DNA of 64,000 nucleotides, taken from Granulicella sp. L46 (lineage in GTDB: Bacteria; Acidobacteriota; Terriglobia; Terriglobales; Acidobacteriaceae). The notes beneath the pieces were generated by a model. That model was not told the DNA's origin, made no database searches, and saw nothing but the letters and a program-made list of their open reading frames with translations. Numbering within the stretch: the stretch's first letter is position 1; the number at the start of each line of letters is the position of its first letter. The DNA lies in assembly GCF_009765785.1 (NCBI RefSeq), contig NZ_LMUT01000009.1:322215-386214 (forward strand), read 5' to 3'. Shown here one piece after another: positions 1 through 64,000 of this stretch. The position numbers and the translations under genes were made by a program.

Positions 1-57
1 CGATTCTCGATTAAAACTTTGGGGAACTATTGGAAGCGTTTGCCAGACAGCGCTCCG

Positions 58-839
58 CTACTCCAGAGCCCAAATGAGGTTGTCCAGGCCGGTGATCGTT
101 TCGAGGAAGAGAGCGCCAGGGATGGGTGGAACGAGCTGTTTTTTGATGGCGTAGCCTCCGATGATCAGGGTGGGACGCGGGTGCTGGAGCGCCTCCATCC
201 GTTGAGCGATGCGGTAGACATAGGACTTCTGCCGGTCAAGGGCCAGGGAGATGAGGATTGCCTTGGGTCTGATGTCAGCCGCAAGCTGGACGAGGCTTTC
301 GGGGGAGGGAGCCGAATCGAAATCGCGGGTTTCTATGCCTTTGGACCGCAACCAGAGGGAGAGGATGCGGATGCCGAGGGTGTGGTTGTTGCCACGGGCG
401 TTCATGAGGAACACCAGGGCGTGGCGGCTGCCGGAGATGGGCGTGTCGGTGGCCTTCACCTCGAGTACAACGAGTTCGAAGACGCGCTCGCAGAAGCTGG
501 TGAATCGGTGTTCGTCGGCGACTGTGATGAGGCTGCTTTCCCACTCGAGTCCAATGAGGTAGAGGAGCGGCGTAATGAGACCAACGAGGATATCGACGGG
601 GCGTAGCCCGGCGGTAAGGGCGCTATGGATGATGCGGGAGGCCGCCGCCATGTCGCCGGTCTTGCCGGCCTGGTAGAGGAGGCCTTGGATTTCGCGGAGG
701 CGGTGGGAGGTCCCGATCTCGGAGTCAAGTTGGTCCATGCCCTTTGCCTTGCAGGCCGGGCACCGTGGGTGGTGGTGAAGGTGTCGAGTGGGGCGATCTC
801 GCCCTGGAATTCCTGGCAGTAAGCGCACCACCTCAGCAT
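58..839 (-). CDS. Cobalamin (B12)-binding domain protein with N-terminal zinc ribbon, apparent frameshift
   Basis: The main open frame (58-831) carries a helical cap followed by a B12-binding Rossmann-like domain; it includes segments such as LIGLEWESS, HALVFLMNARGNNH and PTLIIGGYAIK. Proteins of this kind usually bind a corrinoid and act as sensors or regulators. The first residues of that frame are low-complexity and unconvincing. In the adjacent frame, from the ATG at 837-839, there is a clean zinc-ribbon start (WCAYCQEFQGE, then TTTHG), and the second Cys pair (RCPACKAKG) lies in the main frame. Joining the two frames at about 763-767 restores a CxxC...CxxC ribbon. The gene is therefore either frameshifted by about one base or carries a sequence error. 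An internal start at MDQLDSEIG would give a ribbon-less protein. The B12 fold is a family-level call. Confidence 0.6.
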
Positions 840-1861
840 GGGGGCTTAACCGTGTAGTCGTGAGGAGATGCGACAGATCGGGTGCATCGATAGAGATTCA
901 ACCGGAGAAGACTCCCTGTGAGTCTCTCATGGATGCGAACGCGTGGATGGTTCGGAACGCTACATAATATTCGCGCGCAGCGACTCTCTCGCCGTCCGCG
1001 CAGGACCTCGCTGTCAGTTTCACGATAAGTTGGACAACTGAATCAAATTCTGGCCACCGTAAATGGTTTGTTCTCAGTACTACCAATTTCATTTTCGCCT
1101 TGAGTTTCAGGCTATTTAGGCCACGACTGACAGAACTGAACGATATCTTGTCCACGCGTGACGAGCATGTCTATAAAACTCCTGGAAGTTATTGAGGTCA
1201 CATCGGATAACCTCTCTTTGGTACGCTCGAAATCCGGCTTGTTTGACCTCGGATTGACCAGTTTTATCTAGATTTATAGAGCTCCGAAAGCCGGAACGGA
1301 ACAAATTGAGACGCGTATTCCGTTTCAAAAATTGACTAACTCGGTCCTTGACCTCGGATACGCAAAATGCTGTAACAGTGAAGTGTGGATTGACGCATCT
1401 CGCCGCCGCACACATAGTCTGCATTGCTAACGCCAGCGGAAGATCTTTAGAGCGATGAAAAAGGGATAATCATCCACGCGAAGAGGATGGACACGGGGAG
1501 TGTCATCTGGCTAAGCGGACTAGCTTGCGCGATCGCTCGGGTGGACAGATCATTCGCAGGGTTTTGCTTTTTCAACGCGTCCGTGCCTCGAGTACTTCGG
1601 CATCATTGCCGTACGGCCCATTTCAGGGAATTTTGATCGCCTAGAATGTTTCTTAGGCCTCAATGAGTGCATCGGCCTGTTATCGACAATTGAGAATCGT
1701 AATTATCTGAATCTGAACCCTTCAGGAGAGTTTCGGGTTATCCGCGGGTCGCCGCGTCCCGGTCATCCCTCGAGCCATTGTGGGCGGTTCGGAGGTTTGC
1801 ATCTCCGGATTGAACCAACCAGGCAGAAGGTGCCTGATTTCACCGCTGGGCTGAGCGGTAG
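840..1861. other. Intergenic stretch without a convincing gene
   Basis: About 1 kb between the cobalamin-binding gene and the lipocalin-like gene. It is more AT-rich than its neighbours. The two short minus-strand frames here (898-1155 and 1116-1424) lack ribosome-binding sites, domain signatures and GC-biased third positions, so I do not call them. The ten bases GACCTCGGAT occur twice (near 1240 and 1350). No tRNA or clear terminator was seen. It may be decayed DNA. Confidence 0.5.
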
Positions 1862-2323
1862 TTACGTTCGGTGGTAACGGCGCCAAACCAAGCGCGATTC
1901 AGTTGTGCCTTCTATTGCTTCCGGAGTTGAGATTGTCAGGGTCAATCGGTCTGCGTTGAAATGAAATTTTCGGCGGAGAGCTTTTCCCACGAGGCTCCTA
2001 TCGTACGCAACTAGCGGAACATGTACTATTTCCTGCAGGTTCAAGTTCACCGAGAAGGTTCCGCAGTATTCGATGTATGGACTCTCATTTTGTGGGACCC
2101 CACCGATTGCCCCAGCCTCACGTGAGGAAAGCTCGGCGCTCCCACTTGTCCGTCCTGTGAGTTGAGCTGAAACGATACCCTCTTCCGTGTACAGCAGAAA
2201 TCCCTGCGGACTTCTTCCCATCGGTTCCACGGAGCTTCCATCGCTCAACATTTCCGTGAAACTCTGCAGCGCCCAGGCGCCAATGAACAACGCGTCCGTG
2301 GCCGTCAATGTTTTGATGTCCAT
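1862..2323 (-). CDS. Lipocalin-like domain protein
   Basis: 153 aa, no signal peptide. The pattern (GAWALQSFTEMLSDG, then MGRSPQGFLLYTEEG, VSAQL, ending RLVWRR) matches the lipocalin-like family often found as a lone 140-160 aa protein, where a short beta-barrel is expected to hold a small hydrophobic ligand. No catalytic function is established for the family. It is the last gene of the 12-gene minus-strand series and starts 12 nt after the upstream NTF2-like gene ends, so it is almost certainly cotranscribed. A binding or carrier role for the operon's substrate is inference. Confidence 0.75.
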   Translation of the reverse strand: MDIKTLTATDALFIGAWALQSFTEMLSDGSSVEPMGRSPQGFLLYTEEGIVSAQLTGRTSGSAELSSREAGAIGGVPQNESPYIEYCGTFSVNLNLQEIVHVPLVAYDRSLVGKALRRKFHFNADRLTLTISTPEAIEGTTESRLVWRRYHRT

Positions 2324-2335
2324 AAAGTCCTCTCT

Positions 2336-2740
2336 CTATGCTCCGATCGGAAAGCTATGAGCGGCACGCCCTGCGCATAGCGAAGTGCTCTGGAAATGAA
2401 GCAGTTTCAAACCACCGGGAGCCTCTTGGTACAAAGCAATGAATCGGAAGCAGGTTTGCATCAGAGTGCCGGCGTGTCGCGACCTGGTCCGACTTTGCCC
2501 GGTAAGTACTGCTACGGAATCAATGATCCGCAGTTTCTCGTCACTGACTTCGATGCTTTCGAAACAAAGCTTCTGAGTTCGCAGGTCCGCTAGAACTTCA
2601 TCCTTGGTCAGGACCGAACCGTCGGAGCGCACCAACATGTACTCGTCCGCGTAGAGGGCGGCGAGCGCGTCCCAATCTCCCTCCAATAGGGCCCGATAGA
2701 AGACATCTCGGTGTGTCTTGAGGACGAGTTCAATTGTCAT
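2336..2740 (-). CDS. NTF2-like (SnoaL/DUF4440-type) protein
   Basis: 134 aa. The N-terminal helix HRDVFYRALLEGDWDALAALYADEYMLVRSDGSVLTKDEVL is the hallmark of DUF4440/SnoaL-type cone-shaped alpha+beta barrels, followed by the strand series ending FRFIALYQEAPGGLKLLHFQST. Members are small-molecule isomerases, hydrolases or non-catalytic binding proteins, and the sequence does not say which. Its ATG overlaps the stop of the upstream OYE gene by 4 nt (2737-2740), which implies translational coupling. It is one of two NTF2-fold proteins in the operon (the other is at 7104-7541), and the two are not close in sequence. Confidence 0.75.
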   Translation of the reverse strand: MTIELVLKTHRDVFYRALLEGDWDALAALYADEYMLVRSDGSVLTKDEVLADLRTQKLCFESIEVSDEKLRIIDSVAVLTGQSRTRSRHAGTLMQTCFRFIALYQEAPGGLKLLHFQSTSLCAGRAAHSFPIGA

Positions 2741-3861
2741 CCTTTCTCCCTGGGCGATGACGGATTCGCGATTGGGTAATCCGTATAGCCGTGTTCGTCG
2801 CCGCCGTAGAACGTTGAGCGGTCGTACGCGTTGAGCGTTAGTCCTTTCTCGATGCGTGAAACGAGGTCGGGATTGGCAATGAACAGTCGCCCAAAGGCGA
2901 TGGCGTCGGCATACCTCGCTTCAATCGCCTGATGCCCTGTCTCCGGTGTGTAGGCGGCGGCCGAGATGAGGTTCCCTTCGTACTCGGGACGGAAGATGCG
3001 GGCATTATCGAGTGCGTCCGCGTGAAGTTCGTCCGCGAGGCCGATCTCAGAGCCCCGGCCTTCGATCAAATGAAGGTAGGCCAGGTTATATGTGCTCATT
3101 TCGCGGACGACGGAGGTGAAAAGGCGCATGGGATTGCTGTCGCGAATGCCTCCATACTGACCGAAGGGCGACAGGCGGACGCTGACTCTCTGCGACCCCG
3201 TAACGGCCGAGACTGCTTCCACGATTTCGACAAGGAAGCGCATCCTGTTCTTGACCGAGCCGCCGTAACGATCGGTCCGCTGGTTCGCGCCATCTTCCAA
3301 AAACTGGTCGATGAGGTGACTGTTGGCCGCCTGCAACTCCACGCCGTCGAAGCCGGCATCGATGGCATTACGCGCCGCAGTCGCGAAGCTGACGACGATC
3401 TCGCGAATCTCGGGTGCAGTGAGCTCGCGGGGGATTTCGATCGGAACCTTCTGAGCATCCCGTGTGAATCCCGGCAAGCTGGGTGGAATCGGGGAGGGGG
3501 CGAAGGGTGCTCCTCCATCGGGCATGAAGGATGAGTGCGAGTTACGTCCGTTATGCGCTAGTTGAAGAAAGATCCTGCCGCCCTGTTCATGCACAGCATC
3601 TGTCGCCTTTCTCCATCCAGCGACTTGCTCTGCCGTGTAGATGCCTGGCGCGTTAGGGTAGCCCTGGCCCTGCTGGCTTACAGCGGTGCCTTCCGCGATG
3701 ATCAGGCCCGCGGACGACCGTTGTGCGTAATACAGCGCGTTCCGTTCGGTGGGCGCATTACCTGCGCCTGCGCGCATACGCGTGAGCGGAGCCATCACGA
3801 TGCGGTTGGACAATGTGACACTGCCGAGTTGCAGAGGTTGGAAAAATAATGAAGTGTTCAA
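2737..3861 (-). CDS. Old Yellow Enzyme family ene-reductase, first paralogue (atypical active site)
   Basis: FMN-dependent NAD(P)H:alkene oxidoreductase fold, about 374 aa. It opens with LFFQPLQLGSVTLSNRIVMAPLTRMR, typical of the N-terminal FMN-binding strand, and ends with the usual GxxDYP-like tail (GYTDYPIANPS). A longer frame to 4122 would overlap the upstream gene by about 200 nt and its extra residues are not OYE-like, so I place the start at the TTG at 3859-3861 (GGGA upstream); a GTG at 3877-3879 is the alternative. In the substrate pocket, the His-x-x-Asn-x-Tyr of classical OYE reads Gln-x-x-Asn-x-His (codons 3331-3333, 3322-3324, 3316-3318), so the proton-donor Tyr and the first His are both replaced. 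Activity may be altered. Confidence 0.85.
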   Translation of the reverse strand: MNTSLFFQPLQLGSVTLSNRIVMAPLTRMRAGAGNAPTERNALYYAQRSSAGLIIAEGTAVSQQGQGYPNAPGIYTAEQVAGWRKATDAVHEQGGRIFLQLAHNGRNSHSSFMPDGGAPFAPSPIPPSLPGFTRDAQKVPIEIPRELTAPEIREIVVSFATAARNAIDAGFDGVELQAANSHLIDQFLEDGANQRTDRYGGSVKNRMRFLVEIVEAVSAVTGSQRVSVRLSPFGQYGGIRDSNPMRLFTSVVREMSTYNLAYLHLIEGRGSEIGLADELHADALDNARIFRPEYEGNLISAAAYTPETGHQAIEARYADAIAFGRLFIANPDLVSRIEKGLTLNAYDRSTFYGGDEHGYTDYPIANPSSPREKG

Positions 3862-3913
3862 CGTAATTGTCCCGTGCACTTTGATTGCTGTTGTGAACCG
3901 GCCCGCTCGATCG

Positions 3914-4630
3914 TCAGCGAACTGTGATTTCGCCCATATCAATTTTGACGAGCAGGGGTTCGGGAACGAGTTGGTAGTCGCCTTCGTAGGCATAGATCCG
4001 GCGCTTGGTTGGGAAGATGATGCCGTCCACGTCGCGGTACTCGGACGCGTAGTTGAGCCCTGTAGCGCCGCCGAGAATGTCGACGGTGTAGTCGTGGCGA
4101 CGCAGCAGGCCGTCGGGGCCAAAGCACGAGATCTGTTCCCGCGTATGGCTCTTGATGGATTCTGGGAAGGTGATTTTCAGACGCCGCCATTGCTCCCCGT
4201 CGACCTGGATCGGAGCTATCTCTTCGGTCACAAAACCCGGCCTGGTGTAGAGGAATGGCGTGTTGAGATACGTCCAGAGAGCCTCACCCTGGAAGTACGC
4301 AACCTGGAGATCGTCCCAGGGTGTCTCGCGTAACTGGCCGACGAAGATTTCCTCCGGATCTTGGCGCTCCTGGATGAGGGTGCCATCGTTGCGTTCCATG
4401 ATCAGGCGTTGCGGCTCGAAGATAAAGCGCTTGTCCTGGCCGGGAAAATCGGTGACGAGCCGCTCCTTCGTGGTGTCGACGGTCATGACAACGTCTTTCA
4501 GGTAGTCCCCTTGGCTCTTGACGAACCAAATCGCGCCTGTCAGCGAGGCCGCAACGGTGATTGCGGTGATTTCGTTCCAGCGCTTGAGGCCGCCGTGAGC
4601 GTTGACGGCAAGCTGCAATAGATCATTCAT
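3914..4630 (-). CDS. Unrecognised operon protein, possibly a LolA/LppX-like clamp fold
   Basis: 238 aa with no signal peptide or membrane segment. It begins MNDLLQLAVNAHGGLKRWNEI, a start seen in proteins with a LolA-like half-barrel, followed by many alternating beta strands (LVTDFPGQDKRFIFEPQRLIM, WRRLKITFPESI, LLRRHDYTVDILGG, GIIFPTKRRIYAY). I cannot assign a function; the fold suggestion rests only on this pattern. It lies 54 nt downstream of the SDR gene and ends about 52 nt before the first OYE paralogue, in the same operon. A soluble carrier for a hydrophobic compound would fit the context, but that is inference. Confidence 0.5.
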   Translation of the reverse strand: MNDLLQLAVNAHGGLKRWNEITAITVAASLTGAIWFVKSQGDYLKDVVMTVDTTKERLVTDFPGQDKRFIFEPQRLIMERNDGTLIQERQDPEEIFVGQLRETPWDDLQVAYFQGEALWTYLNTPFLYTRPGFVTEEIAPIQVDGEQWRRLKITFPESIKSHTREQISCFGPDGLLRRHDYTVDILGGATGLNYASEYRDVDGIIFPTKRRIYAYEGDYQLVPEPLLVKIDMGEITVR

Positions 4631-4684
4631 AGGATTCTCCGGCTGTTGCTGGTTGAAGAGCGTGGATGAGAGTGCGTGGCCAAC

Positions 4685-5437
4685 TCAGGTTTGCGGAGCT
4701 TCGAGCTGCTCATTGAAGGAGGTCACAAAGACTGCTTCGCGAGGGCCCGATTGCTCGCGGAGGAACCTTGCTCGCGGCACCATGATTTCGTTTGCGTCGG
4801 TCGCGAGCGCGTCCATGGTCCCTTCGAGAAACTCATCAAGGGGCATGGCGCGAGGTTCCTCGCTGCTGTTCAGCAGCTCGGTGCGTACCCAGGGCGGGAT
4901 GATTTCGAGCACCGACACCGAGCTGTGGCGCAACTTGAAGCGGATCGATTGTGCATAGGAGTGGATGGCCGCCTTGGTGGAGGAGTAGACGGCGGTCATT
5001 GCCATCGGCGTGAAGCCTAAGACCGAGGACACGAACAGGACGGTGGCCGAGTCCTGTCGTTTGAGGTGCTCGATGAGAGCGCCAGTAAGGCGGACGGGGC
5101 CAACCAGGTTGGTGGCGATGGTCGAGGTGATGAGTTCATCGTCGATGGCGGTAGAGGAGTCGTCGATTTGCATGATGCCGGCGTTGTTGATCAGGACGTT
5201 GAGTGTTGGGTGCTTGGCGATCAATTCCTTGGCAACGCGGTGGATGCTGGCGGGGTCGGATACGTCCAGTTCGATGGACTCCATGCCGGGGTTGGCTGCG
5301 ACGGTTTTGGCGAGGTGGCTCTTGCGGCGCCCGGAGATGATGACCTTGTTGCCATGCTGATGGAGTGCTTCTGCGAGTGCGCGGCCGATACCTGAACCGC
5401 CGCCTGTGATGAAGATCGTATTGCCTTCGAGTTTCAT
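4685..5437 (-). CDS. Short-chain dehydrogenase/reductase, DltE-like
   Basis: 250 aa NAD(P)-dependent oxidoreductase with a Rossmann fold. The ATG at 5435-5437 is chosen because AAGGAGAAGGA lies directly upstream; a longer frame to 5605 adds unrelated residues. Motifs: cofactor loop TGGGSGIGRAL near residue 9, NNAGIM near 82, the catalytic Ser in LFVSSVLGF and the catalytic pair in VYSSTKAA (YxxxK). The layout resembles the DltE-type SDRs common in soil bacteria, whose substrates are mostly unknown. It sits in the 12-gene operon between DinB (28 nt upstream) and an unknown gene. Reduction of a carbonyl, or oxidation of an alcohol made by the ene-reductases, would be consistent. Confidence 0.85.
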   Translation of the reverse strand: MKLEGNTIFITGGGSGIGRALAEALHQHGNKVIISGRRKSHLAKTVAANPGMESIELDVSDPASIHRVAKELIAKHPTLNVLINNAGIMQIDDSSTAIDDELITSTIATNLVGPVRLTGALIEHLKRQDSATVLFVSSVLGFTPMAMTAVYSSTKAAIHSYAQSIRFKLRHSSVSVLEIIPPWVRTELLNSSEEPRAMPLDEFLEGTMDALATDANEIMVPRARFLREQSGPREAVFVTSFNEQLEAPQT

Positions 5438-5465
5438 ATTCCTTCTCCTTCTTGATGAGTGATGG

Positions 5466-5963
5466 CTAGGGATGAACGTCGCCGGAGGGGCCGTAGATGG
5501 ACGGAACCTTCGCGCCAAACGGACGCAGAAAGACCGAGATCTGTCCGCGGTGATGAATTGAGTCCGCATGAAACAGCCAAAAGATCTGACCGAGAGGCTG
5601 GTCAAGGAGCGTATGGGAGCCAGCTCGGACGACCCGCTGTTGTTGCCACTGCTCCTGGGTCACGCCGAGAAGAGCAGCGCCCAAGTCCTGCGCAGCTCGG
5701 TCAAACGCGGGAGGCAATTCCTGGTAGGAGGGAGTTGGGTCACGTGGAACTTCTGCGGTGGCGTCGCGGGTAAGTTGGCTGCAGATGCGCAGGCAGCGAA
5801 CGATAGTCCAGGCGATTGCTCCGAGCGGCGAAGATTCGAGGTGCAGCCGGTAGTCCATCATGTCGGGCGTCATGGCGCGAAGGACGTTGGCGGTTGTGAT
5901 GGTCTCGGCGCGGTGGCGCTCGCGAAAGAAGGCGACTGTGCCGGTGGGGTCGAAGTCAGGCAT
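5466..5963 (-). CDS. DinB-family four-helix protein
   Basis: About 165 aa. The C-terminal motif FHADSIHHRGQISVFLRPFG is typical of DinB/YfiT-like four-helix bundles, where three His residues bind a metal; some members are thiol transferases (bacillithiol or glutathione type). Here the last two His positions are present, but the first, normally in the helix aligned with IAWTIVRCLRI, is not apparent. The ATG at 5961-5963 overlaps the stop of the upstream OYE gene by 8 nt, favouring this start over 5984. A thiol-dependent detoxification role would suit an operon full of ene-reductases but is not shown by the sequence. Confidence 0.75.
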   Translation of the reverse strand: MPDFDPTGTVAFFRERHRAETITTANVLRAMTPDMMDYRLHLESSPLGAIAWTIVRCLRICSQLTRDATAEVPRDPTPSYQELPPAFDRAAQDLGAALLGVTQEQWQQQRVVRAGSHTLLDQPLGQIFWLFHADSIHHRGQISVFLRPFGAKVPSIYGPSGDVHP

Positions 5964-7107
5964 GGAGGGCCTCCCGCTCGGCAATCTGGGCGAGGGTGGG
6001 GTAGTCGGTATACCCGGTGCTGGTGGCGCCGTAATAGTTCTCGGGCCGCTGTTCGTTCAGGGGGCCGCTGACGCGAATGCGTTCCACGAGGTCCGGGTTC
6101 GCGATGTACTCGCGGCCGAACGCGACGAGATCGCCGAGGCCCTGCTGCAGCAATTCTTCTGCGTGGGCGGATTCGATACCAACATTCAGCATGAGCGTGC
6201 CGTTGTAGATCCTCCGGAAGTGGTGAACCGCGCCATCGCCTTGGAGATCTTGAAGCGGCGTTCCCTGCAGGTCAGCCAATTGCCGCATCAACATGACGTG
6301 GGACAGGCCGTAGTCATTCAAGCGCCGGTAAACATATTCGGAGGTTGGAAGGGTGGAAGGGAGAGATCGAAAGCCGCCGCGCTCCGACATCATGGGGCCG
6401 GCTTTGACTCCGACGCGGTTTGCCGGCCACTCTTCGAGAACAGCCTCGAGGACTTCGAAGAGCAAGCGAGCGCGGTTCTCGATGGAGCCACCGTACGCAT
6501 CGGACCTAAGATTCAGGTTCTCTTGTAGGAACTGCTGAAAGAGATAAACGAATCCACCCTGGATCTGTACGCCATCGAAGCCAGCATCACGCGCCACTTT
6601 CGCTGCATGACGGAAGTCCGCAATTGTCTGCCGGATGTCCTCCATCGACATGGCGTCTGGGACTGAGGTCATCTCGGTAATGCCATACCCGATGTGCACC
6701 TGTTGCTCTGGGTCCACCGCCGACGCCGTCAGGGGCGAACGCCCGTTTCCAACGAGGGCGGCGTTCGACACGGAACCCTGGTGCCAAAGCTGCGCAATGA
6801 TGCGACCACCTGCCGCGTGAACTGCGGCCGTTATATCTTCCCAGCCCTTGCGTTGCGCCTCCGTGTAAACGCCGGGTGCCCCGAACCAGCCTCGTGCCTG
6901 ATCACTCACGAAGGTGCCCTCAGTAATGATTAGACCGGCTGTGGCACGCTGCTCGTAATAATCACGCATCAACGCGTTTGGGACTGCGCCCTGAAGCGGG
7001 GTGCGCATCCGCGTGAGCGGTGCCATCACAATTCTGTTCGGCAGAGTTAGATCGCCAAATAGAAACGGTTGTAAGAGGAGTCGCGTTTCTTTATCTCTCG
7101 TTGTCAC
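5956..7107 (-). CDS. Old Yellow Enzyme family ene-reductase, second paralogue (atypical active site)
   Basis: 383 aa flavin-dependent ene-reductase fold: FLFGDLTLPNRIVMAPLTRMR at the start, WHQGSVSNAALVGNGRSP, then NLRSDAYGGSIENRARL, and the C-terminal GYTDYPTLAQ. The start is a GTG (7105-7107) that overlaps the stop of the upstream SnoaL-like gene by 4 nt. The pocket motif reads Gln-x-x-Phe-x-Tyr instead of His-x-x-Asn-x-Tyr (Gln codon 6559-6561, Phe 6550-6552, Tyr 6544-6546): the Tyr proton donor is kept, but both residues that normally hold the substrate carbonyl are lost. It may reduce other acceptors or have another role. Expressed with the other operon genes. Confidence 0.85.
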   Translation of the reverse strand: MTTRDKETRLLLQPFLFGDLTLPNRIVMAPLTRMRTPLQGAVPNALMRDYYEQRATAGLIITEGTFVSDQARGWFGAPGVYTEAQRKGWEDITAAVHAAGGRIIAQLWHQGSVSNAALVGNGRSPLTASAVDPEQQVHIGYGITEMTSVPDAMSMEDIRQTIADFRHAAKVARDAGFDGVQIQGGFVYLFQQFLQENLNLRSDAYGGSIENRARLLFEVLEAVLEEWPANRVGVKAGPMMSERGGFRSLPSTLPTSEYVYRRLNDYGLSHVMLMRQLADLQGTPLQDLQGDGAVHHFRRIYNGTLMLNVGIESAHAEELLQQGLGDLVAFGREYIANPDLVERIRVSGPLNEQRPENYYGATSTGYTDYPTLAQIAEREALHA

Positions 7108-7541
7108 AACGTCACTCCCTCAGCAATTGCGGTTGGAGCGTCGGGGGCAAATGAGCCCTTGAACATCGGGCGACCGCTCTTCGATTCGGATTCGGTAGCT
7201 TCGTCTTGAATGACATCCCAGTGCTCGATCAGAATGCCGTCTTTCATGAGCACGACGTCAGCAACGATCCAGTTCCTGCGGAGACCGGTACCGGAGAACC
7301 GGCCGTGGAGAATGACGTAGTCTCCCTGAGAGACGGCCACTGCATTCTCGTAACGAGCTGAAGGCGGCAAGCCCTTGGCAAGTTCGAAGAGGCCTTCGCG
7401 TCCGGGTGCGATGTAGGCGCTATGCTGGATATAGCCGGGCGACCAATATGCGGCTGCCTTCTCGTAGTTCCTCTGGTTGAAAAGCGTGTCAAAAGCTTCG
7501 AGGACCAGGCTGCGATTTTTATTAGCAAGTGTCGTGCTCAT
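7104..7541 (-). CDS. SnoaL-like polyketide-cyclase-family protein
   Basis: 145 aa. The motif series LFNQRNYEKAAAYWSPGYIQHSAYIAPGREGLFELAKGL and NWIVADVVLMKDGILIEHWDVIQDE is the widespread SnoaL-like aldol-condensation/cyclase subfamily of the NTF2 fold; the conserved His in YIQHS and the Asp in HWDVIQ line the pocket in known members. Substrate unknown. It overlaps the Gfo/Idh-like gene upstream (ATGA at 7538-7541) and the second OYE downstream, so the three are translationally coupled, which argues that their products act in the same pathway. Confidence 0.85.
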   Translation of the reverse strand: MSTTLANKNRSLVLEAFDTLFNQRNYEKAAAYWSPGYIQHSAYIAPGREGLFELAKGLPPSARYENAVAVSQGDYVILHGRFSGTGLRRNWIVADVVLMKDGILIEHWDVIQDEATESESKSGRPMFKGSFAPDAPTAIAEGVTL

Positions 7542-8647
7542 CGTTCCCTCACAAGTGATACTGATTTGCCGGATCGCGAGGATGCGTTGATCGCGTCGAT
7601 CAACCGGTGAAGCTCAACGGCATCTGCAAATGTGCGGACGGTTGCGCTCCCAGTGCGCCGATCGGACTCGAAGGCGGCATAGAGCTGTGCAAGGTCCTTC
7701 ACGCTTGCGTCGAAATCGGAGCAAGGGATGAGCTTTGTGGAGCAAGGAAGTAGAAGAGAAGCCCAGGCTCCCTTATCGCCGCGGGCGGCTTCAATTACGT
7801 CGTGGTGCTTGGTTACAAAGGCTCTTTCGTTCAAGACCTTTATGTCACCGAGGGTTCCGGTGATTTCGATCTGTAGTCCTCCCAGGTTCTGCTTGCCACC
7901 CTCAATTTGAATCTGGAATAAGGCTCCTCCTGCGAGTCGGCCCATCACCATGAAGGCGTCGGGCGTTTCATTGGGATATTCCTTTCCCGTTGAGGCCAGC
8001 GTGAGCATCGGAAACTGGGTCGCGACGATGGCACTCAGCATCTCAGGCTTGCCGAGCGCATGGAAGAGCATGTCCATAAAGTGGCCGCCGTAGATCGAGA
8101 GCACGTGAGAGAAGTTTTCTGCGGCGAGCGTCCATTCAAGAGAGGCGGATCGCGTAGGGCCGAATGAACCCATGCTGACGTGCATCCGAACCGACCGTAC
8201 GTCCCCGATGTATCGCTCCCGGATGAGTTGCGAAAGATGGAGGGAGCTTGCGCCCAGCGTGCGTTGCAGTCCAACAAAGTGCCGCACCCCTGCGTTTTCT
8301 GCGAGTCGAAGGAGTTCTTCGGAATCCTTGGTGGTCGTGGTGAGCGGCCATTCGCAGTAGACGTCCTTTCCAGCGGAGATTGCGGCCTTGACGATGTGCG
8401 CATGCTCCGGGGCCGGCGACAGCACGGCGACGAGATCCAGATCTGGCAGATTTACGAGGTCGTCGACTCGGCTGACAGCGTGCTCAATGTCGAACTCCGT
8501 TGCGATTGCCTTCGCCTTCTCGATGCTTCTACTGCATACCGCCGCAATCTGATATTGAGGAAGCAACTTTAGCGCGGGGATGTGGCCATATGTCGCCCAG
8601 TTCCCGACTCCTACAAGTCCAACGCGAATTGGTTTTAGCTCTTTCAT
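7538..8647 (-). CDS. Gfo/Idh/MocA-like oxidoreductase, Gal80-like, catalytic Lys replaced
   Basis: 369 aa. N-terminal Rossmann domain (VGLVGVGNWATYGHIPALK, VCSRSIEKA) and a C-terminal alpha/beta domain. Family enzymes oxidise or reduce sugars and carbonyl compounds with NAD(P). The family's EKP motif, where Lys helps catalysis, reads CEWPL here. The EWP form is known from Gal80-like members, where the protein can serve as a cofactor-binding sensor rather than an enzyme. Downstream, GLQRTLGASS and YGGHFMDMLFHALG fit the same subgroup. It overlaps the SnoaL-like gene by 4 nt. A catalytic or a sensory role are both possible. Confidence 0.8.
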   Translation of the reverse strand: MKELKPIRVGLVGVGNWATYGHIPALKLLPQYQIAAVCSRSIEKAKAIATEFDIEHAVSRVDDLVNLPDLDLVAVLSPAPEHAHIVKAAISAGKDVYCEWPLTTTTKDSEELLRLAENAGVRHFVGLQRTLGASSLHLSQLIRERYIGDVRSVRMHVSMGSFGPTRSASLEWTLAAENFSHVLSIYGGHFMDMLFHALGKPEMLSAIVATQFPMLTLASTGKEYPNETPDAFMVMGRLAGGALFQIQIEGGKQNLGGLQIEITGTLGDIKVLNERAFVTKHHDVIEAARGDKGAWASLLLPCSTKLIPCSDFDASVKDLAQLYAAFESDRRTGSATVRTFADAVELHRLIDAINASSRSGKSVSLVRER

Positions 8648-8671
8648 AAGGTTCCCTGTAAAGTCGTGGTG

Positions 8672-9547
8672 TTAGTAGCGAAAACTGTCTGCGTGTCGCC
8701 GGGCGAAGTCCGCTAAGGTAAGCGAAGAGCCGCCCGTTATCTGCGCGAAGTCATTGAAAACCTCATCCGAACGAAGGTCTACTCCGTTGGTCAGGTCGGT
8801 GTAGCTGTCGAAGACGCACTTCATGTAGGCGGGTTCGGCACCGGCAGCAAGAACGGTCTGCAGAAATTCCGAAGGTGGTCGCGGCTCGTAAGTGAACCGC
8901 TGACCGATGACGGCGGAAAACACTTCTGCGAGCTCGTAATAGGTCTTGGCTTCATATCCAAGACGGTAGGTCCGACCAGCGTGCGTATCGGGGTCAAGAA
9001 GACAGGCGGCGGCGACTGCCGCGACGTCGTCGCAATCGACCCAACTCAGGCGCGCACCGCCGACGTAGTGACGGATCACACCCTGCTTTACGTAACTTTC
9101 GCCACCATATCCCAGGAGGTTCTGCATAAAGATCTCGGGGCGGAGGTGCGTATAGGCCAAGCCGGAGCTTTCGATGTAGCGTTCGATGAACTGATGCCAG
9201 CCGTAGTGCGCGACGCGCGTGTCGTCGTCGCCGCATGCGCCGAGGTGCACGATCTGTTTCACGCCGGCCCGCTGAGCGCAGTTGACGAGGTCCTTGCTCT
9301 GGCGCAGCATGTCGACGGTATAGCCGGTCGCCATGAAAACACGGTCTACTCCTTCGAGCGCCGGCGCGAATGTCGAGAAATCGTCGAGGTCGAGATGTAC
9401 GCTCGGCACGTTTAGCTTGGCTGCCTTCCCGTGATTTCGGGCGGCGGCAACTACCTGGACGGTGGGGTTCGCGGCGAGCAGCGGGATCAAGGCACCGCCC
9501 ACTTGGCCGGTTGCTCCCATCACCATGATTTTTGGTTTTCCGGCCAT
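8672..9547 (-). CDS. NmrA-family NAD(P)-binding protein
   Basis: About 291 aa atypical SDR. Cofactor loop VMGATGQVGGALIPLL near residue 8, then VVAAARNHGKA, VDRVFMATGYTVDMLRQSKDLV, and LRPEIFMQNLLGYGG. NmrA/YtfG-like proteins either reduce quinones or sense the NAD(P) state. The ATG at 9545-9547 is preferred over the overlapping GTG at 9548-9550 because AGGAGG is then 5 nt away. It precedes the Gfo/Idh-like gene by 24 nt in the same operon. Active-site Tyr-Lys of classical SDRs is not evident, as is usual in this subgroup. Confidence 0.8.
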   Translation of the reverse strand: MAGKPKIMVMGATGQVGGALIPLLAANPTVQVVAAARNHGKAAKLNVPSVHLDLDDFSTFAPALEGVDRVFMATGYTVDMLRQSKDLVNCAQRAGVKQIVHLGACGDDDTRVAHYGWHQFIERYIESSGLAYTHLRPEIFMQNLLGYGGESYVKQGVIRHYVGGARLSWVDCDDVAAVAAACLLDPDTHAGRTYRLGYEAKTYYELAEVFSAVIGQRFTYEPRPPSEFLQTVLAAGAEPAYMKCVFDSYTDLTNGVDLRSDEVFNDFAQITGGSSLTLADFARRHADSFRY

Positions 9548-9637
9548 CACTTCCTCCTGCCTTTCGATTCACCAAGAGCCACGACTTCGCGTTGTCCGCG
9601 GTGGGTACGCGGAGTCGTGGCTCTCGATGGTTAGTGG

Positions 9638-10333
9638 CTACTTGTTGAGCGAGTCAGCGGCGAGTGCGATGATGTCGGCCACTTCTTGAGGGTGCGACAT
9701 GAAGGGGCAGTGGCTGGATGCGACAGAACGAACGGTAGCGTTCATACGCTTGGACAGAAATTCCTGGGCCGGCGGAGGAATCATTTCGTCTTCCGTGCAG
9801 ACGAGGTACCACGAGGGGAGAGCCTTCCATGCGGGCGTGCCTTCTTTGCCGCCGAACGCCGCGAAGCTCAAGGGTTTCTGAACGGCGGCCATCACGGCAG
9901 CTTCCTCCGCGGTGGCGCCCCCCGCAAATGAGTCGTGGAACTTGTCGCGATTGATCCAGAGGAAGCCGTGCGCGTCGGGTGCGATGGCGGTCGATCCAGG
10001 TGAGGGAGGCCCTTGCTTCGCCAGGGACTCCAGGCTCTCTCCTTCGTCCAATCCGAAGGCAGTGATGTATACGAGCGCCTTGACGTTTGGGGTTGTGGTC
10101 GCGGCTCCGGTGATCACGGCACCGCCGTACGAGTGCCCGACAAGGACGGTGGGCTCCGGCTGCTCCGAGAGTAGGCGGCGAGTCACAGTGATGTCGTCTT
10201 CAAGCGACGTGAGCGGAATTTGGGCGGACGTAACCGTGAACCCCTTAGCTTGCAGGAGCAGGATGACTTTGCTCCAGCAGGAGCCGTCGGCCCAAGCACC
10301 ATGTACCAGCATGATATTTGCGTTTTTGCTCAT
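9638..10333 (-). CDS. Alpha/beta hydrolase (esterase type), cytoplasmic
   Basis: 231 aa. The start is the ATG at 10331-10333 after GGAGAA; a longer frame to 10780 runs into the third OYE gene. Motifs: oxyanion HGAWADGSCW near residue 12, nucleophile elbow GHSYGG, and the C-terminal His in SSHCPFMSHP. It belongs to a family of small esterase-like hydrolases also present at 16549, 23839 and 24622; this copy and the one at 23839 lack signal peptides. It sits 25 nt after the third OYE gene in the operon. Ester or lactone hydrolysis is the expected chemistry; substrate unknown. Confidence 0.85.
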   Translation of the reverse strand: MSKNANIMLVHGAWADGSCWSKVILLLQAKGFTVTSAQIPLTSLEDDITVTRRLLSEQPEPTVLVGHSYGGAVITGAATTTPNVKALVYITAFGLDEGESLESLAKQGPPSPGSTAIAPDAHGFLWINRDKFHDSFAGGATAEEAAVMAAVQKPLSFAAFGGKEGTPAWKALPSWYLVCTEDEMIPPPAQEFLSKRMNATVRSVASSHCPFMSHPQEVADIIALAADSLNK

Positions 10334-10358
10334 TTCAATTCTCCTGGTTGATTGCGGG

Positions 10359-11492
10359 TTATGCGACAAGCACAGCGTCGTATGCGGGATAGTCTGTGTA
10401 GCCTCGTGCGTCGAAGGTGTAAAAAGTGTCACGGTCGTACTCGCTGAGCGGCAGGTGCTCGCGGATCCTGTGCACCAGGTCTGGATTCGAGACGAAGTAG
10501 CGACCGAAGGCCACCGCGTCCACCAATCCTTCCTCGATAGCAGTCTCCGCGGTCTCAGGTTCAAACCCTCCCGCCGAAATGAGCTTTCCTTTGAAGATGG
10601 GCCGCAGTTGCTGAGCGGCGGCCGTACCTTTTTCAGGATGGGTCGTGATGCTTCCGCCGACTCGGGGTTCGATGAGATGGAGATAAGCAAGGTCGAATTG
10701 ATTGAGCTGTTCTGCGACGTATGAGAACAAAGCTGCGGGGTCACTGTCAGAAATTCCGTTCCATGTTCCGCCCGGTCCAAGGCGCACCGCTACACGATCG
10801 GAGTCACACACCGAGATCAGCGCGTTGAGGACTTCGGACAGGAAGCGGAAACGATTCTCAAGGGAGCCGCCATACTGGTCCGTGCGATGGTTGCTACCAT
10901 CCTGGAGAAACTGGTCCATCAGGTAGCCGTTGGCCGCATGCAACTCAACAGCTTCAAAGCCGGCATCCAGCGCACGTTCGGCGGCTTTGCGGTAGTCCTG
11001 TACGATCTCCGCGATTTCTGCGACGGTCAGAGCCCGATGCGGTGAGGACTCCGCCCAGCCGCCGGGAATCGACACGAGGTGGTCAGGGTTTTTCCAATAT
11101 GACTCGTTGACGGATGCCGTTACAGGTTGCGCGCCCCCTGTCATCGCGGTATGCGACGATCGGCCGGTGTGCCACAGCTGCGCGACCATACGACCGCCCT
11201 TGGCTTTGACTGCGGCCGTGATCGCCTGCCAACCCTTCACTTGCTCGTCCGAGTACAGTCCCGGTGCACCCAACCATCCTCGGCTGGTCAGGGAGATGTT
11301 GGTTGCCTCCGAGATGATGAGACCGCCTTCAGACGCTCTCTGCTCGTAGTAGGTTCGCATCAGGTCGCCGGGAACAGAATCCGGTTGAATGGAGCGTGAC
11401 CGAGTTAGGGGTGCCATGATGACGCGATGCTCGAGTCGCAGCGATCCAAGCTGAACTGGAGTAAATAGGTTGGGATTTGACGTTTCAATCAT
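10359..11492 (-). CDS. Old Yellow Enzyme family ene-reductase, third paralogue (canonical active site)
   Basis: 377 aa, first gene of the 12-gene operon. The start is the ATG at 11490-11492 (MIETSNPNLF) behind AGGGAGAGAG. Contains LGSLRLEHRVIMAPLTRSRS, WHTGRSSH, and the full His-x-x-Asn-x-Tyr pocket motif in VELHAANGYLMDQF (His codon 10938-10940), followed by NHRTDQYGGSLENRFRF and the terminal GYTDYPAYD. This is the standard NemA/OYE arrangement for asymmetric reduction of enones, nitroalkenes or quinones with NADPH and FMN. It is the only one of the three paralogues here with all pocket residues intact. It is divergently transcribed from the response-regulator gene at 11762. Confidence 0.93.
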   Translation of the reverse strand: MIETSNPNLFTPVQLGSLRLEHRVIMAPLTRSRSIQPDSVPGDLMRTYYEQRASEGGLIISEATNISLTSRGWLGAPGLYSDEQVKGWQAITAAVKAKGGRMVAQLWHTGRSSHTAMTGGAQPVTASVNESYWKNPDHLVSIPGGWAESSPHRALTVAEIAEIVQDYRKAAERALDAGFEAVELHAANGYLMDQFLQDGSNHRTDQYGGSLENRFRFLSEVLNALISVCDSDRVAVRLGPGGTWNGISDSDPAALFSYVAEQLNQFDLAYLHLIEPRVGGSITTHPEKGTAAAQQLRPIFKGKLISAGGFEPETAETAIEEGLVDAVAFGRYFVSNPDLVHRIREHLPLSEYDRDTFYTFDARGYTDYPAYDAVLVA

Positions 11493-11666
11493 GTTCTCTC
11501 TCCCTGCTGCTCTTTGCTGAGACAAAACTATGCGCGTGAGGCGTTCCGCGGTAGAGGCGATGGGACCTGTGTTTGGTAGCTCTTTCGGCTCCCCGCGATC
11601 GAGCGATAGGCGTTCTCAAGAAGATGCCGCGACACGGTTACCTCAACCTCTCCCGTACTTTGCAGC

Positions 11667-11676
11667 CACTTAAGTG
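11667..11676. promoter_or_regulatory. Perfect 10-bp palindrome in the divergent OYE / response-regulator promoter region
   Basis: CACTTAAGTG lies in the 269-nt gap between the divergent start codons at 11492 and 11762, 86 nt upstream of the regulator's ATG. NarL/FixJ-type dimers bind short dyads, so this could be an operator for the adjacent regulator. That assignment is inference from position only. No convincing -10/-35 pair was identified beside it. Confidence 0.35.
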
Positions 11677-11761
11677 CCAAAGCAGTCCTTTTGGCGGGGA
11701 CGTTATTCGCACGGGCGGAGTATTCTTGGCTCTACGGCGAATTGCGGGCAGGAGAGTGAAC

Positions 11762-12391
11762 ATGCCGATGACAGGTACTATTCGCGTATTGGCTGTCGAC
11801 GACCACCCCCTCCTGCGCGCCGGCATCGCAAGTGTGATCAACGCAGAACCAGGGATGACGATCGTCGCGGAAGCGGCTGACCGAGACGAGGCCATCGCAG
11901 CCTACAAGACCCACCACCCAGACATCACCCTGATGGACCTTCGTCTTTCAAAGGGGAGCGGCGTCGAGGCCATTGCGGCTATCCGTTCAGCGTCGCCGGC
12001 AGCTCGAATCATCGTACTCACCACCTTTGGTGGCGACGTGCTTGCGCTTCAGGCATTCAAGGCCGGAGCGAGTGGCTATCTTCTTAAGAGCATGATGCGC
12101 ACCGATCTAACCGACACGATTCGGCTGGTCCATGCCGGCAAGCGAAGGATCCCTCCGGAGATTGCCGCGACGATGGCCGAACATGCAGGAGAAGACGCTT
12201 TAACCATGCGTGAGTTGGATGTACTGGAATCTGTGGCGCTGGGAAAGTCTAATAAGATCATCGCCGACGATTTGAAACTGTCCGTCCATACCGTGAAGGG
12301 ACACGTTCAAAGCATCCTGGCGAAACTTGAAGCGAGCGACCGCACTCATGCCGTAGTCATTGCGTTCAAGCGCGGCATCCTTGAGCAGTAA
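11762..12391 (+). CDS. NarL/FixJ-family response regulator
   Basis: 209 aa. The receiver domain (residues 1-120) has the acidic pair D13-D14, phosphoacceptor D59 (ITLMDLRLS), T87/T88 and K109. The C-terminal LuxR-type HTH contains MRELDVLESVALGKSNKIIADDLKLS with recognition helix VHTVKGHVQSIL. The ATG at 11762 follows GGAGAG; the upstream in-frame extension has no receiver features. The next two genes (lectin-like lipoprotein, Reg_prop kinase) follow with overlap or a 4-nt gap, so they form an operon and the kinase is the likely partner. It is a close homologue of the regulator at 27115-27744: same length and the same key positions. Probable target: the divergent OYE operon. Confidence 0.92.
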   Translation: MPMTGTIRVLAVDDHPLLRAGIASVINAEPGMTIVAEAADRDEAIAAYKTHHPDITLMDLRLSKGSGVEAIAAIRSASPAARIIVLTTFGGDVLALQAFKAGASGYLLKSMMRTDLTDTIRLVHAGKRRIPPEIAATMAEHAGEDALTMRELDVLESVALGKSNKIIADDLKLSVHTVKGHVQSILAKLEASDRTHAVVIAFKRGILEQ

Positions 12392-13490
12392 ATCACCTGG
12401 GCGGGCGACTACCTCAGCGGGCGCACCCAAGCTGACACTTGCAGTATCCTGCATCGCGAACGCCATTCTTGGCGGAGCGATCGGATGCACTCAGCCGGCG
12501 TCCATCACCTTCCTGACGGTGCCAAGGGCTAGTTCTGGTGGCGTTGGCACCGACGGATTCATCAGCGGAAAGGTTGTGGGGAGACATAGAGGACGACATA
12601 TTGTGCTGTATGCGTTTGCAGATAGCCGTTGGTGGGTTCAGCCATTTGAGTCTGCACCCCGCACTGAAATTGCAGACGATGGTTCGTGGAAAGCGCGGAT
12701 CCACCTCGGTACGGAGTATGCCGCTATCTTGAGTAAAGCGGATACTCAGCCGACGCCGTTCGTCGATGCTCTTCCAAAGGTTGGAAACGGGATCGAAGCG
12801 ATAGCCACAGTTAAAGGAAGCGGAAACGAGACACCCGCACCGGATGACGCAACGAATCAGCCGAACCTGCGTTTCAGTGGTCTGGAATGGACAGTGCGTA
12901 CGATCCCTGGCGACCGTGCGTCAAAGACCAACGAATACAGTGCCGACAATGTCTTCGTTGACGACTCCGGTGCCTTGCATTTGCGTCTCATCCGGAACTC
13001 TCACGGATGGGTATGCTCTGAGATCCGAAGTGTTCGTTCCTTCGGCTACGGAAACTATACCGTGGACATTCTCGATGCGGGCCATTTCGAGCCAGCAGTC
13101 ATGTTCAGTGCATACACCTTCTTTGAGCACCCGACGGATGGTGACCACAGAGAGTTGGCGATTCGCCTTACGCAACGCGGGGTGGCTTCGAATACGAATG
13201 CGGAATTTAGTATCCAACCTTCCTTCGTCCCAGCGAACTTCTACCACTTCAATGTTCCACCTGGCGCGTTGAAGCTTGCGATGCAATGGCATCCAGATCA
13301 GGCCAACTTTTCCGTGTCGCGAGTTCAAACTTCGTTTCTTGAGCCGGTGGTGTCCTGGCCGTTCCGAACCGGCCTGCCAATATCGGACGACACGCACATG
13401 TACTTCAACCTTTGCAACTACGGTTATGCCCCTACACCTCCAACTCACGACACTGAAGTGGTGGTGAGAAGCTTTAGATTTTATCCCTGA
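12360..13490 (+). CDS. Lipoprotein with a GH16-like jelly-roll (concanavalin A-like) domain
   Basis: 376 aa from a TTG start at 12360 that overlaps the regulator gene by 32 nt; a TTG at 12381 is also possible. A lipoprotein-type signal (LTLAVSCIANAILGGAIGC) suggests membrane anchoring. An N-terminal beta domain (about 75-150: SGKVVGRHRGRHIVLYAF, WWVQPF) is followed by a jelly roll (about 170-376) with SADNVFVDDSGALHLRLI, SFGYGNYTVDILDAGHFEPAVMFSAYTFF. The spot where GH16 enzymes carry ExDxxE reads ELAIRLTQ, so it is probably a non-catalytic glycan-binding protein. Lying between a regulator and its kinase, it may present a ligand to the propeller of that kinase; this is inference. Confidence 0.7.
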   Translation: MRSSAASLSSKSPGRATTSAGAPKLTLAVSCIANAILGGAIGCTQPASITFLTVPRASSGGVGTDGFISGKVVGRHRGRHIVLYAFADSRWWVQPFESAPRTEIADDGSWKARIHLGTEYAAILSKADTQPTPFVDALPKVGNGIEAIATVKGSGNETPAPDDATNQPNLRFSGLEWTVRTIPGDRASKTNEYSADNVFVDDSGALHLRLIRNSHGWVCSEIRSVRSFGYGNYTVDILDAGHFEPAVMFSAYTFFEHPTDGDHRELAIRLTQRGVASNTNAEFSIQPSFVPANFYHFNVPPGALKLAMQWHPDQANFSVSRVQTSFLEPVVSWPFRTGLPISDDTHMYFNLCNYGYAPTPPTHDTEVVVRSFRFYP

Positions 13491-13494
13491 GACC

Positions 13495-16461
13495 TTGACT
13501 ATCAGAATCCACCTCCACATCTTCGCCACGATCGCACTCTCATGGTCCATCTGCGCGTGCGGACAAGCGATCCCATCTAACTTGCAGCAATACAAACGCG
13601 TGGAATGGAACTCGGATCAGGGACTTTCGTCAGGTCGCATCCAGGCGCTCTCGCAGACTCCTGACGGATACCTCTGGATTGGAACATCAAAGGGCCTGCT
13701 TCGTTTTGATGGCGTGCGATTTGTGCCGATCCTGACTCCCCTGAAACAGCCGCTACCGCAAATTCTCGGGCTGACGATCGACAAAGACGGCATCCTTTGG
13801 GCTCGTGCAGGGGATACGCGTCTACGTCAGGTGGAACGAGATAGTATTTCCTCTCCTGTTTCCATAGAGAAGAAATTTATCGCCATAGTAGCCACGGTTG
13901 CCGGGCAAACGTCTGGTATCTATGCAACGAGCACCGACAAAAGCGTCCTGCGACTGATAAAGAATCACGTGGACCAGCTCCCTATCCACTTACATACTCT
14001 TCTCATTTCGATATCCGAGGGGAGTGATCGACGTCTTTGGATCGGAACGGATCGGGGACTTCTATCCTGGACCGGCGGACAACCAAAACTGGTAACTAGC
14101 TGGGATGTTGATCAAAAAACCAACTGTCTGCTCGCGGACGGGAACGGTCATGTTTGGGTGGGAACGGATGACGGACTCGCCTATTGGGATGGCCAACGCC
14201 TAGTTCCACGGTCATTCGGAAGTCAAGATATGCAACACCTACAGGTGCTTGCGATTTTGAAAGACCGCGATAGCAATTTTTGGATCGGCACATCGAAAGG
14301 CTTGCTGCGTTACAACTCTGCCGGCGCCGAGTGGGTGCAGACCGGATCCGATGGCGAACACATGCCCGTAACTGCCTTGTTGCAGGATCGAGAGGGCGAT
14401 ATATGGTTTGGCAGCGGATCCACTCTGCAAAGGCTCGAAATCACTCCGATCGTTCCGGTGAGACTGAGTGACTCGACGTCGGTTGGGAGCTTCGGGCCGT
14501 TGTATGTCGACCCGCACGGCCGGGTTTGGTTCGCAGGTCTTGGGAGGGGGCTCTATTGGATGGAACATGGAATCGCTCACGAGGTTCTCAATGAAGGCCT
14601 GCCCAACGATGAGGTGTATTCAATCGACGGGGAGGGTGACCATATCTGGGTAGGTAGGCGAAGCGGAGGGTTGACAAGGCTGAGCTCTGGCAACGGAACT
14701 CTCGAAAGCAAGACCTGGACTACAGTAGATGGTCTCTCGCAAAACAGTGTTTATGCCGTTCGTGTGACGTCGAGCGGGGCCGTATGGGCTGGCACTCTAA
14801 CGGGAGGCGTCAACCGATTCGCTGACGGGCAGTTCTGGCACATCGACGAGAAAGACGGATTGCCGGCCAATGATATTTCGGCTATCGAGCTCGGCGATCG
14901 GGGACAAGTGTGGATTGGTACGTCCGGCGGAGTATGCAAGATGGAGAATCTTCTGTGCTTACCGTTATTCAACGGTCGGCAACCTCAACCGAAGGACGTC
15001 CTTTCACTATTCGAAGATCAAGCCCGCGGCCTATGGATCGGCACCTCGCACGGACTCCTTCTTGCCAACGATCATGGTCAGCATCCCGTGTCTCTTGGAG
15101 CTGGACCTCAGCCACGAGTTTTGGGCGTCGCTTTAGACGCCGCCGGCAGACTATGGATCGAGGGGGATCTCGCTGTAATGAGCGCAGTGCCCGGGGAGTT
15201 GCTGGCATCGAAAAATGCCTCAATCCGTAACTACGGAGCCGAGGATGGACTGCAGTCAAATGAGGGCGTCCACCGCTCCCGTTCTATGGTCGCCGATAGC
15301 AGTGGCCAGGTCTGGATGAGCACGGCGAATGAACTGGCAATGGTCGGGATGCAGCCGACACCTCTGCCAACCGTTATTCCTCACGTCGAAGAAATTAGTG
15401 CCGACGGGGCGCTTCTGGATCGTAATCACGCGGAAGTCCCTCCGGGAGCTAGGCGGTTAAGCTTTTCCTTTACCGGCCTTGACCTGCATGCACCGAAACG
15501 CGTCCGCTTTCGCTATCGATTGGACGATTTCGACAAAACATGGAGTGATGTAGGCAGCGATCGGGAAGCTACCTATACGAACTTGGCGCCCGGCAAATAT
15601 ACGTTCCGACTGATTGCATCCAACGAATCAAATACTTGGGCATCGCAGGAAAGCGTGGTTCCCGTTGTGATCGAGCCGGGCATTTGGCAGCGGTGGTCAG
15701 TAAGAACCTTCTTGGCGACGCTCTTCATTTTTCTAGTGGGATTTGCTTATTACACTCGCACCAAATTTCTGCTCACACAGGCAAACATACTCGCTGACGA
15801 GCGACTGAGGGAACGGACACGGATTGCGCGCGACGTTCACGACACCTTACTCCAAGGTTTTATCAGCTCGTCGATGCACCTTCAGGTTGCTGAAAAGCAG
15901 GTCGCGAGCGATTCGCCCCTGAAACAACGGTTTACAACCGTCCTAGAAGGTATGGACAGAGTCATCGAAGAGGCTAGGCTCGCAGTTGTTGGGCTTCGAA
16001 CACCGGAGCCGGGGCACGGCGGAATCGAAGGCAGCCTGCGCGACTTCTTCCTGGAGATCGCCGACATGGGGGAGGCTCACTTGACCCTTCGCCAAACAGG
16101 AAAGCCTCGCCGGCTGAAGACTGAAGCGCTCAAGCAGATCTCCTCCATCGCAAAGGAGGCAATTCTTAATGCTGTGCGTCACTCCAGTGCTCACAACATA
16201 CAAGTGACGATTGCATGGGGCTGGCTGGGCTTCAAGGTGTCAGTTACAGACGATGGTTGTGGTATCGACGCCTTCACGCTTGAGAACGGGAAAGCCCTGC
16301 ACTGGGGGATGGTGGGTATGCGCGAGCGTGCGAAGCAATTGAAAGGACACTTGCGGATCTCGAGCAGCCCGGAAGCGGGTACAAGAGTCAGTTTGAGCAT
16401 TCCAGCGTCCATCGCGTATTGCGGACCGCGTGACTTGGACGACTCTGCCGACAGGTCATAA
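13495..16461 (+). CDS. Reg_prop / Y_Y_Y sensor histidine kinase, first copy
   Basis: 988 aa from a TTG start, 4 nt after the lipoprotein gene. Order: signal peptide (1-25), two-component-regulator propeller of about 13-14 repeats (about 35-610; repeats such as GYLWIGTSKGLLRFDG, GHVWVGTDDGLAYWDG), Y_Y_Y domain (about 650-715, FRYRLDDFDKTWSDVG), one TM segment (about 735-755), HisKA_3 dimerisation helix with the phospho-His in RIARDVHDTLLQG (H782), and a HATPase_c domain (EAILNAVRHSSAHN, DDGCGIDAF, HWGMVGMRERA). The propeller is expected in the periplasm, where these kinases often sense glycans. HisKA_3 kinases normally pair with NarL-type regulators, matching the regulator two genes upstream. 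Confidence 0.92.
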   Translation: MTIRIHLHIFATIALSWSICACGQAIPSNLQQYKRVEWNSDQGLSSGRIQALSQTPDGYLWIGTSKGLLRFDGVRFVPILTPLKQPLPQILGLTIDKDGILWARAGDTRLRQVERDSISSPVSIEKKFIAIVATVAGQTSGIYATSTDKSVLRLIKNHVDQLPIHLHTLLISISEGSDRRLWIGTDRGLLSWTGGQPKLVTSWDVDQKTNCLLADGNGHVWVGTDDGLAYWDGQRLVPRSFGSQDMQHLQVLAILKDRDSNFWIGTSKGLLRYNSAGAEWVQTGSDGEHMPVTALLQDREGDIWFGSGSTLQRLEITPIVPVRLSDSTSVGSFGPLYVDPHGRVWFAGLGRGLYWMEHGIAHEVLNEGLPNDEVYSIDGEGDHIWVGRRSGGLTRLSSGNGTLESKTWTTVDGLSQNSVYAVRVTSSGAVWAGTLTGGVNRFADGQFWHIDEKDGLPANDISAIELGDRGQVWIGTSGGVCKMENLLCLPLFNGRQPQPKDVLSLFEDQARGLWIGTSHGLLLANDHGQHPVSLGAGPQPRVLGVALDAAGRLWIEGDLAVMSAVPGELLASKNASIRNYGAEDGLQSNEGVHRSRSMVADSSGQVWMSTANELAMVGMQPTPLPTVIPHVEEISADGALLDRNHAEVPPGARRLSFSFTGLDLHAPKRVRFRYRLDDFDKTWSDVGSDREATYTNLAPGKYTFRLIASNESNTWASQESVVPVVIEPGIWQRWSVRTFLATLFIFLVGFAYYTRTKFLLTQANILADERLRERTRIARDVHDTLLQGFISSSMHLQVAEKQVASDSPLKQRFTTVLEGMDRVIEEARLAVVGLRTPEPGHGGIEGSLRDFFLEIADMGEAHLTLRQTGKPRRLKTEALKQISSIAKEAILNAVRHSSAHNIQVTIAWGWLGFKVSVTDDGCGIDAFTLENGKALHWGMVGMRERAKQLKGHLRISSSPEAGTRVSLSIPASIAYCGPRDLDDSADRS

Positions 16462-16510
16462 CTTGCTGTAGAGAGGTCAGACTTGAAGCGCGACGCAGCT
16501 TCAAAAAGAG

Positions 16511-16539
16511 CGAGGTCCCGATTAGTCGCCGGGACCTCG
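16511..16539. terminator. Bidirectional stem-loop terminator between convergent genes
   Basis: CGAGGTCCC and GGGACCTCG pair over 9 bp around an 11-nt loop. On the minus strand it is followed by CTCTTTTT, so it should end transcription of the hydrolase gene at 16549-17352; read on the plus strand it lies about 50 nt after the kinase stop. Confidence 0.75.
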
Positions 16540-16548
16540 ATACCACGG

Positions 16549-17352
16549 TTAGTTTTGCGGCGGTGTCGGATTCGACTGGCCGGAAGCGGCTTGCATGATA
16601 AAGTCTGCTACTTCTTTGGGGTGGGAGAGCATAGGCACGTGGCTCGTGGGCAGGGTCAAAGTTTTCGCACCCATCCGTTTCGCTGTCACGCGCTCTTGGT
16701 CCGGCGAAATCATCCGGTCATTTGAAGCAATCACGAACCAACTCGGCTTCGTTCTCCATGCGGCCGTTGAAATCTCAGTACCAAGAGCTGCTCCTTGTGT
16801 TGGAGTTTGCGTCGCCAGCAGAATGTCTCTTTCCCCAATAGGGAGGTCGGGAGCGAAATCGTCTAACACGCCTTTGGGCGTCAAAACGAGAAAGCCATCT
16901 CCGAGGGGCCGAAGTTCAGTCACCCCGGGGGTCGCTCCGTACGGTTTCCCGAGGCTGCCCGAAGATTCACCCTTGTCGGGCGCGAAGGCCGCGACATATA
17001 CGAGACCCTCAACCTTCGGATCATTGCCCGCCTCCGTGATGACCGCACCGCCATAGGAATGACCGACGAGAAGCACAGGCCCATTTTGAGCATCGATAAT
17101 TCGTTTGGTCGCGGCGACGTCATCTGCAAACGAGGTCAGTGGATTCTGTACGCAAGTTACGTGAAACCCCTTTTTCTCAAGCAAAGGGACGACTTTGGAC
17201 CAACTTGATCCGTCGGCCCATGCACCGTGCACTAGAACGATGTTATGAATCGGCTGTGTAGCGATGGCCTGCGCGTTGGCAGCAAGCGGCAGTACACACG
17301 CAAGCATAAGAGAAATTCTGAACAAACTGAAGGTTGTTAGCTGGATCTTCAT
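16549..17352 (-). CDS. Secreted alpha/beta hydrolase
   Basis: 267 aa. A classical signal peptide (MKIQLTTFSLFRISLMLAC...ANAQA) is followed by the same catalytic core as the hydrolases at 9638, 23839 and 24622: VLVHGAWADGSSW, DVAATKRIIDAQNGPVLLVGHSYGG (Ser nucleophile) and a terminal His in TSHVPMLSHPKEVADFI. Likely an exported esterase. It is monocistronic, convergent with the first kinase and divergent from the second one at 17870, which suggests co-regulation with the sensing genes. Substrate unknown. Confidence 0.87.
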   Translation of the reverse strand: MKIQLTTFSLFRISLMLACVLPLAANAQAIATQPIHNIVLVHGAWADGSSWSKVVPLLEKKGFHVTCVQNPLTSFADDVAATKRIIDAQNGPVLLVGHSYGGAVITEAGNDPKVEGLVYVAAFAPDKGESSGSLGKPYGATPGVTELRPLGDGFLVLTPKGVLDDFAPDLPIGERDILLATQTPTQGAALGTEISTAAWRTKPSWFVIASNDRMISPDQERVTAKRMGAKTLTLPTSHVPMLSHPKEVADFIMQAASGQSNPTPPQN

Positions 17353-17869
17353 GGGAAAGTCCCTCCGAGGGAATAGATCTTCGAGTTAAAAGCCTGTATC
17401 CCGAAGCTAGTTCTATTCGGACTCGAAACACAGAGCCATTAGGAGGGTATCCCTGCGGGTATTTGGAGCCCTTTCCTTCGCACTGACCTACTTCTGGGGG
17501 AGCTCTTCTCGAGACGAGCCGCTGTGGGCACCCTACAATATCGAATTGTGCCAAATCGCCTATGCGCTCAGCGAGCAAAGTCCGGAGTCGAAATGTGCAT
17601 TGGCCTATTATCGCTAGTCGACATTTCATAGCGCTCGCGGTGAGCACCCGATGCCCCCACAGGCCTGCGAGTGTTGCTAGATTCCGGAGCTGCGGTGACG
17701 GCGGCAATGGTGGCATCTCGCGTCCTGGCGACGGCTGCGCGACGTTGCTTACACAAACCGCGCCCGTAAAATTCGTTCTAACATTTTGGTTGAAATTGCC
17801 TTTCTCATGAATCAAGATTTATTGTGAGTAATACCAATCATGACTCGGTGAACGGAGGGTGAGAGAACA
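17353..17869. other. Divergent intergenic region, no gene seen
   Basis: 517 nt between the secreted hydrolase and the second Reg_prop kinase. Short frames crossing it run into the hydrolase gene or lack coding character. It must contain both promoters. GGAGG lies 12 nt before the kinase's GTG. I saw no strong dyad or RNA gene. Confidence 0.5.
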
Positions 17870-20800
17870 GTGATCATCTTCCTTAGGGCCTTCCGTTCGC
17901 CTCGGTCCCTCAGATACATCTACGTGCTCCTCCTCCTAGCCGGAGTGCACGGGCTAAATGCACAGGATCCACTCAAGCTGGTTCAACTCAATCACACGTC
18001 ATGGACCGCTCGGGAGGGCGCTCCATCAGAGATTGCCGGGCTTGGACAGACGACCGACGGAGTGCTCTGGATTGGTAGTGGAAGTGGCCTGTACCGATTC
18101 GACGGCATAAGTTTCTCTCTCTTTCGACCAGCCGCGGGAGAGCCTCCGTTGCCGCGAATCTCGATCAGAACGCTTTGCGTGGCTCGTGACGGGACGGTGT
18201 GGGTAGGATTCAGACCCGCCGGGGTTGCTGCAATCAGGAATGGCCATGTCAAACTCTACGGAGTACAGGAAGGCCTTCCACCAGATACAACCTATCAGCT
18301 GCTTGAAGCAAATAATGGAACGATGTGGGCCATAGCCGGTCTACACCTTTGGCAACTACGCGGAGAACGGTGGCAACGAGAGTCACCGAGCGAACCGTTC
18401 TCATCCGAACGCGTTTATAAGATGTTCTTCGATAAAGCGGGAACACAATGGGTGGGAACTAATAAATGGATTTACCGACGAGAACCCAACCAGGATAAGT
18501 TTGAAGCGACAAACGAGGTCGGCGGGGAGTTGATACAGTTCGCGGAGTCGCCAGATGGCAGCCTTTGGGTTGGTGGCGAAGAGGGAGCGGGGGCACCTAT
18601 CCCAACCGTAAGACGCCTCGACGTGGAGGGTCATCGGTCCCCATATCCGACCCGGTTGCACGTACTATCGGATACCCTCCTCTTCGATCCGGAAGGAGAG
18701 CTATGGATCGCATCGGTCTATGGTCTTTTGAAGGTCAATCCACGAGAGATCGCAAAAGCCCCGACTCCCATAGCGGTGGATCAGGACAAACAGTTCGAGT
18801 GGTTTGGGCACGATCAGGGATTGAGTACAGATAGTGCCACCGCAATGTTCAAAGATGCCTCAGGCGATATCTGGGTAGGAACCATGCGTGGACTGGATCG
18901 ATTCGAGCAGCCCAAGCTGATTCATCCCGAGAACGTTCCGATATCAGACCGGCGCGTGATGGTGACGAGTTGTTCGGACGGCGAAGTGTGGATAGGAGTG
19001 CCTCTTGCTCCACTGGTTTCGATCCGCGACGGACAGACAATCACCCGCATAGAGAAAACCTATGAGATGGACTCCGTATACTGCGGCCCCAGCGGCGTCA
19101 TCTGGTTCACCGACGATCATGGCATTGGAAGGCTTGATCGTAAAACAACCACTCACATCCCCCTACCCGAAGGGATGCGGCCATCCTCGGCTAAGCAAGT
19201 TATAGAAACAAGTGATGGATCCATCTTCGTTACCTTTCGCAACGCCGTGGACCTCTGGCGATGGCAACGTGGAACATGGTCTCAAGTCGCCGTTCCTGCG
19301 ATTCAGAAGGAGGGACGGAATGTTATCTTCAGGGATCGGGCAGGAAGACTCTGGGCAGGCTATGCCAACGGCGCCATCACTGAGCTCGAAGGTAATTCCG
19401 GACGTGAGTTCCAAGCTCCGGGCCTGGGCGATGTCACGGCTTTCGCTGAAACCAGTCATGGCTTTCTTTCCGGCGGCATGAATGGCATAGCAGTGCAGCG
19501 CGGAGACACCTTTGAACATTTACTTTTGGAAGACGAACTTCACGTGCGTGGAATTTCGGGTCTGGTTGAGGCGGACAGTGGCGATTTATGGCTGAACGTG
19601 GCCTACGGCGTGGTGAGAATTCCGCAAGCTGAATTTCTCCAAGCCCTCGACTCCCCTGCCTACCGAATGAAGTCGCAACTTATCACTGAAGGTAGTGTCA
19701 TCGGACCAGCACCTCTCAGCTACGCCCTGCCATCAGCCGTTCGCGGCGCCCGCGGGACAATCTGGTTCGCTAACTCTAGCACCGCGTTCTACGTGGATCC
19801 AAGCCGACTGCCGCAGAATCAGATCCCTCCCGTACTAACCATCTCGGCGGTAGCTGCGGACGGAGTGACTCTTACTGATTACCGTCAAATTCGACCTGGG
19901 GTGAATACATTAGTTATCAAATATGCAGGGATTAATCTTCCTGCCCCAGAACGGGTGACCTATCGCTACCGGCTCGAAGGAAGTGATAGTACTTGGCAGG
20001 AAGTCGGATCGAGAACGGAAGCTGTTTATACAAAACTGCGCCCAGGCCGCTATACATTTGACGTGCTCGCCTCAAATGGTGAGGAAGTTTGGAGTCTGCC
20101 CTCCAGTACTCGCTTTCAAGTTCTGCCGGCTTTTTACCAAACTGTGTGGTTCTTGCTCGCATGTTTCGCTCTTACAGCGGCCGTGGTTTGGCTCATACTC
20201 ATGCTGCGAATCCAACGCGTAACCGAAACAGTGCGAATCAGGGCTGAGGAGCGCGCAGACGAACGGGTACGGATTGCGCGCGATCTGCATGACACCCTCC
20301 TGCAGGGAGTACAGGGACTTATGCTTCGCTTTGATGTCGCTTCCCGGGAAGTCCCTGAAGGGGGACGCGCCCGCAGGATGCTGGAGGATGCACTCAAATC
20401 GGCAGACACGATTTTATTAGAAGGAAGGGACAGGGTCAGAAGTCTTCGATCCGACACATTCAAGGATCTCCCCCTGGCTGAAGCCCTCGCCAAGGTCGGC
20501 ACTCACTTCACGCACTATAGCGAGATTACATTTCATGTTCAAACCGAGGGCCCGATGGTTGTCGTCGATCCGATCGTTCTCGAAGAAGTCTTCTGCATCG
20601 GACGCGAAGCCATTACGAATGCTTTTCAGCATGCGGATCCTTCCGTTATTGAGGTCATGATCACCTATGGTAAAAACGCGTTCGTTGTCTCCTGCCAGGA
20701 CGATGGCAAAGGGATGGATCCGATGCTTCTCAGTGCTGATGGAAGACCGGGCCACTGGGGGCTGATCGGGATGAAAGAACGCTCGACTAAGATTGGCGCT

Positions 20801-20932
20801 AAATTTGAGTGTATAAGCTCACCTGCCAATGGAACTCGGATTACAGTCACTGTTCCAGCCAATCGGGCCTATGGGATTAGATCTCCGATCATGCGCCTAT
20901 TCTTTAGATATCTGCCTCGGTTGCGATCCTAA
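17870..20932 (+). CDS. Reg_prop / Y_Y_Y sensor histidine kinase, second copy
   Basis: 1020 aa from a GTG start. Same architecture as the kinase at 13495: signal peptide (to about residue 33), propeller repeats (GVLWIGSGSGLYRFDG, GTVWVGFRPAGVAAI, GDIWVGTMRGLDRFE and others), Y_Y_Y domain (YRYRLEGSDSTWQEVG, about 700), TM segment (VWFLLACFALTAAVVWLILML), HisKA_3 with RIARDLHDTLLQGVQG (H807) and HATPase_c (GREAITNAFQHADPS, DDGKGMDPM, HWGLIGMKERS). It has no adjacent regulator gene. The NarL-type regulator at 27115-27744 is the nearest candidate partner and is itself an orphan. Cross-talk with the first system is possible. Confidence 0.92.
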   Translation: MIIFLRAFRSPRSLRYIYVLLLLAGVHGLNAQDPLKLVQLNHTSWTAREGAPSEIAGLGQTTDGVLWIGSGSGLYRFDGISFSLFRPAAGEPPLPRISIRTLCVARDGTVWVGFRPAGVAAIRNGHVKLYGVQEGLPPDTTYQLLEANNGTMWAIAGLHLWQLRGERWQRESPSEPFSSERVYKMFFDKAGTQWVGTNKWIYRREPNQDKFEATNEVGGELIQFAESPDGSLWVGGEEGAGAPIPTVRRLDVEGHRSPYPTRLHVLSDTLLFDPEGELWIASVYGLLKVNPREIAKAPTPIAVDQDKQFEWFGHDQGLSTDSATAMFKDASGDIWVGTMRGLDRFEQPKLIHPENVPISDRRVMVTSCSDGEVWIGVPLAPLVSIRDGQTITRIEKTYEMDSVYCGPSGVIWFTDDHGIGRLDRKTTTHIPLPEGMRPSSAKQVIETSDGSIFVTFRNAVDLWRWQRGTWSQVAVPAIQKEGRNVIFRDRAGRLWAGYANGAITELEGNSGREFQAPGLGDVTAFAETSHGFLSGGMNGIAVQRGDTFEHLLLEDELHVRGISGLVEADSGDLWLNVAYGVVRIPQAEFLQALDSPAYRMKSQLITEGSVIGPAPLSYALPSAVRGARGTIWFANSSTAFYVDPSRLPQNQIPPVLTISAVAADGVTLTDYRQIRPGVNTLVIKYAGINLPAPERVTYRYRLEGSDSTWQEVGSRTEAVYTKLRPGRYTFDVLASNGEEVWSLPSSTRFQVLPAFYQTVWFLLACFALTAAVVWLILMLRIQRVTETVRIRAEERADERVRIARDLHDTLLQGVQGLMLRFDVASREVPEGGRARRMLEDALKSADTILLEGRDRVRSLRSDTFKDLPLAEALAKVGTHFTHYSEITFHVQTEGPMVVVDPIVLEEVFCIGREAITNAFQHADPSVIEVMITYGKNAFVVSCQDDGKGMDPMLLSADGRPGHWGLIGMKERSTKIGAKFECISSPANGTRITVTVPANRAYGIRSPIMRLFFRYLPRLRS

Positions 20933-21060
20933 ACCGAAGAGACTAGTCCCATGAAACACTCGTCTCAGCACTCATAGCAAAAATTACACGCAGAGGGTCC
21001 GTACCCAGATGACGATCGATGTCGGCCTTGGGGTTGTCTGTAGCCACTGGCAGCGAAGCT

Positions 21061-22806
21061 TCATAAGGTTGCGGCGCTGTATGCCGACATCGCGGTTCGC
21101 AGGGTCACGGCAAGCGGCAGGTCCAGTTGTTCTCCTTCCTGCCGCGACAGCTTCGAAGCAGTCAGATATTTGTGGATGTCGGAGACCACGACGGACCCCT
21201 CCCCTACTGCGGAGGCGACGCGCTTGACCGAGCCGCAGCGCACGTCTCCAACGGCGTAAACGCCTTCGAGGTTGGTGCCAAAGAAGGCGCTTGATGAGGC
21301 GCCGTTGCCCGTGACGATGAAGCCCTTGTCGTCCATGGCAAGGGTGCCGCGGAGCCAGGCAGTGTTTGGGTTGGCACCGATCATGACGAAGACGTGCGAG
21401 ATATTGAACGTCTCGGATGTGCGGTTTGCATTGTCGCGGACCGTCACGGTCCTGAGCCGATCGGTCCCATCCATCCTGGCGATCTCGGCCTGTAGACGCA
21501 CGGTAATCTGGCTGGTGGCAAGGATGCGCTGGACGAGATAGTCCGACATGGTGGCCTGCAGACTGCGACCCCTGACAACCAGGTGGACGTGCTTTGCGGT
21601 TTGCGCGAGGAAGAGGGCGGCCTGTCCGGCTGAGTTGCCCGCGCCAACCACGATGATTTCTTCGCCGCGACAGAGACCAGCTTCCATCGCCGTAGCCGCG
21701 TAGTGGATTCCCTGGTACTCGAAGCGGTGATAGTTCGCGACGTTGAGCTTGCGATAACGGGCGCCGGTAGCGATGACGACGGTGCGTGCACTGACAGCGG
21801 GCGCATCTTCGATCTCGAGACGACACATGCCGTCCTGCTTGCTCATACTGACCACGTTGCGAGAGATAGAGAAGTGCGCTCCGAACTTCTGTGCCTGGAT
21901 CAATGCGCGCTCCGAGAGTTCCTGACCGGAGACACCTGTAGGAAAGCCAAGGTAGTTCTCGATGCGGGAGCTGGTCCCCGCTTGTCCGCCAGGCGCAGCT
22001 CCTTCGATCACGATGGTCGTGAGGCCTTCGGACGCCGCACAGACGGCAGCTGCGAGACCAGCAGGGCCTGCGCCGACGATCGCGACATCGTAGATGGCTG
22101 CATTCTCTCGCAGGTCGGTCAGGCCGAGTTCGTCGGCGAGCATGCTGATGGAGGGGTTGCGCAGAACACGTCCGTCAGGCAGGAGGGCGACAGGAAGGCC
22201 GGCTTGCGTAAGCTCGAACGTCCGGATGAGGGCATCGGCGTCCTGATCCAGTTCGGCGTCGATGATGCGGTAGGGATAGCCGTTGCGGCTGAGAAATCGC
22301 TGAATGCGAATCGTGTCGATGCTATACCCATGGCCCAGGAGGGTCACCCCGCTCGTGGCCTGCTCAACAAGGTTACACCTGCGGCTGATGGAGGCCTGCA
22401 TGATGAGGTTGGCGATCTCTGTCTCTGAACGCATGATTTGCGCCAGCGATGCACGGCATATACGCCTTAACCGGGTGGGCCGGACGGCACGGCAGTTGAC
22501 CAGGGTCTCCCGGTTGTCAAGAAGATCCAGTTCACCGGTGAACTGGCCATCCGTCAGGAGTGCAACGATACGCTCTCCACGATTATTGCCGGAACCTTCG
22601 AATATCTCGACGGCACCATCGAGAATGACGAACCAGTCCACATCGCGCTCGCCACGGACGAAGAGGCAGGAGGACTCTGAGACAACTTCTTCGTTGCCGT
22701 AACCCTTCAAGCGATCAAGCAGAGTGGGGCTGAGAATCGGGTGGAAGATGCCAGCGGATTGGGGGTTGCTCGAGTTTGAATCGGGGAAGGTCAGCGAGTA
22801 TGTCAT
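21061..22806 (-). CDS. cNMP-binding / thioredoxin-like / TrxR-like FAD oxidoreductase fusion, without CxxC
   Basis: 581 aa in three parts. A cyclic-nucleotide-binding fold (about 25-135; FVRGERDVDWFVILDGAVEIFEG). A short thioredoxin/glutaredoxin-like segment (about 155-230; GYSIDTIRIQRFLSRNGYPYRIID) without the redox CxxC. A thioredoxin-reductase-like FAD/NADPH module (about 238-555; VAIVGAGPAGLAAAVCAA, GGQAGTSSRIENYLGFP, IIVVGAGNSAGQAALFLA, GVYAVGDVRCGSVKRVASAVGEG). The TrxR redox pair (CATC in E. coli) is replaced by YAAT in GIHYAATAMEA, so it cannot use the normal disulfide relay. Possibly a nucleotide- or redox-regulated NADPH oxidoreductase for a small molecule. It lies downstream of three hydrolase genes. 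Confidence 0.85.
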   Translation of the reverse strand: MTYSLTFPDSNSSNPQSAGIFHPILSPTLLDRLKGYGNEEVVSESSCLFVRGERDVDWFVILDGAVEIFEGSGNNRGERIVALLTDGQFTGELDLLDNRETLVNCRAVRPTRLRRICRASLAQIMRSETEIANLIMQASISRRCNLVEQATSGVTLLGHGYSIDTIRIQRFLSRNGYPYRIIDAELDQDADALIRTFELTQAGLPVALLPDGRVLRNPSISMLADELGLTDLRENAAIYDVAIVGAGPAGLAAAVCAASEGLTTIVIEGAAPGGQAGTSSRIENYLGFPTGVSGQELSERALIQAQKFGAHFSISRNVVSMSKQDGMCRLEIEDAPAVSARTVVIATGARYRKLNVANYHRFEYQGIHYAATAMEAGLCRGEEIIVVGAGNSAGQAALFLAQTAKHVHLVVRGRSLQATMSDYLVQRILATSQITVRLQAEIARMDGTDRLRTVTVRDNANRTSETFNISHVFVMIGANPNTAWLRGTLAMDDKGFIVTGNGASSSAFFGTNLEGVYAVGDVRCGSVKRVASAVGEGSVVVSDIHKYLTASKLSRQEGEQLDLPLAVTLRTAMSAYSAATL

Positions 22807-22877
22807 GACGCGCTCCAGCGAAACTTGTGGTGGTAGGGAGCGGGACGCCTTTGCGGACGCCCCGCGACCAAGCAGGC

Positions 22878-23699
22878 TTAGCTCTTGAGAAACTCGAGCA
22901 AGTCCTTGTTGATCACATCGGCGTGGGTGATCGGCATGCCGTGAGGGAAACCGGGATAAACCTTCAGCGTCGCAGTCGGGACGAGCTTGACGGTGAGCGC
23001 TCCGGCATCCGGGAACGGAACGATCTGGTCGTCGTCTCCGTGCATCACGAGGGTCGGGACATCGATCTTCTTCAGGTCCTCGGTGAAGTCGGTTTCAGAG
23101 AAGGCCTTGATGCAGTCGTAGGAGCCCTTGATGCCGCTCTGCATTCCCTCGAACCAGAAGTTCTCGCGCACGCCTTCGGAGATTGTGGCTCCCGGCCGGT
23201 TGTAGCCGAAGAACGGGAGGGAGAGGTCCTTGTAGAACTGAGAACGATCGTTGACAACCCCATTGCGGATCGCATTGAGCGCTTCGATCGGCGTGCCAAT
23301 GGGGTTGTGCTCGGACTTCACCATGATCGGCGGCACAGCGCTGATGAGCACGGCCTTCGCTACGCGGCTTGTTCCGTGGCGCGAAATGTAGCGCGCCACC
23401 TCGCCGCCTCCGGTTGAGTGGCCCACCATGATCGCGTCTTTCAGGTCGAGCGCTTCGAACAGCTCCGCAAGGTCGTCAGCGTAGGTGTTCATCTCGTTGC
23501 CATCCCAGGTCTGGCTGGAGCGGCCGTGGCTGCGGCGGTCGTGTGCGATCACGCGATAGCCGAGGTTGCCGAAGAACAGCATCTGCGCGTCCCAGGCGTC
23601 CGCGTTGAGCGGCCAGCCATGTGAGAAGGTGATGGGCTGACCGGTGCCCCAATCCTTGTAGTAAATGGTGGTTCCGTCCTTCAAAGTAAGTGTGCTCAT
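22878..23699 (-). CDS. Alpha/beta hydrolase, non-heme chloroperoxidase-type
   Basis: 273 aa. The start is the ATG at 23697-23699 after GAGGAGA; the longer frame to 23996 overlaps the upstream gene. Motifs: [33 protein letters not shown] (oxyanion), [12 protein letters not shown] (Ser), [12 protein letters not shown] (Asp), GFPHGMP (His). This matches cofactor-free haloperoxidase/arylesterase enzymes, which hydrolyse aryl esters or lactones and can form peracids. Its family is different from that of the four small esterase-like hydrolases in this window. It may be cotranscribed with the two upstream hydrolases and the downstream TrxR-like fusion. Confidence 0.92.
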
Positions 23700-23838
23700 G
23701 ATCTCCTCGATTCTTGCGGGTGAGTGGTGCGTTGAGTGGAAACCCAGCTTGCTTGGTGCTGAGTCGGTGTCTTCTTTCTGAAAGTGATTCTGCCCCCGCC
23801 CCCCTGGCATGAACACCTCACCAAGGGGGTTTTGCAGA

Positions 23839-24594
23839 CTACTCGTTCGGGTGGTTCTTGAGCGCGTTCCTTGCTGCCCGGTCGATGAGGCTTGCCACCT
23901 CGTTCGGGAGCTGCTGGATGACCATGTGGCAACTGTCCACGGAGACCGTAACGGCGCCCATTCGCTTCGCCATCGCAGCTTCCATTGCAGGGGCAAGCAT
24001 CTGGTCCTTGGTGGAAATGAGAGCCCATGTGGGCTTGGTCTTCCACGCAGCCACCGACAACTTCTCGTCGAACATAGGACCGTAGCTCTGGCCCTGGGTT
24101 GCGAGCGCGAGCAGACGTTCTTCCATGGGCAGGCCTTCGGTAACGTAGTTCAGCATGCCCTCGGTGGTGAGTGTGGCGAACTTGTCCGCGGTCAGACGAA
24201 TCTGCTTCTGCCCGGAGGTCCAGCCGTAGGGGGTCCCTGCATCATTCGAAGATTCTCCGACCTCGGGCGCGTACGCCGTGATGTAGACGAGCCCGGCGAC
24301 TTTTGGATCGTCGCCGGCTTGCGTGATCACAGCACCGCCCCAGGAGTGGGCCACGAGAATGAGTGGACCGTCTTGAAGCGCGATGATTCGCCTCGTGAAG
24401 GCCACTTCATCCGCCAGGGAGGTCATTGGGTTTTGCACGGTGACGACGTGGTAATCCATCTTTTGCAAGAGCGGGATCACCTTCGACCAGCTCGATCCGT
24501 CCGCAAACGCACCGTGCACCAGAACGATGTTTTTTACGTGTGTCGCAGAGGATGCTTTTGCTTCTGCATCGGTGTTGAGTGCTTGGTTTGACAT
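23839..24594 (-). CDS. Alpha/beta hydrolase, cytoplasmic tandem paralogue
   Basis: 251 aa, no signal peptide. [42 protein letters not shown] (Ser nucleophile) and [20 protein letters not shown] (His). It is highly similar along its whole length to the next upstream gene (24622-25407), from which it is separated by only 27 nt; long stretches also match at the DNA level, so the pair arose by tandem duplication. The main difference is that the upstream copy has a signal peptide and this one does not, placing the same chemistry on both sides of the inner membrane. Confidence 0.88.
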
Positions 24595-24621
24595 GGCAAT
24601 TCTCCTTTGGAGGTTATGGCG

Positions 24622-25407
24622 TTATTTGCGCAACGCGGTCTTTGCAGCCTGGTCGATCACCGCAGCTACTTCGACTGGCTGCTGGAGCATCGCGAGGTGG
24701 CAGGTTTGGAGGGTCGTTGCAGTGGCGCCCATACGTTTCGCAGAAGCCGCTTCCATGGCCGGCGGAAGCATCTGATCATCCGCCGCGATGACGACCCATG
24801 AGGGCCTCGTCTGCCAGGCGGCGACGGTGAGCTTCTCGTCGAACATGGGGCCGAAGCTCTCTCCCTGTACGGCAAGCACTACCCGGCGCTCTTCCATAGG
24901 AAGCTCTTGCGCGAAGTGGTTGAGAATGCCGTCCGAGGTCATGTAGGCGAACTTCTCGCTGTCAACGCGAATGGCTTTCTGTCCTTCTGTGACGCCGAAG
25001 GGAGTGCTCGCCTGGTTGGCTGACTCGCCGGCATTAGGCGCGTAAGCCGCGACGTAGACGAGGCCTGCGACCTTGGGATCGTCGCCTGCCTGCGTGATGA
25101 CCGCGCCGCCCCAGGAGTGGCCGACCAAAATGACAGGACCATCCTGCAGGGCGATCGCGCGCCGCGTGGCGGCCACATCATCGGCGAGCGAGGTGAGAGG
25201 GTTTTGGACGGAGACGACGTGATAGCCCTCGCCTTCGAGGATAGGAATGATCTTGGACCAGCTCGTCCCATCGGCGAAGGCGCCGTGGACGAGAACAATG
25301 TTCTTGACTGCGGGGGTGGGCGTCTGTGCAAGCAGAGGCACGGCGGGGAAGAAAGCCGCGGCCAGACCGATTACACTGCCGAGCGAGTTGTGAATTGCGT
25401 TAAGCAT
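24622..25407 (-). CDS. Alpha/beta hydrolase, exported tandem paralogue
   Basis: 261 aa. Signal peptide MLNAIHNSLGSVIGLAAAFF...LLAQ, then [42 protein letters not shown] and LQTCHLAMLQQPVEVAAVI. Start after GGAGAAC. First gene of a probable minus-strand operon (this gene, its cytosolic paralogue, the chloroperoxidase-type hydrolase and the TrxR-like fusion). Esterase or lactonase activity on a small extracellular compound is expected; the substrate is unknown. Confidence 0.88.
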   Translation of the reverse strand: MLNAIHNSLGSVIGLAAAFFPAVPLLAQTPTPAVKNIVLVHGAFADGTSWSKIIPILEGEGYHVVSVQNPLTSLADDVAATRRAIALQDGPVILVGHSWGGAVITQAGDDPKVAGLVYVAAYAPNAGESANQASTPFGVTEGQKAIRVDSEKFAYMTSDGILNHFAQELPMEERRVVLAVQGESFGPMFDEKLTVAAWQTRPSWVVIAADDQMLPPAMEAASAKRMGATATTLQTCHLAMLQQPVEVAAVIDQAAKTALRK

Positions 25408-25735
25408 GATGTTCTCCTATCGAGGTTATGAACCGGTGAGTGAGCTCATGCCGAGATGCGAGCGTCCGACACGAAGGGGTGAGCGTTACTGCATCGCTGA
25501 GTCAGGTCAGCTTGTAGGTGGAGTATGTTCGGTGCCGGCGCTGAAGGGGCCACCCGGAAGTGGTGAAAAATAGCTACCTCATGGGGTGAAGAAACCCATA
25601 TCGACGAACGCAAGAAATCCGCGGAAGACCACCCGATCGGGTGGTGACGGGCGGGCTCTGCAGAGATAACTTGGAGCGGATATTCGCTCGGTCGATAGCC
25701 GGCACCATACGCGCGAAGAAAGAAGCAAGAAATTG
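25408..25735. other. Divergent intergenic region, no gene seen
   Basis: 328 nt between the exported hydrolase and the mercuric-reductase-like gene. It should hold two divergent promoters. It contains an imperfect dyad, ACCACCCGATCGGGTGGT, at 25628-25645 (perfect 18-bp palindrome ACCACCCGA/TCGGGTGGT), about 90 nt upstream of the flavoprotein start, a plausible operator. No frame with coding character. Confidence 0.5.
25628..25645. promoter_or_regulatory. Perfect 18-bp palindrome upstream of the flavoprotein gene
   Basis: ACCACCCGATCGGGTGGT reads the same on both strands (9-bp half sites). It lies in the divergent promoter region between the hydrolase operon and the flavoprotein at 25736. Its length and position fit a homodimeric repressor or activator site for either promoter. 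No regulator is encoded immediately beside it; the response regulator at 27115-27744 is a candidate. Function inferred from symmetry and position. Confidence 0.5.
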
Positions 25736-27112
25736 ATGGCAGCTTATGACGCAATCATCGTTGGTGCCGGGCAAGCAGGCCCTGCGCTCGCCGGAAGGCT
25801 TACAGCCGCCGGTTGGACAGTTGCGCTGGTGGAGAGGAAGCTATTCGGCGGAAGCTGCATGAACACCGGCTGCACGCCTACGAAGGCGCTGGTTGCGAGC
25901 GCTTATGCGGCGCACTTGAACCGGCGTGCCGAAGACTTCGGGGTTGTCCCGAGCATCGCGGTGATGATGGATATGCGACGCGTACGGCAGCGCACAGAGG
26001 CCATTGTCGCCGAGTCGCGAGAGGGTGTGGAGCAATGCCTACGCCAGATGGAGCGTTGCACGATCTACCAGGGCGCCGCGCGCTTCGTCTCCCCGTCTCA
26101 GCTTCGGGTTGGAGACGAACTACTCACCGCGCCACATATCCTTCTTAGCGTCGGCTCGCGGCCTGCCATTCCCAATCTGCCCGGTATCGATACGGTTCCC
26201 TACCTGACAAGCTCGACGATCCTGGCGCTCGACTCACTACCACCTAAGCTGGTTGTCGTAGGAGGAGGTTACGCAGGGCTCGAGTTTGCGCAAATATACC
26301 GGCGCTTCGGAGCCGAGGTCACTGTCATTGAACGCGAGGCACGACTCGTCGCCGATGAGGACGAGGATGTTTCGAACGCTGTGCGGGAGATCCTGGAGGC
26401 GGAAGGGATTGAAGTGCGTCTCAACGCGGAGTGCGTTTCGCTGCGCTCCGATGGCGACGATGTCGCGGTCGGCGTAAACTGCATCGACGATGAGCTGGAG
26501 GTCTCTGCTTCGCACATTCTGCTGGCGATGGGACGTACGCCGAACACAGACGACCTCGGTTTGGAAGCTGCCGGCATCGCCGTTGACGAACACGGCTACA
26601 TTCCGGTCGACGACCAGCTCAAAACCGCCGTGCCGGGGATATGGGCTCTTGGCGACTGCAACGGACGCGGCGGGTTTACCCACACTGCCTGCAACGACTT
26701 CGAGATTGTCGCGGCAAACCTGCTCGATGACGATGCGCGCAAAGTCAGCGATCGCATTCCGTCACATACGCTGTACATTGATCCGCCGTTAGCGCAAGTC
26801 GGTATGACCGAACGTCAAGTTCGGCAGCGCGGACGAGCTGCGTTGATCGGAATAAGGCCGATGACCAAGGTGAGCCGCGCCATCGAGAAGAGTGAGACGC
26901 ACGGATTCATCAAGCTGCTGGTCGACGCGGAGAGCAAGGAGATTCTGGGTGCGTCCATCCTGGGGACCGGAGGTGACGAAGCGATCCATTGCATTCTTAC
27001 CGCAATGTACTCTGGCATGCCGACCTCACTGCTCCAGCGCGCGATGCACATTCACCCTACGGTCGCTGAACTGATCCCGACGTTACTTGGGAGCCTGAAG
27101 CCGCTCGTCTAA
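25736..27112 (+). CDS. Mercuric-reductase-like / dihydrolipoamide-dehydrogenase-like flavoprotein
   Basis: 458 aa pyridine-nucleotide disulfide oxidoreductase. FAD loop IIVGAGQAGPALAGRL, redox pair C41-MNTG-C46 in FGGSCMNTGCTPTKAL, NAD(P) loop VVVGGGYAGLEFAQIY, second FAD motif GIWALGDCNGRGGFTHTA, and the dimer-interface His-Pro...Glu in MHIHPTVAELIP. It lacks an N-terminal HMA domain and the C-terminal Cys pair needed by true MerA, so mercury reduction is not implied; family members reduce various disulfides or quinones. The start is the ATG at 25736; a TTG lies one codon upstream. It converges with the response regulator with a 2-nt gap. Confidence 0.9.
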   Translation: MAAYDAIIVGAGQAGPALAGRLTAAGWTVALVERKLFGGSCMNTGCTPTKALVASAYAAHLNRRAEDFGVVPSIAVMMDMRRVRQRTEAIVAESREGVEQCLRQMERCTIYQGAARFVSPSQLRVGDELLTAPHILLSVGSRPAIPNLPGIDTVPYLTSSTILALDSLPPKLVVVGGGYAGLEFAQIYRRFGAEVTVIEREARLVADEDEDVSNAVREILEAEGIEVRLNAECVSLRSDGDDVAVGVNCIDDELEVSASHILLAMGRTPNTDDLGLEAAGIAVDEHGYIPVDDQLKTAVPGIWALGDCNGRGGFTHTACNDFEIVAANLLDDDARKVSDRIPSHTLYIDPPLAQVGMTERQVRQRGRAALIGIRPMTKVSRAIEKSETHGFIKLLVDAESKEILGASILGTGGDEAIHCILTAMYSGMPTSLLQRAMHIHPTVAELIPTLLGSLKPLV

Positions 27113-27114
27113 AC

Positions 27115-27744
27115 TCAGCCCTCGAGGAAGCCGCGCTTCATCGCGATCATTACGGCGTGGGTACGATCATTCGCCTGCAGCTTGGCAAGGATGCTTTTCA
27201 TGTGTCCCTTCACCGTATCTTCGGAGATAAAAAGCTTGTCGGCGACGATCTTGTTCGAGCATCCGGATGCAACCACCCGCAGCACTTCAATCTCTCGGTC
27301 GGAGAGCGCGTCGGCGCTGTAGTGCTCGGCAATCTCCGAAGCGATTTCGGGTGGAATTCGCCGGTGGCCTGCATGCACGGAGCGGATGGTATCAATTAGC
27401 TCGGTGCGCAACATGCCCTTGAGCAAGTAGCCGACAGCCCCGAGTTTGAGTGCGCGCGAAGCCTGGATATCTCCAGAATAAGTGGTGAGGATGACAATGC
27501 GCGCATTGGGAAACTCGCTACGAATGGCAGCCGTTGCATCGATTCCGTTCATCTGCGGCATCTGCAGGTCCATCAAGGTCACGTCAGGGCGATGTTGTCG
27601 AAACGCCGCGATCGCGTCGATCCCGTTCTTCGCCTGCGCAACCAGCTCCATGTCGCTCTGCTGCTGCAGCGCGAATGCGATGCCATCGCGAACGAGCGGA
27701 TGATCGTCGACGCAAAGCACCCTGATTTTGCCGGAACTTGCCAT
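27115..27744 (-). CDS. NarL/FixJ-family response regulator, orphan
   Basis: 209 aa from the ATG at 27742-27744 (GAGG upstream); a longer frame to 27837 adds residues outside the receiver fold. D13-D14, phosphoacceptor D59 (VTLMDLQMP), T87/T88, K109, then a LuxR-type HTH (LSDREIEVLRVVASGCSNKIVADKL, EDTVKGHMKSIL). Same length and domain spacing as the regulator at 11762, ending AMKRGFLEG versus AFKRGILEQ, so they are recent paralogues. No kinase is adjacent; the Reg_prop kinase at 17870 is the likely partner because it too lacks a neighbour regulator. Confidence 0.92.
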   Translation of the reverse strand: MASSGKIRVLCVDDHPLVRDGIAFALQQQSDMELVAQAKNGIDAIAAFRQHRPDVTLMDLQMPQMNGIDATAAIRSEFPNARIVILTTYSGDIQASRALKLGAVGYLLKGMLRTELIDTIRSVHAGHRRIPPEIASEIAEHYSADALSDREIEVLRVVASGCSNKIVADKLFISEDTVKGHMKSILAKLQANDRTHAVMIAMKRGFLEG

Positions 27745-28639
27745 CACTGCCTCGCTGAAATCTACATCGTCTATGCGCTGAAGATACCACTCGTCGCTGT
27801 GCAGTCCGCTACCCGAAAGTGTGGTTTTCATCAGCACCAGATATCACGAGCCGGCTAGGCCAAACCAAGCCACCATTCGCGGCAGCGGCGTGGAAGGTGT
27901 AAGTGTCGGGTTGGAGGTTCATGTAGGTCGCTTCGGTGCGCGTTCGTTTTCACCCAATTTGCTTACAATCTGTGTTGGGCTGGATCGGTTCCGGAGTAGA
28001 ACTGCACAAAATACTGGCTTTTCGGCAACTACGAATAGTTGTGACTCCTCCCGCCGTATTTCAAATGGTGATAAATCGCCAATTCACTCAACGACACGGA
28101 CTAGTAACGATAATTCGACTTCTCGTCAGTGATCATCACCTGTAGACAATGTGCTCGACCGGACACTCGCTATTGCCGTTCGTGGCGCGTAAGCGTGCTC
28201 GATAGCGTGGGTCCATTTGTGGGTCCAATAAGGGTCCAATATGTGTTGCGGAGTGTTGTTTTCCAGTGTTTTGGACACTCTTGGATTTCGCTAAGTTGTT
28301 TTAAAGTACGCGATTCTTGTACTTTAGGGTTGATCGAATCGGAACATCGGAACGAAGCAGCCTAAGCTCACTATTTGCACAACTTAGATCCGACGCGTGT
28401 TCACAGCGCTTCTCAGGACAAACCTTACGCAAGCGTTGAGAACGCGCCAGAACTCTTCGAAACCTGGAATTCGAACCTGTAGATGGATCGATCCCGAAGA
28501 TCAGGACGCTGGAGAATAACCTTGCGCCTCACTGGCATAGCTCCTCTTTCAAGGTTACCGTCGCAGTGAGAAGCTGCTAAACGTAGGGAGATTCAGGACC
28601 AGAAGTAAGTGGAACAGACTTCGTTTTACGGCGACCTCA
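27745..28639. other. Intergenic stretch without a convincing gene
   Basis: About 0.9 kb upstream of the second response regulator and downstream of the giant protease gene. It is clearly more AT-rich than its neighbours. No frame of coding quality. It contains a cluster of three GGGTCCA repeats (listed separately) and a TTCGAA-centred T-arm look-alike near 28465 that does not fold as a tRNA. Confidence 0.5.
28209..28238. repeat. Three direct GGGTCCA repeats at near-helical spacing
   Basis: GGGTCCA occurs at 28209-28215, 28221-28227 and 28232-28238, i.e. every 11-12 bp, so the copies face the same side of the helix. The extended copies are TGGGTCCATT, TGGGTCCAAT and AGGGTCCAAT. This resembles iterons or the arm sites bound by excisionases or integrases, but no such gene is nearby. 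Confidence 0.5.
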
Positions 28640-28680
28640 GAGGATCGATAACGATATGTCGCTTATCGCTATCGATCCTC
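28640..28680. terminator. Long stem-loop downstream of the giant protease gene
   Basis: GAGGATCGATA (28640-28650) pairs with TATCGATCCTC (28670-28680), and an inner CGATA/TATCG pair extends the stem after a single A-C mismatch, giving about 17 paired positions and a 7-nt loop. It starts 22 nt beyond the stop of the 28702-35784 gene. It lacks a T-run, so it may act as a 3' stabiliser or in attenuation rather than as a simple intrinsic terminator. Confidence 0.6.
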
Positions 28681-28701
28681 ATCTGCAGCTTAGGTGCTCA
28701 A

Positions 28702-31700
28702 CTACTGAACGATCAGCGTCACCGTTGCCACATGTTGGACGGTACCGCTGGTTCCCGTAATAGTGATCGGATAAGAGCCGGATGCGACCTTACCCAAGCT
28801 CGCATTTGAGCTGCAGCCGCCCGTAGCGAATCCGCCGATGGCGAGCATCAGTAGTAAGCAAAGTCGCTGTGCAATTCGCTTACGCGAGTAGCGCAAACCT
28901 ACCAGCGGCAAAATCAGCAGTGCCAAAGACCAAGGTGGAACGCCCTTGGACGAATTGCTAGCGACCGTGGATACAGTGCTAACCGTTACGGATACCGTTT
29001 GAGCTCCACTCGTGCTGGAGAGAGTGGTGGGGCTCACAGTAGCAGCTGCACCAGTCGGCAGACCTGTAACGGCAAAGCTCACAGTGCCTGGATACGAGCC
29101 GCCCGACGGTGCGACCGCGAGCGTATACGTAGCCGAACTTCCAGAAGACACCGACAGCGTTGACGCGCCGAACACCTGCATTGTGAAGTCGAGGCCAGTA
29201 ACTGTGAAACTCTGCGTCACGGATGTTGCGGCGGCGAAGCTCGTATTTCCTGCCTGCGAAGCGGTGATCGAGCATGTACCAGCCGCAATCAACGTAAGAG
29301 TGCTCCCGGATACGCTGCACACACTTGAAGTGGTGGACGTGTATGAGACAGTCAGGCCTGAGCTTGCAGTCGCAGTCAGCGTTAGCGGCGAACTGGCAAG
29401 AGTTGTATTCGGGAGAGCGGCGAAGGTAATCGTCTGTGTAGTCGCCGTTACCGCGAAGCTCTGTGTCACAGGTGTCGCTGCGGCATAGCTGGTGTTTCCT
29501 GGCTGGGACGCCGTGACGGTGCAGGTTCCTGCTGTGACGAAGGTGATTTTGCCGCCCGTCACGGTGCACACAGATTGTGTCGTTGAGGCATAGCTGACAG
29601 TCAGCCCAGAGCTTGCAGTCGCGTTCAGTGCCGGTGGAGTGCTTGTAAAGGCTGTGGTCGGGAGAACCCCAAAGGTGATCGTCTGCGCGCTTGAGGTCAC
29701 GCTGAAGCTTTGCGTTACCGGCGTCGCTGCAGAGTAGGTACCGTTTCCGGACTGGATGGCTTCAATGACAACGGTGCCAGCAGCGGTGTAGGTGATCGTC
29801 GCGTTGTTCGTGCCGCTCAATGTGGCCGGTCCGCTGAGGATTGAGAACGTTACGGGTAGCCCTGAACTCGCTGTCGCTGTCAGCGTCATTTGCTCACCAA
29901 CGCTTCTGGCCGTTGGTTGCGGGAAGCTGATCGTCTGCGCGATGGGCCCGGAAAGTGCGATCGTACCGGAGATGCTGCCGGTGTAGTCAGAATCCCCTGA
30001 GTAAGCAGCGTCCACTAGATGCTGGCCTACTCCAACAGGAGAGATGTTCGTTGCTGTGGCTGTAACCTGCTGCGTTCGTAGCGACGTTAACGAGGTGATC
30101 GAGTTGAGATTCTCATTCGCTGTGGCCACGTCCGGGATGCCGTCTCCATCCCAGTCACCAGCGACGATCGCCGAGGGTTCAGCCCCTGCTGGCAAAGGAA
30201 TAGTGACCGCAGCACCAAACGTGCCGTCCCCATTGCCAAGCAAGGTGTAGACAGTGGAAACATCTTGAAACAGCAATGCGATGTCAGGCTTTCCATCGCC
30301 ATTGAAGTCAGCGACGGCGATGCCTTGAGGGGTCGGACTGATGATCGGCTGGGCGCTTGCTGCTGCGCTGAATGTGCCGTCCCCATTGCCCAGCAGGGTC
30401 GTCGTGCCATTCGCGGCGAATGCAAAGATATCCGGCTTCCCGTCCTGATTGAAGTCACCGACGGCGATGTATGTCAGATATCCTGGCGTCGATACTGCGG
30501 GCAGAGTCTTGAACGTTCCATCTCCGTTGCCGAGTAAGACCACGACCGAGCTCGGCACACCTCCGTTTACAAAGGCAAGGTCAGGGATGCCGTCACCGTT
30601 GAAGTCAGCTTCAACTAGATCTGCGGGCGAGATGATGCCAGATACCACGACGGTGGGCGCATTGAAGGTGCCGTCACCGTTACCGAGCAGGATAGAAATG
30701 GAACCACTGCCGGAGTTCGAATTTTCGACGGCCAGATCCTCAATACCGTCACCGTTGAAGTCTGCTACAACGAGCAAGTAAGAAACTGAGGCGGCTTGCG
30801 AATTAAGGATTGCCGGAGCAAATGTTCCATCTCCATGGCCCAAAAAGACAGCGATCGTGCTGCTGTTTCCCATCACCACGGCCAGATCGGCATTGCCATC
30901 CCGATTAAAGTCTCCGACCACGGCCATCAAGGGTCCACTGCCCTGGGAGGAAAGTTGGAGCGTATTGGTAGCCGCTTGAAAGGTGCCATCCCCTTTTCCC
31001 AGAAGAATGGTGATCGAATGGCCGAGCTCATTCAATACGGCCAAGTCCGGTATCCCATCTCCGTTGAAATCGGCCGTCACAACGGAAGAAGGATTCTGCC
31101 CTACGGCGGGCGATTGAGCGATTGTCATGCTGGAGGTCGCGGTGGCATTTTGCAAAGCCGCCTGCGCGAGTTGCTGGTTGCCGTTGGTGGAATCCACGAA
31201 AGATACGTTGCCGGTTGGTGCGATGGCTCCTTCCGCGGTGACGGTGGCCGTCAACGTGTAGTTGCCGATACTGCCAGCCTGGGTGATGGTTGTGGTGGTG
31301 GGCAGCGATGAGGTCACGGTGAAATCAGATGGAGCGGATGCGCTTGCGGCGTTCTCGTTCGATGACATGAATACAGCCTTGATGCTGTGACTGCCGATGC
31401 CCGGGACGAATCGAAGGACCGCCGTTCCTGAACTGGTGAGTTGCGCGCTGCCAAGCCTGTGGATCGAATCACAGTAGAGCGCTGTGGCATCGCAGAAGTT
31501 CACCTGCCCGGTCGTCAACGACGTTGAGCCTGTAGAGACGGTCGCGGTAGCTGTGACTGTTGTCCCCAGATTCACCGACGTGATCGGAGCTCCGCTCGCA
31601 GTGAGTGAGAGCGAGGTTGAGGTAACCGACTGTGGACCGACCACCGTTACAGGAACCGTGGTGCTGGCCGTCAATCCGCAACAGGTTCCGGTGACGATAA

Positions 31701-34700
31701 CCGAGGAGGTACCGAGAGGAGCTGCGCTGCTTGCGCTCACGGTCATGGTGCTGGTGAAGTTGGTGGGATCGGGAGAAAACGAGGCGGTCACTCCGGAGGT
31801 TAGAGCGGATGCGGCCAGAGTTACGCCGGATGGCAACGGAGCCGGTGACGAGGCGTACAGGATGGCGGTCGCTGTCCCTCCCTGGTGAAGGGTGATGCCG
31901 GCGGACGTTGACGAGACAGAGAAGGTGGGCGCGAGCACGCTTAGCTGCAGGGGAGTGGTCGTCACAGCTGAACCTGATGTGCCAGTGATGGTGAGGTTGT
32001 ACACCCCCACGAGCGCCGAACTGCCAGCCGTAATCGTCATGGTGCTGGACTTGGTGGTGGGATTTGGCGAAAAGGATGCGGTCACGCCAGCAGGCAGACC
32101 CGCAATCGAAAAGGACACGCTGCCTGTGAACCCCAGATCTGGCTGCACCTCGAGTGGGATGGCAGTTGACGATCCCTGGATGACATTACCCGCACCGCCG
32201 CCGCCGATCGTGAAAAAAGGTGCCTGTACGCTCAAAGTACTTTCATGCGTTACGGTCTGATTGCCGGAGGTTCCGGTATAGGTTAGGGTGTACAGGCCTA
32301 CCGGGGTAGTGGGTGAGGCTGTCACGGTCATCGTGCTGCTGCCGGTGGTTGGGTTGGGAGAAAAGGAAGCGGTCGCTCCGTTGGGCAGGCCGGAGACAGC
32401 GAGGTTGACCGCGCTGGTGAAACCGTTCTGCGGGTTGACCGTAACTGTTCCCGTCGCATTGCTCCCTTGTCCGACCTCGAACCCAATGCCGGGCACACTG
32501 AGGGTAAAGGTGGGGGCATAGACACCTATATAGACAGTTGTGGAAGCCGTCAGAGTGCCCGAGGTCCCCGTAATCGTCAGCGCATACTGTCCGGGGGAGA
32601 CGCTGCTCGATAGGGTCAATGTCAGTGTGGTAGATCCGACGGCCGATGGCGTGGGTGAAAAAGCCGCGGTGACGCCGCTGGGAAGACCGCTGATGGAGAA
32701 GCTGACGCTGCCGTTGAAGCCAGTGGTCGAATTCACAACGAGGAAGAAGCTGGAGGTCGTGCCCTGTCCGAGGAAGGCGTTATCTCGATTGGAGCTGAGA
32801 GTAAAACTTGGCGCAGCGATCACCAGGGTGATCGAAGTCGTGGAGGTCTGGCCGCCCGAGGTTCCAACGATGGTTAAGGGATACTGTCCCAAAGCAGTAG
32901 TGTTCGCCACGGTCAGGGTAAATTGACTTTGGCTTGCGACAGGGTTCTGCGAGAACGAGGCCGTGACGCCACTTGGAAGACCCGAAACCGACACACTGAC
33001 GCTCCCTGTAAACCCATACTCATCGGTTATGAAGAGCAATCCGCTCAAGGTTGTGCCCTGTCCCATAGAGATGGTAGAAGACCCTGCCACGTTCACAGTG
33101 AAGGTCGGCACGTAGACCCCAAGTGCAATCGTGGTCGTCGATGTATACGTGCCCAGAGTGCCTGTGACGGTCAGTGAGTATGTGCCCGGTACGACTGCGC
33201 TGCCGACATTCAGGGTCAGCACGGATGCGCCCGATGCAGTAGGGGAGAATGAGGCTGTCACGCCACTGGGAAGACCTGAGACGCTCAGACTTACATTGCC
33301 AGTAAGACCATCGGATATAAGAGTGTTGACGATGATCGTCCCCGACATTCCCTGGCCAATGCTCAGGCTTCCTGTGCTGGTGAGCTCGAGCCCCGGCGCA
33401 TTGATCGTCAGGGAGGCCGTAGTGCTCGCCGTTACGCCGCCCGATGTCCCGGTAATGGTGATGAGGGTTGTACCCGGCGCGGCGCTGGCGCTTACAGAAA
33501 CATTGAGAGAGGCTGTGCTGGTGGTTGGGCTCCCTGTAAAAGTAGCTGTTACGCCGCTCGGCAATCCGGAGACGGCTAAGGCCACTGACCCGGTGAATCC
33601 ATACCTGGGAACGACGGTGATGGCCGACTTCCCGGTGCCCCCCTGATTGACGTTGGGAACCAAAACACGCGCGCCTGAAGACACGGTCGTGGCGGTGAGA
33701 CTGAAGCTCGGCGTTTGTATGGCGAGAGATACGTTTGTGGACGCGGTTAGCGTACCGGAGGTGCCGGTGATCGTAATCGGCCCGGTTCCCACTGTAGCTG
33801 TACTGGTCGAAGAGACTGTCAGGGTGGATGCATTGCTTGCCGGGTTCGGAGAAAACGAAGCCGTGGTGCCTTCCGGCAGTTGTGAGGTCACAGCCAGATT
33901 CACCGGGCCCGAAAAGCCGCCAGCGTCGGTGACATTGATATTTGTGGAAGCTGAGCCTCCCGGGTTTTCCGAGATCGTTCCCTGCGTGGCTGCGAGCCAG
34001 AAGCCGGGGATCTGCGGGCCGGCAAGATCGTCGATCAGGCTCTGTCCTGCGGGACTTCCCCAGCCGGTGGTGAGGTCATAGCCAGGTACAGCGTTATAAA
34101 AGACGGGTTGGTTATCGGTATCGTTGTTTCCGCTGGTGATGTCGTGCAGATCGTTTGCGGCGCCAGTTCCTTGAGCTAACGCATAAAGGGGCGGGTTAAG
34201 AAAGCCGATGCCGCCGGCTGGCGCGTTGTTGGCCTCAACGGCCTGTTGGTTCACGAGGGCCATGAACCCTGCCCAGCGCGGGGCCGCAAAGCTGGTTCCC
34301 CCCGCGTCTCCGAAGCATGTCCCGTCGGCGCAGAGGTAGTTGTCGAAATCCCCTTCCATTGCGACATCCGGTACGTTGCGAAGCGTTGCGGACCCTCCGT
34401 TGGCAGAGTTAGCGAGACCCACCTGCCAGCCTGGGATACCGAGTCCGTCCGGGCTTATCCCTCCTGCACTGCCGTGACCGTTATCGTTCCATACGACCTC
34501 TGAGCTCCAGCTCCCCCCGACCGAGATGGTCGAGAGGGTCGTCGCTCCGACTGCTGTTACAAATTGATCTTCCTGGGGATAAAAAGAGGGGCTGATGGCG
34601 GCATCGAAAGCACCGTCGTCTCCAGAGGCTGTAAAGAAGCTCTGACCTTGCGCTGCCATCTCCTGAAAGAACGAGTCGTTTGCGGTCGGGCTATCCGGCA

Positions 34701-35784
34701 ACCAGCTCCAGGAGCAACTGATCTGCTGTGCCTGATTTTCCGACACCATGGAGTTGAGGATGTCGGCATCCACTTCTCCGATGTAGACGCGCACCTGACT
34801 GAGCCCCGGTGCCATCCCGATTGCCTGAACGATATCGAGCGTCTCCTCTGCGTCGCTAGAGGAGCCAGCATATCCTGGAGCTCCCGTTTCACCATCCAGC
34901 AGTACCTCGTTGATCGGCACGGTGAAACTCTGCCCAGCGGTGCTGAAGGTGCTTTCGACCCCGCTTAGATCGAAGCCATCGAACTCAAACAGACCCACAG
35001 TCTGCCCGTTGCCTGTCAACGTCGTTCCGCCATAGTAGGCTGCCCGCATGTCACTCGCCAGGTAGGAGCCTCCAGGACCTGATCCATTCACGATATTCGG
35101 ATGCTGTCCGCTAACGGCTCTCTTCACCATCGGCTGCGGCAGCGAGTAATTGTTCAGGCCCGCGACACGTGCAACCGCCACACCAAGATTGAGAGATGGC
35201 TCTCGGTCTGGAGAGTAGAACGTGCGGCTTTCTGTCGGATGCTGGTACACATTCATGGAAACATGAAAAGCTCGGTTAATCTGTGCCACTGTGCCGCTCA
35301 TGGGTACGGTGAGCCGGTTAGCGGTGCTTTGCCCCACGACAAACCCATTGGACCTGGCAAACGCCACGACTTCCTGGTAGTCGTCCGCTGTAGGACCGAA
35401 CTGCTGCGTAAACTGCCCCACGGTCAGGAAGTGACGATAGTCAGGATCCTTCGGATCGTACAAACGGCTCAGCAGACTGGTGAGCGCGGTCTGGTTCCGG
35501 AGCGGTAATACGATCGAAATATGAAGCTGTTGGTCCGCTGCCAGAGGGCTCAGCAGTGCCGCGCGCCCATCCGAAACCGCGGGCCGTACATGATGGTGAA
35601 GAACCTGGAGAGGCTGCTGGGCGAAGGACGAAATCCATCCGCCGAGGGGAAAGAATGTCAGCGGGATAACAAACGCCAGCCGACAAAGCCACTGGCTGCT
35701 GATGCCATGTTCTCTGCGATGTCCACATGCCGAAGTGTCCGACGAACCCGCTACAAGCCAATCCCGGTGAATCCCTGCAATCAT
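28702..35784 (-). CDS. Giant secreted S53 (sedolisin) protease with Ig-like repeats, VCBS propeller and C-terminal membrane segments
   Basis: 2360 aa. Signal segment (LCRLAFVIPLTFFPLGGW, about 34-57), pro-kumamolisin activation domain, then S53 catalytic domain to about 610 with E313...D317 (EETLD), oxyanion D389 (ASGDDG) and Ser498 (GGTSFAAP), and the calcium-site end (GYDLTTGWGSP). Next come eight Ig-like repeats of about 95 aa (GLPSGVTASFSP ... LTITGTSG), an Ig-like domain split by about seven VCBS/FG-GAP repeats (DFNGDGIPDLA ... LLGNGDGTF, about 30085-31100), three further Ig-like repeats (TATASSGLTVSY), and a last beta-sandwich interrupted by about 60 residues holding two hydrophobic stretches, basic residues and a lipobox-like Cys2324. 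Acid-active extracellular proteolysis is the family function; the repeats suggest surface display or adhesion. Confidence 0.9.
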   Translation of the reverse strand: MIAGIHRDWLVAGSSDTSACGHRREHGISSQWLCRLAFVIPLTFFPLGGWISSFAQQPLQVLHHHVRPAVSDGRAALLSPLAADQQLHISIVLPLRNQTALTSLLSRLYDPKDPDYRHFLTVGQFTQQFGPTADDYQEVVAFARSNGFVVGQSTANRLTVPMSGTVAQINRAFHVSMNVYQHPTESRTFYSPDREPSLNLGVAVARVAGLNNYSLPQPMVKRAVSGQHPNIVNGSGPGGSYLASDMRAAYYGGTTLTGNGQTVGLFEFDGFDLSGVESTFSTAGQSFTVPINEVLLDGETGAPGYAGSSSDAEETLDIVQAIGMAPGLSQVRVYIGEVDADILNSMVSENQAQQISCSWSWLPDSPTANDSFFQEMAAQGQSFFTASGDDGAFDAAISPSFYPQEDQFVTAVGATTLSTISVGGSWSSEVVWNDNGHGSAGGISPDGLGIPGWQVGLANSANGGSATLRNVPDVAMEGDFDNYLCADGTCFGDAGGTSFAAPRWAGFMALVNQQAVEANNAPAGGIGFLNPPLYALAQGTGAANDLHDITSGNNDTDNQPVFYNAVPGYDLTTGWGSPAGQSLIDDLAGPQIPGFWLAATQGTISENPGGSASTNINVTDAGGFSGPVNLAVTSQLPEGTTASFSPNPASNASTLTVSSTSTATVGTGPITITGTSGTLTASTNVSLAIQTPSFSLTATTVSSGARVLVPNVNQGGTGKSAITVVPRYGFTGSVALAVSGLPSGVTATFTGSPTTSTASLNVSVSASAAPGTTLITITGTSGGVTASTTASLTINAPGLELTSTGSLSIGQGMSGTIIVNTLISDGLTGNVSLSVSGLPSGVTASFSPTASGASVLTLNVGSAVVPGTYSLTVTGTLGTYTSTTTIALGVYVPTFTVNVAGSSTISMGQGTTLSGLLFITDEYGFTGSVSVSVSGLPSGVTASFSQNPVASQSQFTLTVANTTALGQYPLTIVGTSGGQTSTTSITLVIAAPSFTLSSNRDNAFLGQGTTSSFFLVVNSTTGFNGSVSFSISGLPSGVTAAFSPTPSAVGSTTLTLTLSSSVSPGQYALTITGTSGTLTASTTVYIGVYAPTFTLSVPGIGFEVGQGSNATGTVTVNPQNGFTSAVNLAVSGLPNGATASFSPNPTTGSSTMTVTASPTTPVGLYTLTYTGTSGNQTVTHESTLSVQAPFFTIGGGGAGNVIQGSSTAIPLEVQPDLGFTGSVSFSIAGLPAGVTASFSPNPTTKSSTMTITAGSSALVGVYNLTITGTSGSAVTTTPLQLSVLAPTFSVSSTSAGITLHQGGTATAILYASSPAPLPSGVTLAASALTSGVTASFSPDPTNFTSTMTVSASSAAPLGTSSVIVTGTCCGLTASTTVPVTVVGPQSVTSTSLSLTASGAPITSVNLGTTVTATATVSTGSTSLTTGQVNFCDATALYCDSIHRLGSAQLTSSGTAVLRFVPGIGSHSIKAVFMSSNENAASASAPSDFTVTSSLPTTTTITQAGSIGNYTLTATVTAEGAIAPTGNVSFVDSTNGNQQLAQAALQNATATSSMTIAQSPAVGQNPSSVVTADFNGDGIPDLAVLNELGHSITILLGKGDGTFQAATNTLQLSSQGSGPLMAVVGDFNRDGNADLAVVMGNSSTIAVFLGHGDGTFAPAILNSQAASVSYLLVVADFNGDGIEDLAVENSNSGSGSISILLGNGDGTFNAPTVVVSGIISPADLVEADFNGDGIPDLAFVNGGVPSSVVVLLGNGDGTFKTLPAVSTPGYLTYIAVGDFNQDGKPDIFAFAANGTTTLLGNGDGTFSAAASAQPIISPTPQGIAVADFNGDGKPDIALLFQDVSTVYTLLGNGDGTFGAAVTIPLPAGAEPSAIVAGDWDGDGIPDVATANENLNSITSLTSLRTQQVTATATNISPVGVGQHLVDAAYSGDSDYTGSISGTIALSGPIAQTISFPQPTARSVGEQMTLTATASSGLPVTFSILSGPATLSGTNNATITYTAAGTVVIEAIQSGNGTYSAATPVTQSFSVTSSAQTITFGVLPTTAFTSTPPALNATASSGLTVSYASTTQSVCTVTGGKITFVTAGTCTVTASQPGNTSYAAATPVTQSFAVTATTQTITFAALPNTTLASSPLTLTATASSGLTVSYTSTTSSVCSVSGSTLTLIAAGTCSITASQAGNTSFAAATSVTQSFTVTGLDFTMQVFGASTLSVSSGSSATYTLAVAPSGGSYPGTVSFAVTGLPTGAAATVSPTTLSSTSGAQTVSVTVSTVSTVASNSSKGVPPWSLALLILPLVGLRYSRKRIAQRLCLLLMLAIGGFATGGCSSNASLGKVASGSYPITITGTSGTVQHVATVTLIVQ

Positions 35785-35939
35785 GCGTTACCTGCCCCGT
35801 GCAGCTCTGTTGTGGTCGTCCGGATAACGGTCTGCTGGTATTTCCAAATTATCGCAGGGTGCAGCACTCTTTTCTCAATAGAAATCCAACCCGTTCGACA
35901 CCCTATGAGCCTTGCTGCGATGTTCCGTTGTATCCATAG

Positions 35940-36740
35940 AGTTCGTTCCGGGTATGCGATACGATAGGGCAAAATTATCGCGCGGCCATTCGGACCGGTC
36001 GACAGAAGTGGACGGTTTCCAGCGGTATCTCCAAGATTGATCTTCAAGCCGCATTGCAAACTGAGTTGTCGAAGGATTCCCCAAGAGCAATTGAGGAGAT
36101 TGCGCATGGTCTCGGTTATGCTGCCGCTGGATCCCTACGAGACGTGGCTCCAGAGATATGCAAGAAGATCACCGAGAAGCGGGCGGGTCATCGGAGACGT
36201 GTTTCGCTGCAGCGGAAGGGAGTGCTCTCGCTGGCGCTAACGGAGGAGCCAGCACCCAGCATCGAAGAGTTGCGTGTTCGTTTGGGTCTGAGATCTAGTG
36301 ATCAGCTTCGGTCAGTGGATGAAGAACTTTGTAAATCCTTGCGTAAGCGATACAGGATGAGGCTGGAGAAAGAACGAGACTGTGTTCGTTCCTTGATCGA
36401 GGGGTGTTTAGAGCAGCCTAATATGAGGTGGAAAACTGTCGAGGACGCTACAGGGTGGATCAGGTCTCGAATTAGAAACCACTTTCCAGATCTTTATGCG
36501 AAAGCGAAAGCACTCTGTAAAGAAACCTGGGATCATGGGTCGGAATCGAGTTTGAATGCCGCAGAAGCACACGTTAGGCAAGTGATTGAAAAGTTGCTAG
36601 CAAGGGGAATCCAACCATCGATACGGAATGTATACAGGGCTGTTCCCAATGCGCCTTATCTAGGAATAACCTGGATTGAGAGGATCTTGCGAAAAATACG
36701 ACAGGAAGAAACTCTGCCGACTAATAATGCAGCAGCGTGA
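35940..36740 (+). pseudogene. 5'-truncated TniQ/TnsD-like protein remnant (C-terminal HTH repeats)
   Basis: The frame is open from 35940 (just after a TAG) to the TGA at 36738-36740 but has no ATG near its start; a TTG at 36054 is the only plausible start. The product has repeated helix-turn-helix-like units of the TniQ/TnsD C-terminal type: LQAALQTELSKDSPRAIEEIAHGLGYAAAGSLRDVAPEICKKI, then APSIEELRVRLGLRSSDQLRSVDEELCKSLRKRY, and a third, VRQVIEKLLARGIQPSIRNVYRAV. In full proteins an N-terminal zinc-containing TniQ domain precedes these, and the protein selects transposition targets. That domain is missing. Base composition is more AT-rich than in neighbouring genes. I read it as the tail of a mobile-element gene left after loss of the rest. 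Confidence 0.6.
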
Positions 36741-36788
36741 CACAAGATTAGAAAGCGAATAAATGGAGAAGTATTTCTAGGTACTCTG

Positions 36789-36829
36789 CATAATCTGGCC
36801 ACCGTGGCCACATTATGGTGAAACTGACA
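36789..36829. repeat. Imperfect 29-bp palindrome with adjacent TGTCA terminus, possible transposon end
   Basis: CATAAT-CT-GGCCAC-C-GTGGCC-AC-ATTATG (36789-36817) is nearly self-complementary. On the minus strand, TGTCAGTTTCACCATAAT begins at 36829 and runs into it; TGTCA-type ends are used by IS21 and Tn7/Tn5053-like elements. It lies between the TniQ-like remnant and the 3' end of dnaN, so it could be a leftover element end, or merely a terminator for dnaN. No matching opposite end was found. Confidence 0.4.
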
Positions 36830-36850
36830 CCTCGCCGTGCGCGTAGGACC

Positions 36851-38101
36851 TCAGATGCGCATGGGCATTAGGATGTAGCGGTACTTGACGTCTTCGTTGG
36901 CGTCTTCGGGGCGCATCTGGCCGGCGGACTGGGCGTCTTTGAACTCGAGGCGGACTTCGCCTTGAACGCCTGTGGCGCGGAGGAAGTCGACCAGGTAGGA
37001 GCTGTTGAAGCCTACGACTAGGGGGTCGTAGTTGTAGGGGGTTTCGATGATGTCTTCGGATTCGCCGGCGTCGGTGGACTGGGCGCTGAGCTTGAGCTCG
37101 TTCTGTTCGAGGCGGATCTTGATGGCGCCGGAACGCTCGTCGGCGAACTGGGCTACGCGCTGGATGCTGGCCATCAGGTCTTCGCTGCGGACGATGACGA
37201 ACTTGGTGTTGTCGCGCGGGAGGACGGCTTCGTAGTTGGGGAACTGCCCGGTGAGCTTGCGGCTGGTGAGGACGCGGCCTCCGACTTTGAAGAAGAGGGT
37301 CTGGTCGTCGTCGCCGAACTCGAGGGTAGTGGCGTCCGAGGAGGCTAGCAGGCTGGAGAGCTCCGCGAGGGCTTTGCGGGGGATGAGGGTTTTCTTTTCG
37401 CCGGAGATGCCTTCGAGGTTTTCGCCGAGCTTTTCGATGTGGGCGAGACGGTGGCCGTCGGTGGCGACCATGGCCATGGACTCTGCCTTGAGGACGAGGA
37501 GGGCGCCGTTGAGGGTGTAGCGGGATTCTTCGTTGGAGATGGCGAAGATCGTTTTCGCGATCATGTTGGCGAGTGCGGACGAGGAGATTTTGTAGGCGCC
37601 GGCGGCGGGGAATTCGGGCACCTGGGGGAAGTTGGCGCGGGCCATGCCGACCATCTTGGTGTTCGAGCGGCCGGACTTGATCTGGACCCAGTGGTTGTCC
37701 ATGAGCTTGAGCGAGATGTCGCCGTCGCCGAGGAGCTTGATGTAGTCGTAGAGCTTGCGCGCGGGGATGGTGCAGGCGCCGGGCTTCTTGACCTTCGCGG
37801 CGCAGGACGTGCGGAGCGATTGGTCGAGATCGGTGGCGGTGATGGTGAGCTTGCCTGCGCCGAGCTCGTCGACGGTGGCTTCGAAGAGGAAGTTCGAGAG
37901 GATCGGGATGGTGGTCTTGCGCTCAACGACGGATTGTGCGGCCGTGAGCTCGCGGAGGAGTTCGGCGCGGGAGACCGTGATCTCGAGATTGCCAGTGGGG
38001 ACGGCTTCGGGGGTGATGGCGGCGGTAGACACGATGGTGGCTCTCCCTTGCTCTTGCGCTGCGGCAGATTGCTCTGCCGGTGTGAGGGCGGTGGTGGACA
38101 T
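36851..38101 (-). CDS. dnaN: DNA polymerase III sliding clamp (beta subunit)
   Basis: 416 aa ring-forming processivity clamp. Three repeated clamp domains: from about residue 38 (NLEITVSRAELLRELTAAQSVVERKTTIPILSNFL), about 160 (AAGAYKISSSALANMIAKTIFAISNEESRYTLNGALL) and about 290 (NTKFVIVRSEDLMASIQRVAQFADERSGAIKI), ending in the conserved YRYILMPMRI. The first about 37 residues, rich in Ala and Thr, extend beyond the usual start of 366-380 aa clamps. The ATG at 38099-38101 has AGGGGAG upstream. dnaN is about 5 kb from dnaA and on the opposite strand, unlike the usual dnaA-dnaN operon. Confidence 0.97.
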   Translation of the reverse strand: MSTTALTPAEQSAAAQEQGRATIVSTAAITPEAVPTGNLEITVSRAELLRELTAAQSVVERKTTIPILSNFLFEATVDELGAGKLTITATDLDQSLRTSCAAKVKKPGACTIPARKLYDYIKLLGDGDISLKLMDNHWVQIKSGRSNTKMVGMARANFPQVPEFPAAGAYKISSSALANMIAKTIFAISNEESRYTLNGALLVLKAESMAMVATDGHRLAHIEKLGENLEGISGEKKTLIPRKALAELSSLLASSDATTLEFGDDDQTLFFKVGGRVLTSRKLTGQFPNYEAVLPRDNTKFVIVRSEDLMASIQRVAQFADERSGAIKIRLEQNELKLSAQSTDAGESEDIIETPYNYDPLVVGFNSSYLVDFLRATGVQGEVRLEFKDAQSAGQMRPEDANEDVKYRYILMPMRI

Positions 38102-38675
38102 AGGTAGGTCTCCCCTCGGAATTTGCTTAGAGCAACACCCTGATTCTAGGTTGTGCGAGGGGGTTCGTGCGAGGCGTACACCCTGTGAATTTCAGGGGGC
38201 ATCTTGTGTGATCCTGCGGTGCTGCGCGCACGGCGAGAGTGCTTTGCGTGGGACGGATGATGCGTTGGTGAAACTGGAAATGCCTGGCGGGAGAATGCTT
38301 CTAAGAAACAGAGTGAAAGAGTAGATATTTCTAGTAGTAGTACTCGTTGTGGGTGGAAGAGTGGATAAGCGGGCTAAATTCCCATGCCCATTGGGCAGGA
38401 AGTGGGTACACGGTTTCCAAAACCGGGCAGGTGCGGAGACTGTAACAGGGAAGACAGGACAGGGAGTGGCGATTGGAGAGGGGTTTTCCAATCTACGCAC
38501 AGGCCCTCCGTCGAGGCGGTGAGTTAAACCGGGCGGGTATGTGCGGGGATCGTCCAAAACCGCGTGGATCGTGGCGAATCGTACGGCCTGATTTTGTACA
38601 GGGATCCACGGGCGCGAGGAAATCGGGGCCTGGCGCGTGGGCGCTGAGCGTAGAGGTGAGGGCAGAGGGGGAAGG
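38102..38675. other. Intergenic region upstream of dnaN, possible regulatory region
   Basis: 574 nt without a convincing gene. It contains one DnaA-box-like 9-mer on the minus strand (TTATCCACT at 38360-38368, one mismatch from TTATCCACA), a TGCCCA-T-TGGGCA dyad at 38385-38397 and a short AT-rich stretch near 38310-38340. A dnaN promoter must be here. A single near-consensus box does not make an origin. Confidence 0.4.
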
Positions 38676-39245
38676 TTAGTACCGGTTCGACGAGGTGCGT
38701 TGACGGGAGCGGCCGCGGCTGTCCTGACGATCGTAGGGGCGCTCTGGAGGGATGCGGTAGCCCTCGGGGTAGAGGACGACGAATCGGCGCGGACCTTCGC
38801 CGGAGCTGGCGGTCTGCAGGCCAGAGTCGCGGAGGAAGAGATGCAGCATGCGGCGCTCGCGGGAGTTCATCGGCTGGAAACGGAAGGGCTCGCCGGTGTC
38901 CTCGACCTCTTCGATGGCCGCGTCGGCGGCATCGCGGAGGATGCGGGCGCGGGCTGCCTTGTAGCCGTTGGCGTCGAAGGAGACGCGATCGTGATCCTCG
39001 GGCTCCAGGCGGAGCATCTTCGCGGAGAGGTGCTCGAGGGAGCGCAGAAGCTCTCCATCGCTGCTCAGAAGAAGATCGCTGTCAGGGCCCTTGCACTCGA
39101 CGTAGATGTCGCGGCGCTCAAAGCCGTCGGGATCCACCGCCCCGGCTCCGGCCGTGATCCGGTACTTCAGGCGCAGTCCTCCTGTGGTGGTCAACAGCCT
39201 CATGAGGGATGCAACCTTTTCTGCAGCTACCGATAAATCATCCAT
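38676..39245 (-). CDS. khpB: KhpB/Jag-like RNA-binding protein (KH-R3H)
   Basis: About 189 aa. The middle part (RRDIYVECKGPDSDLLLSSDGELLRSLEHLSAKMLRLEPEDHDRVSFDANGYKAAR) fits the KH domain of Jag/KhpB, and the next segment (EPFRFQPMNSRERRMLHLFLRD) is the R3H domain, with the basic tail GRSRQRTSSNRY. The N-terminal Jag_N domain is missing or divergent. KhpB binds RNA together with KhpA and is encoded beside yidC in many bacteria, as here. Start: ATG at 39243-39245, 10 nt after AAGGA; a TTG two codons upstream is the alternative. Confidence 0.88.
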   Translation of the reverse strand: MDDLSVAAEKVASLMRLLTTTGGLRLKYRITAGAGAVDPDGFERRDIYVECKGPDSDLLLSSDGELLRSLEHLSAKMLRLEPEDHDRVSFDANGYKAARARILRDAADAAIEEVEDTGEPFRFQPMNSRERRMLHLFLRDSGLQTASSGEGPRRFVVLYPEGYRIPPERPYDRQDSRGRSRQRTSSNRY

Positions 39246-39440
39246 ACTCAATCAGTCCTTCGAAGGGGAGAACAAGATCGACAAAACCGAGAAAAGTGAA
39301 GCAGTTTACGAGCCAGAGCCCGTACTACGAGATTATGACACTTAATGACAGTTGTTGATGTCGTGAAAATCTGGTAAAGGGGCGCAAGCAGCTTCCAACC
39401 TGCTGAAGCTCAATGCACAATCGTTTGTGCGGGATGGAAA

Positions 39441-41273
39441 TTACTTTCGACCCTGGATGGTTTTGGCTGTTGTCGCGCGCTGCCCCGGCTTGGGAGCGGC
39501 CACCTTGCGGCGGGCTCGCTTGGCGGCGATCTCCTTCATCTCGCGACCGAGGGAGGTCTGGTTCATCACCAACTGCGTGGCAATCATGACCAGGTTTCCG
39601 ACGTTCCAGTAGAGGGCAAGACCCGATGCGTACTGCCAGGTGAGGTAGCCGGAGAAGAGGGGCATGACGAAGGCCATCATCTTCTGCTGTTGCGGATCGA
39701 CACCCGGAGAAGGCGTGTAGAACTGCGCCAGGAACGAGGTGGCGACCATCAGGATGGGAAGGATGTGGTAGGGGTCGGCGGCGGAGAGGTCTGGCAGCCA
39801 GAAGAAGTGCGCCTGGCGGAGCTCGACGACCTTGGTCATCATGGTGAAGAAGGCGAAGAGCAGGGGGAGCTGGATGAGCGACGGGATGCAGCCGCCCAGC
39901 ATGCTGACACCGTTAGCCTTCTGCATGGCCATGACCTCGGCGTTCATCTCGGCGGCCTTGGGGTCGGTGGGTTTGGGGTTCTTGTACTTGGCCTTGATGG
40001 CGTCGACCTGGGGCTGGATGCGCTGCATCTTGAGCGCGGACTTCATGCCCTGGATGCGCAGGGGTAGAAGCACCACGTTGATCATGACGGTGAAGATGAT
40101 GATGGCCCATCCCCACGAGTAGTTGTGTACGCCGGCATCATGCGGCGCGATCCAGGAGTGCACCGCGCGCAGGCCGAGGAAGAGGTACTTGCCGATGGGG
40201 CCGAAGAAGCCGAAGTCGAGGAGGGGTTCGAGGTTCCCGCCGTCTGCGGTGTGGACGTTCTTGAGGACTTCGACTGCTTTGGGACCGACGAAGATGCTGG
40301 TTGCCGTGTGGCCAGTGGTGGAGCCGAGGGCGGTGCCGAGGATGGGCAGCTCCTTGGAGGCTGGCGCTGCACCTTTGGCGCTGCTCGCCGTCACCTTGGC
40401 GATGTCGATCTTGTGCTGGAACGTGACGATCGAGGCATCGTCGGGCTTGTCGGGCATGAAGACGGCGCCGAAGTATTGATCGCTGAGGGCGGCGAAGTCG
40501 AAGGGGCCGTTGAGGGTAGCGCCGCCGGAGATCTTCTTGAAGGAGAGGTGGTCGGTCTTGCCGTTGGAGCTGGTGTCGATCTGCGCGCCTACGTAGGTCG
40601 ACGCTGTCTCCATGTCGCCGAGGCCGGCGGGCCAGGAGAGCAGCGCGCGGATGGGAGCGCCGTCGCGGAGGACCTCGGTGTCGGCGTGGATCACGTAGGT
40701 GTCGGTGAAGGTGAAGGTCTTGGTGACCGAGAGATTGCCCTGGGAGTACTTGAAGGTGAGCGAGGCCGGCGCTTGCAGCGTTCCGGTGGCTGACGGGACG
40801 TAGAGGGCGCTCGCGAGCTGTTTGGTCAGGCCGTCGTCGTAGGTATAGAGCGAGAGGGGATAGCCGTAGAGGTTGGCCGCGCCGTCATGCACCATGTCCA
40901 GCGGATGTCCGGAATTGTCCTTGTACTTCTTGAGGATCCAGGAGGTGACCTGGCCGCCCTGGTTGGAGAATGTGATCTTGTAGAGGGTGTTCTCTACTGT
41001 GGTCGAGCTCTGGGCAGCGGCGACGACTACTGGCGTGGCCGAGGCAGCTGCTGACGTGCCTGCAGTCGGGGATGTGGCCGAAGAGGTGCCGGCGGTTGCT
41101 GGCGCGGTGACGGCAGCAGGATGCTCGGGCGACTCCAGGGCGGGGTTTTTCTGTGCGCGCCAATACTGCATACCTAAGACAACGCCGAGGCCGACGATCA
41201 GCATGAGAAAAAGAGAGCGGTTGTCCTGGCTTCCACCACCACCGCCCTGATTGGGATTACGAAACTCTGGCAA
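39441..41273 (-). CDS. yidC: Membrane protein insertase YidC
   Basis: 610 aa. N-terminal TM anchor (SLFLMLIVGLGVVLGMQYW), an Ala/Thr-rich linker, a large periplasmic beta domain (about 100-370) and the conserved five-TM-type core: NYSWGWAIIIFTVMINVVLLPLRIQGMKSALKMQRIQPQ, with the hydrophilic-groove Arg in LPLR, then MLGGCIPSLIQLPLLFAFFTMM and MMAFVMPLFSGYLTWQYASGLALYWNVGNLV. The basic tail (ARRKVAAPKPGQR) may help dock ribosomes. It inserts inner-membrane proteins alone or with SecYEG. It lies between khpB and yidD in the conserved rpmH-rnpA-yidD-yidC-khpB order. Confidence 0.97.
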   Translation of the reverse strand: MPEFRNPNQGGGGGSQDNRSLFLMLIVGLGVVLGMQYWRAQKNPALESPEHPAAVTAPATAGTSSATSPTAGTSAAASATPVVVAAAQSSTTVENTLYKITFSNQGGQVTSWILKKYKDNSGHPLDMVHDGAANLYGYPLSLYTYDDGLTKQLASALYVPSATGTLQAPASLTFKYSQGNLSVTKTFTFTDTYVIHADTEVLRDGAPIRALLSWPAGLGDMETASTYVGAQIDTSSNGKTDHLSFKKISGGATLNGPFDFAALSDQYFGAVFMPDKPDDASIVTFQHKIDIAKVTASSAKGAAPASKELPILGTALGSTTGHTATSIFVGPKAVEVLKNVHTADGGNLEPLLDFGFFGPIGKYLFLGLRAVHSWIAPHDAGVHNYSWGWAIIIFTVMINVVLLPLRIQGMKSALKMQRIQPQVDAIKAKYKNPKPTDPKAAEMNAEVMAMQKANGVSMLGGCIPSLIQLPLLFAFFTMMTKVVELRQAHFFWLPDLSAADPYHILPILMVATSFLAQFYTPSPGVDPQQQKMMAFVMPLFSGYLTWQYASGLALYWNVGNLVMIATQLVMNQTSLGREMKEIAAKRARRKVAAPKPGQRATTAKTIQGRK

Positions 41274-41379
41274 GAGGGATTCCTACGCTTTCCAAGGCCG
41301 GTATGGGTTCACGGCCAGTCAACTTCTAATGGTAAATGGTGAGAGTGGCGATTTGATCCGTTGGGGCGCGGATTCGGGG

Positions 41380-41628
41380 TTAGGGGACTGGGTCGTGGCC
41401 GCCGGATGCGAAGGGATGGCAGCGGGCGATGCGGCGCAGGGCAAGCCAGCTTCCGCGAAGCCAGCCGTGGCGGACGACCGCTACGTACGCGTACTCGCTG
41501 CAGGTGGGAAGGTACTTGCACTGGGTGACCGCAAAGACGTGCAACAAGGGAGACACGCCGCGCTTGTAGAACGCGAGCAGCGCGGCGGCGGTCCGTTCCC
41601 GGCGCGGGCTGGCGGGAGGGTCTGTCAT
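41380..41628 (-). CDS. yidD: Membrane protein insertion efficiency factor YidD
   Basis: 82 aa. The family signature is complete: [39 protein letters not shown], with the conserved Cys residues of CKYLPTCS, then [24 protein letters not shown]. The ATG at 41626-41628 overlaps the rnpA stop (ATGA), so the two are translationally coupled; the frame upstream to 41667 lies inside rnpA. The protein attaches to the inner membrane by an amphipathic helix and assists YidC. Confidence 0.95.
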
Positions 41629-42053
41629 AAGGGGGTTGAAATGGCTACGGAAGCTGAGGGCTCGCACGGGGTGCTGCGGGTTTGGCCGCCGCGGTCGTAG
41701 GCCGCCTGGACGCTGCGGAAGATCGTGGCGACCTCGCGCTTGAGCTGGGCGAACTCCAGGTCGATGACGCTGCGGCGCGGATGCAGAATGACGTCGACTG
41801 GCGCGCTGAGCAGGGGGAGGGCAGCACGGACGGCTTCGCGCAGACGGCGCTTGATGCGATTGCGATCAACAGCCTTACCGAGAGCTTTGGGGACGGTCAG
41901 GCCAATGCGCGGACCCGCGGTCGCTGACCGTCGATCTGCCGGGCGCACGGCATGGAAGTAGGCGAGCTGCTTGCCGAACTGCTTGCGACCAGCCTTGTAG
42001 ACGATCTGGTAGTCGGCGTGTTTGCAGAGACGGTGCGCGGTCGAGGAGGTCAT
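41625..42053 (-). CDS. rnpA: Ribonuclease P protein component
   Basis: 142 aa, slightly longer than the usual 110-125 because of a Pro/Ser-rich tail. The RNR motif is present in [24 protein letters not shown], preceded by the central strand [14 protein letters not shown]. It binds the RNase P RNA and helps it recognise tRNA precursors. It sits downstream of rpmH with a hairpin and a small tandem repeat in the 139-nt gap, and overlaps yidD. Confidence 0.95.
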
Positions 42054-42094
42054 GGAAGGGTAACCGCGAATTCAACGAAGTGCTGACTGGAGAG

Positions 42095-42132
42095 ACGCGG
42101 GCTGACGACAGAAACGCGGGCTGAACACAGAA
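42095..42132. repeat. Two tandem 19-bp repeats between rnpA and rpmH
   Basis: ACGCGGGCTGACGACAGAA (42095-42113) is followed directly by ACGCGGGCTGAACACAGAA (42114-42132), two mismatches apart, and by the first bases of a third unit (ACGCG). It lies in the rpmH-rnpA spacer; no function is known to me. Confidence 0.7.
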
Positions 42133-42133
42133 A

Positions 42134-42164
42134 CGCGCTCAAAGGGAGTGCTCCCATGAGCGCG
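42134..42164 (-). terminator. Stem-loop between rpmH and rnpA (attenuator or partial terminator)
   Basis: CGCGCTC (42134-42140) pairs with GAGCGCG (42158-42164), with an inner GGGAG/CTCCC stem around a 2-nt loop. It lies 28 nt beyond the rpmH stop. Without a clear T-run on the minus strand, it probably lowers read-through or protects the rpmH message. Confidence 0.55.
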
Positions 42165-42192
42165 CTGTTGGACATTGCGCGTAACAGCGCGA

Positions 42193-42348
42193 CTAGTCGC
42201 GGAAGCCTGCGGAGACGGCGATCTTGTGACGACCCTTGGCGCGGCGGCGGCTGAGAACAGCGGCTCCGGCCTTGGAGGCCATGCGAACGAGGAAGCCGTG
42301 GACCTTGCTGCGACGGCGGCGATTGGGTTGGAAGGTGCGCTTAGGCAT
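42193..42348 (-). CDS. rpmH: 50S ribosomal protein L34
   Basis: 51 aa, read directly from the minus strand: [20 protein letters not shown], then [19 protein letters not shown] and [12 protein letters not shown]. Every hallmark of L34 is present (KRTFQPN start, basic [14 protein letters not shown]). ATG at 42346-42348, TAG at 42193-42195. It is the first gene of the rpmH-rnpA-yidD-yidC-khpB series, transcribed away from dnaA. It belongs to the large ribosomal subunit. Confidence 0.98.
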
Positions 42349-42884
42349 GATGTTTGTCCTGTATCAAATTTCGAAGATGTCTGCTGGTCTCAATCGCATT
42401 CGCGAATGCCGATATATCCGGCGTAAGACACTGGAGGGGCTGTAACGGCCCACTCGACAGCAAGTCTTGAGTATATCTGACTTGAGGAAAACCGGCAACG
42501 AAATACCGCGCGGAAGGTGTCGGAAGAGTTGACCGATCCGGTTACCGAAAGCCGTTCATGGATTCTTCACAATGGATGGTGCAACTCAAAAAAAGTTTCT
42601 CATTTTGGTTAATTTCGCTTGCCAGAGAGGATGGGTTGGCGTGCTAGTATCGATTCCGTTCCCGTGATGCGTGAATTGGCTCACGGCTAAAAATATCCAA
42701 CGGGCCTTGTTATTGCTACACTCCTCCAACGCGAAGTACGGCGATGGGTTTCAACGGCATTTCAGGATGGGCACGCTTTGCGAGTGGACCGCGAAGATGG
42801 ACTTTTTTTGCCTCTTTTTTTGAATATCGCCGTGCGGAGCACGCAACGGTGGACGATAACAGGAAAGTAAGGAAGACTTAAGCG
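42349..42884. other. Divergent rpmH-dnaA intergenic region, candidate replication-origin segment
   Basis: 536 nt without genes, between the divergent rpmH and dnaA starts where many bacteria have oriC. It has AT-rich patches (A7 at 42588, T7 at 42802 and T7 at 42815) in an otherwise GC-rich setting. I find only one weak DnaA-box-like 9-mer (TTCTTCACA at 42563-42571, one mismatch from TTATTCACA). Promoters for rpmH and dnaA must be here. The origin assignment is tentative. Confidence 0.4.
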
Positions 42885-44297
42885 ATGTCATTTGTTCCAG
42901 TCCCGGCAGCCGTACTGAACCAGTGGGTTCGGATTCTGGGTGCGCTCGAGAAAAAAATCAACCGGCAGAGCTTTGAGACATGGTTGAAACCGACGCGCTT
43001 CTCCCACATCAGCGGACGCACACTGCATGTAAGAATTCCCTCCGAAGAGTTCCAGCATATCGGCGACCGGTATGGCGATCTGATCGGCGAGGCGATTGAT
43101 AACCTCGGCCTCGAGATTGACCAGGTGGTCTTCCAGGTGCCTCCGCAGGAAGCTCCGGTACGCGTGCGTGAGGATGGCGGCTTTGCGCCGCAGCCCAGCC
43201 ACAGCCAGAATGCGCCGCGCCGCGGCAATGGCAATTCCATGCCAGCAGGCCCTGAGCAGTCGCGCTTCGACTGGAACACGGCCGCGCAGTTGAATCCGCG
43301 CTACCAGTTCGATTCTTTCGTGATCGGCAGCGGCAACCAGTTCGCACAGGCGGCCGCGCAGGCTGTCGCCGAGCGCCCGTCCAAGGCTTACAACCCGTTG
43401 TTCGTCTACGGCGGCGTTGGGCTCGGGAAAACGCATCTGATGCAGGCCATCGGACACCTCGTAAAGGCACGCAATCCTCTCGCTTCGGTCAGCTATGTGT
43501 CGGGCGAGAAGTTTACCAACGAGATGATCAACTCGGTGCGCTACGACAAGATGACCGGGTTCCGCGATAAGTACCGCACGGTGGACGTGCTGCTGATCGA
43601 TGACATCCAGTTCCTCGCCGGCAAGGAGCGCACGCAGGAGGAGTTCTTCCACACCTTCAACGCGCTGCATGAGCAGAGCAAGCAGATCGTGGTGGCGAGC
43701 GACCGTCCTCCCAAGGAGCTGAACGATTTTGAAGATCGCTTGCGCTCGCGCTTTGAGTGGGGCCTGGTGGTCGACATTCAGCCGCCGGATCTCGAGACCA
43801 AGGTTGCCATCCTGCAGCGCAAGGCGGAGCTTGAGCAGACTGTCCTGCCGACCGATGTGGCGCTGTTCATCGCTGGCAATGTGCGGACCAATGTGCGTGA
43901 GCTTGAGGGTGCGCTGGTGCGGTTGATTGCGTGGTGCTCGCTGCATGGCGTGGAGATTACGCTGCCGACAGCGCAGCAGTGCCTGAAGCAGTTCATCGAC
44001 ACACAGGTTCGCAAGATCACGATTGAGGCGATTCAGCGGGCCGTTGCGGAAAGCTTCGGCATGCGGGTTGCGGAGTTGAAGCAGAAGAATAACTCGCGGC
44101 AGATCGTGGTGCCGCGGCAGATCGCTATGTATCTTGCCAAGCAGTTGACCGAGGCTAGCCTGCCTGAAATTGGGCGGCAGTTCGGTGGCAAACACCACAC
44201 CACCGTGATGCACTCAATCGCCAAGATTGATACTCAGCGGCGGACTGACAAGGACCTCAATCGCACTGTCAATAAGCTGATGGAGACGCTTGGGTAG
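42885..44297 (+). CDS. dnaA: Chromosomal replication initiator DnaA
   Basis: 470 aa. Domain I (about 10-90; WVRILGALEKKINRQSFETWLKPTRF), a linker, AAA+ domain III (about 135-345) with Walker A VYGGVGLGKTHLM, Walker B VLLIDDIQFLAG and the Arg finger region (FEDRLRSRFEWGLVVDIQPPD), and domain IV with the DnaA signature QIAMYLAKQLTEASLPEIGRQFGGKHHTTVMHSI that binds DnaA boxes. GGAAG stands 9 nt before the ATG. It is followed by an intrinsic terminator and is not in an operon with dnaN. Confidence 0.98.
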   Translation: MSFVPVPAAVLNQWVRILGALEKKINRQSFETWLKPTRFSHISGRTLHVRIPSEEFQHIGDRYGDLIGEAIDNLGLEIDQVVFQVPPQEAPVRVREDGGFAPQPSHSQNAPRRGNGNSMPAGPEQSRFDWNTAAQLNPRYQFDSFVIGSGNQFAQAAAQAVAERPSKAYNPLFVYGGVGLGKTHLMQAIGHLVKARNPLASVSYVSGEKFTNEMINSVRYDKMTGFRDKYRTVDVLLIDDIQFLAGKERTQEEFFHTFNALHEQSKQIVVASDRPPKELNDFEDRLRSRFEWGLVVDIQPPDLETKVAILQRKAELEQTVLPTDVALFIAGNVRTNVRELEGALVRLIAWCSLHGVEITLPTAQQCLKQFIDTQVRKITIEAIQRAVAESFGMRVAELKQKNNSRQIVVPRQIAMYLAKQLTEASLPEIGRQFGGKHHTTVMHSIAKIDTQRRTDKDLNRTVNKLMETLG

Positions 44298-44332
44298 GCA
44301 GGGGACCGAGTGTAGAGGATAGGGAAGAGCGA

Positions 44333-44364
44333 GGGCCGCCAGGGATGGCGGCCTTCGTGTTTTT
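44333..44364 (+). terminator. Intrinsic terminator of dnaA
   Basis: GGCCGCC (44334-44340), loop AGGGAT, GGCGGCC (44347-44353), followed by TTCGTGTTTTT. It lies 36 nt beyond the dnaA stop and just before the convergent acyltransferase gene. Confidence 0.85.
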
Positions 44365-44375
44365 GGGGTCGCGAG

Positions 44376-45503
44376 TTAGATTTCGTGCCAGTGCATGCGG
44401 CGGAGGCAGACGTCGCGGAGTCGCAGTGCTGGGCGCTCGATGCCGTAGAAGGAGATGACCGCCGCGCCAAGAATCCAGAGCCAACTGATGGGGAAGTTGA
44501 TCCACCAGGCGTTGCTCCCGAATACCTCGACGTTGAGAGGGTGGGTGAAGAACGTCTGCCAGATGTACAGCGAGTAGGAGAGGCGTCCAACCCACGCGAC
44601 GACGGGTTGATTGAGGATGCGGCCCTGTGGGCTTGCAGGATTTCGCACCAGCCACAACAGCCACATTAGGACAAAGAAGCCGTTGAGTGTCATGCCCAAC
44701 GGAAGATCCCAATAGTTTTGAAATCGCACGGTGAGGGCGTTGAGAACGATGAAGATCGATGCGGGCAAAAGCCATGGCCAGCGGGTTGCTCGGATGTAGA
44801 TTCGCTCGAAGCGGGCATGCCCTTGCTGCAGGGCGCCGAGTGCGCCAAACATCAGGCCGTCCGCCTGCATGTGGAACATGCCCATGTTGCGGTACGCGGG
44901 AAAGTAGCGGAAACAGATCATGCGTACGAAGGGCTCGGCGATGAGCACTGCGAGCGCGATCCGAGATGCGCGGCGCCGGCCCACCGCGTCGCTGCGATGC
45001 AGGAGACACAGTACCAGCGTGGTCGGCCAGAGGACGTAGAACTGCTCCTCGATGCATAGCGACCAAAGGTGCTCCATCGCCCATAGATCCACGTGGTGGG
45101 CGTAATTGCGCGTCAGGGTGAGCGCCGCTATCAGCTCGTGACGGTTCATCCCTGGAAGGTGCCCGGTCGCGCCGAGAGCGGCGAGGAAGAGCACATAGGC
45201 ATAGAGCGGCGGCAGGATGCGAAACGCTCGCCGCAGGTAAAAACTTCTCAGGCTGATGGCATGGGTCTTGTCTTGTTCGCGCAGCAGCAGTGTGGTGATG
45301 AGGAATCCGGAGATAACGAAAAATATGAAGACGCCGAGCGCGCCGTTGCCCAGCAAGCGTAAGGGAAATGGAATGAATTTATAGAGCGAGTGGCGCAGCA
45401 GGGTGTGCAGCACAATCACGAGCAATACCGACAGCGCGCGCAGCCCGTCGAGGCTGGGAATGTGCCGCGGTCGCTGGATGGATGCTGTCGAAGGTTCAGT
45501 CAT
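44376..45503 (-). CDS. Acyltransferase 3 family membrane protein
   Basis: About 375 aa with about ten TM segments. The N-terminal RHIPSLDGLRALSVLLVIVLHTLL contains the family's Asp-Gly-x-Arg and the catalytic His. FFVISGFLITTLLLREQ and FYLRRAFRILPPLYAYV follow, then HLWSLCIEEQFYVLWP (E-E-Q-F-Y motif). Such enzymes O-acylate sugars, lipids or polysaccharide units in the membrane. The target cannot be inferred. The start is the ATG at 45501-45503 (GGTGAG upstream); a second ATG lies five codons earlier. Single gene, convergent with dnaA. Confidence 0.9.
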   Translation of the reverse strand: MTEPSTASIQRPRHIPSLDGLRALSVLLVIVLHTLLRHSLYKFIPFPLRLLGNGALGVFIFFVISGFLITTLLLREQDKTHAISLRSFYLRRAFRILPPLYAYVLFLAALGATGHLPGMNRHELIAALTLTRNYAHHVDLWAMEHLWSLCIEEQFYVLWPTTLVLCLLHRSDAVGRRRASRIALAVLIAEPFVRMICFRYFPAYRNMGMFHMQADGLMFGALGALQQGHARFERIYIRATRWPWLLPASIFIVLNALTVRFQNYWDLPLGMTLNGFFVLMWLLWLVRNPASPQGRILNQPVVAWVGRLSYSLYIWQTFFTHPLNVEVFGSNAWWINFPISWLWILGAAVISFYGIERPALRLRDVCLRRMHWHEI

Positions 45504-45594
45504 GCACGGCTCACCCATTGCCGCATTGTCTATCGCTTCGTGGAGGAACGTCCTATTATCCCCGAAGCGTCGCGATCAATGGGTGACTAGTCGC

Positions 45595-46503
45595 CTACGC
45601 CGTGAGGATGATCTTCCCGCCGCCGCCCTTTTCTGCGAGAGCTTGTGCCGCGGCCGCTTCTGACAACGGCATCAGGCTGTCGATGGGCAGCTTGAGCTTG
45701 CCGTCGCGAATGGCCTCGCCGTAGTGAACGAACGTCTTTGGATCAGGCATGGCCCCGATCGCGTTCACCTGGACGGTTGGGTGCAGCGCGGCGTTCGACG
45801 GCGGCCCGAGCACGCTACCGAAGTTCCCGCCCGGTTTAACCTTGCCGATGAGTTTCGCGGCCACGTCGTGATTGATGGTGTCGGCAACCGCATCGACGAT
45901 GCCAACTGAGGCGATGGCCTTGTCGTCGCCGGTGTCGAACGCGGCCGTGGCGCCGAGGGATTTCGCCTCGTCGATTTGCTGCTTGCGAACGCCCGCGATG
46001 ACTTTGGCGCCGATCTCGAGCGCGGCGAAGAGAGCGCAGCGGCCAACTGAGCCGAGTGCGCCGGTAAGGATGATCGTCTGGCCAGCCTGCACCTTTGCTC
46101 CGCGGCGGATCAGTTGATCACCAGTGACCGACACCAATGGCACCGCGCCGGCCGTTGTCATCTCGAGTCCTTCTGGAATGAGTGCGAGATCGCTTGCCTT
46201 GACGACACAAAATTCTGCGTAGGTGGAGTGGGACAGCGCGAAGACGCGGTCGCCGACCTTGAATCCCTCAACACCGTCGCCGAGTTTGGCGACAATACCG
46301 GCAACGTCGCGGCCGAGGATCGCGGGAAAGGTGACGGGGAAACGATCCTTGGCGGCTCCGGAACGCATCTTCCAGTCGATAGGGTTAAGGCTCACTGCAT
46401 GCACTCGTACCAGGACTTCGCCACTGGCGGGAACGGGATCGTCGAAATCTTCATACACAAGCTTGGACGGCGGACCATATTCGTGAAGTATAACTGCTTT
46501 CAT
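45595..46503 (-). CDS. Zinc-independent MDR-family NADP oxidoreductase (quinone-reductase-like)
   Basis: 302 aa. MKAVILHEYGPPSKLVYEDFDDP opens the GroES-like domain; SLNPIDWKMRSG and FPAILGRDVAGIVAKLG follow without zinc ligands. The NADPH-binding stretch is GQTIILTGALGSVGRCALFAALEIGAKVIAGV. It reduces quinones or enones in known relatives. The start is the ATG at 46501-46503 after AGAGAGGTGA; the frame to 46671 overlaps the next gene's region. Last gene of the MarR-led operon, so it may detoxify the ligand that inactivates the repressor. Confidence 0.9.
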   Translation of the reverse strand: MKAVILHEYGPPSKLVYEDFDDPVPASGEVLVRVHAVSLNPIDWKMRSGAAKDRFPVTFPAILGRDVAGIVAKLGDGVEGFKVGDRVFALSHSTYAEFCVVKASDLALIPEGLEMTTAGAVPLVSVTGDQLIRRGAKVQAGQTIILTGALGSVGRCALFAALEIGAKVIAGVRKQQIDEAKSLGATAAFDTGDDKAIASVGIVDAVADTINHDVAAKLIGKVKPGGNFGSVLGPPSNAALHPTVQVNAIGAMPDPKTFVHYGEAIRDGKLKLPIDSLMPLSEAAAAQALAEKGGGGKIILTA

Positions 46504-46598
46504 GACGTCACCTCTCTTGGTTGAGATGCAGAGGGACAGAAGTATGGATTCGCGCCTGTGAACTTGCTGAGGAGAGGGCTCGGGGGACGCGGCTGAAG

Positions 46599-47144
46599 TT
46601 ACGCGTCGACAAACGGACGCCAACCTTCGCCTTCCGCGAGTTCTTTCAGAAGCCCAAACCGCTTGCGGCACTGTCGGTGAATGTAGGGTATGAGCAACAA
46701 CCGGGCGGTCAGTCGCCCAAGGGTCCCGAACGGCAACTCAAAGCTAACCTCATCGCGAAGTTCCGTGAGCGGCGTACCGGACGCTGTGTCCACAAGCGCC
46801 GAAAAGTGATGGTCGTGCTGGAAGAAAGCAAAGTGTCCGCGCTCTTGCGTGTCCTGGAAGAAAGCTTCCGCGGTGATGTCGTGATGGCCGATGCGGCTGA
46901 GGTGTTCGTGGGGCGGGATGAAGGCGGTGATGAGCGTGTGGTGTTGCGTGGGCAGTCCAAACTTCCATCCTCGCCACACTACGCGGCAGTTTGCGGCCAC
47001 GTGCCCTGTGGTGACGCCGCCGGAGACTCCGGTGTCGATTGCCTTCATGGCCAATGTCTCGCTCACCAGCGCCAGGTTCGTGGAGAGCTGGAAGAGGCGA
47101 TCGATGGGGGCGTGGACGAGGACACTCTCGCGGACAATAAACAT
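46599..47144 (-). CDS. SRPBCC (START/Bet v1-like) protein
   Basis: 181 aa. MFIVRESVLVHAPIDRLFQLSTNLALVSETLAMKAI is typical of the SRPBCC fold (first strand, then the helices that close the cavity), with EVSFELPFGTLGRLTARLLLIPYIHRQCRKRFGLLKEL as the long C-terminal helix. Members bind or transform hydrophobic ligands. The start is the ATG at 47142-47144; the frame upstream to 47360 runs into the DUF1398 gene. It lies between DUF1398 (73-nt gap) and the MDR oxidoreductase (95-nt gap) in the MarR operon. Confidence 0.78.
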   Translation of the reverse strand: MFIVRESVLVHAPIDRLFQLSTNLALVSETLAMKAIDTGVSGGVTTGHVAANCRVVWRGWKFGLPTQHHTLITAFIPPHEHLSRIGHHDITAEAFFQDTQERGHFAFFQHDHHFSALVDTASGTPLTELRDEVSFELPFGTLGRLTARLLLIPYIHRQCRKRFGLLKELAEGEGWRPFVDA

Positions 47145-47217
47145 GCTTCCAACAGTATGCAAGTCAAGCTGCGGATGTGCGGTCTCTGCTTGCGTGGCAT
47201 CAACGTGCTGGGCAAAG

Positions 47218-47610
47218 CTATTTCTCCGCGAGGAAATGTTCGACGTGAATGTCGCCATTGCGGCCGAAGTAGATCGCACGTCGACTGTTGATGAAGACTC
47301 GGTACGCTGCGGTTCCTGCCTCCATGGCACGGGCGATGAACTCTGGATAGCGCACCTCATCCCTCTGCGCCGCGCGAATCGCCTGGACCAGGGCGTCTTC
47401 CGAGAAGGCCTCGGGGACAGAATGCGCCGCGAGCGTCAGCGGTTCGACGTGCGTGTGGCCGTCAGCAAGATAGTAGGTTACTTCGCCGCGGAGCAGGTCC
47501 TTGTAATATCCTTCGATGTTTTCTGCAGCAAGAGCTGCGACCACGGCGGGGAAGGTGATCGTGCCTGCCTCTGATTCGTGCAGCGTGGAACGCATGACAT
47601 CTGTGTTCAT
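47218..47610 (-). CDS. DUF1398 family protein
   Basis: 130 aa. The sequence fits DUF1398 (YbcV-like): TITFPAVVAALAAENIEGYYKDLLRGEVTYYLADGHTHVEPL, DALVQAIRAAQRDEVRYPEFIARAMEAGTAAYRVFINSRRAIYFGRNGDIHVEHF. No function is established for the family. It starts 25 nt downstream of the MarR regulator gene and is preceded by AAGGAGAA, so it is probably the main co-regulated target. Confidence 0.85.
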   Translation of the reverse strand: MNTDVMRSTLHESEAGTITFPAVVAALAAENIEGYYKDLLRGEVTYYLADGHTHVEPLTLAAHSVPEAFSEDALVQAIRAAQRDEVRYPEFIARAMEAGTAAYRVFINSRRAIYFGRNGDIHVEHFLAEK

Positions 47611-47635
47611 GATTTTCTCCTTGGGTAGGGTCCAA

Positions 47636-48103
47636 CTATTCTGTTGGCAGGGTGCTGAGGTGATTAGCTTGCACCAGTTTCTTGAGGGTGTTCAGAAGGC
47701 GTTTGCGCTGCTTGGGCGAGAGCGCGGCGAAGAATTGCTCATCGTTTTCGTCTGCGAGGTTTGCGAGTGTGGGGACGAGGATGCGGCCGGCGGTTGTGAG
47801 CGCGAGGGTTTGATAACGGCGATCGTCCCTGGCGTGGGTGCGAGCGAGAAGTTGCTTGGCGATGAGTCGGTCGGCGAGTTTAGAGATGGCGCCGCGGGTG
47901 AGACCGGTTAGCTCTGCCAGGTCGCTGGGTGCGGTTCCGTCGCGGTCGAACATCTCGCGGAGGATCACCCACTCCGCCACCGTAACGCCGCTGTCCAGCA
48001 ACTTCTGCGCGAAGGCGTGTGAGACGTGGTTGGAGACGTAGCGCAGCCAAAAGCCGATGTGGCTGTGGAGGTTGCTGGGCGGCCTGGTTTCTGCAGTTTT
48101 CAT
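47636..48103 (-). CDS. MarR-family transcriptional regulator
   Basis: 155 aa winged-helix repressor. Dimerisation helix at the start (HIGFWLRYVSNHVSHAFAQKLLDSGVTVAEWVIL), recognition helix segment SDLAELTGLTRGAISKLADRLIAK and wing ARTHARDDRRYQTLALTTAGR. It is the first gene of a four-gene operon (MarR, DUF1398, SRPBCC, MDR oxidoreductase). Its promoter carries a 22-bp inverted repeat lying between the -35 and -10 boxes, so autorepression relieved by a small-molecule inducer is expected. Confidence 0.92.
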   Translation of the reverse strand: MKTAETRPPSNLHSHIGFWLRYVSNHVSHAFAQKLLDSGVTVAEWVILREMFDRDGTAPSDLAELTGLTRGAISKLADRLIAKQLLARTHARDDRRYQTLALTTAGRILVPTLANLADENDEQFFAALSPKQRKRLLNTLKKLVQANHLSTLPTE

Positions 48104-48115
48104 ATCCCAAGGGGA

Positions 48116-48144
48116 ATAATAGTTTCCTAGTAAACTATTGTCAA
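48116..48144 (-). promoter_or_regulatory. Sigma-70 promoter with embedded MarR-type operator
   Basis: On the minus strand, TTGACA (48139-48144) is followed by a 17-nt spacer and TATTAT (48116-48121), a near-perfect housekeeping promoter 13 nt from the MarR ATG. Within it, AATAGTTT (48118-48125) and AAACTATT (48132-48139) form an 8-bp inverted repeat around CCTAGT. The operator overlaps both promoter boxes, so a bound dimer would block RNA polymerase. Confidence 0.85.
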
Positions 48145-48177
48145 GACCAAAACCTGCGTGGTGTTACCAGGTTCCCG

Positions 48178-50208
<2,031 letters not shown>

Positions 50209-50353
50209 GCTTACAAGGATAGAGCAATAGTCCCTCGGCTGGCCCACCTTAGCGACGGTGAGGCTGTCGCAAAGATGGGGCACCCACCTGTCAGGTTCGA
50301 TACAATGGCAGAGGTCCCCGGCACCTGGTGCGGGGCAGGAGCGAGCCCCGGCA

Positions 50354-51208
50354 ATGACCTGGTTCAAACGCGATCCGCACGAGATTTCCCCGACGCCCGA
50401 CCACGAGGTGCGGACCCAAGGCCTTTGGATCAAGTGTGAGCAGTGCCGCAAGCCGTTGTGGAAGGCGGATCTCGACGCCAATCTGCAGGTGTGCCCGAAC
50501 TGCGGCAAGCACTTCAAACTGGCGGCGCGGGACCGCATCGAAAGCCTTCTCGAGCCCGGCTATGAGCTGGTCGATTTGGAGCTGCGGTCGACCGATCCGC
50601 TGGAGTTCACCGATCTGAAGCCCTACAAGGGTCGGCTGGCAGCGGCGCAGAAGAGTACGGGGCTGAACGACGCGATCATCAATGCGATCGGGAAGATCGG
50701 GGAGCAGGATGTGGTGCTCTCGGTGATGGAATACGGGTTTATCGGTGGGAGCATGGGGCCGGTGATGGGTGAGACGATTGCGCGCGCTGTGGATCGTTCG
50801 CTGGAGCGCAAGGTGCCGCTGATCATCGTGTCGTCAAGCGGCGGGGCGCGCATGATGGAAGGGATTGCCAGCCTGATGCAGATGGCGAAAGTGTCTGCCG
50901 CGCTGGCGAAGATGGACGAGGCGAAGATTCCGTTCATCAGCCTCATGACCGACCCGACCACCGGCGGCGTGACGGCGAGCTTTGCCATGCTGGGCGACCT
51001 GAACATCGCCGAGCCCGGCGCGCTGATTGGGTTTGCGGGGCCGCGCGTGATTGAGCAGACGATTCGGCAGAAGTTGCCCGAAGGTTTTCAGCGCTCAGAG
51101 TTCCTGCTGCAGCATGGCTTCCTGGATGCGGTGGTGGAGCGCAAGGATCTCAAGGCCTACCTCGGCGAGACGCTGAAGTGGATGACCCAAGGCGCGGCGA
51201 CCGCGTAG
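50354..51208 (+). CDS. accD: Acetyl-CoA carboxylase carboxyltransferase subunit beta
   Basis: 284 aa. The N-terminal zinc ribbon is intact (C-x2-C in KCEQCRKPL and CPNCGKHF), followed by the crotonase-like carboxyltransferase core (GFIGGSMGPVMGETIARAVDRSL, PLIIVSSSGGARMMEGIASLMQMAKVSAAL, DPTTGGVTASFAMLGDLNIAEPGALIGFAGPRVIEQTI). With AccA it transfers CO2 from biotin to acetyl-CoA, the first step of fatty acid synthesis. The ATG at 50354 fits the usual family start MxWFK. Followed by a methyltransferase gene after 9 nt, then folC. Confidence 0.97.
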   Translation: MTWFKRDPHEISPTPDHEVRTQGLWIKCEQCRKPLWKADLDANLQVCPNCGKHFKLAARDRIESLLEPGYELVDLELRSTDPLEFTDLKPYKGRLAAAQKSTGLNDAIINAIGKIGEQDVVLSVMEYGFIGGSMGPVMGETIARAVDRSLERKVPLIIVSSSGGARMMEGIASLMQMAKVSAALAKMDEAKIPFISLMTDPTTGGVTASFAMLGDLNIAEPGALIGFAGPRVIEQTIRQKLPEGFQRSEFLLQHGFLDAVVERKDLKAYLGETLKWMTQGAATA

Positions 51209-51217
51209 CTTGTCCCT

Positions 51218-52102
51218 ATGCATGAAGTGAACCCATCGCGGACGGCGCTGCGGGTAGCTCTCCGCCGCGCGGCCCATCAGCTGCATGATGCGAAGCCGCT
51301 GGTGTTTGAGGATCCGCTCGCAGTTCCGATTCTCGGTAGAGAGCATTACGAAGAAGTAAAGCGCACGCCGGATAGCGTGAAGCGGCCGTTTTCCGCTGCG
51401 TTGAGGGCGTTCATGGTGGTGCGCGCGCGGCTCGCCGAGGACACGCTCGCGGCGGCGGTCCGCGATCTTGGCGTGCGGCAGTACCTGGTGCTCGGCGCGG
51501 GGCTGGATACGTTTGCTTGCCGCAATCCTTATGCGGACGTGCGGGTGTTTGAGGTCGACCATCCGGCGACGCAGGGGTGGAAGATCGAGATGCTGGCGAG
51601 TGCTGGGATCCTGGCGTCGGAGAGTGCGCGGTTTGTTGCTGTGGACTTCGAGAAGGATTCGCTGCGGGCGCGGTTGAAGGCTGCGGGCTTCGACGAGCGG
51701 GTGCCGACGGTGACCGCGTGGCTGGGCGTTGTGCCGTACCTCACTACGGAAGGCTTCCGCGCGACGATGCGTCTGCTGGCGCGATTTAAGGCGGGCAGCG
51801 AGGTGGTCTTCGACTACTCCCAGCCGCGCGAGGTGCTGCCGCCGGTGGAGCAACTCATGCACGACTCGCTGAGCGCGCGCGTGGCGTTGGCTGGCGAGCC
51901 GTTTCAGCTCTTCTTCACGCCCGCTCAGCTTGCCGAAGAGCTTGAGTGGCTTGGGCTGCGCGTTGTTGAAGACCTCGACAGCACCGCACTCTCTGCGCGT
52001 TATCTCGCGGGCCGCAAGGATGGATTGCTGCTGCGCGGCAAGGCTGGTCGGATCTGCGTGGCGGCGTCTGTGGAGGCTGTGTTGGGAGAAGTGCGAGACT
52101 GA
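51218..52102 (+). CDS. SAM-dependent methyltransferase, TIGR00027/LCMT-like
   Basis: 294 aa. The arrangement SRTALRVALRRAAHQLHDAKPLVFEDPLA at the N-terminus and QYLVLGAGLDTFACRNPYADVRVFEVDHPATQGWK (SAM-binding loop and the acidic residue after strand 2) matches the leucine-carboxyl-methyltransferase-like family widespread in actinobacteria and acidobacteria. WLGVVPYLTTEGFRATMRLLA follows. Members methylate O atoms of small molecules or proteins; the target is unknown. Between accD and folC on the same strand, with small gaps. Confidence 0.88.
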   Translation: MHEVNPSRTALRVALRRAAHQLHDAKPLVFEDPLAVPILGREHYEEVKRTPDSVKRPFSAALRAFMVVRARLAEDTLAAAVRDLGVRQYLVLGAGLDTFACRNPYADVRVFEVDHPATQGWKIEMLASAGILASESARFVAVDFEKDSLRARLKAAGFDERVPTVTAWLGVVPYLTTEGFRATMRLLARFKAGSEVVFDYSQPREVLPPVEQLMHDSLSARVALAGEPFQLFFTPAQLAEELEWLGLRVVEDLDSTALSARYLAGRKDGLLLRGKAGRICVAASVEAVLGEVRD

Positions 52103-52110
52103 TAGGTGTG

Positions 52111-53574
52111 ATGACGTACGACGATGCATTGGGACAGTTGGCGGCGCTGGGGCCGGAGCTGCGCACAGGCCGTGCGGTGGATGGTGCCGCAACGGCTCCG
52201 CGAAGAAAGTTTTCGCTGGACCACATTCGCGCGCTGCTTAAAGCGCTCGGGGAACCGCAGCAACGCTTCGCCTCGGTGCTGATCGCGGGCACCAACGGCA
52301 AGGGTTCCACGGCCTCCACGCTTGCGTCGATCACCAACGCCGCTGGGATCAAGACGGGCCTGTACACTTCGCCGCACCTGTTGCGCGTGAACGAGCGGAT
52401 TAAGATTTCGCCTGACGGAGGTGCTTCTATAGGGAGCCTCCTTGAAATGCCCGACGCTGATTTCGGCCGCGTCTACGGGGTCGTCGACATGGCCACCGCG
52501 CGGCTTATCGCGAGCGGTGGGCTGCCGCATTACCCTAGCTTCTTCGAACTGCTTACTGCTATCGCCTTCACCTGGTTTGCGGAGCAGCACGTGGAGCTGG
52601 CCGTACTCGAAGTCGGCCTCGGTGGGCGGCTTGACGCCACGAATTCTGTCGAACCTATCGTCAGCGTCATCACCGACATTGGCATCGACCATACTGAGTA
52701 TCTTGGTAACACGATTCGCGAGATTGCCGGGGAGAAGGCCGGAATCCTTCGCCAGGACGGCGTGCTGGTTACCCTCGCGCAACATCCGGAGGCCAACGCG
52801 GCGATTGGCGAAGCGGCTGTTCGGCTTGAAGTGCGTGGTGTGGATGCGGCCCGCTGCCTTCCGCCTTCTCGCGACGTTGCAAAGCACACTGCTTCGGGCG
52901 CGGACACTTCAATGTTGGCGCGGAACGTCTACGATGTGTCCCTCGAAGGAGAGGCGCTGCATGTCGACTCGCCGCTCGCCGGCCAGCATCAGCAGCGCAA
53001 CGTTGCGCTGGCTATCGCGACTGCTCTCGAGCTGCGTAGCAACCACCATCTGGTCGACGGGCGGCATATAGCGATCTCAAACGCGGCAATCGAGCAGGGG
53101 ATTCGCGAAACCCAGTGGCCGGGGCGGCTGGAGTGGATTCCTTCGCATACTGGGCATGCGCCGCTGCTGCTGGATGTGGCGCACAATCCTGCCGGTGCGT
53201 GGACGCTGCGTGCGGCCATCTCGCAATTGCCGGAGGGGCTGCCGCGCACGCTCATCTTTGGCTGCCTCGCAGACAAGCAGATCGACGAGATGGAGCAGGT
53301 TCTGCTGCCACTCTTCGATTCCACATCGGGGGACCCGGCACGTGCCGGCGACCACGTCATCCTCACGCCGGTTCACAATCCCCGGGCTGCAACGATCGAA
53401 GAGTTAGCCGCCGCCGCGCAACGGCTGGATGTTCCCGTCCACCTGGCGAGCGATCTGCGCGATGCCCTGCAGCAGGCCCAATCGCTGACGCCGAAGGAGG
53501 GTGTGATCGTCGCAACCGGATCTATCTTCCTGGTCGGCGAGATACGCGCACTCGCGTTAACGCAAGCGGGTTAG
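52111..53574 (+). CDS. folC: Bifunctional dihydrofolate/folylpolyglutamate synthase
   Basis: 487 aa Mur-ligase-type enzyme. P-loop VLIAGTNGKGSTASTLASI, GLYTSPHLLRVNERI, the catalytic segment LAVLEVGLGGRLDATNSV and SVITDIGIDHTEYLGNTIREIAGEKAGIL, and the C-terminal domain starting near LLLDVAHNPAGAWTLRAAI. It ligates glutamate to dihydropteroate and extends polyglutamate tails. Start at the ATG 52111; a GTG one codon earlier also fits. The stop is 10 nt before plsC, so they are probably cotranscribed. Confidence 0.96.
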   Translation: MTYDDALGQLAALGPELRTGRAVDGAATAPRRKFSLDHIRALLKALGEPQQRFASVLIAGTNGKGSTASTLASITNAAGIKTGLYTSPHLLRVNERIKISPDGGASIGSLLEMPDADFGRVYGVVDMATARLIASGGLPHYPSFFELLTAIAFTWFAEQHVELAVLEVGLGGRLDATNSVEPIVSVITDIGIDHTEYLGNTIREIAGEKAGILRQDGVLVTLAQHPEANAAIGEAAVRLEVRGVDAARCLPPSRDVAKHTASGADTSMLARNVYDVSLEGEALHVDSPLAGQHQQRNVALAIATALELRSNHHLVDGRHIAISNAAIEQGIRETQWPGRLEWIPSHTGHAPLLLDVAHNPAGAWTLRAAISQLPEGLPRTLIFGCLADKQIDEMEQVLLPLFDSTSGDPARAGDHVILTPVHNPRAATIEELAAAAQRLDVPVHLASDLRDALQQAQSLTPKEGVIVATGSIFLVGEIRALALTQAG

Positions 53575-53584
53575 CATAGGGGAG

Positions 53585-54379
53585 ATGTCTGCCGCCGACC
53601 AAATTGTGAAGACAGAAGAACCCGCTCGGCCCGACTCCCCGACGCCGGTCATATCCTGGCGTCGGCGCTGGGTGAATTATCTGGTCTTCATTCCACTGGT
53701 TGCGATGGCCACTGGCTTCTTCGGAACTATTTCGCTTGTATGCGGCGTATGGGATAAATCCGGTCGCCAGCAGCACGCCATCGCCAGCGTGTGGGCGCGG
53801 GTGCTTCTGCGAATCGCGATTGCGCCGGTTAAGCTCGAGCATGCGGAGCGGCTACCGGTCGGGGTGCCTGCTGTTTACGCGAGCAATCATCTGAGCTACT
53901 ACGACACGCCGGTGTTGTTCGCCAAGCTGCCGTTTCAATTTCGAATCCTGGCGAAGGCGCCGCTGTGGAAGATCCCGTTCATCGGCTGGTATCTGGAGCG
54001 CTCCGGGCAGGTGCCGATCGACCAGAGTTCGGGGCGTGCCGGTGTGGTGAGCCTGGCGCGGGGTGCGCGCACTCTGCAGGCGGGGATGCCGATGGTGATT
54101 TTTCCTGAGGGTGGGCGAGCGTACAACGGTGAGCTGCAGCCGATGCTCGCTGGCGCCGCGTGGATGGCGATTAAGGCGCAGGTGCCGCTTGTGCCGCTTA
54201 CGCTGGTGGGGACGTATGAGCTACTGCCCATCCACGTGTACGCGCTCAAGCCGAGGCCCATCAAGCTGATTGTGGGAGAGCCAATTTCGACGGTGGGGAT
54301 GTCCACGCGCGATGCCGAGGTTCTCACCGACAAACTGCGCGGCATTATCCATGAGACCTACACCGCAGCGCACGGCTGA
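53585..54379 (+). CDS. plsC: 1-acyl-glycerol-3-phosphate acyltransferase
   Basis: 264 aa. TM segment near the N-terminus (WVNYLVFIPLVAMATGFFGTISLV), acyltransferase motif I with His and Asp in SNHLSYYDTPVL, motif III region VIFPEGGRAYNGELQPMLAGAAWMAI and motif IV VPLVPLTLVGTYELLP. It acylates lysophosphatidate to phosphatidate in membrane lipid synthesis. It follows folC closely and precedes ruvA by 46 nt. A specialised lysolipid acyltransferase is the alternative. Confidence 0.9.
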   Translation: MSAADQIVKTEEPARPDSPTPVISWRRRWVNYLVFIPLVAMATGFFGTISLVCGVWDKSGRQQHAIASVWARVLLRIAIAPVKLEHAERLPVGVPAVYASNHLSYYDTPVLFAKLPFQFRILAKAPLWKIPFIGWYLERSGQVPIDQSSGRAGVVSLARGARTLQAGMPMVIFPEGGRAYNGELQPMLAGAAWMAIKAQVPLVPLTLVGTYELLPIHVYALKPRPIKLIVGEPISTVGMSTRDAEVLTDKLRGIIHETYTAAHG

Positions 54380-54425
54380 TCTGGCCGGAAGGATTTTGCT
54401 CTGCTGGGCAGGGTAAACTCGCTGT

Positions 54426-55025
54426 GTGATCGCGCATATACGTGGACAGCTACTGTACAAGATTCCCAACTACGTGGTCGTTGACTGCGGTGGTGTGGGC
54501 TATGAATTGTGGATCTCGGTAACCACGTTTACAGAGCTTGGTGAGGTGGGCAGCGAGGTGCGCCTGCATGTGCATACGCATGTGCGCGAGGATGCGCTGC
54601 AGTTGTTTGGCTTCTACGAGGTGACGGAGAAGCTGTTGTTTGAGAAACTGCTGACGATTTCGGGCATTGGGCCGAAGCTCGCGATCACGGTATTGAGTGG
54701 CATCACGGCGGACCGGCTGGTGGCGGCGATTCGTGGCGGGGACCATGGGACGCTGACGAAGATTCCGGGGATTGGGAAGAAAACGGCGGAGCGGGTGGTG
54801 TTGGAGTTGAAGGACAAAATGGAGGGCCTGGCGGGGGCGGTGCCGGTGAGCGGGTCGGCTACGCCTTCTTTGGGTGCGACCGCTGAAGATGTGCTCAGTG
54901 CGCTGGTTAACCTGGGATATCCACGGCCCATTGCACAAAAAGCCGTGGAAAGCGCGGCGAAGGACTCTGCGGTGTCTGCGGATTTCGAGAAGTTGTTTCG
55001 CGCGGCGATGGCCGCTGTTCGCTAG
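54426..55025 (+). CDS. ruvA: Holliday junction DNA helicase RuvA
   Basis: 199 aa from a GTG start. OB-fold domain I (MIAHIRGQLLYKIPNYVVVDCGGVGYELWIS), helix-hairpin-helix motifs in domain II (FEKLLTISGIGPKLAITVLSG and LTKIPGIGKKTAERVVLELKDKM) and the domain III helices that touch RuvB (TAEDVLSALVNLGYPRPIAQKAVESA). It binds four-way junctions and loads RuvB for branch migration. ruvB and ruvC are not in this window. Convergent with the next gene across 16 nt, which contain a CGCGCC/GGCGCG hairpin. Confidence 0.97.
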   Translation: MIAHIRGQLLYKIPNYVVVDCGGVGYELWISVTTFTELGEVGSEVRLHVHTHVREDALQLFGFYEVTEKLLFEKLLTISGIGPKLAITVLSGITADRLVAAIRGGDHGTLTKIPGIGKKTAERVVLELKDKMEGLAGAVPVSGSATPSLGATAEDVLSALVNLGYPRPIAQKAVESAAKDSAVSADFEKLFRAAMAAVR

Positions 55026-55041
55026 CGTCTACGCGCCAGGA

Positions 55042-56043
55042 TTAGGCGCGGCGGCGATACTTTACGGCGAACTCATACCCTGGATTTGGCGGGTAGAGTT
55101 CGGCAACCACGCGCAGCCGTGCGGCGAGCGCAGCTGGACTGAGCAACGGATACTCCCGCTCACGCAACTCGCTGTAATCGAAGTCCAGCGCGAGCGACAG
55201 GAGATAAATTGCCACCGCATCCGAGAAGGCCGCCTCCAGGTACAACGCACGGTCCTTGTCGCTGATGCTTGACGGCGCGTCCACCTGCGCGACTGGCGCC
55301 GACGCATTCAAATGATCCAGCCCAACCGCACCGTCATCGCTGGCAAACGCGCGCTGTCTTGCTGAGAAGCTTGCCAGGCCGCGGTTACGTCGCGACGGCA
55401 GCGGTGTTGGCTCGGGCTGCGCGTTGGCCGGGCGACCGAACGCCAGGTTGCGGGTCTCCCAGGCGTCGATGCTGGTCTCGCCACGCACGCCGCCCAGGGC
55501 TTGCTTCCATACCAAGTCTGCAAACACTTCGGGCGTTCCCGCCTGATCCACAAAGGCATGCGCGACGTTGATGAAGAATTCGAAGCTGAGCGCAAAGCGA
55601 TCGCCCATCAAGCGCGTGGAGATGAAGACTCCGCGACGTCCATGGCCAAGTTCCACATTGCGATGGCAGATGGCGGCGTCGGAGAACTCGTCGGTGTAGG
55701 CGCTCGCGACCATGGTCGGTTCGGCGGCTGCCTCGCTCTTCAACAGCGCCTCTGCGTCCGCCTCAGGATTTTCAGAGCTCTCCGCCACGGCCTCGCGCAA
55801 CGCCAGCGGGACAAAATAGTACGTGTTCGCTTTCAGCGCTGCCGTGATTGCCGTCGGCACGGTCTCAAGCATTCGATCCAGATCGAGATCCGCGAGGCCC
55901 GTCTCGCCAAACGTGGCAAAGCTTACGCCGTTGGGGGACTGGCGGACTTCCGTATCGTGCGCGATCTGCGCGGCGTTTACCAGGCTGGCGGCGCGCACTA
56001 ATTGCGGCGTGCGCGGCTGGCCGGTCTGTACAGTCTCTGCCAT
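55042..56043 (-). CDS. Conserved hypothetical protein
   Basis: 333 aa, soluble, no signal peptide or recognised domain. It starts MAETVQTGQPRTPQLVRAASLVNAAQ and contains ADLDLDRMLETVPTAITAALK, FINVAHAFVDQAGTPEVFADLVWKQALGG and a final helical region with DKDRALYLEAAFSDAVAIYLLSLALDFDYSELREREYPLLSP. I do not recognise a family. Codon use and composition match the neighbours, so it is a real gene of native type. Divergent from the small membrane protein gene at 56057 with a 13-nt gap. Confidence 0.75.
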   Translation of the reverse strand: MAETVQTGQPRTPQLVRAASLVNAAQIAHDTEVRQSPNGVSFATFGETGLADLDLDRMLETVPTAITAALKANTYYFVPLALREAVAESSENPEADAEALLKSEAAAEPTMVASAYTDEFSDAAICHRNVELGHGRRGVFISTRLMGDRFALSFEFFINVAHAFVDQAGTPEVFADLVWKQALGGVRGETSIDAWETRNLAFGRPANAQPEPTPLPSRRNRGLASFSARQRAFASDDGAVGLDHLNASAPVAQVDAPSSISDKDRALYLEAAFSDAVAIYLLSLALDFDYSELREREYPLLSPAALAARLRVVAELYPPNPGYEFAVKYRRRA

Positions 56044-56056
56044 TAGCTTATTCTAA

Positions 56057-56374
56057 ATGAGTATGGCTACTGCAAACGATGTAGAACGCGCGCGACGGGA
56101 TGGGCAGTTGTTTGGAATCCCACTTGGGGATCTGGGCTGGTTCCAGTCGCTGATCATGGGGGTCGCCACCGGAATGGCTGCGTTCTTCCTGACGACCTTT
56201 GTGTCCATCATGGTCCTGCTGGTCTACATGATGGCGACGGGCAAGCACCCGGACTTCGCGGAAACCTACCGTCTGGCTGGTTTTCCGGTCGGCGTGGTGG
56301 TGATGGCGCTGGCGCTTATCTTCCTCGGCGTGCAATGGGCGCGGCGTATGAAGCGCAAGACGCGCAGAACGTAA
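56057..56374 (+). CDS. Small two-TM hypothetical membrane protein
   Basis: 105 aa. Two hydrophobic helices (SLIMGVATGMAAFFLTTFVSIMVLLVYMM and GFPVGVVVMALALIFLGVQW) joined by a short hydrophilic loop, with a basic C-terminus (ARRMKRKTRRT) expected in the cytoplasm. No family recognised. The start at 56057 (an ATG two codons later is the alternative) lies only 13 nt from the divergent gene's start, so their promoters overlap coding DNA. It precedes the M28 peptidase gene by 115 nt. Confidence 0.7.
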   Translation: MSMATANDVERARRDGQLFGIPLGDLGWFQSLIMGVATGMAAFFLTTFVSIMVLLVYMMATGKHPDFAETYRLAGFPVGVVVMALALIFLGVQWARRMKRKTRRT

Positions 56375-56489
56375 GCGCAACCACTACAGAGGGCTCACCG
56401 CAAAATTCTGCGCCATCCTGGGCGTGCGAACGCGTATCCTAGCCCCACCGGTTTTCTCCATCCTGCACCCCCTCTGAGGAGTTTTTCCC

Positions 56490-58271
56490 ATGGCGAAGTT
56501 CGCTAATACCTTGCTGCGCCGAAGCACGACCGCGGCCCTGCTCACTGCAGCAATCGCGGCTGTTTGTTTCGGCGCAAATGCGCAAGACAAGAAGAAGCAT
56601 GAGGAGGCTAAGCCTGTGCCTTCTTACTACGGCCCGCAGCCTCCGACCGAGACGCTCGACCTCGCGATGTATCAGCGCATCCGCGAAGAAGGCTTTCAGC
56701 ATGGCAAGGTGATGGACTTCGCCGAGGCGCTGAATGACGGCATCGGCCCGCGCCTTACCGGCTCGCCCAACATGGCCAAGGCGAATGCCTGGACGCGCGA
56801 TACGTTGACGGCGATTGGATTGTCGAACGCGCATCTTGAAGACTGGGGCGAGTTCGGATTGGGCTGGGCGCAGGTAAATACCTGGGCACGCATGGTCTCG
56901 CCTGACCCTGAGCCACTGTGGATGCAGTCCGCGCCGTGGTCTCCTGCAACCAAGGGGCCTGTCAGCGGCGAGATCGTCTACGTGCCGCTCACGGACGCCA
57001 AGGAGCTGGACGCGCTGAAGGGTAAGCTCTCCGGCAAGATCGTTCTGCTAGGTTCCACGCGCCCCACCCCCGACATCACCAAGCCGCTCTTCACGCGCTA
57101 CACCGATGAGGAGCTCAAAGAGATGCAGACGTACGAAGCAGGCCGCTCGTTCTCGCTGAGCAGCCCCGCCTTCCGGACAATGTATGCGCAGCGCATGCAA
57201 GCCGCCTCACTGCGCAGACAGGCCGTTGCGATGATGGCGGACGAAGGTGTCCTTGCCATCATCACGCCCAGCCGCGATAGCGAGGATGGGGGCGGTACCG
57301 GGATCATCTTCGACGATAACGGCGCCAACCTCGCACGCGATGCGCAGAAGCCCGAGAACGCCGTCAAGATTCCGAACGCCGTGATGATGATTGAGCACTA
57401 CAACCGCCTCGCGCGGATGGTCCAGCATCATGTGCCTGTCACGCTTGAAGTCAACATTGAGACCAAGGTCACGGGCGAGCATGAGCACGGCTTCGATACC
57501 GTCGCTGAAATCCCGGGCACCGATCCCGAGTTGAAGGACCAGGTCGTCATGGTCGGTGGGCATCTCGACAGCTGGATCTCCGGCACCGGGGCAACCGACA
57601 ATGGCGCAGGCACGGTCGTTGCGATGGAGGCGGTGCGCATCCTCAAGGCGCTCGATCTGCATCCGCGGCGTACTATTCGCATCGCGCTTTGGAGCGGTGA
57701 GGAGGAAGGCCTCTTCGGCTCGCAGGGCTATGTGAAGCAGCACTTCGGCAGCTTCGCTCCGCCGGCTACGCCTGATCCCGCCGGCATCCCCAGCTTCATG
57801 GGGCATCATGGCGCGTTCAACCCCACGCCTGAGTGGGACAAGCTTGACGCTTACTACAACCTCGATAACGGCACCGGCAAGGTGCGTGGTGTGTATACGC
57901 AGGGCAACTTCGCTATCGCGCCGATCTTCGCTCAGTGGATCGCGCCGCTCGCGGATCTAGGGGTTACGACGATCACGAATCGCAACACCGGCGGCACCGA
58001 TCACCTGTCGTTCGATGCGGTCGGGCTGCCCGGCTTCCAGTACATCCAGGATCCGATGGACTACGAGACGCGCACGCATCACTCCGACATGGACACTGTC
58101 GATCGCCTCCACCAGGGCGATCTTGAACAGGCGGCCGTCGTCGAAGCGATCTTCCTGTGGAACACCAGCCAGCGCGACGCGATGATGCCGCGCAAGCCGT
58201 ATCCTCATCCCGAGCTCGATCAGAAGATGAATGCCCCGCTCAAGGGCATCTATCCGAACGCCGTCGAGTAA
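56490..58271 (+). CDS. Secreted M28-family metallopeptidase
   Basis: 593 aa. Signal peptide (STTAALLTAAIAAVCFGANAQ), a PA-like insert (about 130-290) and the M28 di-zinc catalytic domain with H358 (MVGGHLDSW), D370 (GATDNGAGT), E404/E405 (WSGEEEGLFG), a later Asp (YYNLDNGTG) and a His in THHSDMDTVD. Carboxypeptidase-Q-like aminopeptidases of this length are common in acidobacteria and release amino acids from peptides outside the cytoplasm. GAGGAG precedes the ATG. Followed by a strong terminator. Confidence 0.93.
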   Translation: MAKFANTLLRRSTTAALLTAAIAAVCFGANAQDKKKHEEAKPVPSYYGPQPPTETLDLAMYQRIREEGFQHGKVMDFAEALNDGIGPRLTGSPNMAKANAWTRDTLTAIGLSNAHLEDWGEFGLGWAQVNTWARMVSPDPEPLWMQSAPWSPATKGPVSGEIVYVPLTDAKELDALKGKLSGKIVLLGSTRPTPDITKPLFTRYTDEELKEMQTYEAGRSFSLSSPAFRTMYAQRMQAASLRRQAVAMMADEGVLAIITPSRDSEDGGGTGIIFDDNGANLARDAQKPENAVKIPNAVMMIEHYNRLARMVQHHVPVTLEVNIETKVTGEHEHGFDTVAEIPGTDPELKDQVVMVGGHLDSWISGTGATDNGAGTVVAMEAVRILKALDLHPRRTIRIALWSGEEEGLFGSQGYVKQHFGSFAPPATPDPAGIPSFMGHHGAFNPTPEWDKLDAYYNLDNGTGKVRGVYTQGNFAIAPIFAQWIAPLADLGVTTITNRNTGGTDHLSFDAVGLPGFQYIQDPMDYETRTHHSDMDTVDRLHQGDLEQAAVVEAIFLWNTSQRDAMMPRKPYPHPELDQKMNAPLKGIYPNAVE

Positions 58272-58290
58272 GCCTCATCTGGCACCCAAC

Positions 58291-58328
58291 CAGCGGCGAA
58301 GACTTCGGTCTTCGCCGCTGTTCTTTGG
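58291..58328 (+). terminator. Strong terminator with UUCG tetraloop
   Basis: CAGCGGCGAAGAC (58291-58303) pairs perfectly over 13 bp with GTCTTCGCCGCTG (58308-58320) around a C(TTCG)G loop, one of the most stable tetraloops, and is followed by TTCTTTGG. It ends the M28 peptidase transcript. Confidence 0.9.
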
Positions 58329-58342
58329 GATCCATCCAAGGC

Positions 58343-58390
58343 TGTCATCTCGACCGAAGCGCAGCGCAATGGAGAGATCCCTGCATTCCG
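58343..58390 (+). repeat. Left 48-bp inverted repeat flanking the GIY-YIG gene
   Basis: Starts TGTCATCTCGACCGAAGCG and ends GGAGAGATCCCTGCATTCCG. Aligned with the reverse complement of 58758-58805 it matches at 44 of 48 positions. Its inner end touches the stop codon of the GIY-YIG gene. Repeats of this kind, translatable as SRPKRSxxERSLH, are scattered in intergenic DNA of many soil bacteria. Confidence 0.9.
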
Positions 58391-58729
58391 CTAAAACGCC
58401 TCAGGCTTATGAAGTTCACCAGAGAACGGTTCCACAGGCGTTCCCCACTCCGCGCTGAGGTCGCGCCACGCGGGATTACTCCCGACAATCAGGGCAACCT
58501 TCTTAATCCGGGACCATCGCTTCAATTGTTTTTCGCGAGCGATCGCGACTTGGATATCGCTATATCGTTCGAAGTAAACCAGGCGCTTGATGTTATATCG
58601 TGCACTGAAGCTTTCGGGAAACACATGATCTTTGTGCTCGGAGATTCTCTTTTCAAGCTTGGTCGTGAGCCCGATATACAGGCACTTCGAATTGCCACTG
58701 AGGATGTAAACGTAGGCAAATGTTTCCAT
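58391..58729 (-). CDS. GIY-YIG nuclease-family protein
   Basis: 112 aa. The catalytic core is intact: VYILSGNSKCLYIGLTTKLEKRISEHK (GIY-YIG strand motif as VYI...YIG, followed by the conserved Arg), ARYNIKRLVYFERYSDIQVAIAREKQLKRWSRIKKVALI with the conserved Glu in AREKQLK. Stand-alone proteins of this type (YhbQ/UPF0213-like) are putative endonucleases. It is framed by 48-bp inverted repeats whose boundary coincides with its stop codon, suggesting a mobile or self-propagating cassette. Confidence 0.92.
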   Translation of the reverse strand: METFAYVYILSGNSKCLYIGLTTKLEKRISEHKDHVFPESFSARYNIKRLVYFERYSDIQVAIAREKQLKRWSRIKKVALIVGSNPAWRDLSAEWGTPVEPFSGELHKPEAF

Positions 58730-58757
58730 AGTCTCGAAGTATGATCGCTACAGCGTT

Positions 58758-58805
58758 CGGAATGCAGTGATCTCTCCACTACGCTTCGCTTCGGTCGAGA
58801 TGACA
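58758..58805 (-). repeat. Right 48-bp inverted repeat flanking the GIY-YIG gene
   Basis: Plus-strand sequence begins CGGAATGCAGTGATCTCTCC and ends CTTCGGTCGAGATGACA, inverted relative to 58343-58390 with four mismatches. It lies 28 nt upstream of the GIY-YIG start codon and 48 nt upstream of the TRIC-like gene. Confidence 0.9.
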
Positions 58806-58853
58806 AAGCTGGGACTTCGTCCAAGGATGGAAGTCCGCGTTATAGTAGCTGGC

Positions 58854-59501
58854 ATGAAGTTGATCCCCCACCCGCGATCCACAACGCTGCTGCTAGCCAT
58901 TGACCTGGTGGGCACGGGATTGTTTGCTGCCGAAGGGGCTTCCGTGGCCGTCAATGCCAGGCTGGACCTTTTGGGCGTGCTGGTGATTGCGATCGTCACG
59001 GCGACCGGGGGCGGGATTATTCGCGACGTTCTTCTTGGGGATGCTCCGCCGAGCTCCATGCGGGACTGGCGCTATTTCTCCATCGCCCTGGTGGCAGGAG
59101 CCAGTGTTTTCCTTGTGCATTCCGCCACTCATTTTGAAAACTCTTCGTTGATTACGCTGCTGGACGCTGCGGGTCTGAGCTTTTTTGCTGTCGCCGGTGC
59201 AGCCAAGGCAGTCCAGTTTGGTCTGACTCCACTGCTCTGCATCATGCTGGGCGGGATTACCGGTGTGGGGGGCGGAGCGATCCGCGACGTATTGATCAGC
59301 CGTGTGCCCATGGTGCTTCGCGGCGATATCTATGCCACTGCGGCCTTGCTCGGTGCGGCCGTTACCGTGATCTGCCTCCGGCTGAAAGTTCCTCCTGCCA
59401 TCGCCAGCAGTTTGGGGATTGTCTCCTGCTTTGTGCTTCGCATGCTGGCCGTGCATTTCCATTGGAATTTGCCGGGGGCTGTTCCTGCGAATCCTTCATG
59501 A
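58854..59501 (+). CDS. Trimeric intracellular cation channel family (UPF0126) membrane protein
   Basis: 215 aa with about seven TM helices made of two repeated units. Each unit holds the family signature: AIDLVGTGLFAAEGASVAVNARLDLLGVLVIAIVTATGGGIIRDVLLG and AAGLSFFAVAGAAKAVQFG...GVGGGAIRDVLISRVPMVL. Prokaryotic members form trimeric, mainly K+/Na+-conducting channels. The start is the ATG at 58854; the frame to 58767 lies in the inverted repeat. Single gene. Confidence 0.93.
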   Translation: MKLIPHPRSTTLLLAIDLVGTGLFAAEGASVAVNARLDLLGVLVIAIVTATGGGIIRDVLLGDAPPSSMRDWRYFSIALVAGASVFLVHSATHFENSSLITLLDAAGLSFFAVAGAAKAVQFGLTPLLCIMLGGITGVGGGAIRDVLISRVPMVLRGDIYATAALLGAAVTVICLRLKVPPAIASSLGIVSCFVLRMLAVHFHWNLPGAVPANPS

Positions 59502-59557
59502 AGCCGTCACCACGCTTCTTTGTGAGCCTCGCAGGCTAGCCGTAACATCGAAGAGGC

Positions 59558-60289
59558 ATGCCGACCCAGTTCACTCCCGAAGCCATGAAGTTTCTCCGCG
59601 GGCTCGCGCGCAACAACGACCGCGAGTGGTTCGAAGCGCGCCGCTCCACGTACGAGCGCGCCCTGAAGGCCCCAATGCTGGCGCTGATCGAGGAGATCAA
59701 CGCCAGCATGATCGACTTCGCGCCCGAGCACGTGCGCCCACCCCACAAGGTCGCTATGCGGATCTATCGCGACATTCGTTTCAGCCCGAACAAGCAGCCC
59801 TACAAGACGCACCTCTCTGCATGGTGGTCGCGCCGTGGCATGGAGAAGACCTCCGGTGGCGGCTTCTACCTGCAGATCAGCCCGCAACAGGTGATGATCG
59901 CCGCCGGCGTCTACATGCCTGAGCGCGAGCAGCTCCTGGCTCTTCGCCGGTGGATGAGTGCGCACCATGAAAGCTATCGCGCCACGCTCAAGAAGCTGCT
60001 GAAGTCACGTGGTGCCGGCATCGAGCTCAGCGAGAGTGAAGCGCTCACTCGCATGCCCAAAGGCTTTGACCGCGATGATCCAGCCGACGAACTGGTCCGC
60101 GCCAAGAGCTGGGGCGTGCGTGCGTGGCTGCCTGGAGAGGCCGCGCTCGAACCTACACTCACTCGCGAGATCGTGCGCAGATTCCGCTTGATGACTCCGA
60201 TGGTCGACACGCTCAACGACGCGATTCTGTACCGCGACGAGGACGCTGCGAGTCGAGCATCGATGAGCACCTCGAAGCGTTTCTTCTGA
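59558..60289 (+). CDS. DUF2461 domain protein
   Basis: 243 aa. FTPEAMKFLRGLARNNDREWFEARRSTYERALKAPM and RIYRDIRFSPNKQPYKTHLSAWWSRRG, then FYLQISPQQVMIAAGVYMPEREQLLALRRW, are typical of DUF2461 (TIGR02453). No biochemical function is known. It is a soluble, lone gene between the TRIC-like gene and the HU gene. Confidence 0.92.
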   Translation: MPTQFTPEAMKFLRGLARNNDREWFEARRSTYERALKAPMLALIEEINASMIDFAPEHVRPPHKVAMRIYRDIRFSPNKQPYKTHLSAWWSRRGMEKTSGGGFYLQISPQQVMIAAGVYMPEREQLLALRRWMSAHHESYRATLKKLLKSRGAGIELSESEALTRMPKGFDRDDPADELVRAKSWGVRAWLPGEAALEPTLTREIVRRFRLMTPMVDTLNDAILYRDEDAASRASMSTSKRFF

Positions 60290-60594
60290 GCACAATCAAA
60301 CGAAAAACCTGTGAATATGCGCTCTTAAGGGATCAAATTCGGAAACAACCATCAAATATCTGTGGAAATGGGTGATTTGACGTTGACAAAGCGTTCAAGA
60401 AGGTTGAAGGTGAACATCGGCGCGGTTCTCCGCACCCGCATGAACACTGGCGATTGCCACCTCGTAAAAGCTTCCGGCTAAGTCCGGTGGAAGACGGAAC
60501 GGGAGGCCGTCAGAGGCAGGTCGGGAGATGAGCCAAGGCTCACACTCAATCCGCTTTATCTATTTCTTATTTACTTGAACGAAGGAGAAACAAT
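60290..60594. other. Leader and promoter region of the HU gene
   Basis: 305 nt with no gene. It holds a hairpin-forming CTTCCGG...CCGGTGGAAG segment (60471-60493), a TGAGC/GCTCA hairpin near 60531 and an AT-rich run before AAGGAGAAA. A TTGACA near 60383 has no good -10 partner. The structured, GC-rich leader may regulate hup translation; I cannot match it to a known RNA family. Confidence 0.45.
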
Positions 60595-60891
60595 ATGGCA
60601 AAGGGAATTACAAAGACACAGCTGGTCCGCCTCCTCGCGGAGAAGCTCGAGCTCACCAACAAGCAGACCGCAGCATTCCTCGAGCTCCTGGCCGAGACCG
60701 CTGTGAAGGAGACCAAGAAGTCGGGCGAGTTCACGATCCCCGGCATCGGCAAGCTCGTCAAGGCTGAGCGCAAGGCTCGCATCGGTCGCAATCCGCAGAC
60801 CGGCGAGGCCATCAAGATCAAGGCCAAGACCGTTGTGAAGTTCCGCGTGGCCAAGGTTGCCAAGGACACGATCGCTCCGCCCAAGAAGTAA
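60595..60891 (+). CDS. HU-family DNA-binding protein
   Basis: 98 aa. ITKTQLVRLLAEKLELTNKQTAAFLELLAETAVKETKKSGEFTIPGIGKLVKAERKARIGRNPQTGEAIKI, with the beta-arm consensus RxGRNPQTGExIxI, then AKTVVKFRVAKVAKD. Histone-like, it bends and compacts DNA; the Lys-rich C-terminus (APPKK) is common in acidobacteria. AAGGAGAAA precedes the ATG. Long leader; strong terminator downstream. Confidence 0.95.
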   Translation: MAKGITKTQLVRLLAEKLELTNKQTAAFLELLAETAVKETKKSGEFTIPGIGKLVKAERKARIGRNPQTGEAIKIKAKTVVKFRVAKVAKDTIAPPKK

Positions 60892-60959
60892 CGAGCGTCT
60901 CGCTAACGAGTGCCCTAATACTTCGGGTTTAGTTTTTGGGTCTTGTGGAGGCTAGTGAG

Positions 60960-61006
60960 AAGGGCCGGAGAATCGACGCGCATTGCGTCGGCTCTCCGGC
61001 CCTTTT
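60960..61006. terminator. Strong terminator of the HU gene, shared with the convergent gene
   Basis: AAGGGCCGGAGA (60960-60971) pairs over 12 bp with TCTCCGGCCCTT (60993-61004), with an inner GACGC/GCGTC stem in the loop, followed by TT. It separates the HU gene from the convergent methyltransferase-like gene. Confidence 0.88.
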
Positions 61007-61013
61007 GACGTTC

Positions 61014-61781
61014 TTAGCGAACCTGAGCGACAGCCGGCGCATCCTGCGTGGCGCGCGGCAGAAATGCTCGCACCACCAGCGCCAGTCCCACCGAAATAAT
61101 CAGCCCCTGCCGCAGCGGCTGCGCGTTGAAGCTCCATCCAAACACTGCCAGCACCAGGAACACTGCGACAAAATAAATCTCGCCCAACAGCGCCTGCACC
61201 CAATGCGGTCGTACTCCTGCCGACGCGATTTGTGGTTTCGTCGCAGGCAAAAAGCGCGGCACGGCCTTTTTGTAGTCGAGATACGCTTGCCCAAACTGCG
61301 CGGTGAGGAACGGCTCTTCTGCCAGCGCCAGCCGCACCTGGAAGATCCACAGCAGCACTACCGCGAACACCGCGCCGCTTGGTGGCATGAGAATCGTCAC
61401 CCCCAGCATGTGCAGCAGCGTGCCCAGGTAGAGCGGATTGCGCGTGCGACGATAGGGGCCATCCGCCAGCATCGTCTCGCCGTGCATGGTCGGCGATTTC
61501 ACGATGCTTGACCCCACGTAGGCCGATCCCCACACCCGCAGCCACGCGCCAAGGCCCGTCAGCAGCAGGGCGACCACGAGCAGCGTAATCGTCGCCGCAT
61601 CAAACGCCAGCCATCCCTGCTTGGTCAGCGCCGTGGACAGGACCAGCCACGTCGAGCTCGTCGTGAACCCTGGTACACCCGCCAGCGAATGCATGAACAG
61701 CCACGGCGCTGTGAAGCCAAGAATGTAAATGAGCGCGTGAATCGCGAAGCGGAAACGATACTCAAAACGTGTAGCCTGCAT
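61014..61781 (-). CDS. Isoprenylcysteine carboxyl-methyltransferase-family membrane protein
   Basis: 255 aa with about six hydrophobic helices. The signature for this family is seen near the middle: LADGPYRRTRNPLYLGTLLHMLGV, LWIFQVRLALAEEPFLTAQFGQAYLDYKKAVPRFLP. Bacterial members methylate various small or lipid substrates; prenylated proteins are not expected. The start overlaps the stop of the amidohydrolase gene (TGATG at 61779-61783), so they are translationally coupled. Confidence 0.88.
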   Translation of the reverse strand: MQATRFEYRFRFAIHALIYILGFTAPWLFMHSLAGVPGFTTSSTWLVLSTALTKQGWLAFDAATITLLVVALLLTGLGAWLRVWGSAYVGSSIVKSPTMHGETMLADGPYRRTRNPLYLGTLLHMLGVTILMPPSGAVFAVVLLWIFQVRLALAEEPFLTAQFGQAYLDYKKAVPRFLPATKPQIASAGVRPHWVQALLGEIYFVAVFLVLAVFGWSFNAQPLRQGLIISVGLALVVRAFLPRATQDAPAVAQVR

Positions 61782-63166
61782 CAGAAACTGTTCTCCATCA
61801 TGTTGGATTCCATGGGCGACGCAATCGATGCGGCTGCAGCTCCTGCGATCAGTTTGTCGACAGCCGCCGGTTGGGATTCATCCTTGTAGATCACGCCTGC
61901 CTTCATTACGAAGGGCACGTGCTGCAGGATCTTCACATCTGCAAGCGGGTCGCCCTTCACTGCGATGACGTCCGCCCACTTGCCCGGCTCGAGCGATCCG
62001 ACCTTGTCGGTCCATCCCATCAGGTCTGCGGCGTTCAGCGTTGCCGTTTGCAGCGCGGCCAGCGGCGTCATCCCAAACTGGTTCACGTACACGTCTAGCT
62101 CATGCGCATTCAACCCATGCGGATAGACCGCTGCATCCGTTCCGCAGGCCACCTTAACGCCCGCCTTGATGGCGCGGATCGCGTTCTTCTTCTCCACCGC
62201 GCTCACGTCCTTCATCTTCTGCGCGTAGAACGGCGGGAGGTTGCCATATTGCTGTACCCAGTCGATTAGGTACGCGGTCGGCACAAAGTAGGTGCCATGC
62301 TTCAGCATCATGGTAATGTCGGCGTCGTCCATATAGCTGCCGTGCTCGATGGAATCGACGCCAGCCTCTGACGCCCACAGGATCGCCTGCGCTCCATGCG
62401 CGTGCGCGGCCACTTTGCGGCCGAGGCGATGCGCGTCTGCCACGATCGCCTGCATCTCCTCCAACGTGTACTGCGATGCCTGAGGGTCATCGCCCTTCGA
62501 CAATACACCGCCCGACGCGCCAATCTTGATCAGGTCCGCGCCGTACTTGATGTTGTTCCGGACCATATGCTGCACCGCCGGAATCCCGTCCGCTACGCCC
62601 TCGCCTTGCACGTGATATTGCTCGGGCAGCAGGTTCTCATCCATGTGCCCGCCCGTAATTCCCAGCGCCGGCCCGGACACCATCATGTGTGGTCCGGGAA
62701 TGTGTCCTGCATTGATCTCGTCGCGGAGTGCCACGTCGGTGAAGCCGTTCGCCCCCACATTACGCACCGTCGTGAAGCCAGCCTCGAGCGTGGTCTTCGC
62801 GTTCTCAACGCCAAGAATCGCTTCCTTCGCTGGCGTCATCGTTAGCTCAAAGTATGGATCGAAGTTCGTCGCCATCGTGAGGTGCGTGTGCACGTCGATA
62901 AGGCCGGGCAATAACGTGTACGCCGTCAGATCGACGACGCGATCGCCTGGCCCTGCCGGTGTCGCACTGGTCGCCGCAATTCCCACGATCTTATCGCCGG
63001 TGATGATGACGGTCTCGTCCGCGGCTTCCTTGCCGGTATGGACATCAAGTACGCGTCCAGCGCGCAGCAGCGTGCGTCCAGTGGTCGGCTGATAGGTCGG
63101 TTGAGCGAAGGCCGTGGCAGCAGCAAGGCCAAACATAGCGAGCGGGAGAAGCATGCGGCGCATCAT
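61781..63166 (-). CDS. Secreted amidohydrolase-family enzyme
   Basis: 461 aa. Signal peptide MMRRMLLPLAMFGLAAATAFAQ, then the metal-dependent hydrolase barrel: LLPGLIDVHTHL (HxH), HAHGAQAILWASEAGVDSIEHGS (His residues) and VACGTDAAVYPHGLNAHELDVYV (Asp). The family includes imidazolonepropionase-like and Xaa-Pro dipeptidase-like enzymes, many exported in acidobacteria; the precise substrate is unknown. ATG at 63164-63166 after AGAGG. Coupled to the ICMT-like gene downstream. Confidence 0.9.
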   Translation of the reverse strand: MMRRMLLPLAMFGLAAATAFAQPTYQPTTGRTLLRAGRVLDVHTGKEAADETVIITGDKIVGIAATSATPAGPGDRVVDLTAYTLLPGLIDVHTHLTMATNFDPYFELTMTPAKEAILGVENAKTTLEAGFTTVRNVGANGFTDVALRDEINAGHIPGPHMMVSGPALGITGGHMDENLLPEQYHVQGEGVADGIPAVQHMVRNNIKYGADLIKIGASGGVLSKGDDPQASQYTLEEMQAIVADAHRLGRKVAAHAHGAQAILWASEAGVDSIEHGSYMDDADITMMLKHGTYFVPTAYLIDWVQQYGNLPPFYAQKMKDVSAVEKKNAIRAIKAGVKVACGTDAAVYPHGLNAHELDVYVNQFGMTPLAALQTATLNAADLMGWTDKVGSLEPGKWADVIAVKGDPLADVKILQHVPFVMKAGVIYKDESQPAAVDKLIAGAAAASIASPMESNMMENSF

Positions 63167-63234
63167 GAACCTCTGTGATTGGAAGTGGATGTACACGGCC
63201 CCGAGCCGAAGCTCAAATCGCGGTCAGCGCAAAC

Positions 63235-64000
63235 CTATACGCCTGGCGTATCGCCCAGCGCCGTCAGGATCGCGTCAAAGTCTTCTACGCCGGAGTACTC
63301 GATGATCACGCGACCCTTACCCTTCTTGTCCTCGATCGTGACCTTGAGGCCCAGGCGGCGACGCAGTGTATCCTGCGCCTCGCGGACGTTCGGATCTACC
63401 ACCTCCGCGGGCTTCGCTGGCTTGGCTTTCGATTCCGGGTTCAACAGCCCCTGCACATAGTTCTCGGTCGCCCGCACGGACAGATGGAGCGCCAGCACCT
63501 TCTGAGCGGCGGCGAGGATAGCCTCGGGCGATTCGAGCGCAAGCAGTGCCCGCGCATGCCCGAAGCTCAGCTCGCCGAGCTCCACGTGGCGCTGCACTGA
63601 TTCTGGTAACTTCAACAAACGAAGGAAGTTAGAGACGCTTGCCCGATCCTTGCCGGTGCGCTCTGCCATCTGCTCCTGGGTCATATGGAAGTCCCGGCTC
63701 AGCCGCACATAGGCATGCGCCTGTTCCATCGGGTTCAGATCCGCGCGCTGCAGGTTTTCGACGATCGTCATTTCCATCGACTGCAGATTCGATACCTCGC
63801 GCACAATCGCAGGGATGGTCGTCTTGCCAGCCTTCTTGCTGGCCAGCAGCCGACGCTCGCCCGTAATCAGCGTGTAGCGCCCATCCTGCCGATGGTTTAC
63901 CCCGTGCCGCACAACGATTGGCTGCACCACGCCCGACGCAGTAATCGAGATCGCCAACTCTGCCAGCTTGGCTTCATCGAAGTTCGTGCGGGTCTGGAAC
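63235..64000 (-). CDS. parB: Chromosome partitioning protein ParB, 5' end beyond the window
   Basis: At least 255 residues visible. The reading continues to the window edge, where QTRTNFDEAKLAELA is seen, the N-terminal ParB start that normally follows NPFQ. Then SGVVQPIVVR, the CTP-binding GERR box in YTLITGERRLLASKKAG, IVENLQRADLNPMEQAHAYVRL, the helix-turn-helix MTQEQMAERTGKDRASVSNFLRLLKLP and the C-terminal dimerisation domain. ParB spreads from parS sites near the origin and works with ParA, expected just upstream outside the window. Confidence 0.95.
   Translation of the reverse strand, partial: FQTRTNFDEAKLAELAISITASGVVQPIVVRHGVNHRQDGRYTLITGERRLLASKKAGKTTIPAIVREVSNLQSMEMTIVENLQRADLNPMEQAHAYVRLSRDFHMTQEQMAERTGKDRASVSNFLRLLKLPESVQRHVELGELSFGHARALLALESPEAILAAAQKVLALHLSVRATENYVQGLLNPESKAKPAKPAEVVDPNVREAQDTLRRRLGLKVTIEDKKGKGRVIIEYSGVEDFDAILTALGDTPGV

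Follow-up and report, generated by a model that had tools for sequence, protein, structure and literature searches.

The window analysed here is a stretch of 64,000 nucleotides from Granulicella sp. L46, and the unit under study within it is 463 bp long (58343-58805), made up of a repeat, a gene and a second, inverted repeat. The left repeat (58343..58390, plus strand) and the right repeat (58758..58805, minus strand) are REP-like hairpins with a tail, each 48 nt long and each carrying a TGTC tag at its outer end; the two arms are 92% complementary (44/48), with a spacing of 367 nt. Between them lie a GIY-YIG nuclease gene of 112 aa (58391..58729, minus strand), identified from its open reading frame, Pfam match and conserved columns, and a leader of 28 nt that separates the gene start from the right repeat (58730..58757). 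The left repeat abuts the gene, because the stop codon of the nuclease occupies 58391-58393 on the minus strand. An earlier note on this DNA had described a 463-bp unit with a GIY-YIG gene inside repeats that match at 44 of 48 positions, the left one adjoining the stop codon, and each of these points was confirmed by the reading frame, the PF01541 match and the inverted-repeat comparison, which gave the same count.

The gene order around the unit is M28 peptidase, terminator-like hairpin, unit, Gly_transporter, DUF2461. The terminator-like hairpin (58291..58320, plus strand), 3' of the upstream M28 peptidase gene, lies outside the unit and to the left of the insertion, and a similar hairpin is also found in relatives that lack the cassette. 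The Gly_transporter gene (PF03458; 58854..59501, plus strand), between the cassette and the DUF2461 gene, is missing from the cassette-less relatives too. No DDE or HUH transposase was found in the unit, as the gene between the repeats matches only PF01541 in Pfam, and no intron or intein was seen at the window cassette. An Rfam search of 57800-59300 gave one sub-threshold match, no intron and nothing at or above the threshold.

The window protein matches the GIY-YIG family PF01541 with an E-value of 2.4e-11 and 44.2 bits (cut-off 22.6). Residues Y8, Y18, G20, R28, H32, E66 and N85 did not vary across two alignments, one of 12 sequences and one of 25, and the YVY and YIG motifs together with R28, H32, E66 and N85, which we take to be the catalytic residues of the family, are all present. 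The predicted structure has a mean pLDDT of 85.7, and the nearest solved structure to it was that of a UPF0213 protein (1zg2, E 1.9e-4), the sole match below 0.001, followed by weaker matches (E 0.04) to Slx1 (6seh, 4xlg), a branched-DNA nuclease. Stand-alone UPF0213-type GIY-YIG proteins and Slx1 are the best sequence and structure matches among solved structures, although no repeat or mobility role is mentioned in the entries compared. This likeness of the model suggests that the window protein could be a structure-selective nuclease, and such an enzyme acting on REP hairpins would fit the anatomy of the unit. No family in NCBIfam or PHROGs matched the GIY-YIG proteins submitted, and no relative was found in the phage collection.

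Copies, tag and hairpin of the repeat

When copies were aligned, the 48-nt repeat resolved into a hairpin unit of about 36 nt and a shared tail, about CCTGCATT, which most copies have. Its core, GTCATCTCGACCGAAGCGNAGCGNANTGGAGAGATC, is present in 19 copies with no more than three mismatches in the 5.48-Mb genome, compared with none for the reversed control, and a looser pattern covering several GTCAT hairpin types gave 133 matches (control 0). The genome-wide count suggested in the earlier note showed the repeat to be multicopy, and 17 of the 19 core copies are not near any PF01541 match. The window pair is the sole pair of the repeat around a GIY-YIG gene in its genome.

The repeat shares the TGTC tag and the AT-initial stem (TGTCATCTC...) with the CGTC/TGTC REP superfamily, and its many dispersed copies (the 133 pattern matches) also agree with that superfamily. 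The stem of 8-9 bp, the loop of 4-5 and the tail, mostly CCA, of that superfamily are not seen in the window repeat, which has an outer stem of 5 bp (ATCTC/GAGAT) with bulges, a longer loop and a tail of about CCCTGCATT. In A. lipoferum, S. meliloti and Neorhizobium, repeats next to GIY-YIG genes do, by eye, have the expected stem, loop and tail. Because its stem is interrupted and its loop long, the window repeat is regarded as CGTC-like and outside families 1-4 as they are set out in the available text of Di Nocera et al. 2013 (PMC3733652).

Folding of the window repeat as a single hairpin was no better than that of shuffled sequences (z -0.02 to 0.91). As folding energy gave no signal, covariation across loci was used instead, and 157 of 270 outward tags were found to have an arm pairing with their own next three bases. 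The corresponding fraction in shuffled controls averaged 0.118 (largest 0.178), and among tags from random regions 23 of 411 found such an arm.

A degenerate repeat near L003, with eight mismatches, was set aside as too weak. Degenerate tracts like TTGCTKTTGCYTTTGC were also observed just outside REP tags or between clustered REPs, for example in L067 (~1375-1420), L030 (1372-1420) and L229-L246, and at the REP copies in L014, L020 and L021. These tracts may belong to the element itself or mark a target that it favours.

Association of the repeats with small GIY-YIG genes

Four of the five small GIY-YIG genes in the window's genome have no such pair. As one flanked gene out of five was not enough, the survey was widened to relatives. 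The search for PF01541 matches covered 28 genomes of the genus. From these, 40 small GIY-YIG loci were compared for an inverted repeat between the left and right flanks, with a score of 18 or more counted as association. Long frames of the UvrC type, one long disrupted frame and loci at the end of a contig (L026 and L054, for example) were left out, while four loci that resemble other GIY-YIG subfamilies (L035, L060, L066 and L071) were kept among the 40 as misses. Nineteen of the 40 genes were found between inverted repeats, 18 of them with TCAT in both arms, and the flanked loci comprise at least four repeat types. In a crude motif test, the left-arm tags pointed outward at 15 loci, in both directions at three and inward at one. 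In one of the genomes, G009 (Granulicella sp. S156), two loci are 100% identical to that record. On our reading, the 21 genus genes without a detectable pair may be decayed or older insertions, or may belong to other subfamilies.

Within the genus, none of seven UvrC genes has flanking inverted repeats. Among 1094 random positions, drawn from the window and from 20 segments of 20 kb in two relatives, three were flanked at a score of 18 or more; none of these was GTCAT-tagged, and all three coincide with two RAYT genes.

The RAYT genes matter for another explanation, in which the mobility of the REPs is due to RAYT (HUH) transposases or to host processes, and the GIY-YIG gene is cargo or a bystander that came to lie between two REPs. 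RAYT genes are indeed common, being present in 26 of the 28 genus genomes, and their count correlates with REP density (0.567, n=28, kinship uncorrected). However, RAYT genes carry other inverted repeats: of 30 RAYT loci 26 were entered and 25 scored (L193 was too short), and GTCAT hairpin pairs were found at none of the 25 and on one side only at two, while most had inverted repeats of other kinds. The absence of any GTCAT-tagged pair around the random positions also speaks against cargo picked up by chance, which would not be expected to recur across phyla with matched yet differing repeat types. In addition, the available text of PMC3733652 reports no RAYT flanked by CGTC REPs and describes other transposase links as fortuitous only. 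We therefore consider this explanation improbable. Long inverted repeats of other types were observed at genus RAYT genes in L073 (~15400), L074 (~7400) and L183-L209. Inverted repeats of tyrosine transposases, Acidobacteria included, have been described as TIRtrons (PMC3733652, in the part available), and the TIRtron-type RAYT loci are a second system in these genomes.

At the level of whole genomes, a hand count of small GIY-YIG genes correlates with REP density with a Spearman coefficient of 0.675 (p 8e-5, n=28, kinship uncorrected). The partial correlations, also uncorrected for kinship, were 0.518 for GIY-YIG given the RAYT count and 0.299 for RAYT. The 16 genomes with a small GIY-YIG gene hold 0-133 REPs each and the 12 without one hold 0-59, with six or fewer in nine of these 12. 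Two REP-rich genomes, G012 (59 REPs) and G002 (30), have no small GIY-YIG gene that could be detected, possible readings being a lost enzyme, an incomplete assembly or another enzyme. G018 has a small GIY-YIG gene of another subfamily and no REPs.

The association extends beyond the genus. A species-level scan with one genome per species was used for the best 80 of at least 551 relatives, of which 79 could be scored (L161 was too short). Inverted flanking repeats with a score of 18 or more were found at 38 of these 79 best-listed loci, a figure that includes L093, L096 and L097, which duplicate genus loci, and some hairpins of other kinds such as a terminator-like one at L129. The left arm at these 38 pointed outward in 27, in both directions in three and inward in two, and was without the motif in six. 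When hairpins were defined strictly, 32 of 75 loci from the same best 80 of at least 551 had outward REPs on both sides and 22 of 75 on one side. The REPs are concentrated next to the gene: in this best-listed set the first 100 bp held 30 outward hairpin REPs on the left and 32 on the right (inward, 12 and 15), and at 1-2 kb from the gene there were 0-2 outward REPs per bin. Flanked loci were found in Alphaproteobacteria, Bacteroidota, Neisseria and candidate phyla.

An evenly drawn sample of the Microvirga family was obtained by a Pfam search, with 28 newly added rows scored and L309 lying at an edge. Here, 14 of 18 small GIY-YIG genes scored compared with one of nine long-frame genes, which served as UvrC controls, and the tags of the small genes were CGTC, TGTC or CCTC-like. 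Two of the alphaproteobacterial long frames, L303 and L311, may be small genes, and L311 is the one that scored. In 12 named genomes, 19 of 35 small GIY-YIG genes scored, which is not an unselected sample because the genomes were picked for holding the query loci.

In the plasmid collection, 14 of the 33 matching records were read and 10 of the 14 GIY-YIG loci scored, compared with two of 488 random positions from four of those replicons. Several genes in this set have REP dimers on each side, and the tags in Sinorhizobium sp. C101 point inward. In plasmid AZO_p3 of Azospirillum lipoferum 4B (L354, 1341-2000), sufB and sufC are separated by a GIY-YIG cassette that has a CGTC REP dimer at either end. 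Spirosoma (17) and Planktothrix (17.5) had scores below the threshold with tags on both sides, and no inverted pair was found at the GIY-YIG gene of Photobacterium or R. tumorigenes in this collection. In Planktothrix agardhii plasmid p1 (L360, 1489-1773) the GIY-YIG gene with its TGTCAT tags on both sides has an MmeI-type restriction gene and the DISARM helicase gene drmA as neighbours. Two records labelled as plasmids, NZ_CP119140.1 (N. gonorrhoeae, 2.2 Mb) and NZ_AP026896.1 (A. caviae, 4.9 Mb), look like chromosomes.

Taken against the random positions and the RAYT control, the counts from the genus, the best-listed relatives, the Microvirga family and the plasmids rule against a random placement of the repeats with respect to GIY-YIG genes, the outcome that would have told against the earlier note. 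Several of the flanked genes belong to species in which CGTC REPs have been described: S. meliloti (CGTCATCCTCGGGCTTGACCCGAGGATCCA), A. lipoferum 4B, N. aromaticivorans, where the repeat has a CGTC tag without AT, and Neisseria. All four are named as CGTC REP carriers in the available part of PMC3733652, which also states that CGTC REPs "apparently lack a dedicated transposase". The association suggests that the GIY-YIG protein may be the dedicated nuclease of the CGTC/TGTC REPs, by which they would be cut and moved.

The repeats also appear to be specific to their genes. After removal of L093, L096 and L097 as genus duplicates from the counts of specificity and orientation, the left and right repeat types agreed (no more than 1/8 differences) at 46 of 68 loci, whereas shuffled partners agreed at 10 on average and at 18 at most in 500 shuffles. 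Raw GTCAT on both sides within 320 bp was outward at 68 of 117 loci and inward at 19 of 117. On a tree of the GIY-YIG proteins the repeat class changed 30 times, compared with a shuffled mean of 41.1 and none of 200 shuffles as low, in a tree with few columns and many unresolved forks on which the clustering test is inflated by near-copies.

Boundaries, empty sites and gene-less doublets

The limits of the cassette can be seen where copies lie in different surroundings. In two acidobacterial assemblies (L111 and L136) 432 of 466 columns are identical (92.7%) from TGTCAT to ATGACA, and outside the tags 14 and 8 of the next 30 bases agree. Two copies in one genome, L052 and L057, share 86% identity over ~640 bp only.

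Presence or absence of the unit, the second outcome on which the earlier note had staked its reading, was found to vary at four loci: L067, L068, L063 and the window. At the L067 site, G003 has the cassette and an extra REP, G004 has one REP between the same flanks and G023 has one REP; in the eight other genomes compared no REP was seen, apart from bare GTCAT pentamers. At the L068 site, G004 has the cassette; G003 shares its outer flanks, and between them lies a doublet of that repeat type without a gene. At the L063 site the cassette is present in G009, while G003 has a single REP of another type and G004 has none.

At the window site, empty sites were located by synteny through the DUF2461 gene. 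Only ~100 bp separate the M28 gene from the DUF2461 gene in G012, G019 and G020, an interval that holds neither the cassette nor the Gly_transporter gene, and the insertion event of the cassette itself is not separable at the window because the Gly_transporter gene is missing from the same relatives. Synteny through the Gly_transporter gene gave nothing, as a match was obtained in seven of the 28 genomes and M28 adjoined it only in the window's genome. The length of the M28-DUF2461 interval (window 58272-59557; L339, L342 and L349) varies among relatives, some of which have REP tags in it. No target-site duplication was noticed at the compared sites, where the flanks have diverged. The terminal inverted repeats and the presence or absence at defined sites are both features of insertion sequences.

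Gene-less doublets with the ends TTGCTTTTCTGGTTGTCATTCCGAGCG, common to the cassettes L030 and L032, were found in G003 and G004. In 18 doublets examined, the length from tag to tag was 89-169 bp, mostly 141-169 bp, and by hand count G004 has at least 45 such places (at least 39 in one listing). Three doublets are orthologous between G003 and G004: two pairs among the 18 examined, and L239 with its counterpart in G004. G004 lacks the L229 doublet and has a different small REP hairpin there.

With the placement and polymorphism results, the minimal self-propagating element proposed in the earlier note, comparable to REPs with their RAYT but using a GIY-YIG enzyme, is supported as the best candidate. 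Counting against it are the 21 genus genes without a pair, four of them in the window's genome, the exceptional genomes G012, G002 and G018, the correlation of RAYT count with REP density and the loci with inward tags. We consider it likely, at roughly 70%, that the window unit is a member of a widespread group of minimal cassettes, in which the GIY-YIG nuclease would recognise the hairpin, presumably cut it, and so spread the DNA bounded by the tags.

The same sites bear on two other explanations. Free-standing GIY-YIG enzymes include homing endonucleases. The nuclease could cut existing REPs or REP doublets and the cassette be copied in by gene conversion through REP homology, reaching only places where REPs are already present, with the REPs themselves spreading otherwise. 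The L067 and L068 sites fit homing, since the single REP of G004 at L067 corresponds to a REP plus REP-gene-REP in G003, and since the same-type doublet and the cassette at L068 share their outer flanks; the relatives at the window site are without a REP. This absence from the closest relatives at the window, and from eight of the 10 genomes compared at L067, speaks against homing, and the change at L067 and L068 may have run in either direction. Moreover, the repeat type tends to track the nuclease lineage, which need not be the case for a pure parasite of foreign REPs. Homing alone is therefore an unlikely, but not negligible, explanation.

Alternatively, the flanking hairpins could be mere expression signals, such as bidirectional terminators or elements for mRNA stability, of a resident housekeeping nuclease. 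According to the available text of PMC3733652, most REPs lie 3' of genes, and a role as RNA hairpins is possible for many. However, mere signals of a resident gene would not explain why identity ends at the tags in different flanks, why the unit is missing at orthologous sites or why many copies of the repeat have no gene between them. Barring assembly artefacts, the boundary and polymorphism data oppose this explanation, which we regard as very improbable.

Relation to known systems and a possible mechanism

The arrangement resembles that of REPtrons and REPINs, in which GTAG REPs are associated with a RAYT (TnpA-REP). In both, a single short gene for an enzyme is enclosed by tagged hairpins, many further repeats occur singly or as doublets without a gene, and there are several repeat types, each with its own enzyme. 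Unlike REPtrons, whose enzyme is an HUH Y1 transposase (PF01797), the window unit has a GIY-YIG enzyme (PF01541), and the cassette tag is CGTC/TGTC (TGTC in the window) rather than GTAG. The inverted repeats at the RAYT genes of these genomes are of other kinds, and the sole PF01797 match of the window's genome is on a different contig. The gene-less inverted doublets of G003 and G004, with their cassette ends, are similar to bacterial MITEs, from which they differ in that their partner would be a GIY-YIG nuclease and that no target-site duplication was seen.

The closest repeats are the CGTC-tagged REPs, including Neisseria dRS3, of Di Nocera et al. 2013 (PMC3733652), which in the available text share the CGTC/TGTC tag, the AT-initial stem and the frequent dimers, and in A. 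lipoferum, S. meliloti and N. gonorrhoeae the GIY-YIG genes are enclosed by repeats fitting that description. The differences are that no enzyme is reported for them in that text, and that, compared with the four families, the stem of the window repeat is shorter and interrupted and its loop is longer. Among the open-access papers listed, judged by titles and abstract openings, none tied GIY-YIG genes to REPs, and the main text of RepRanger 2025 (PMC12306157) has no mention of a nuclease, transposase, RAYT or GIY. The CGTC REPs, the GIY-YIG proteins and the logic of a REP with its enzyme are known, and it is the pairing of GIY-YIG with REPs that appears to be new.

In the most likely mechanism, the nuclease would recognise the hairpin, either as a single strand or as a cruciform, during replication. 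It would then cut or nick near the GTC tag, and host repair or replication could copy or move the DNA between two tags, in cis and in trans. The items moved in this way could be the cassette and the gene-less, MITE-like doublets, with single REPs arising when one arm is kept. Insertion could proceed by excision and reinsertion, or by a break-and-copy homing into existing REPs. The comparisons of sequences on which this proposal draws are the gene-repeat association across phyla, the predominant orientation, the matched types, the covariation, the boundaries at the tags, the polymorphism and the doublets with the same ends; from them we infer that the protein binds and cleaves the repeat, that it may act in trans on doublets and single copies, and that one of the above routes leads to insertion.

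With somewhat less confidence, and at only slightly better than even odds, we propose that these units represent a new class of mobile element, found from Acidobacteriota to candidate phyla, with a GIY-YIG nuclease of ~100 aa as the sole enzyme and CGTC/TGTC hairpins as ends. The nuclease would be the missing enzyme of the CGTC REPs (Neisseria dRS3, rhizobial and acidobacterial), driving cassettes, doublets and single REPs without DDE, HUH or recombinase chemistry. The short repeats of bacteria that are grouped as CGTC REPs form a large superfamily. If the GIY-YIG protein is their enzyme, an open question turns into a simple biochemical test. A nuclease family would then be linked to a new type of bacterial DNA element, and a function could be given to many genes annotated merely as "GIY-YIG nuclease family protein". 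It would also help to explain the spread of short palindromes through genomes.

The GIY-YIG homing endonucleases, free-standing or intronic, share with the cassette the catalytic domain, the small size of the unit and a presence at a given site that varies between genomes. The cassette differs from them in being bounded by hairpin repeats that also occur alone, and in having copies at non-allelic intergenic sites. Another GIY-YIG protein in these genomes, of 229 aa and without flanking inverted repeats, was observed at L060 and L066 (in G003 and G004), where the surrounding DNA is 96% identical between the two genomes. It has repeated C-terminal motifs, which resemble those of NUMOD-type homing endonucleases.
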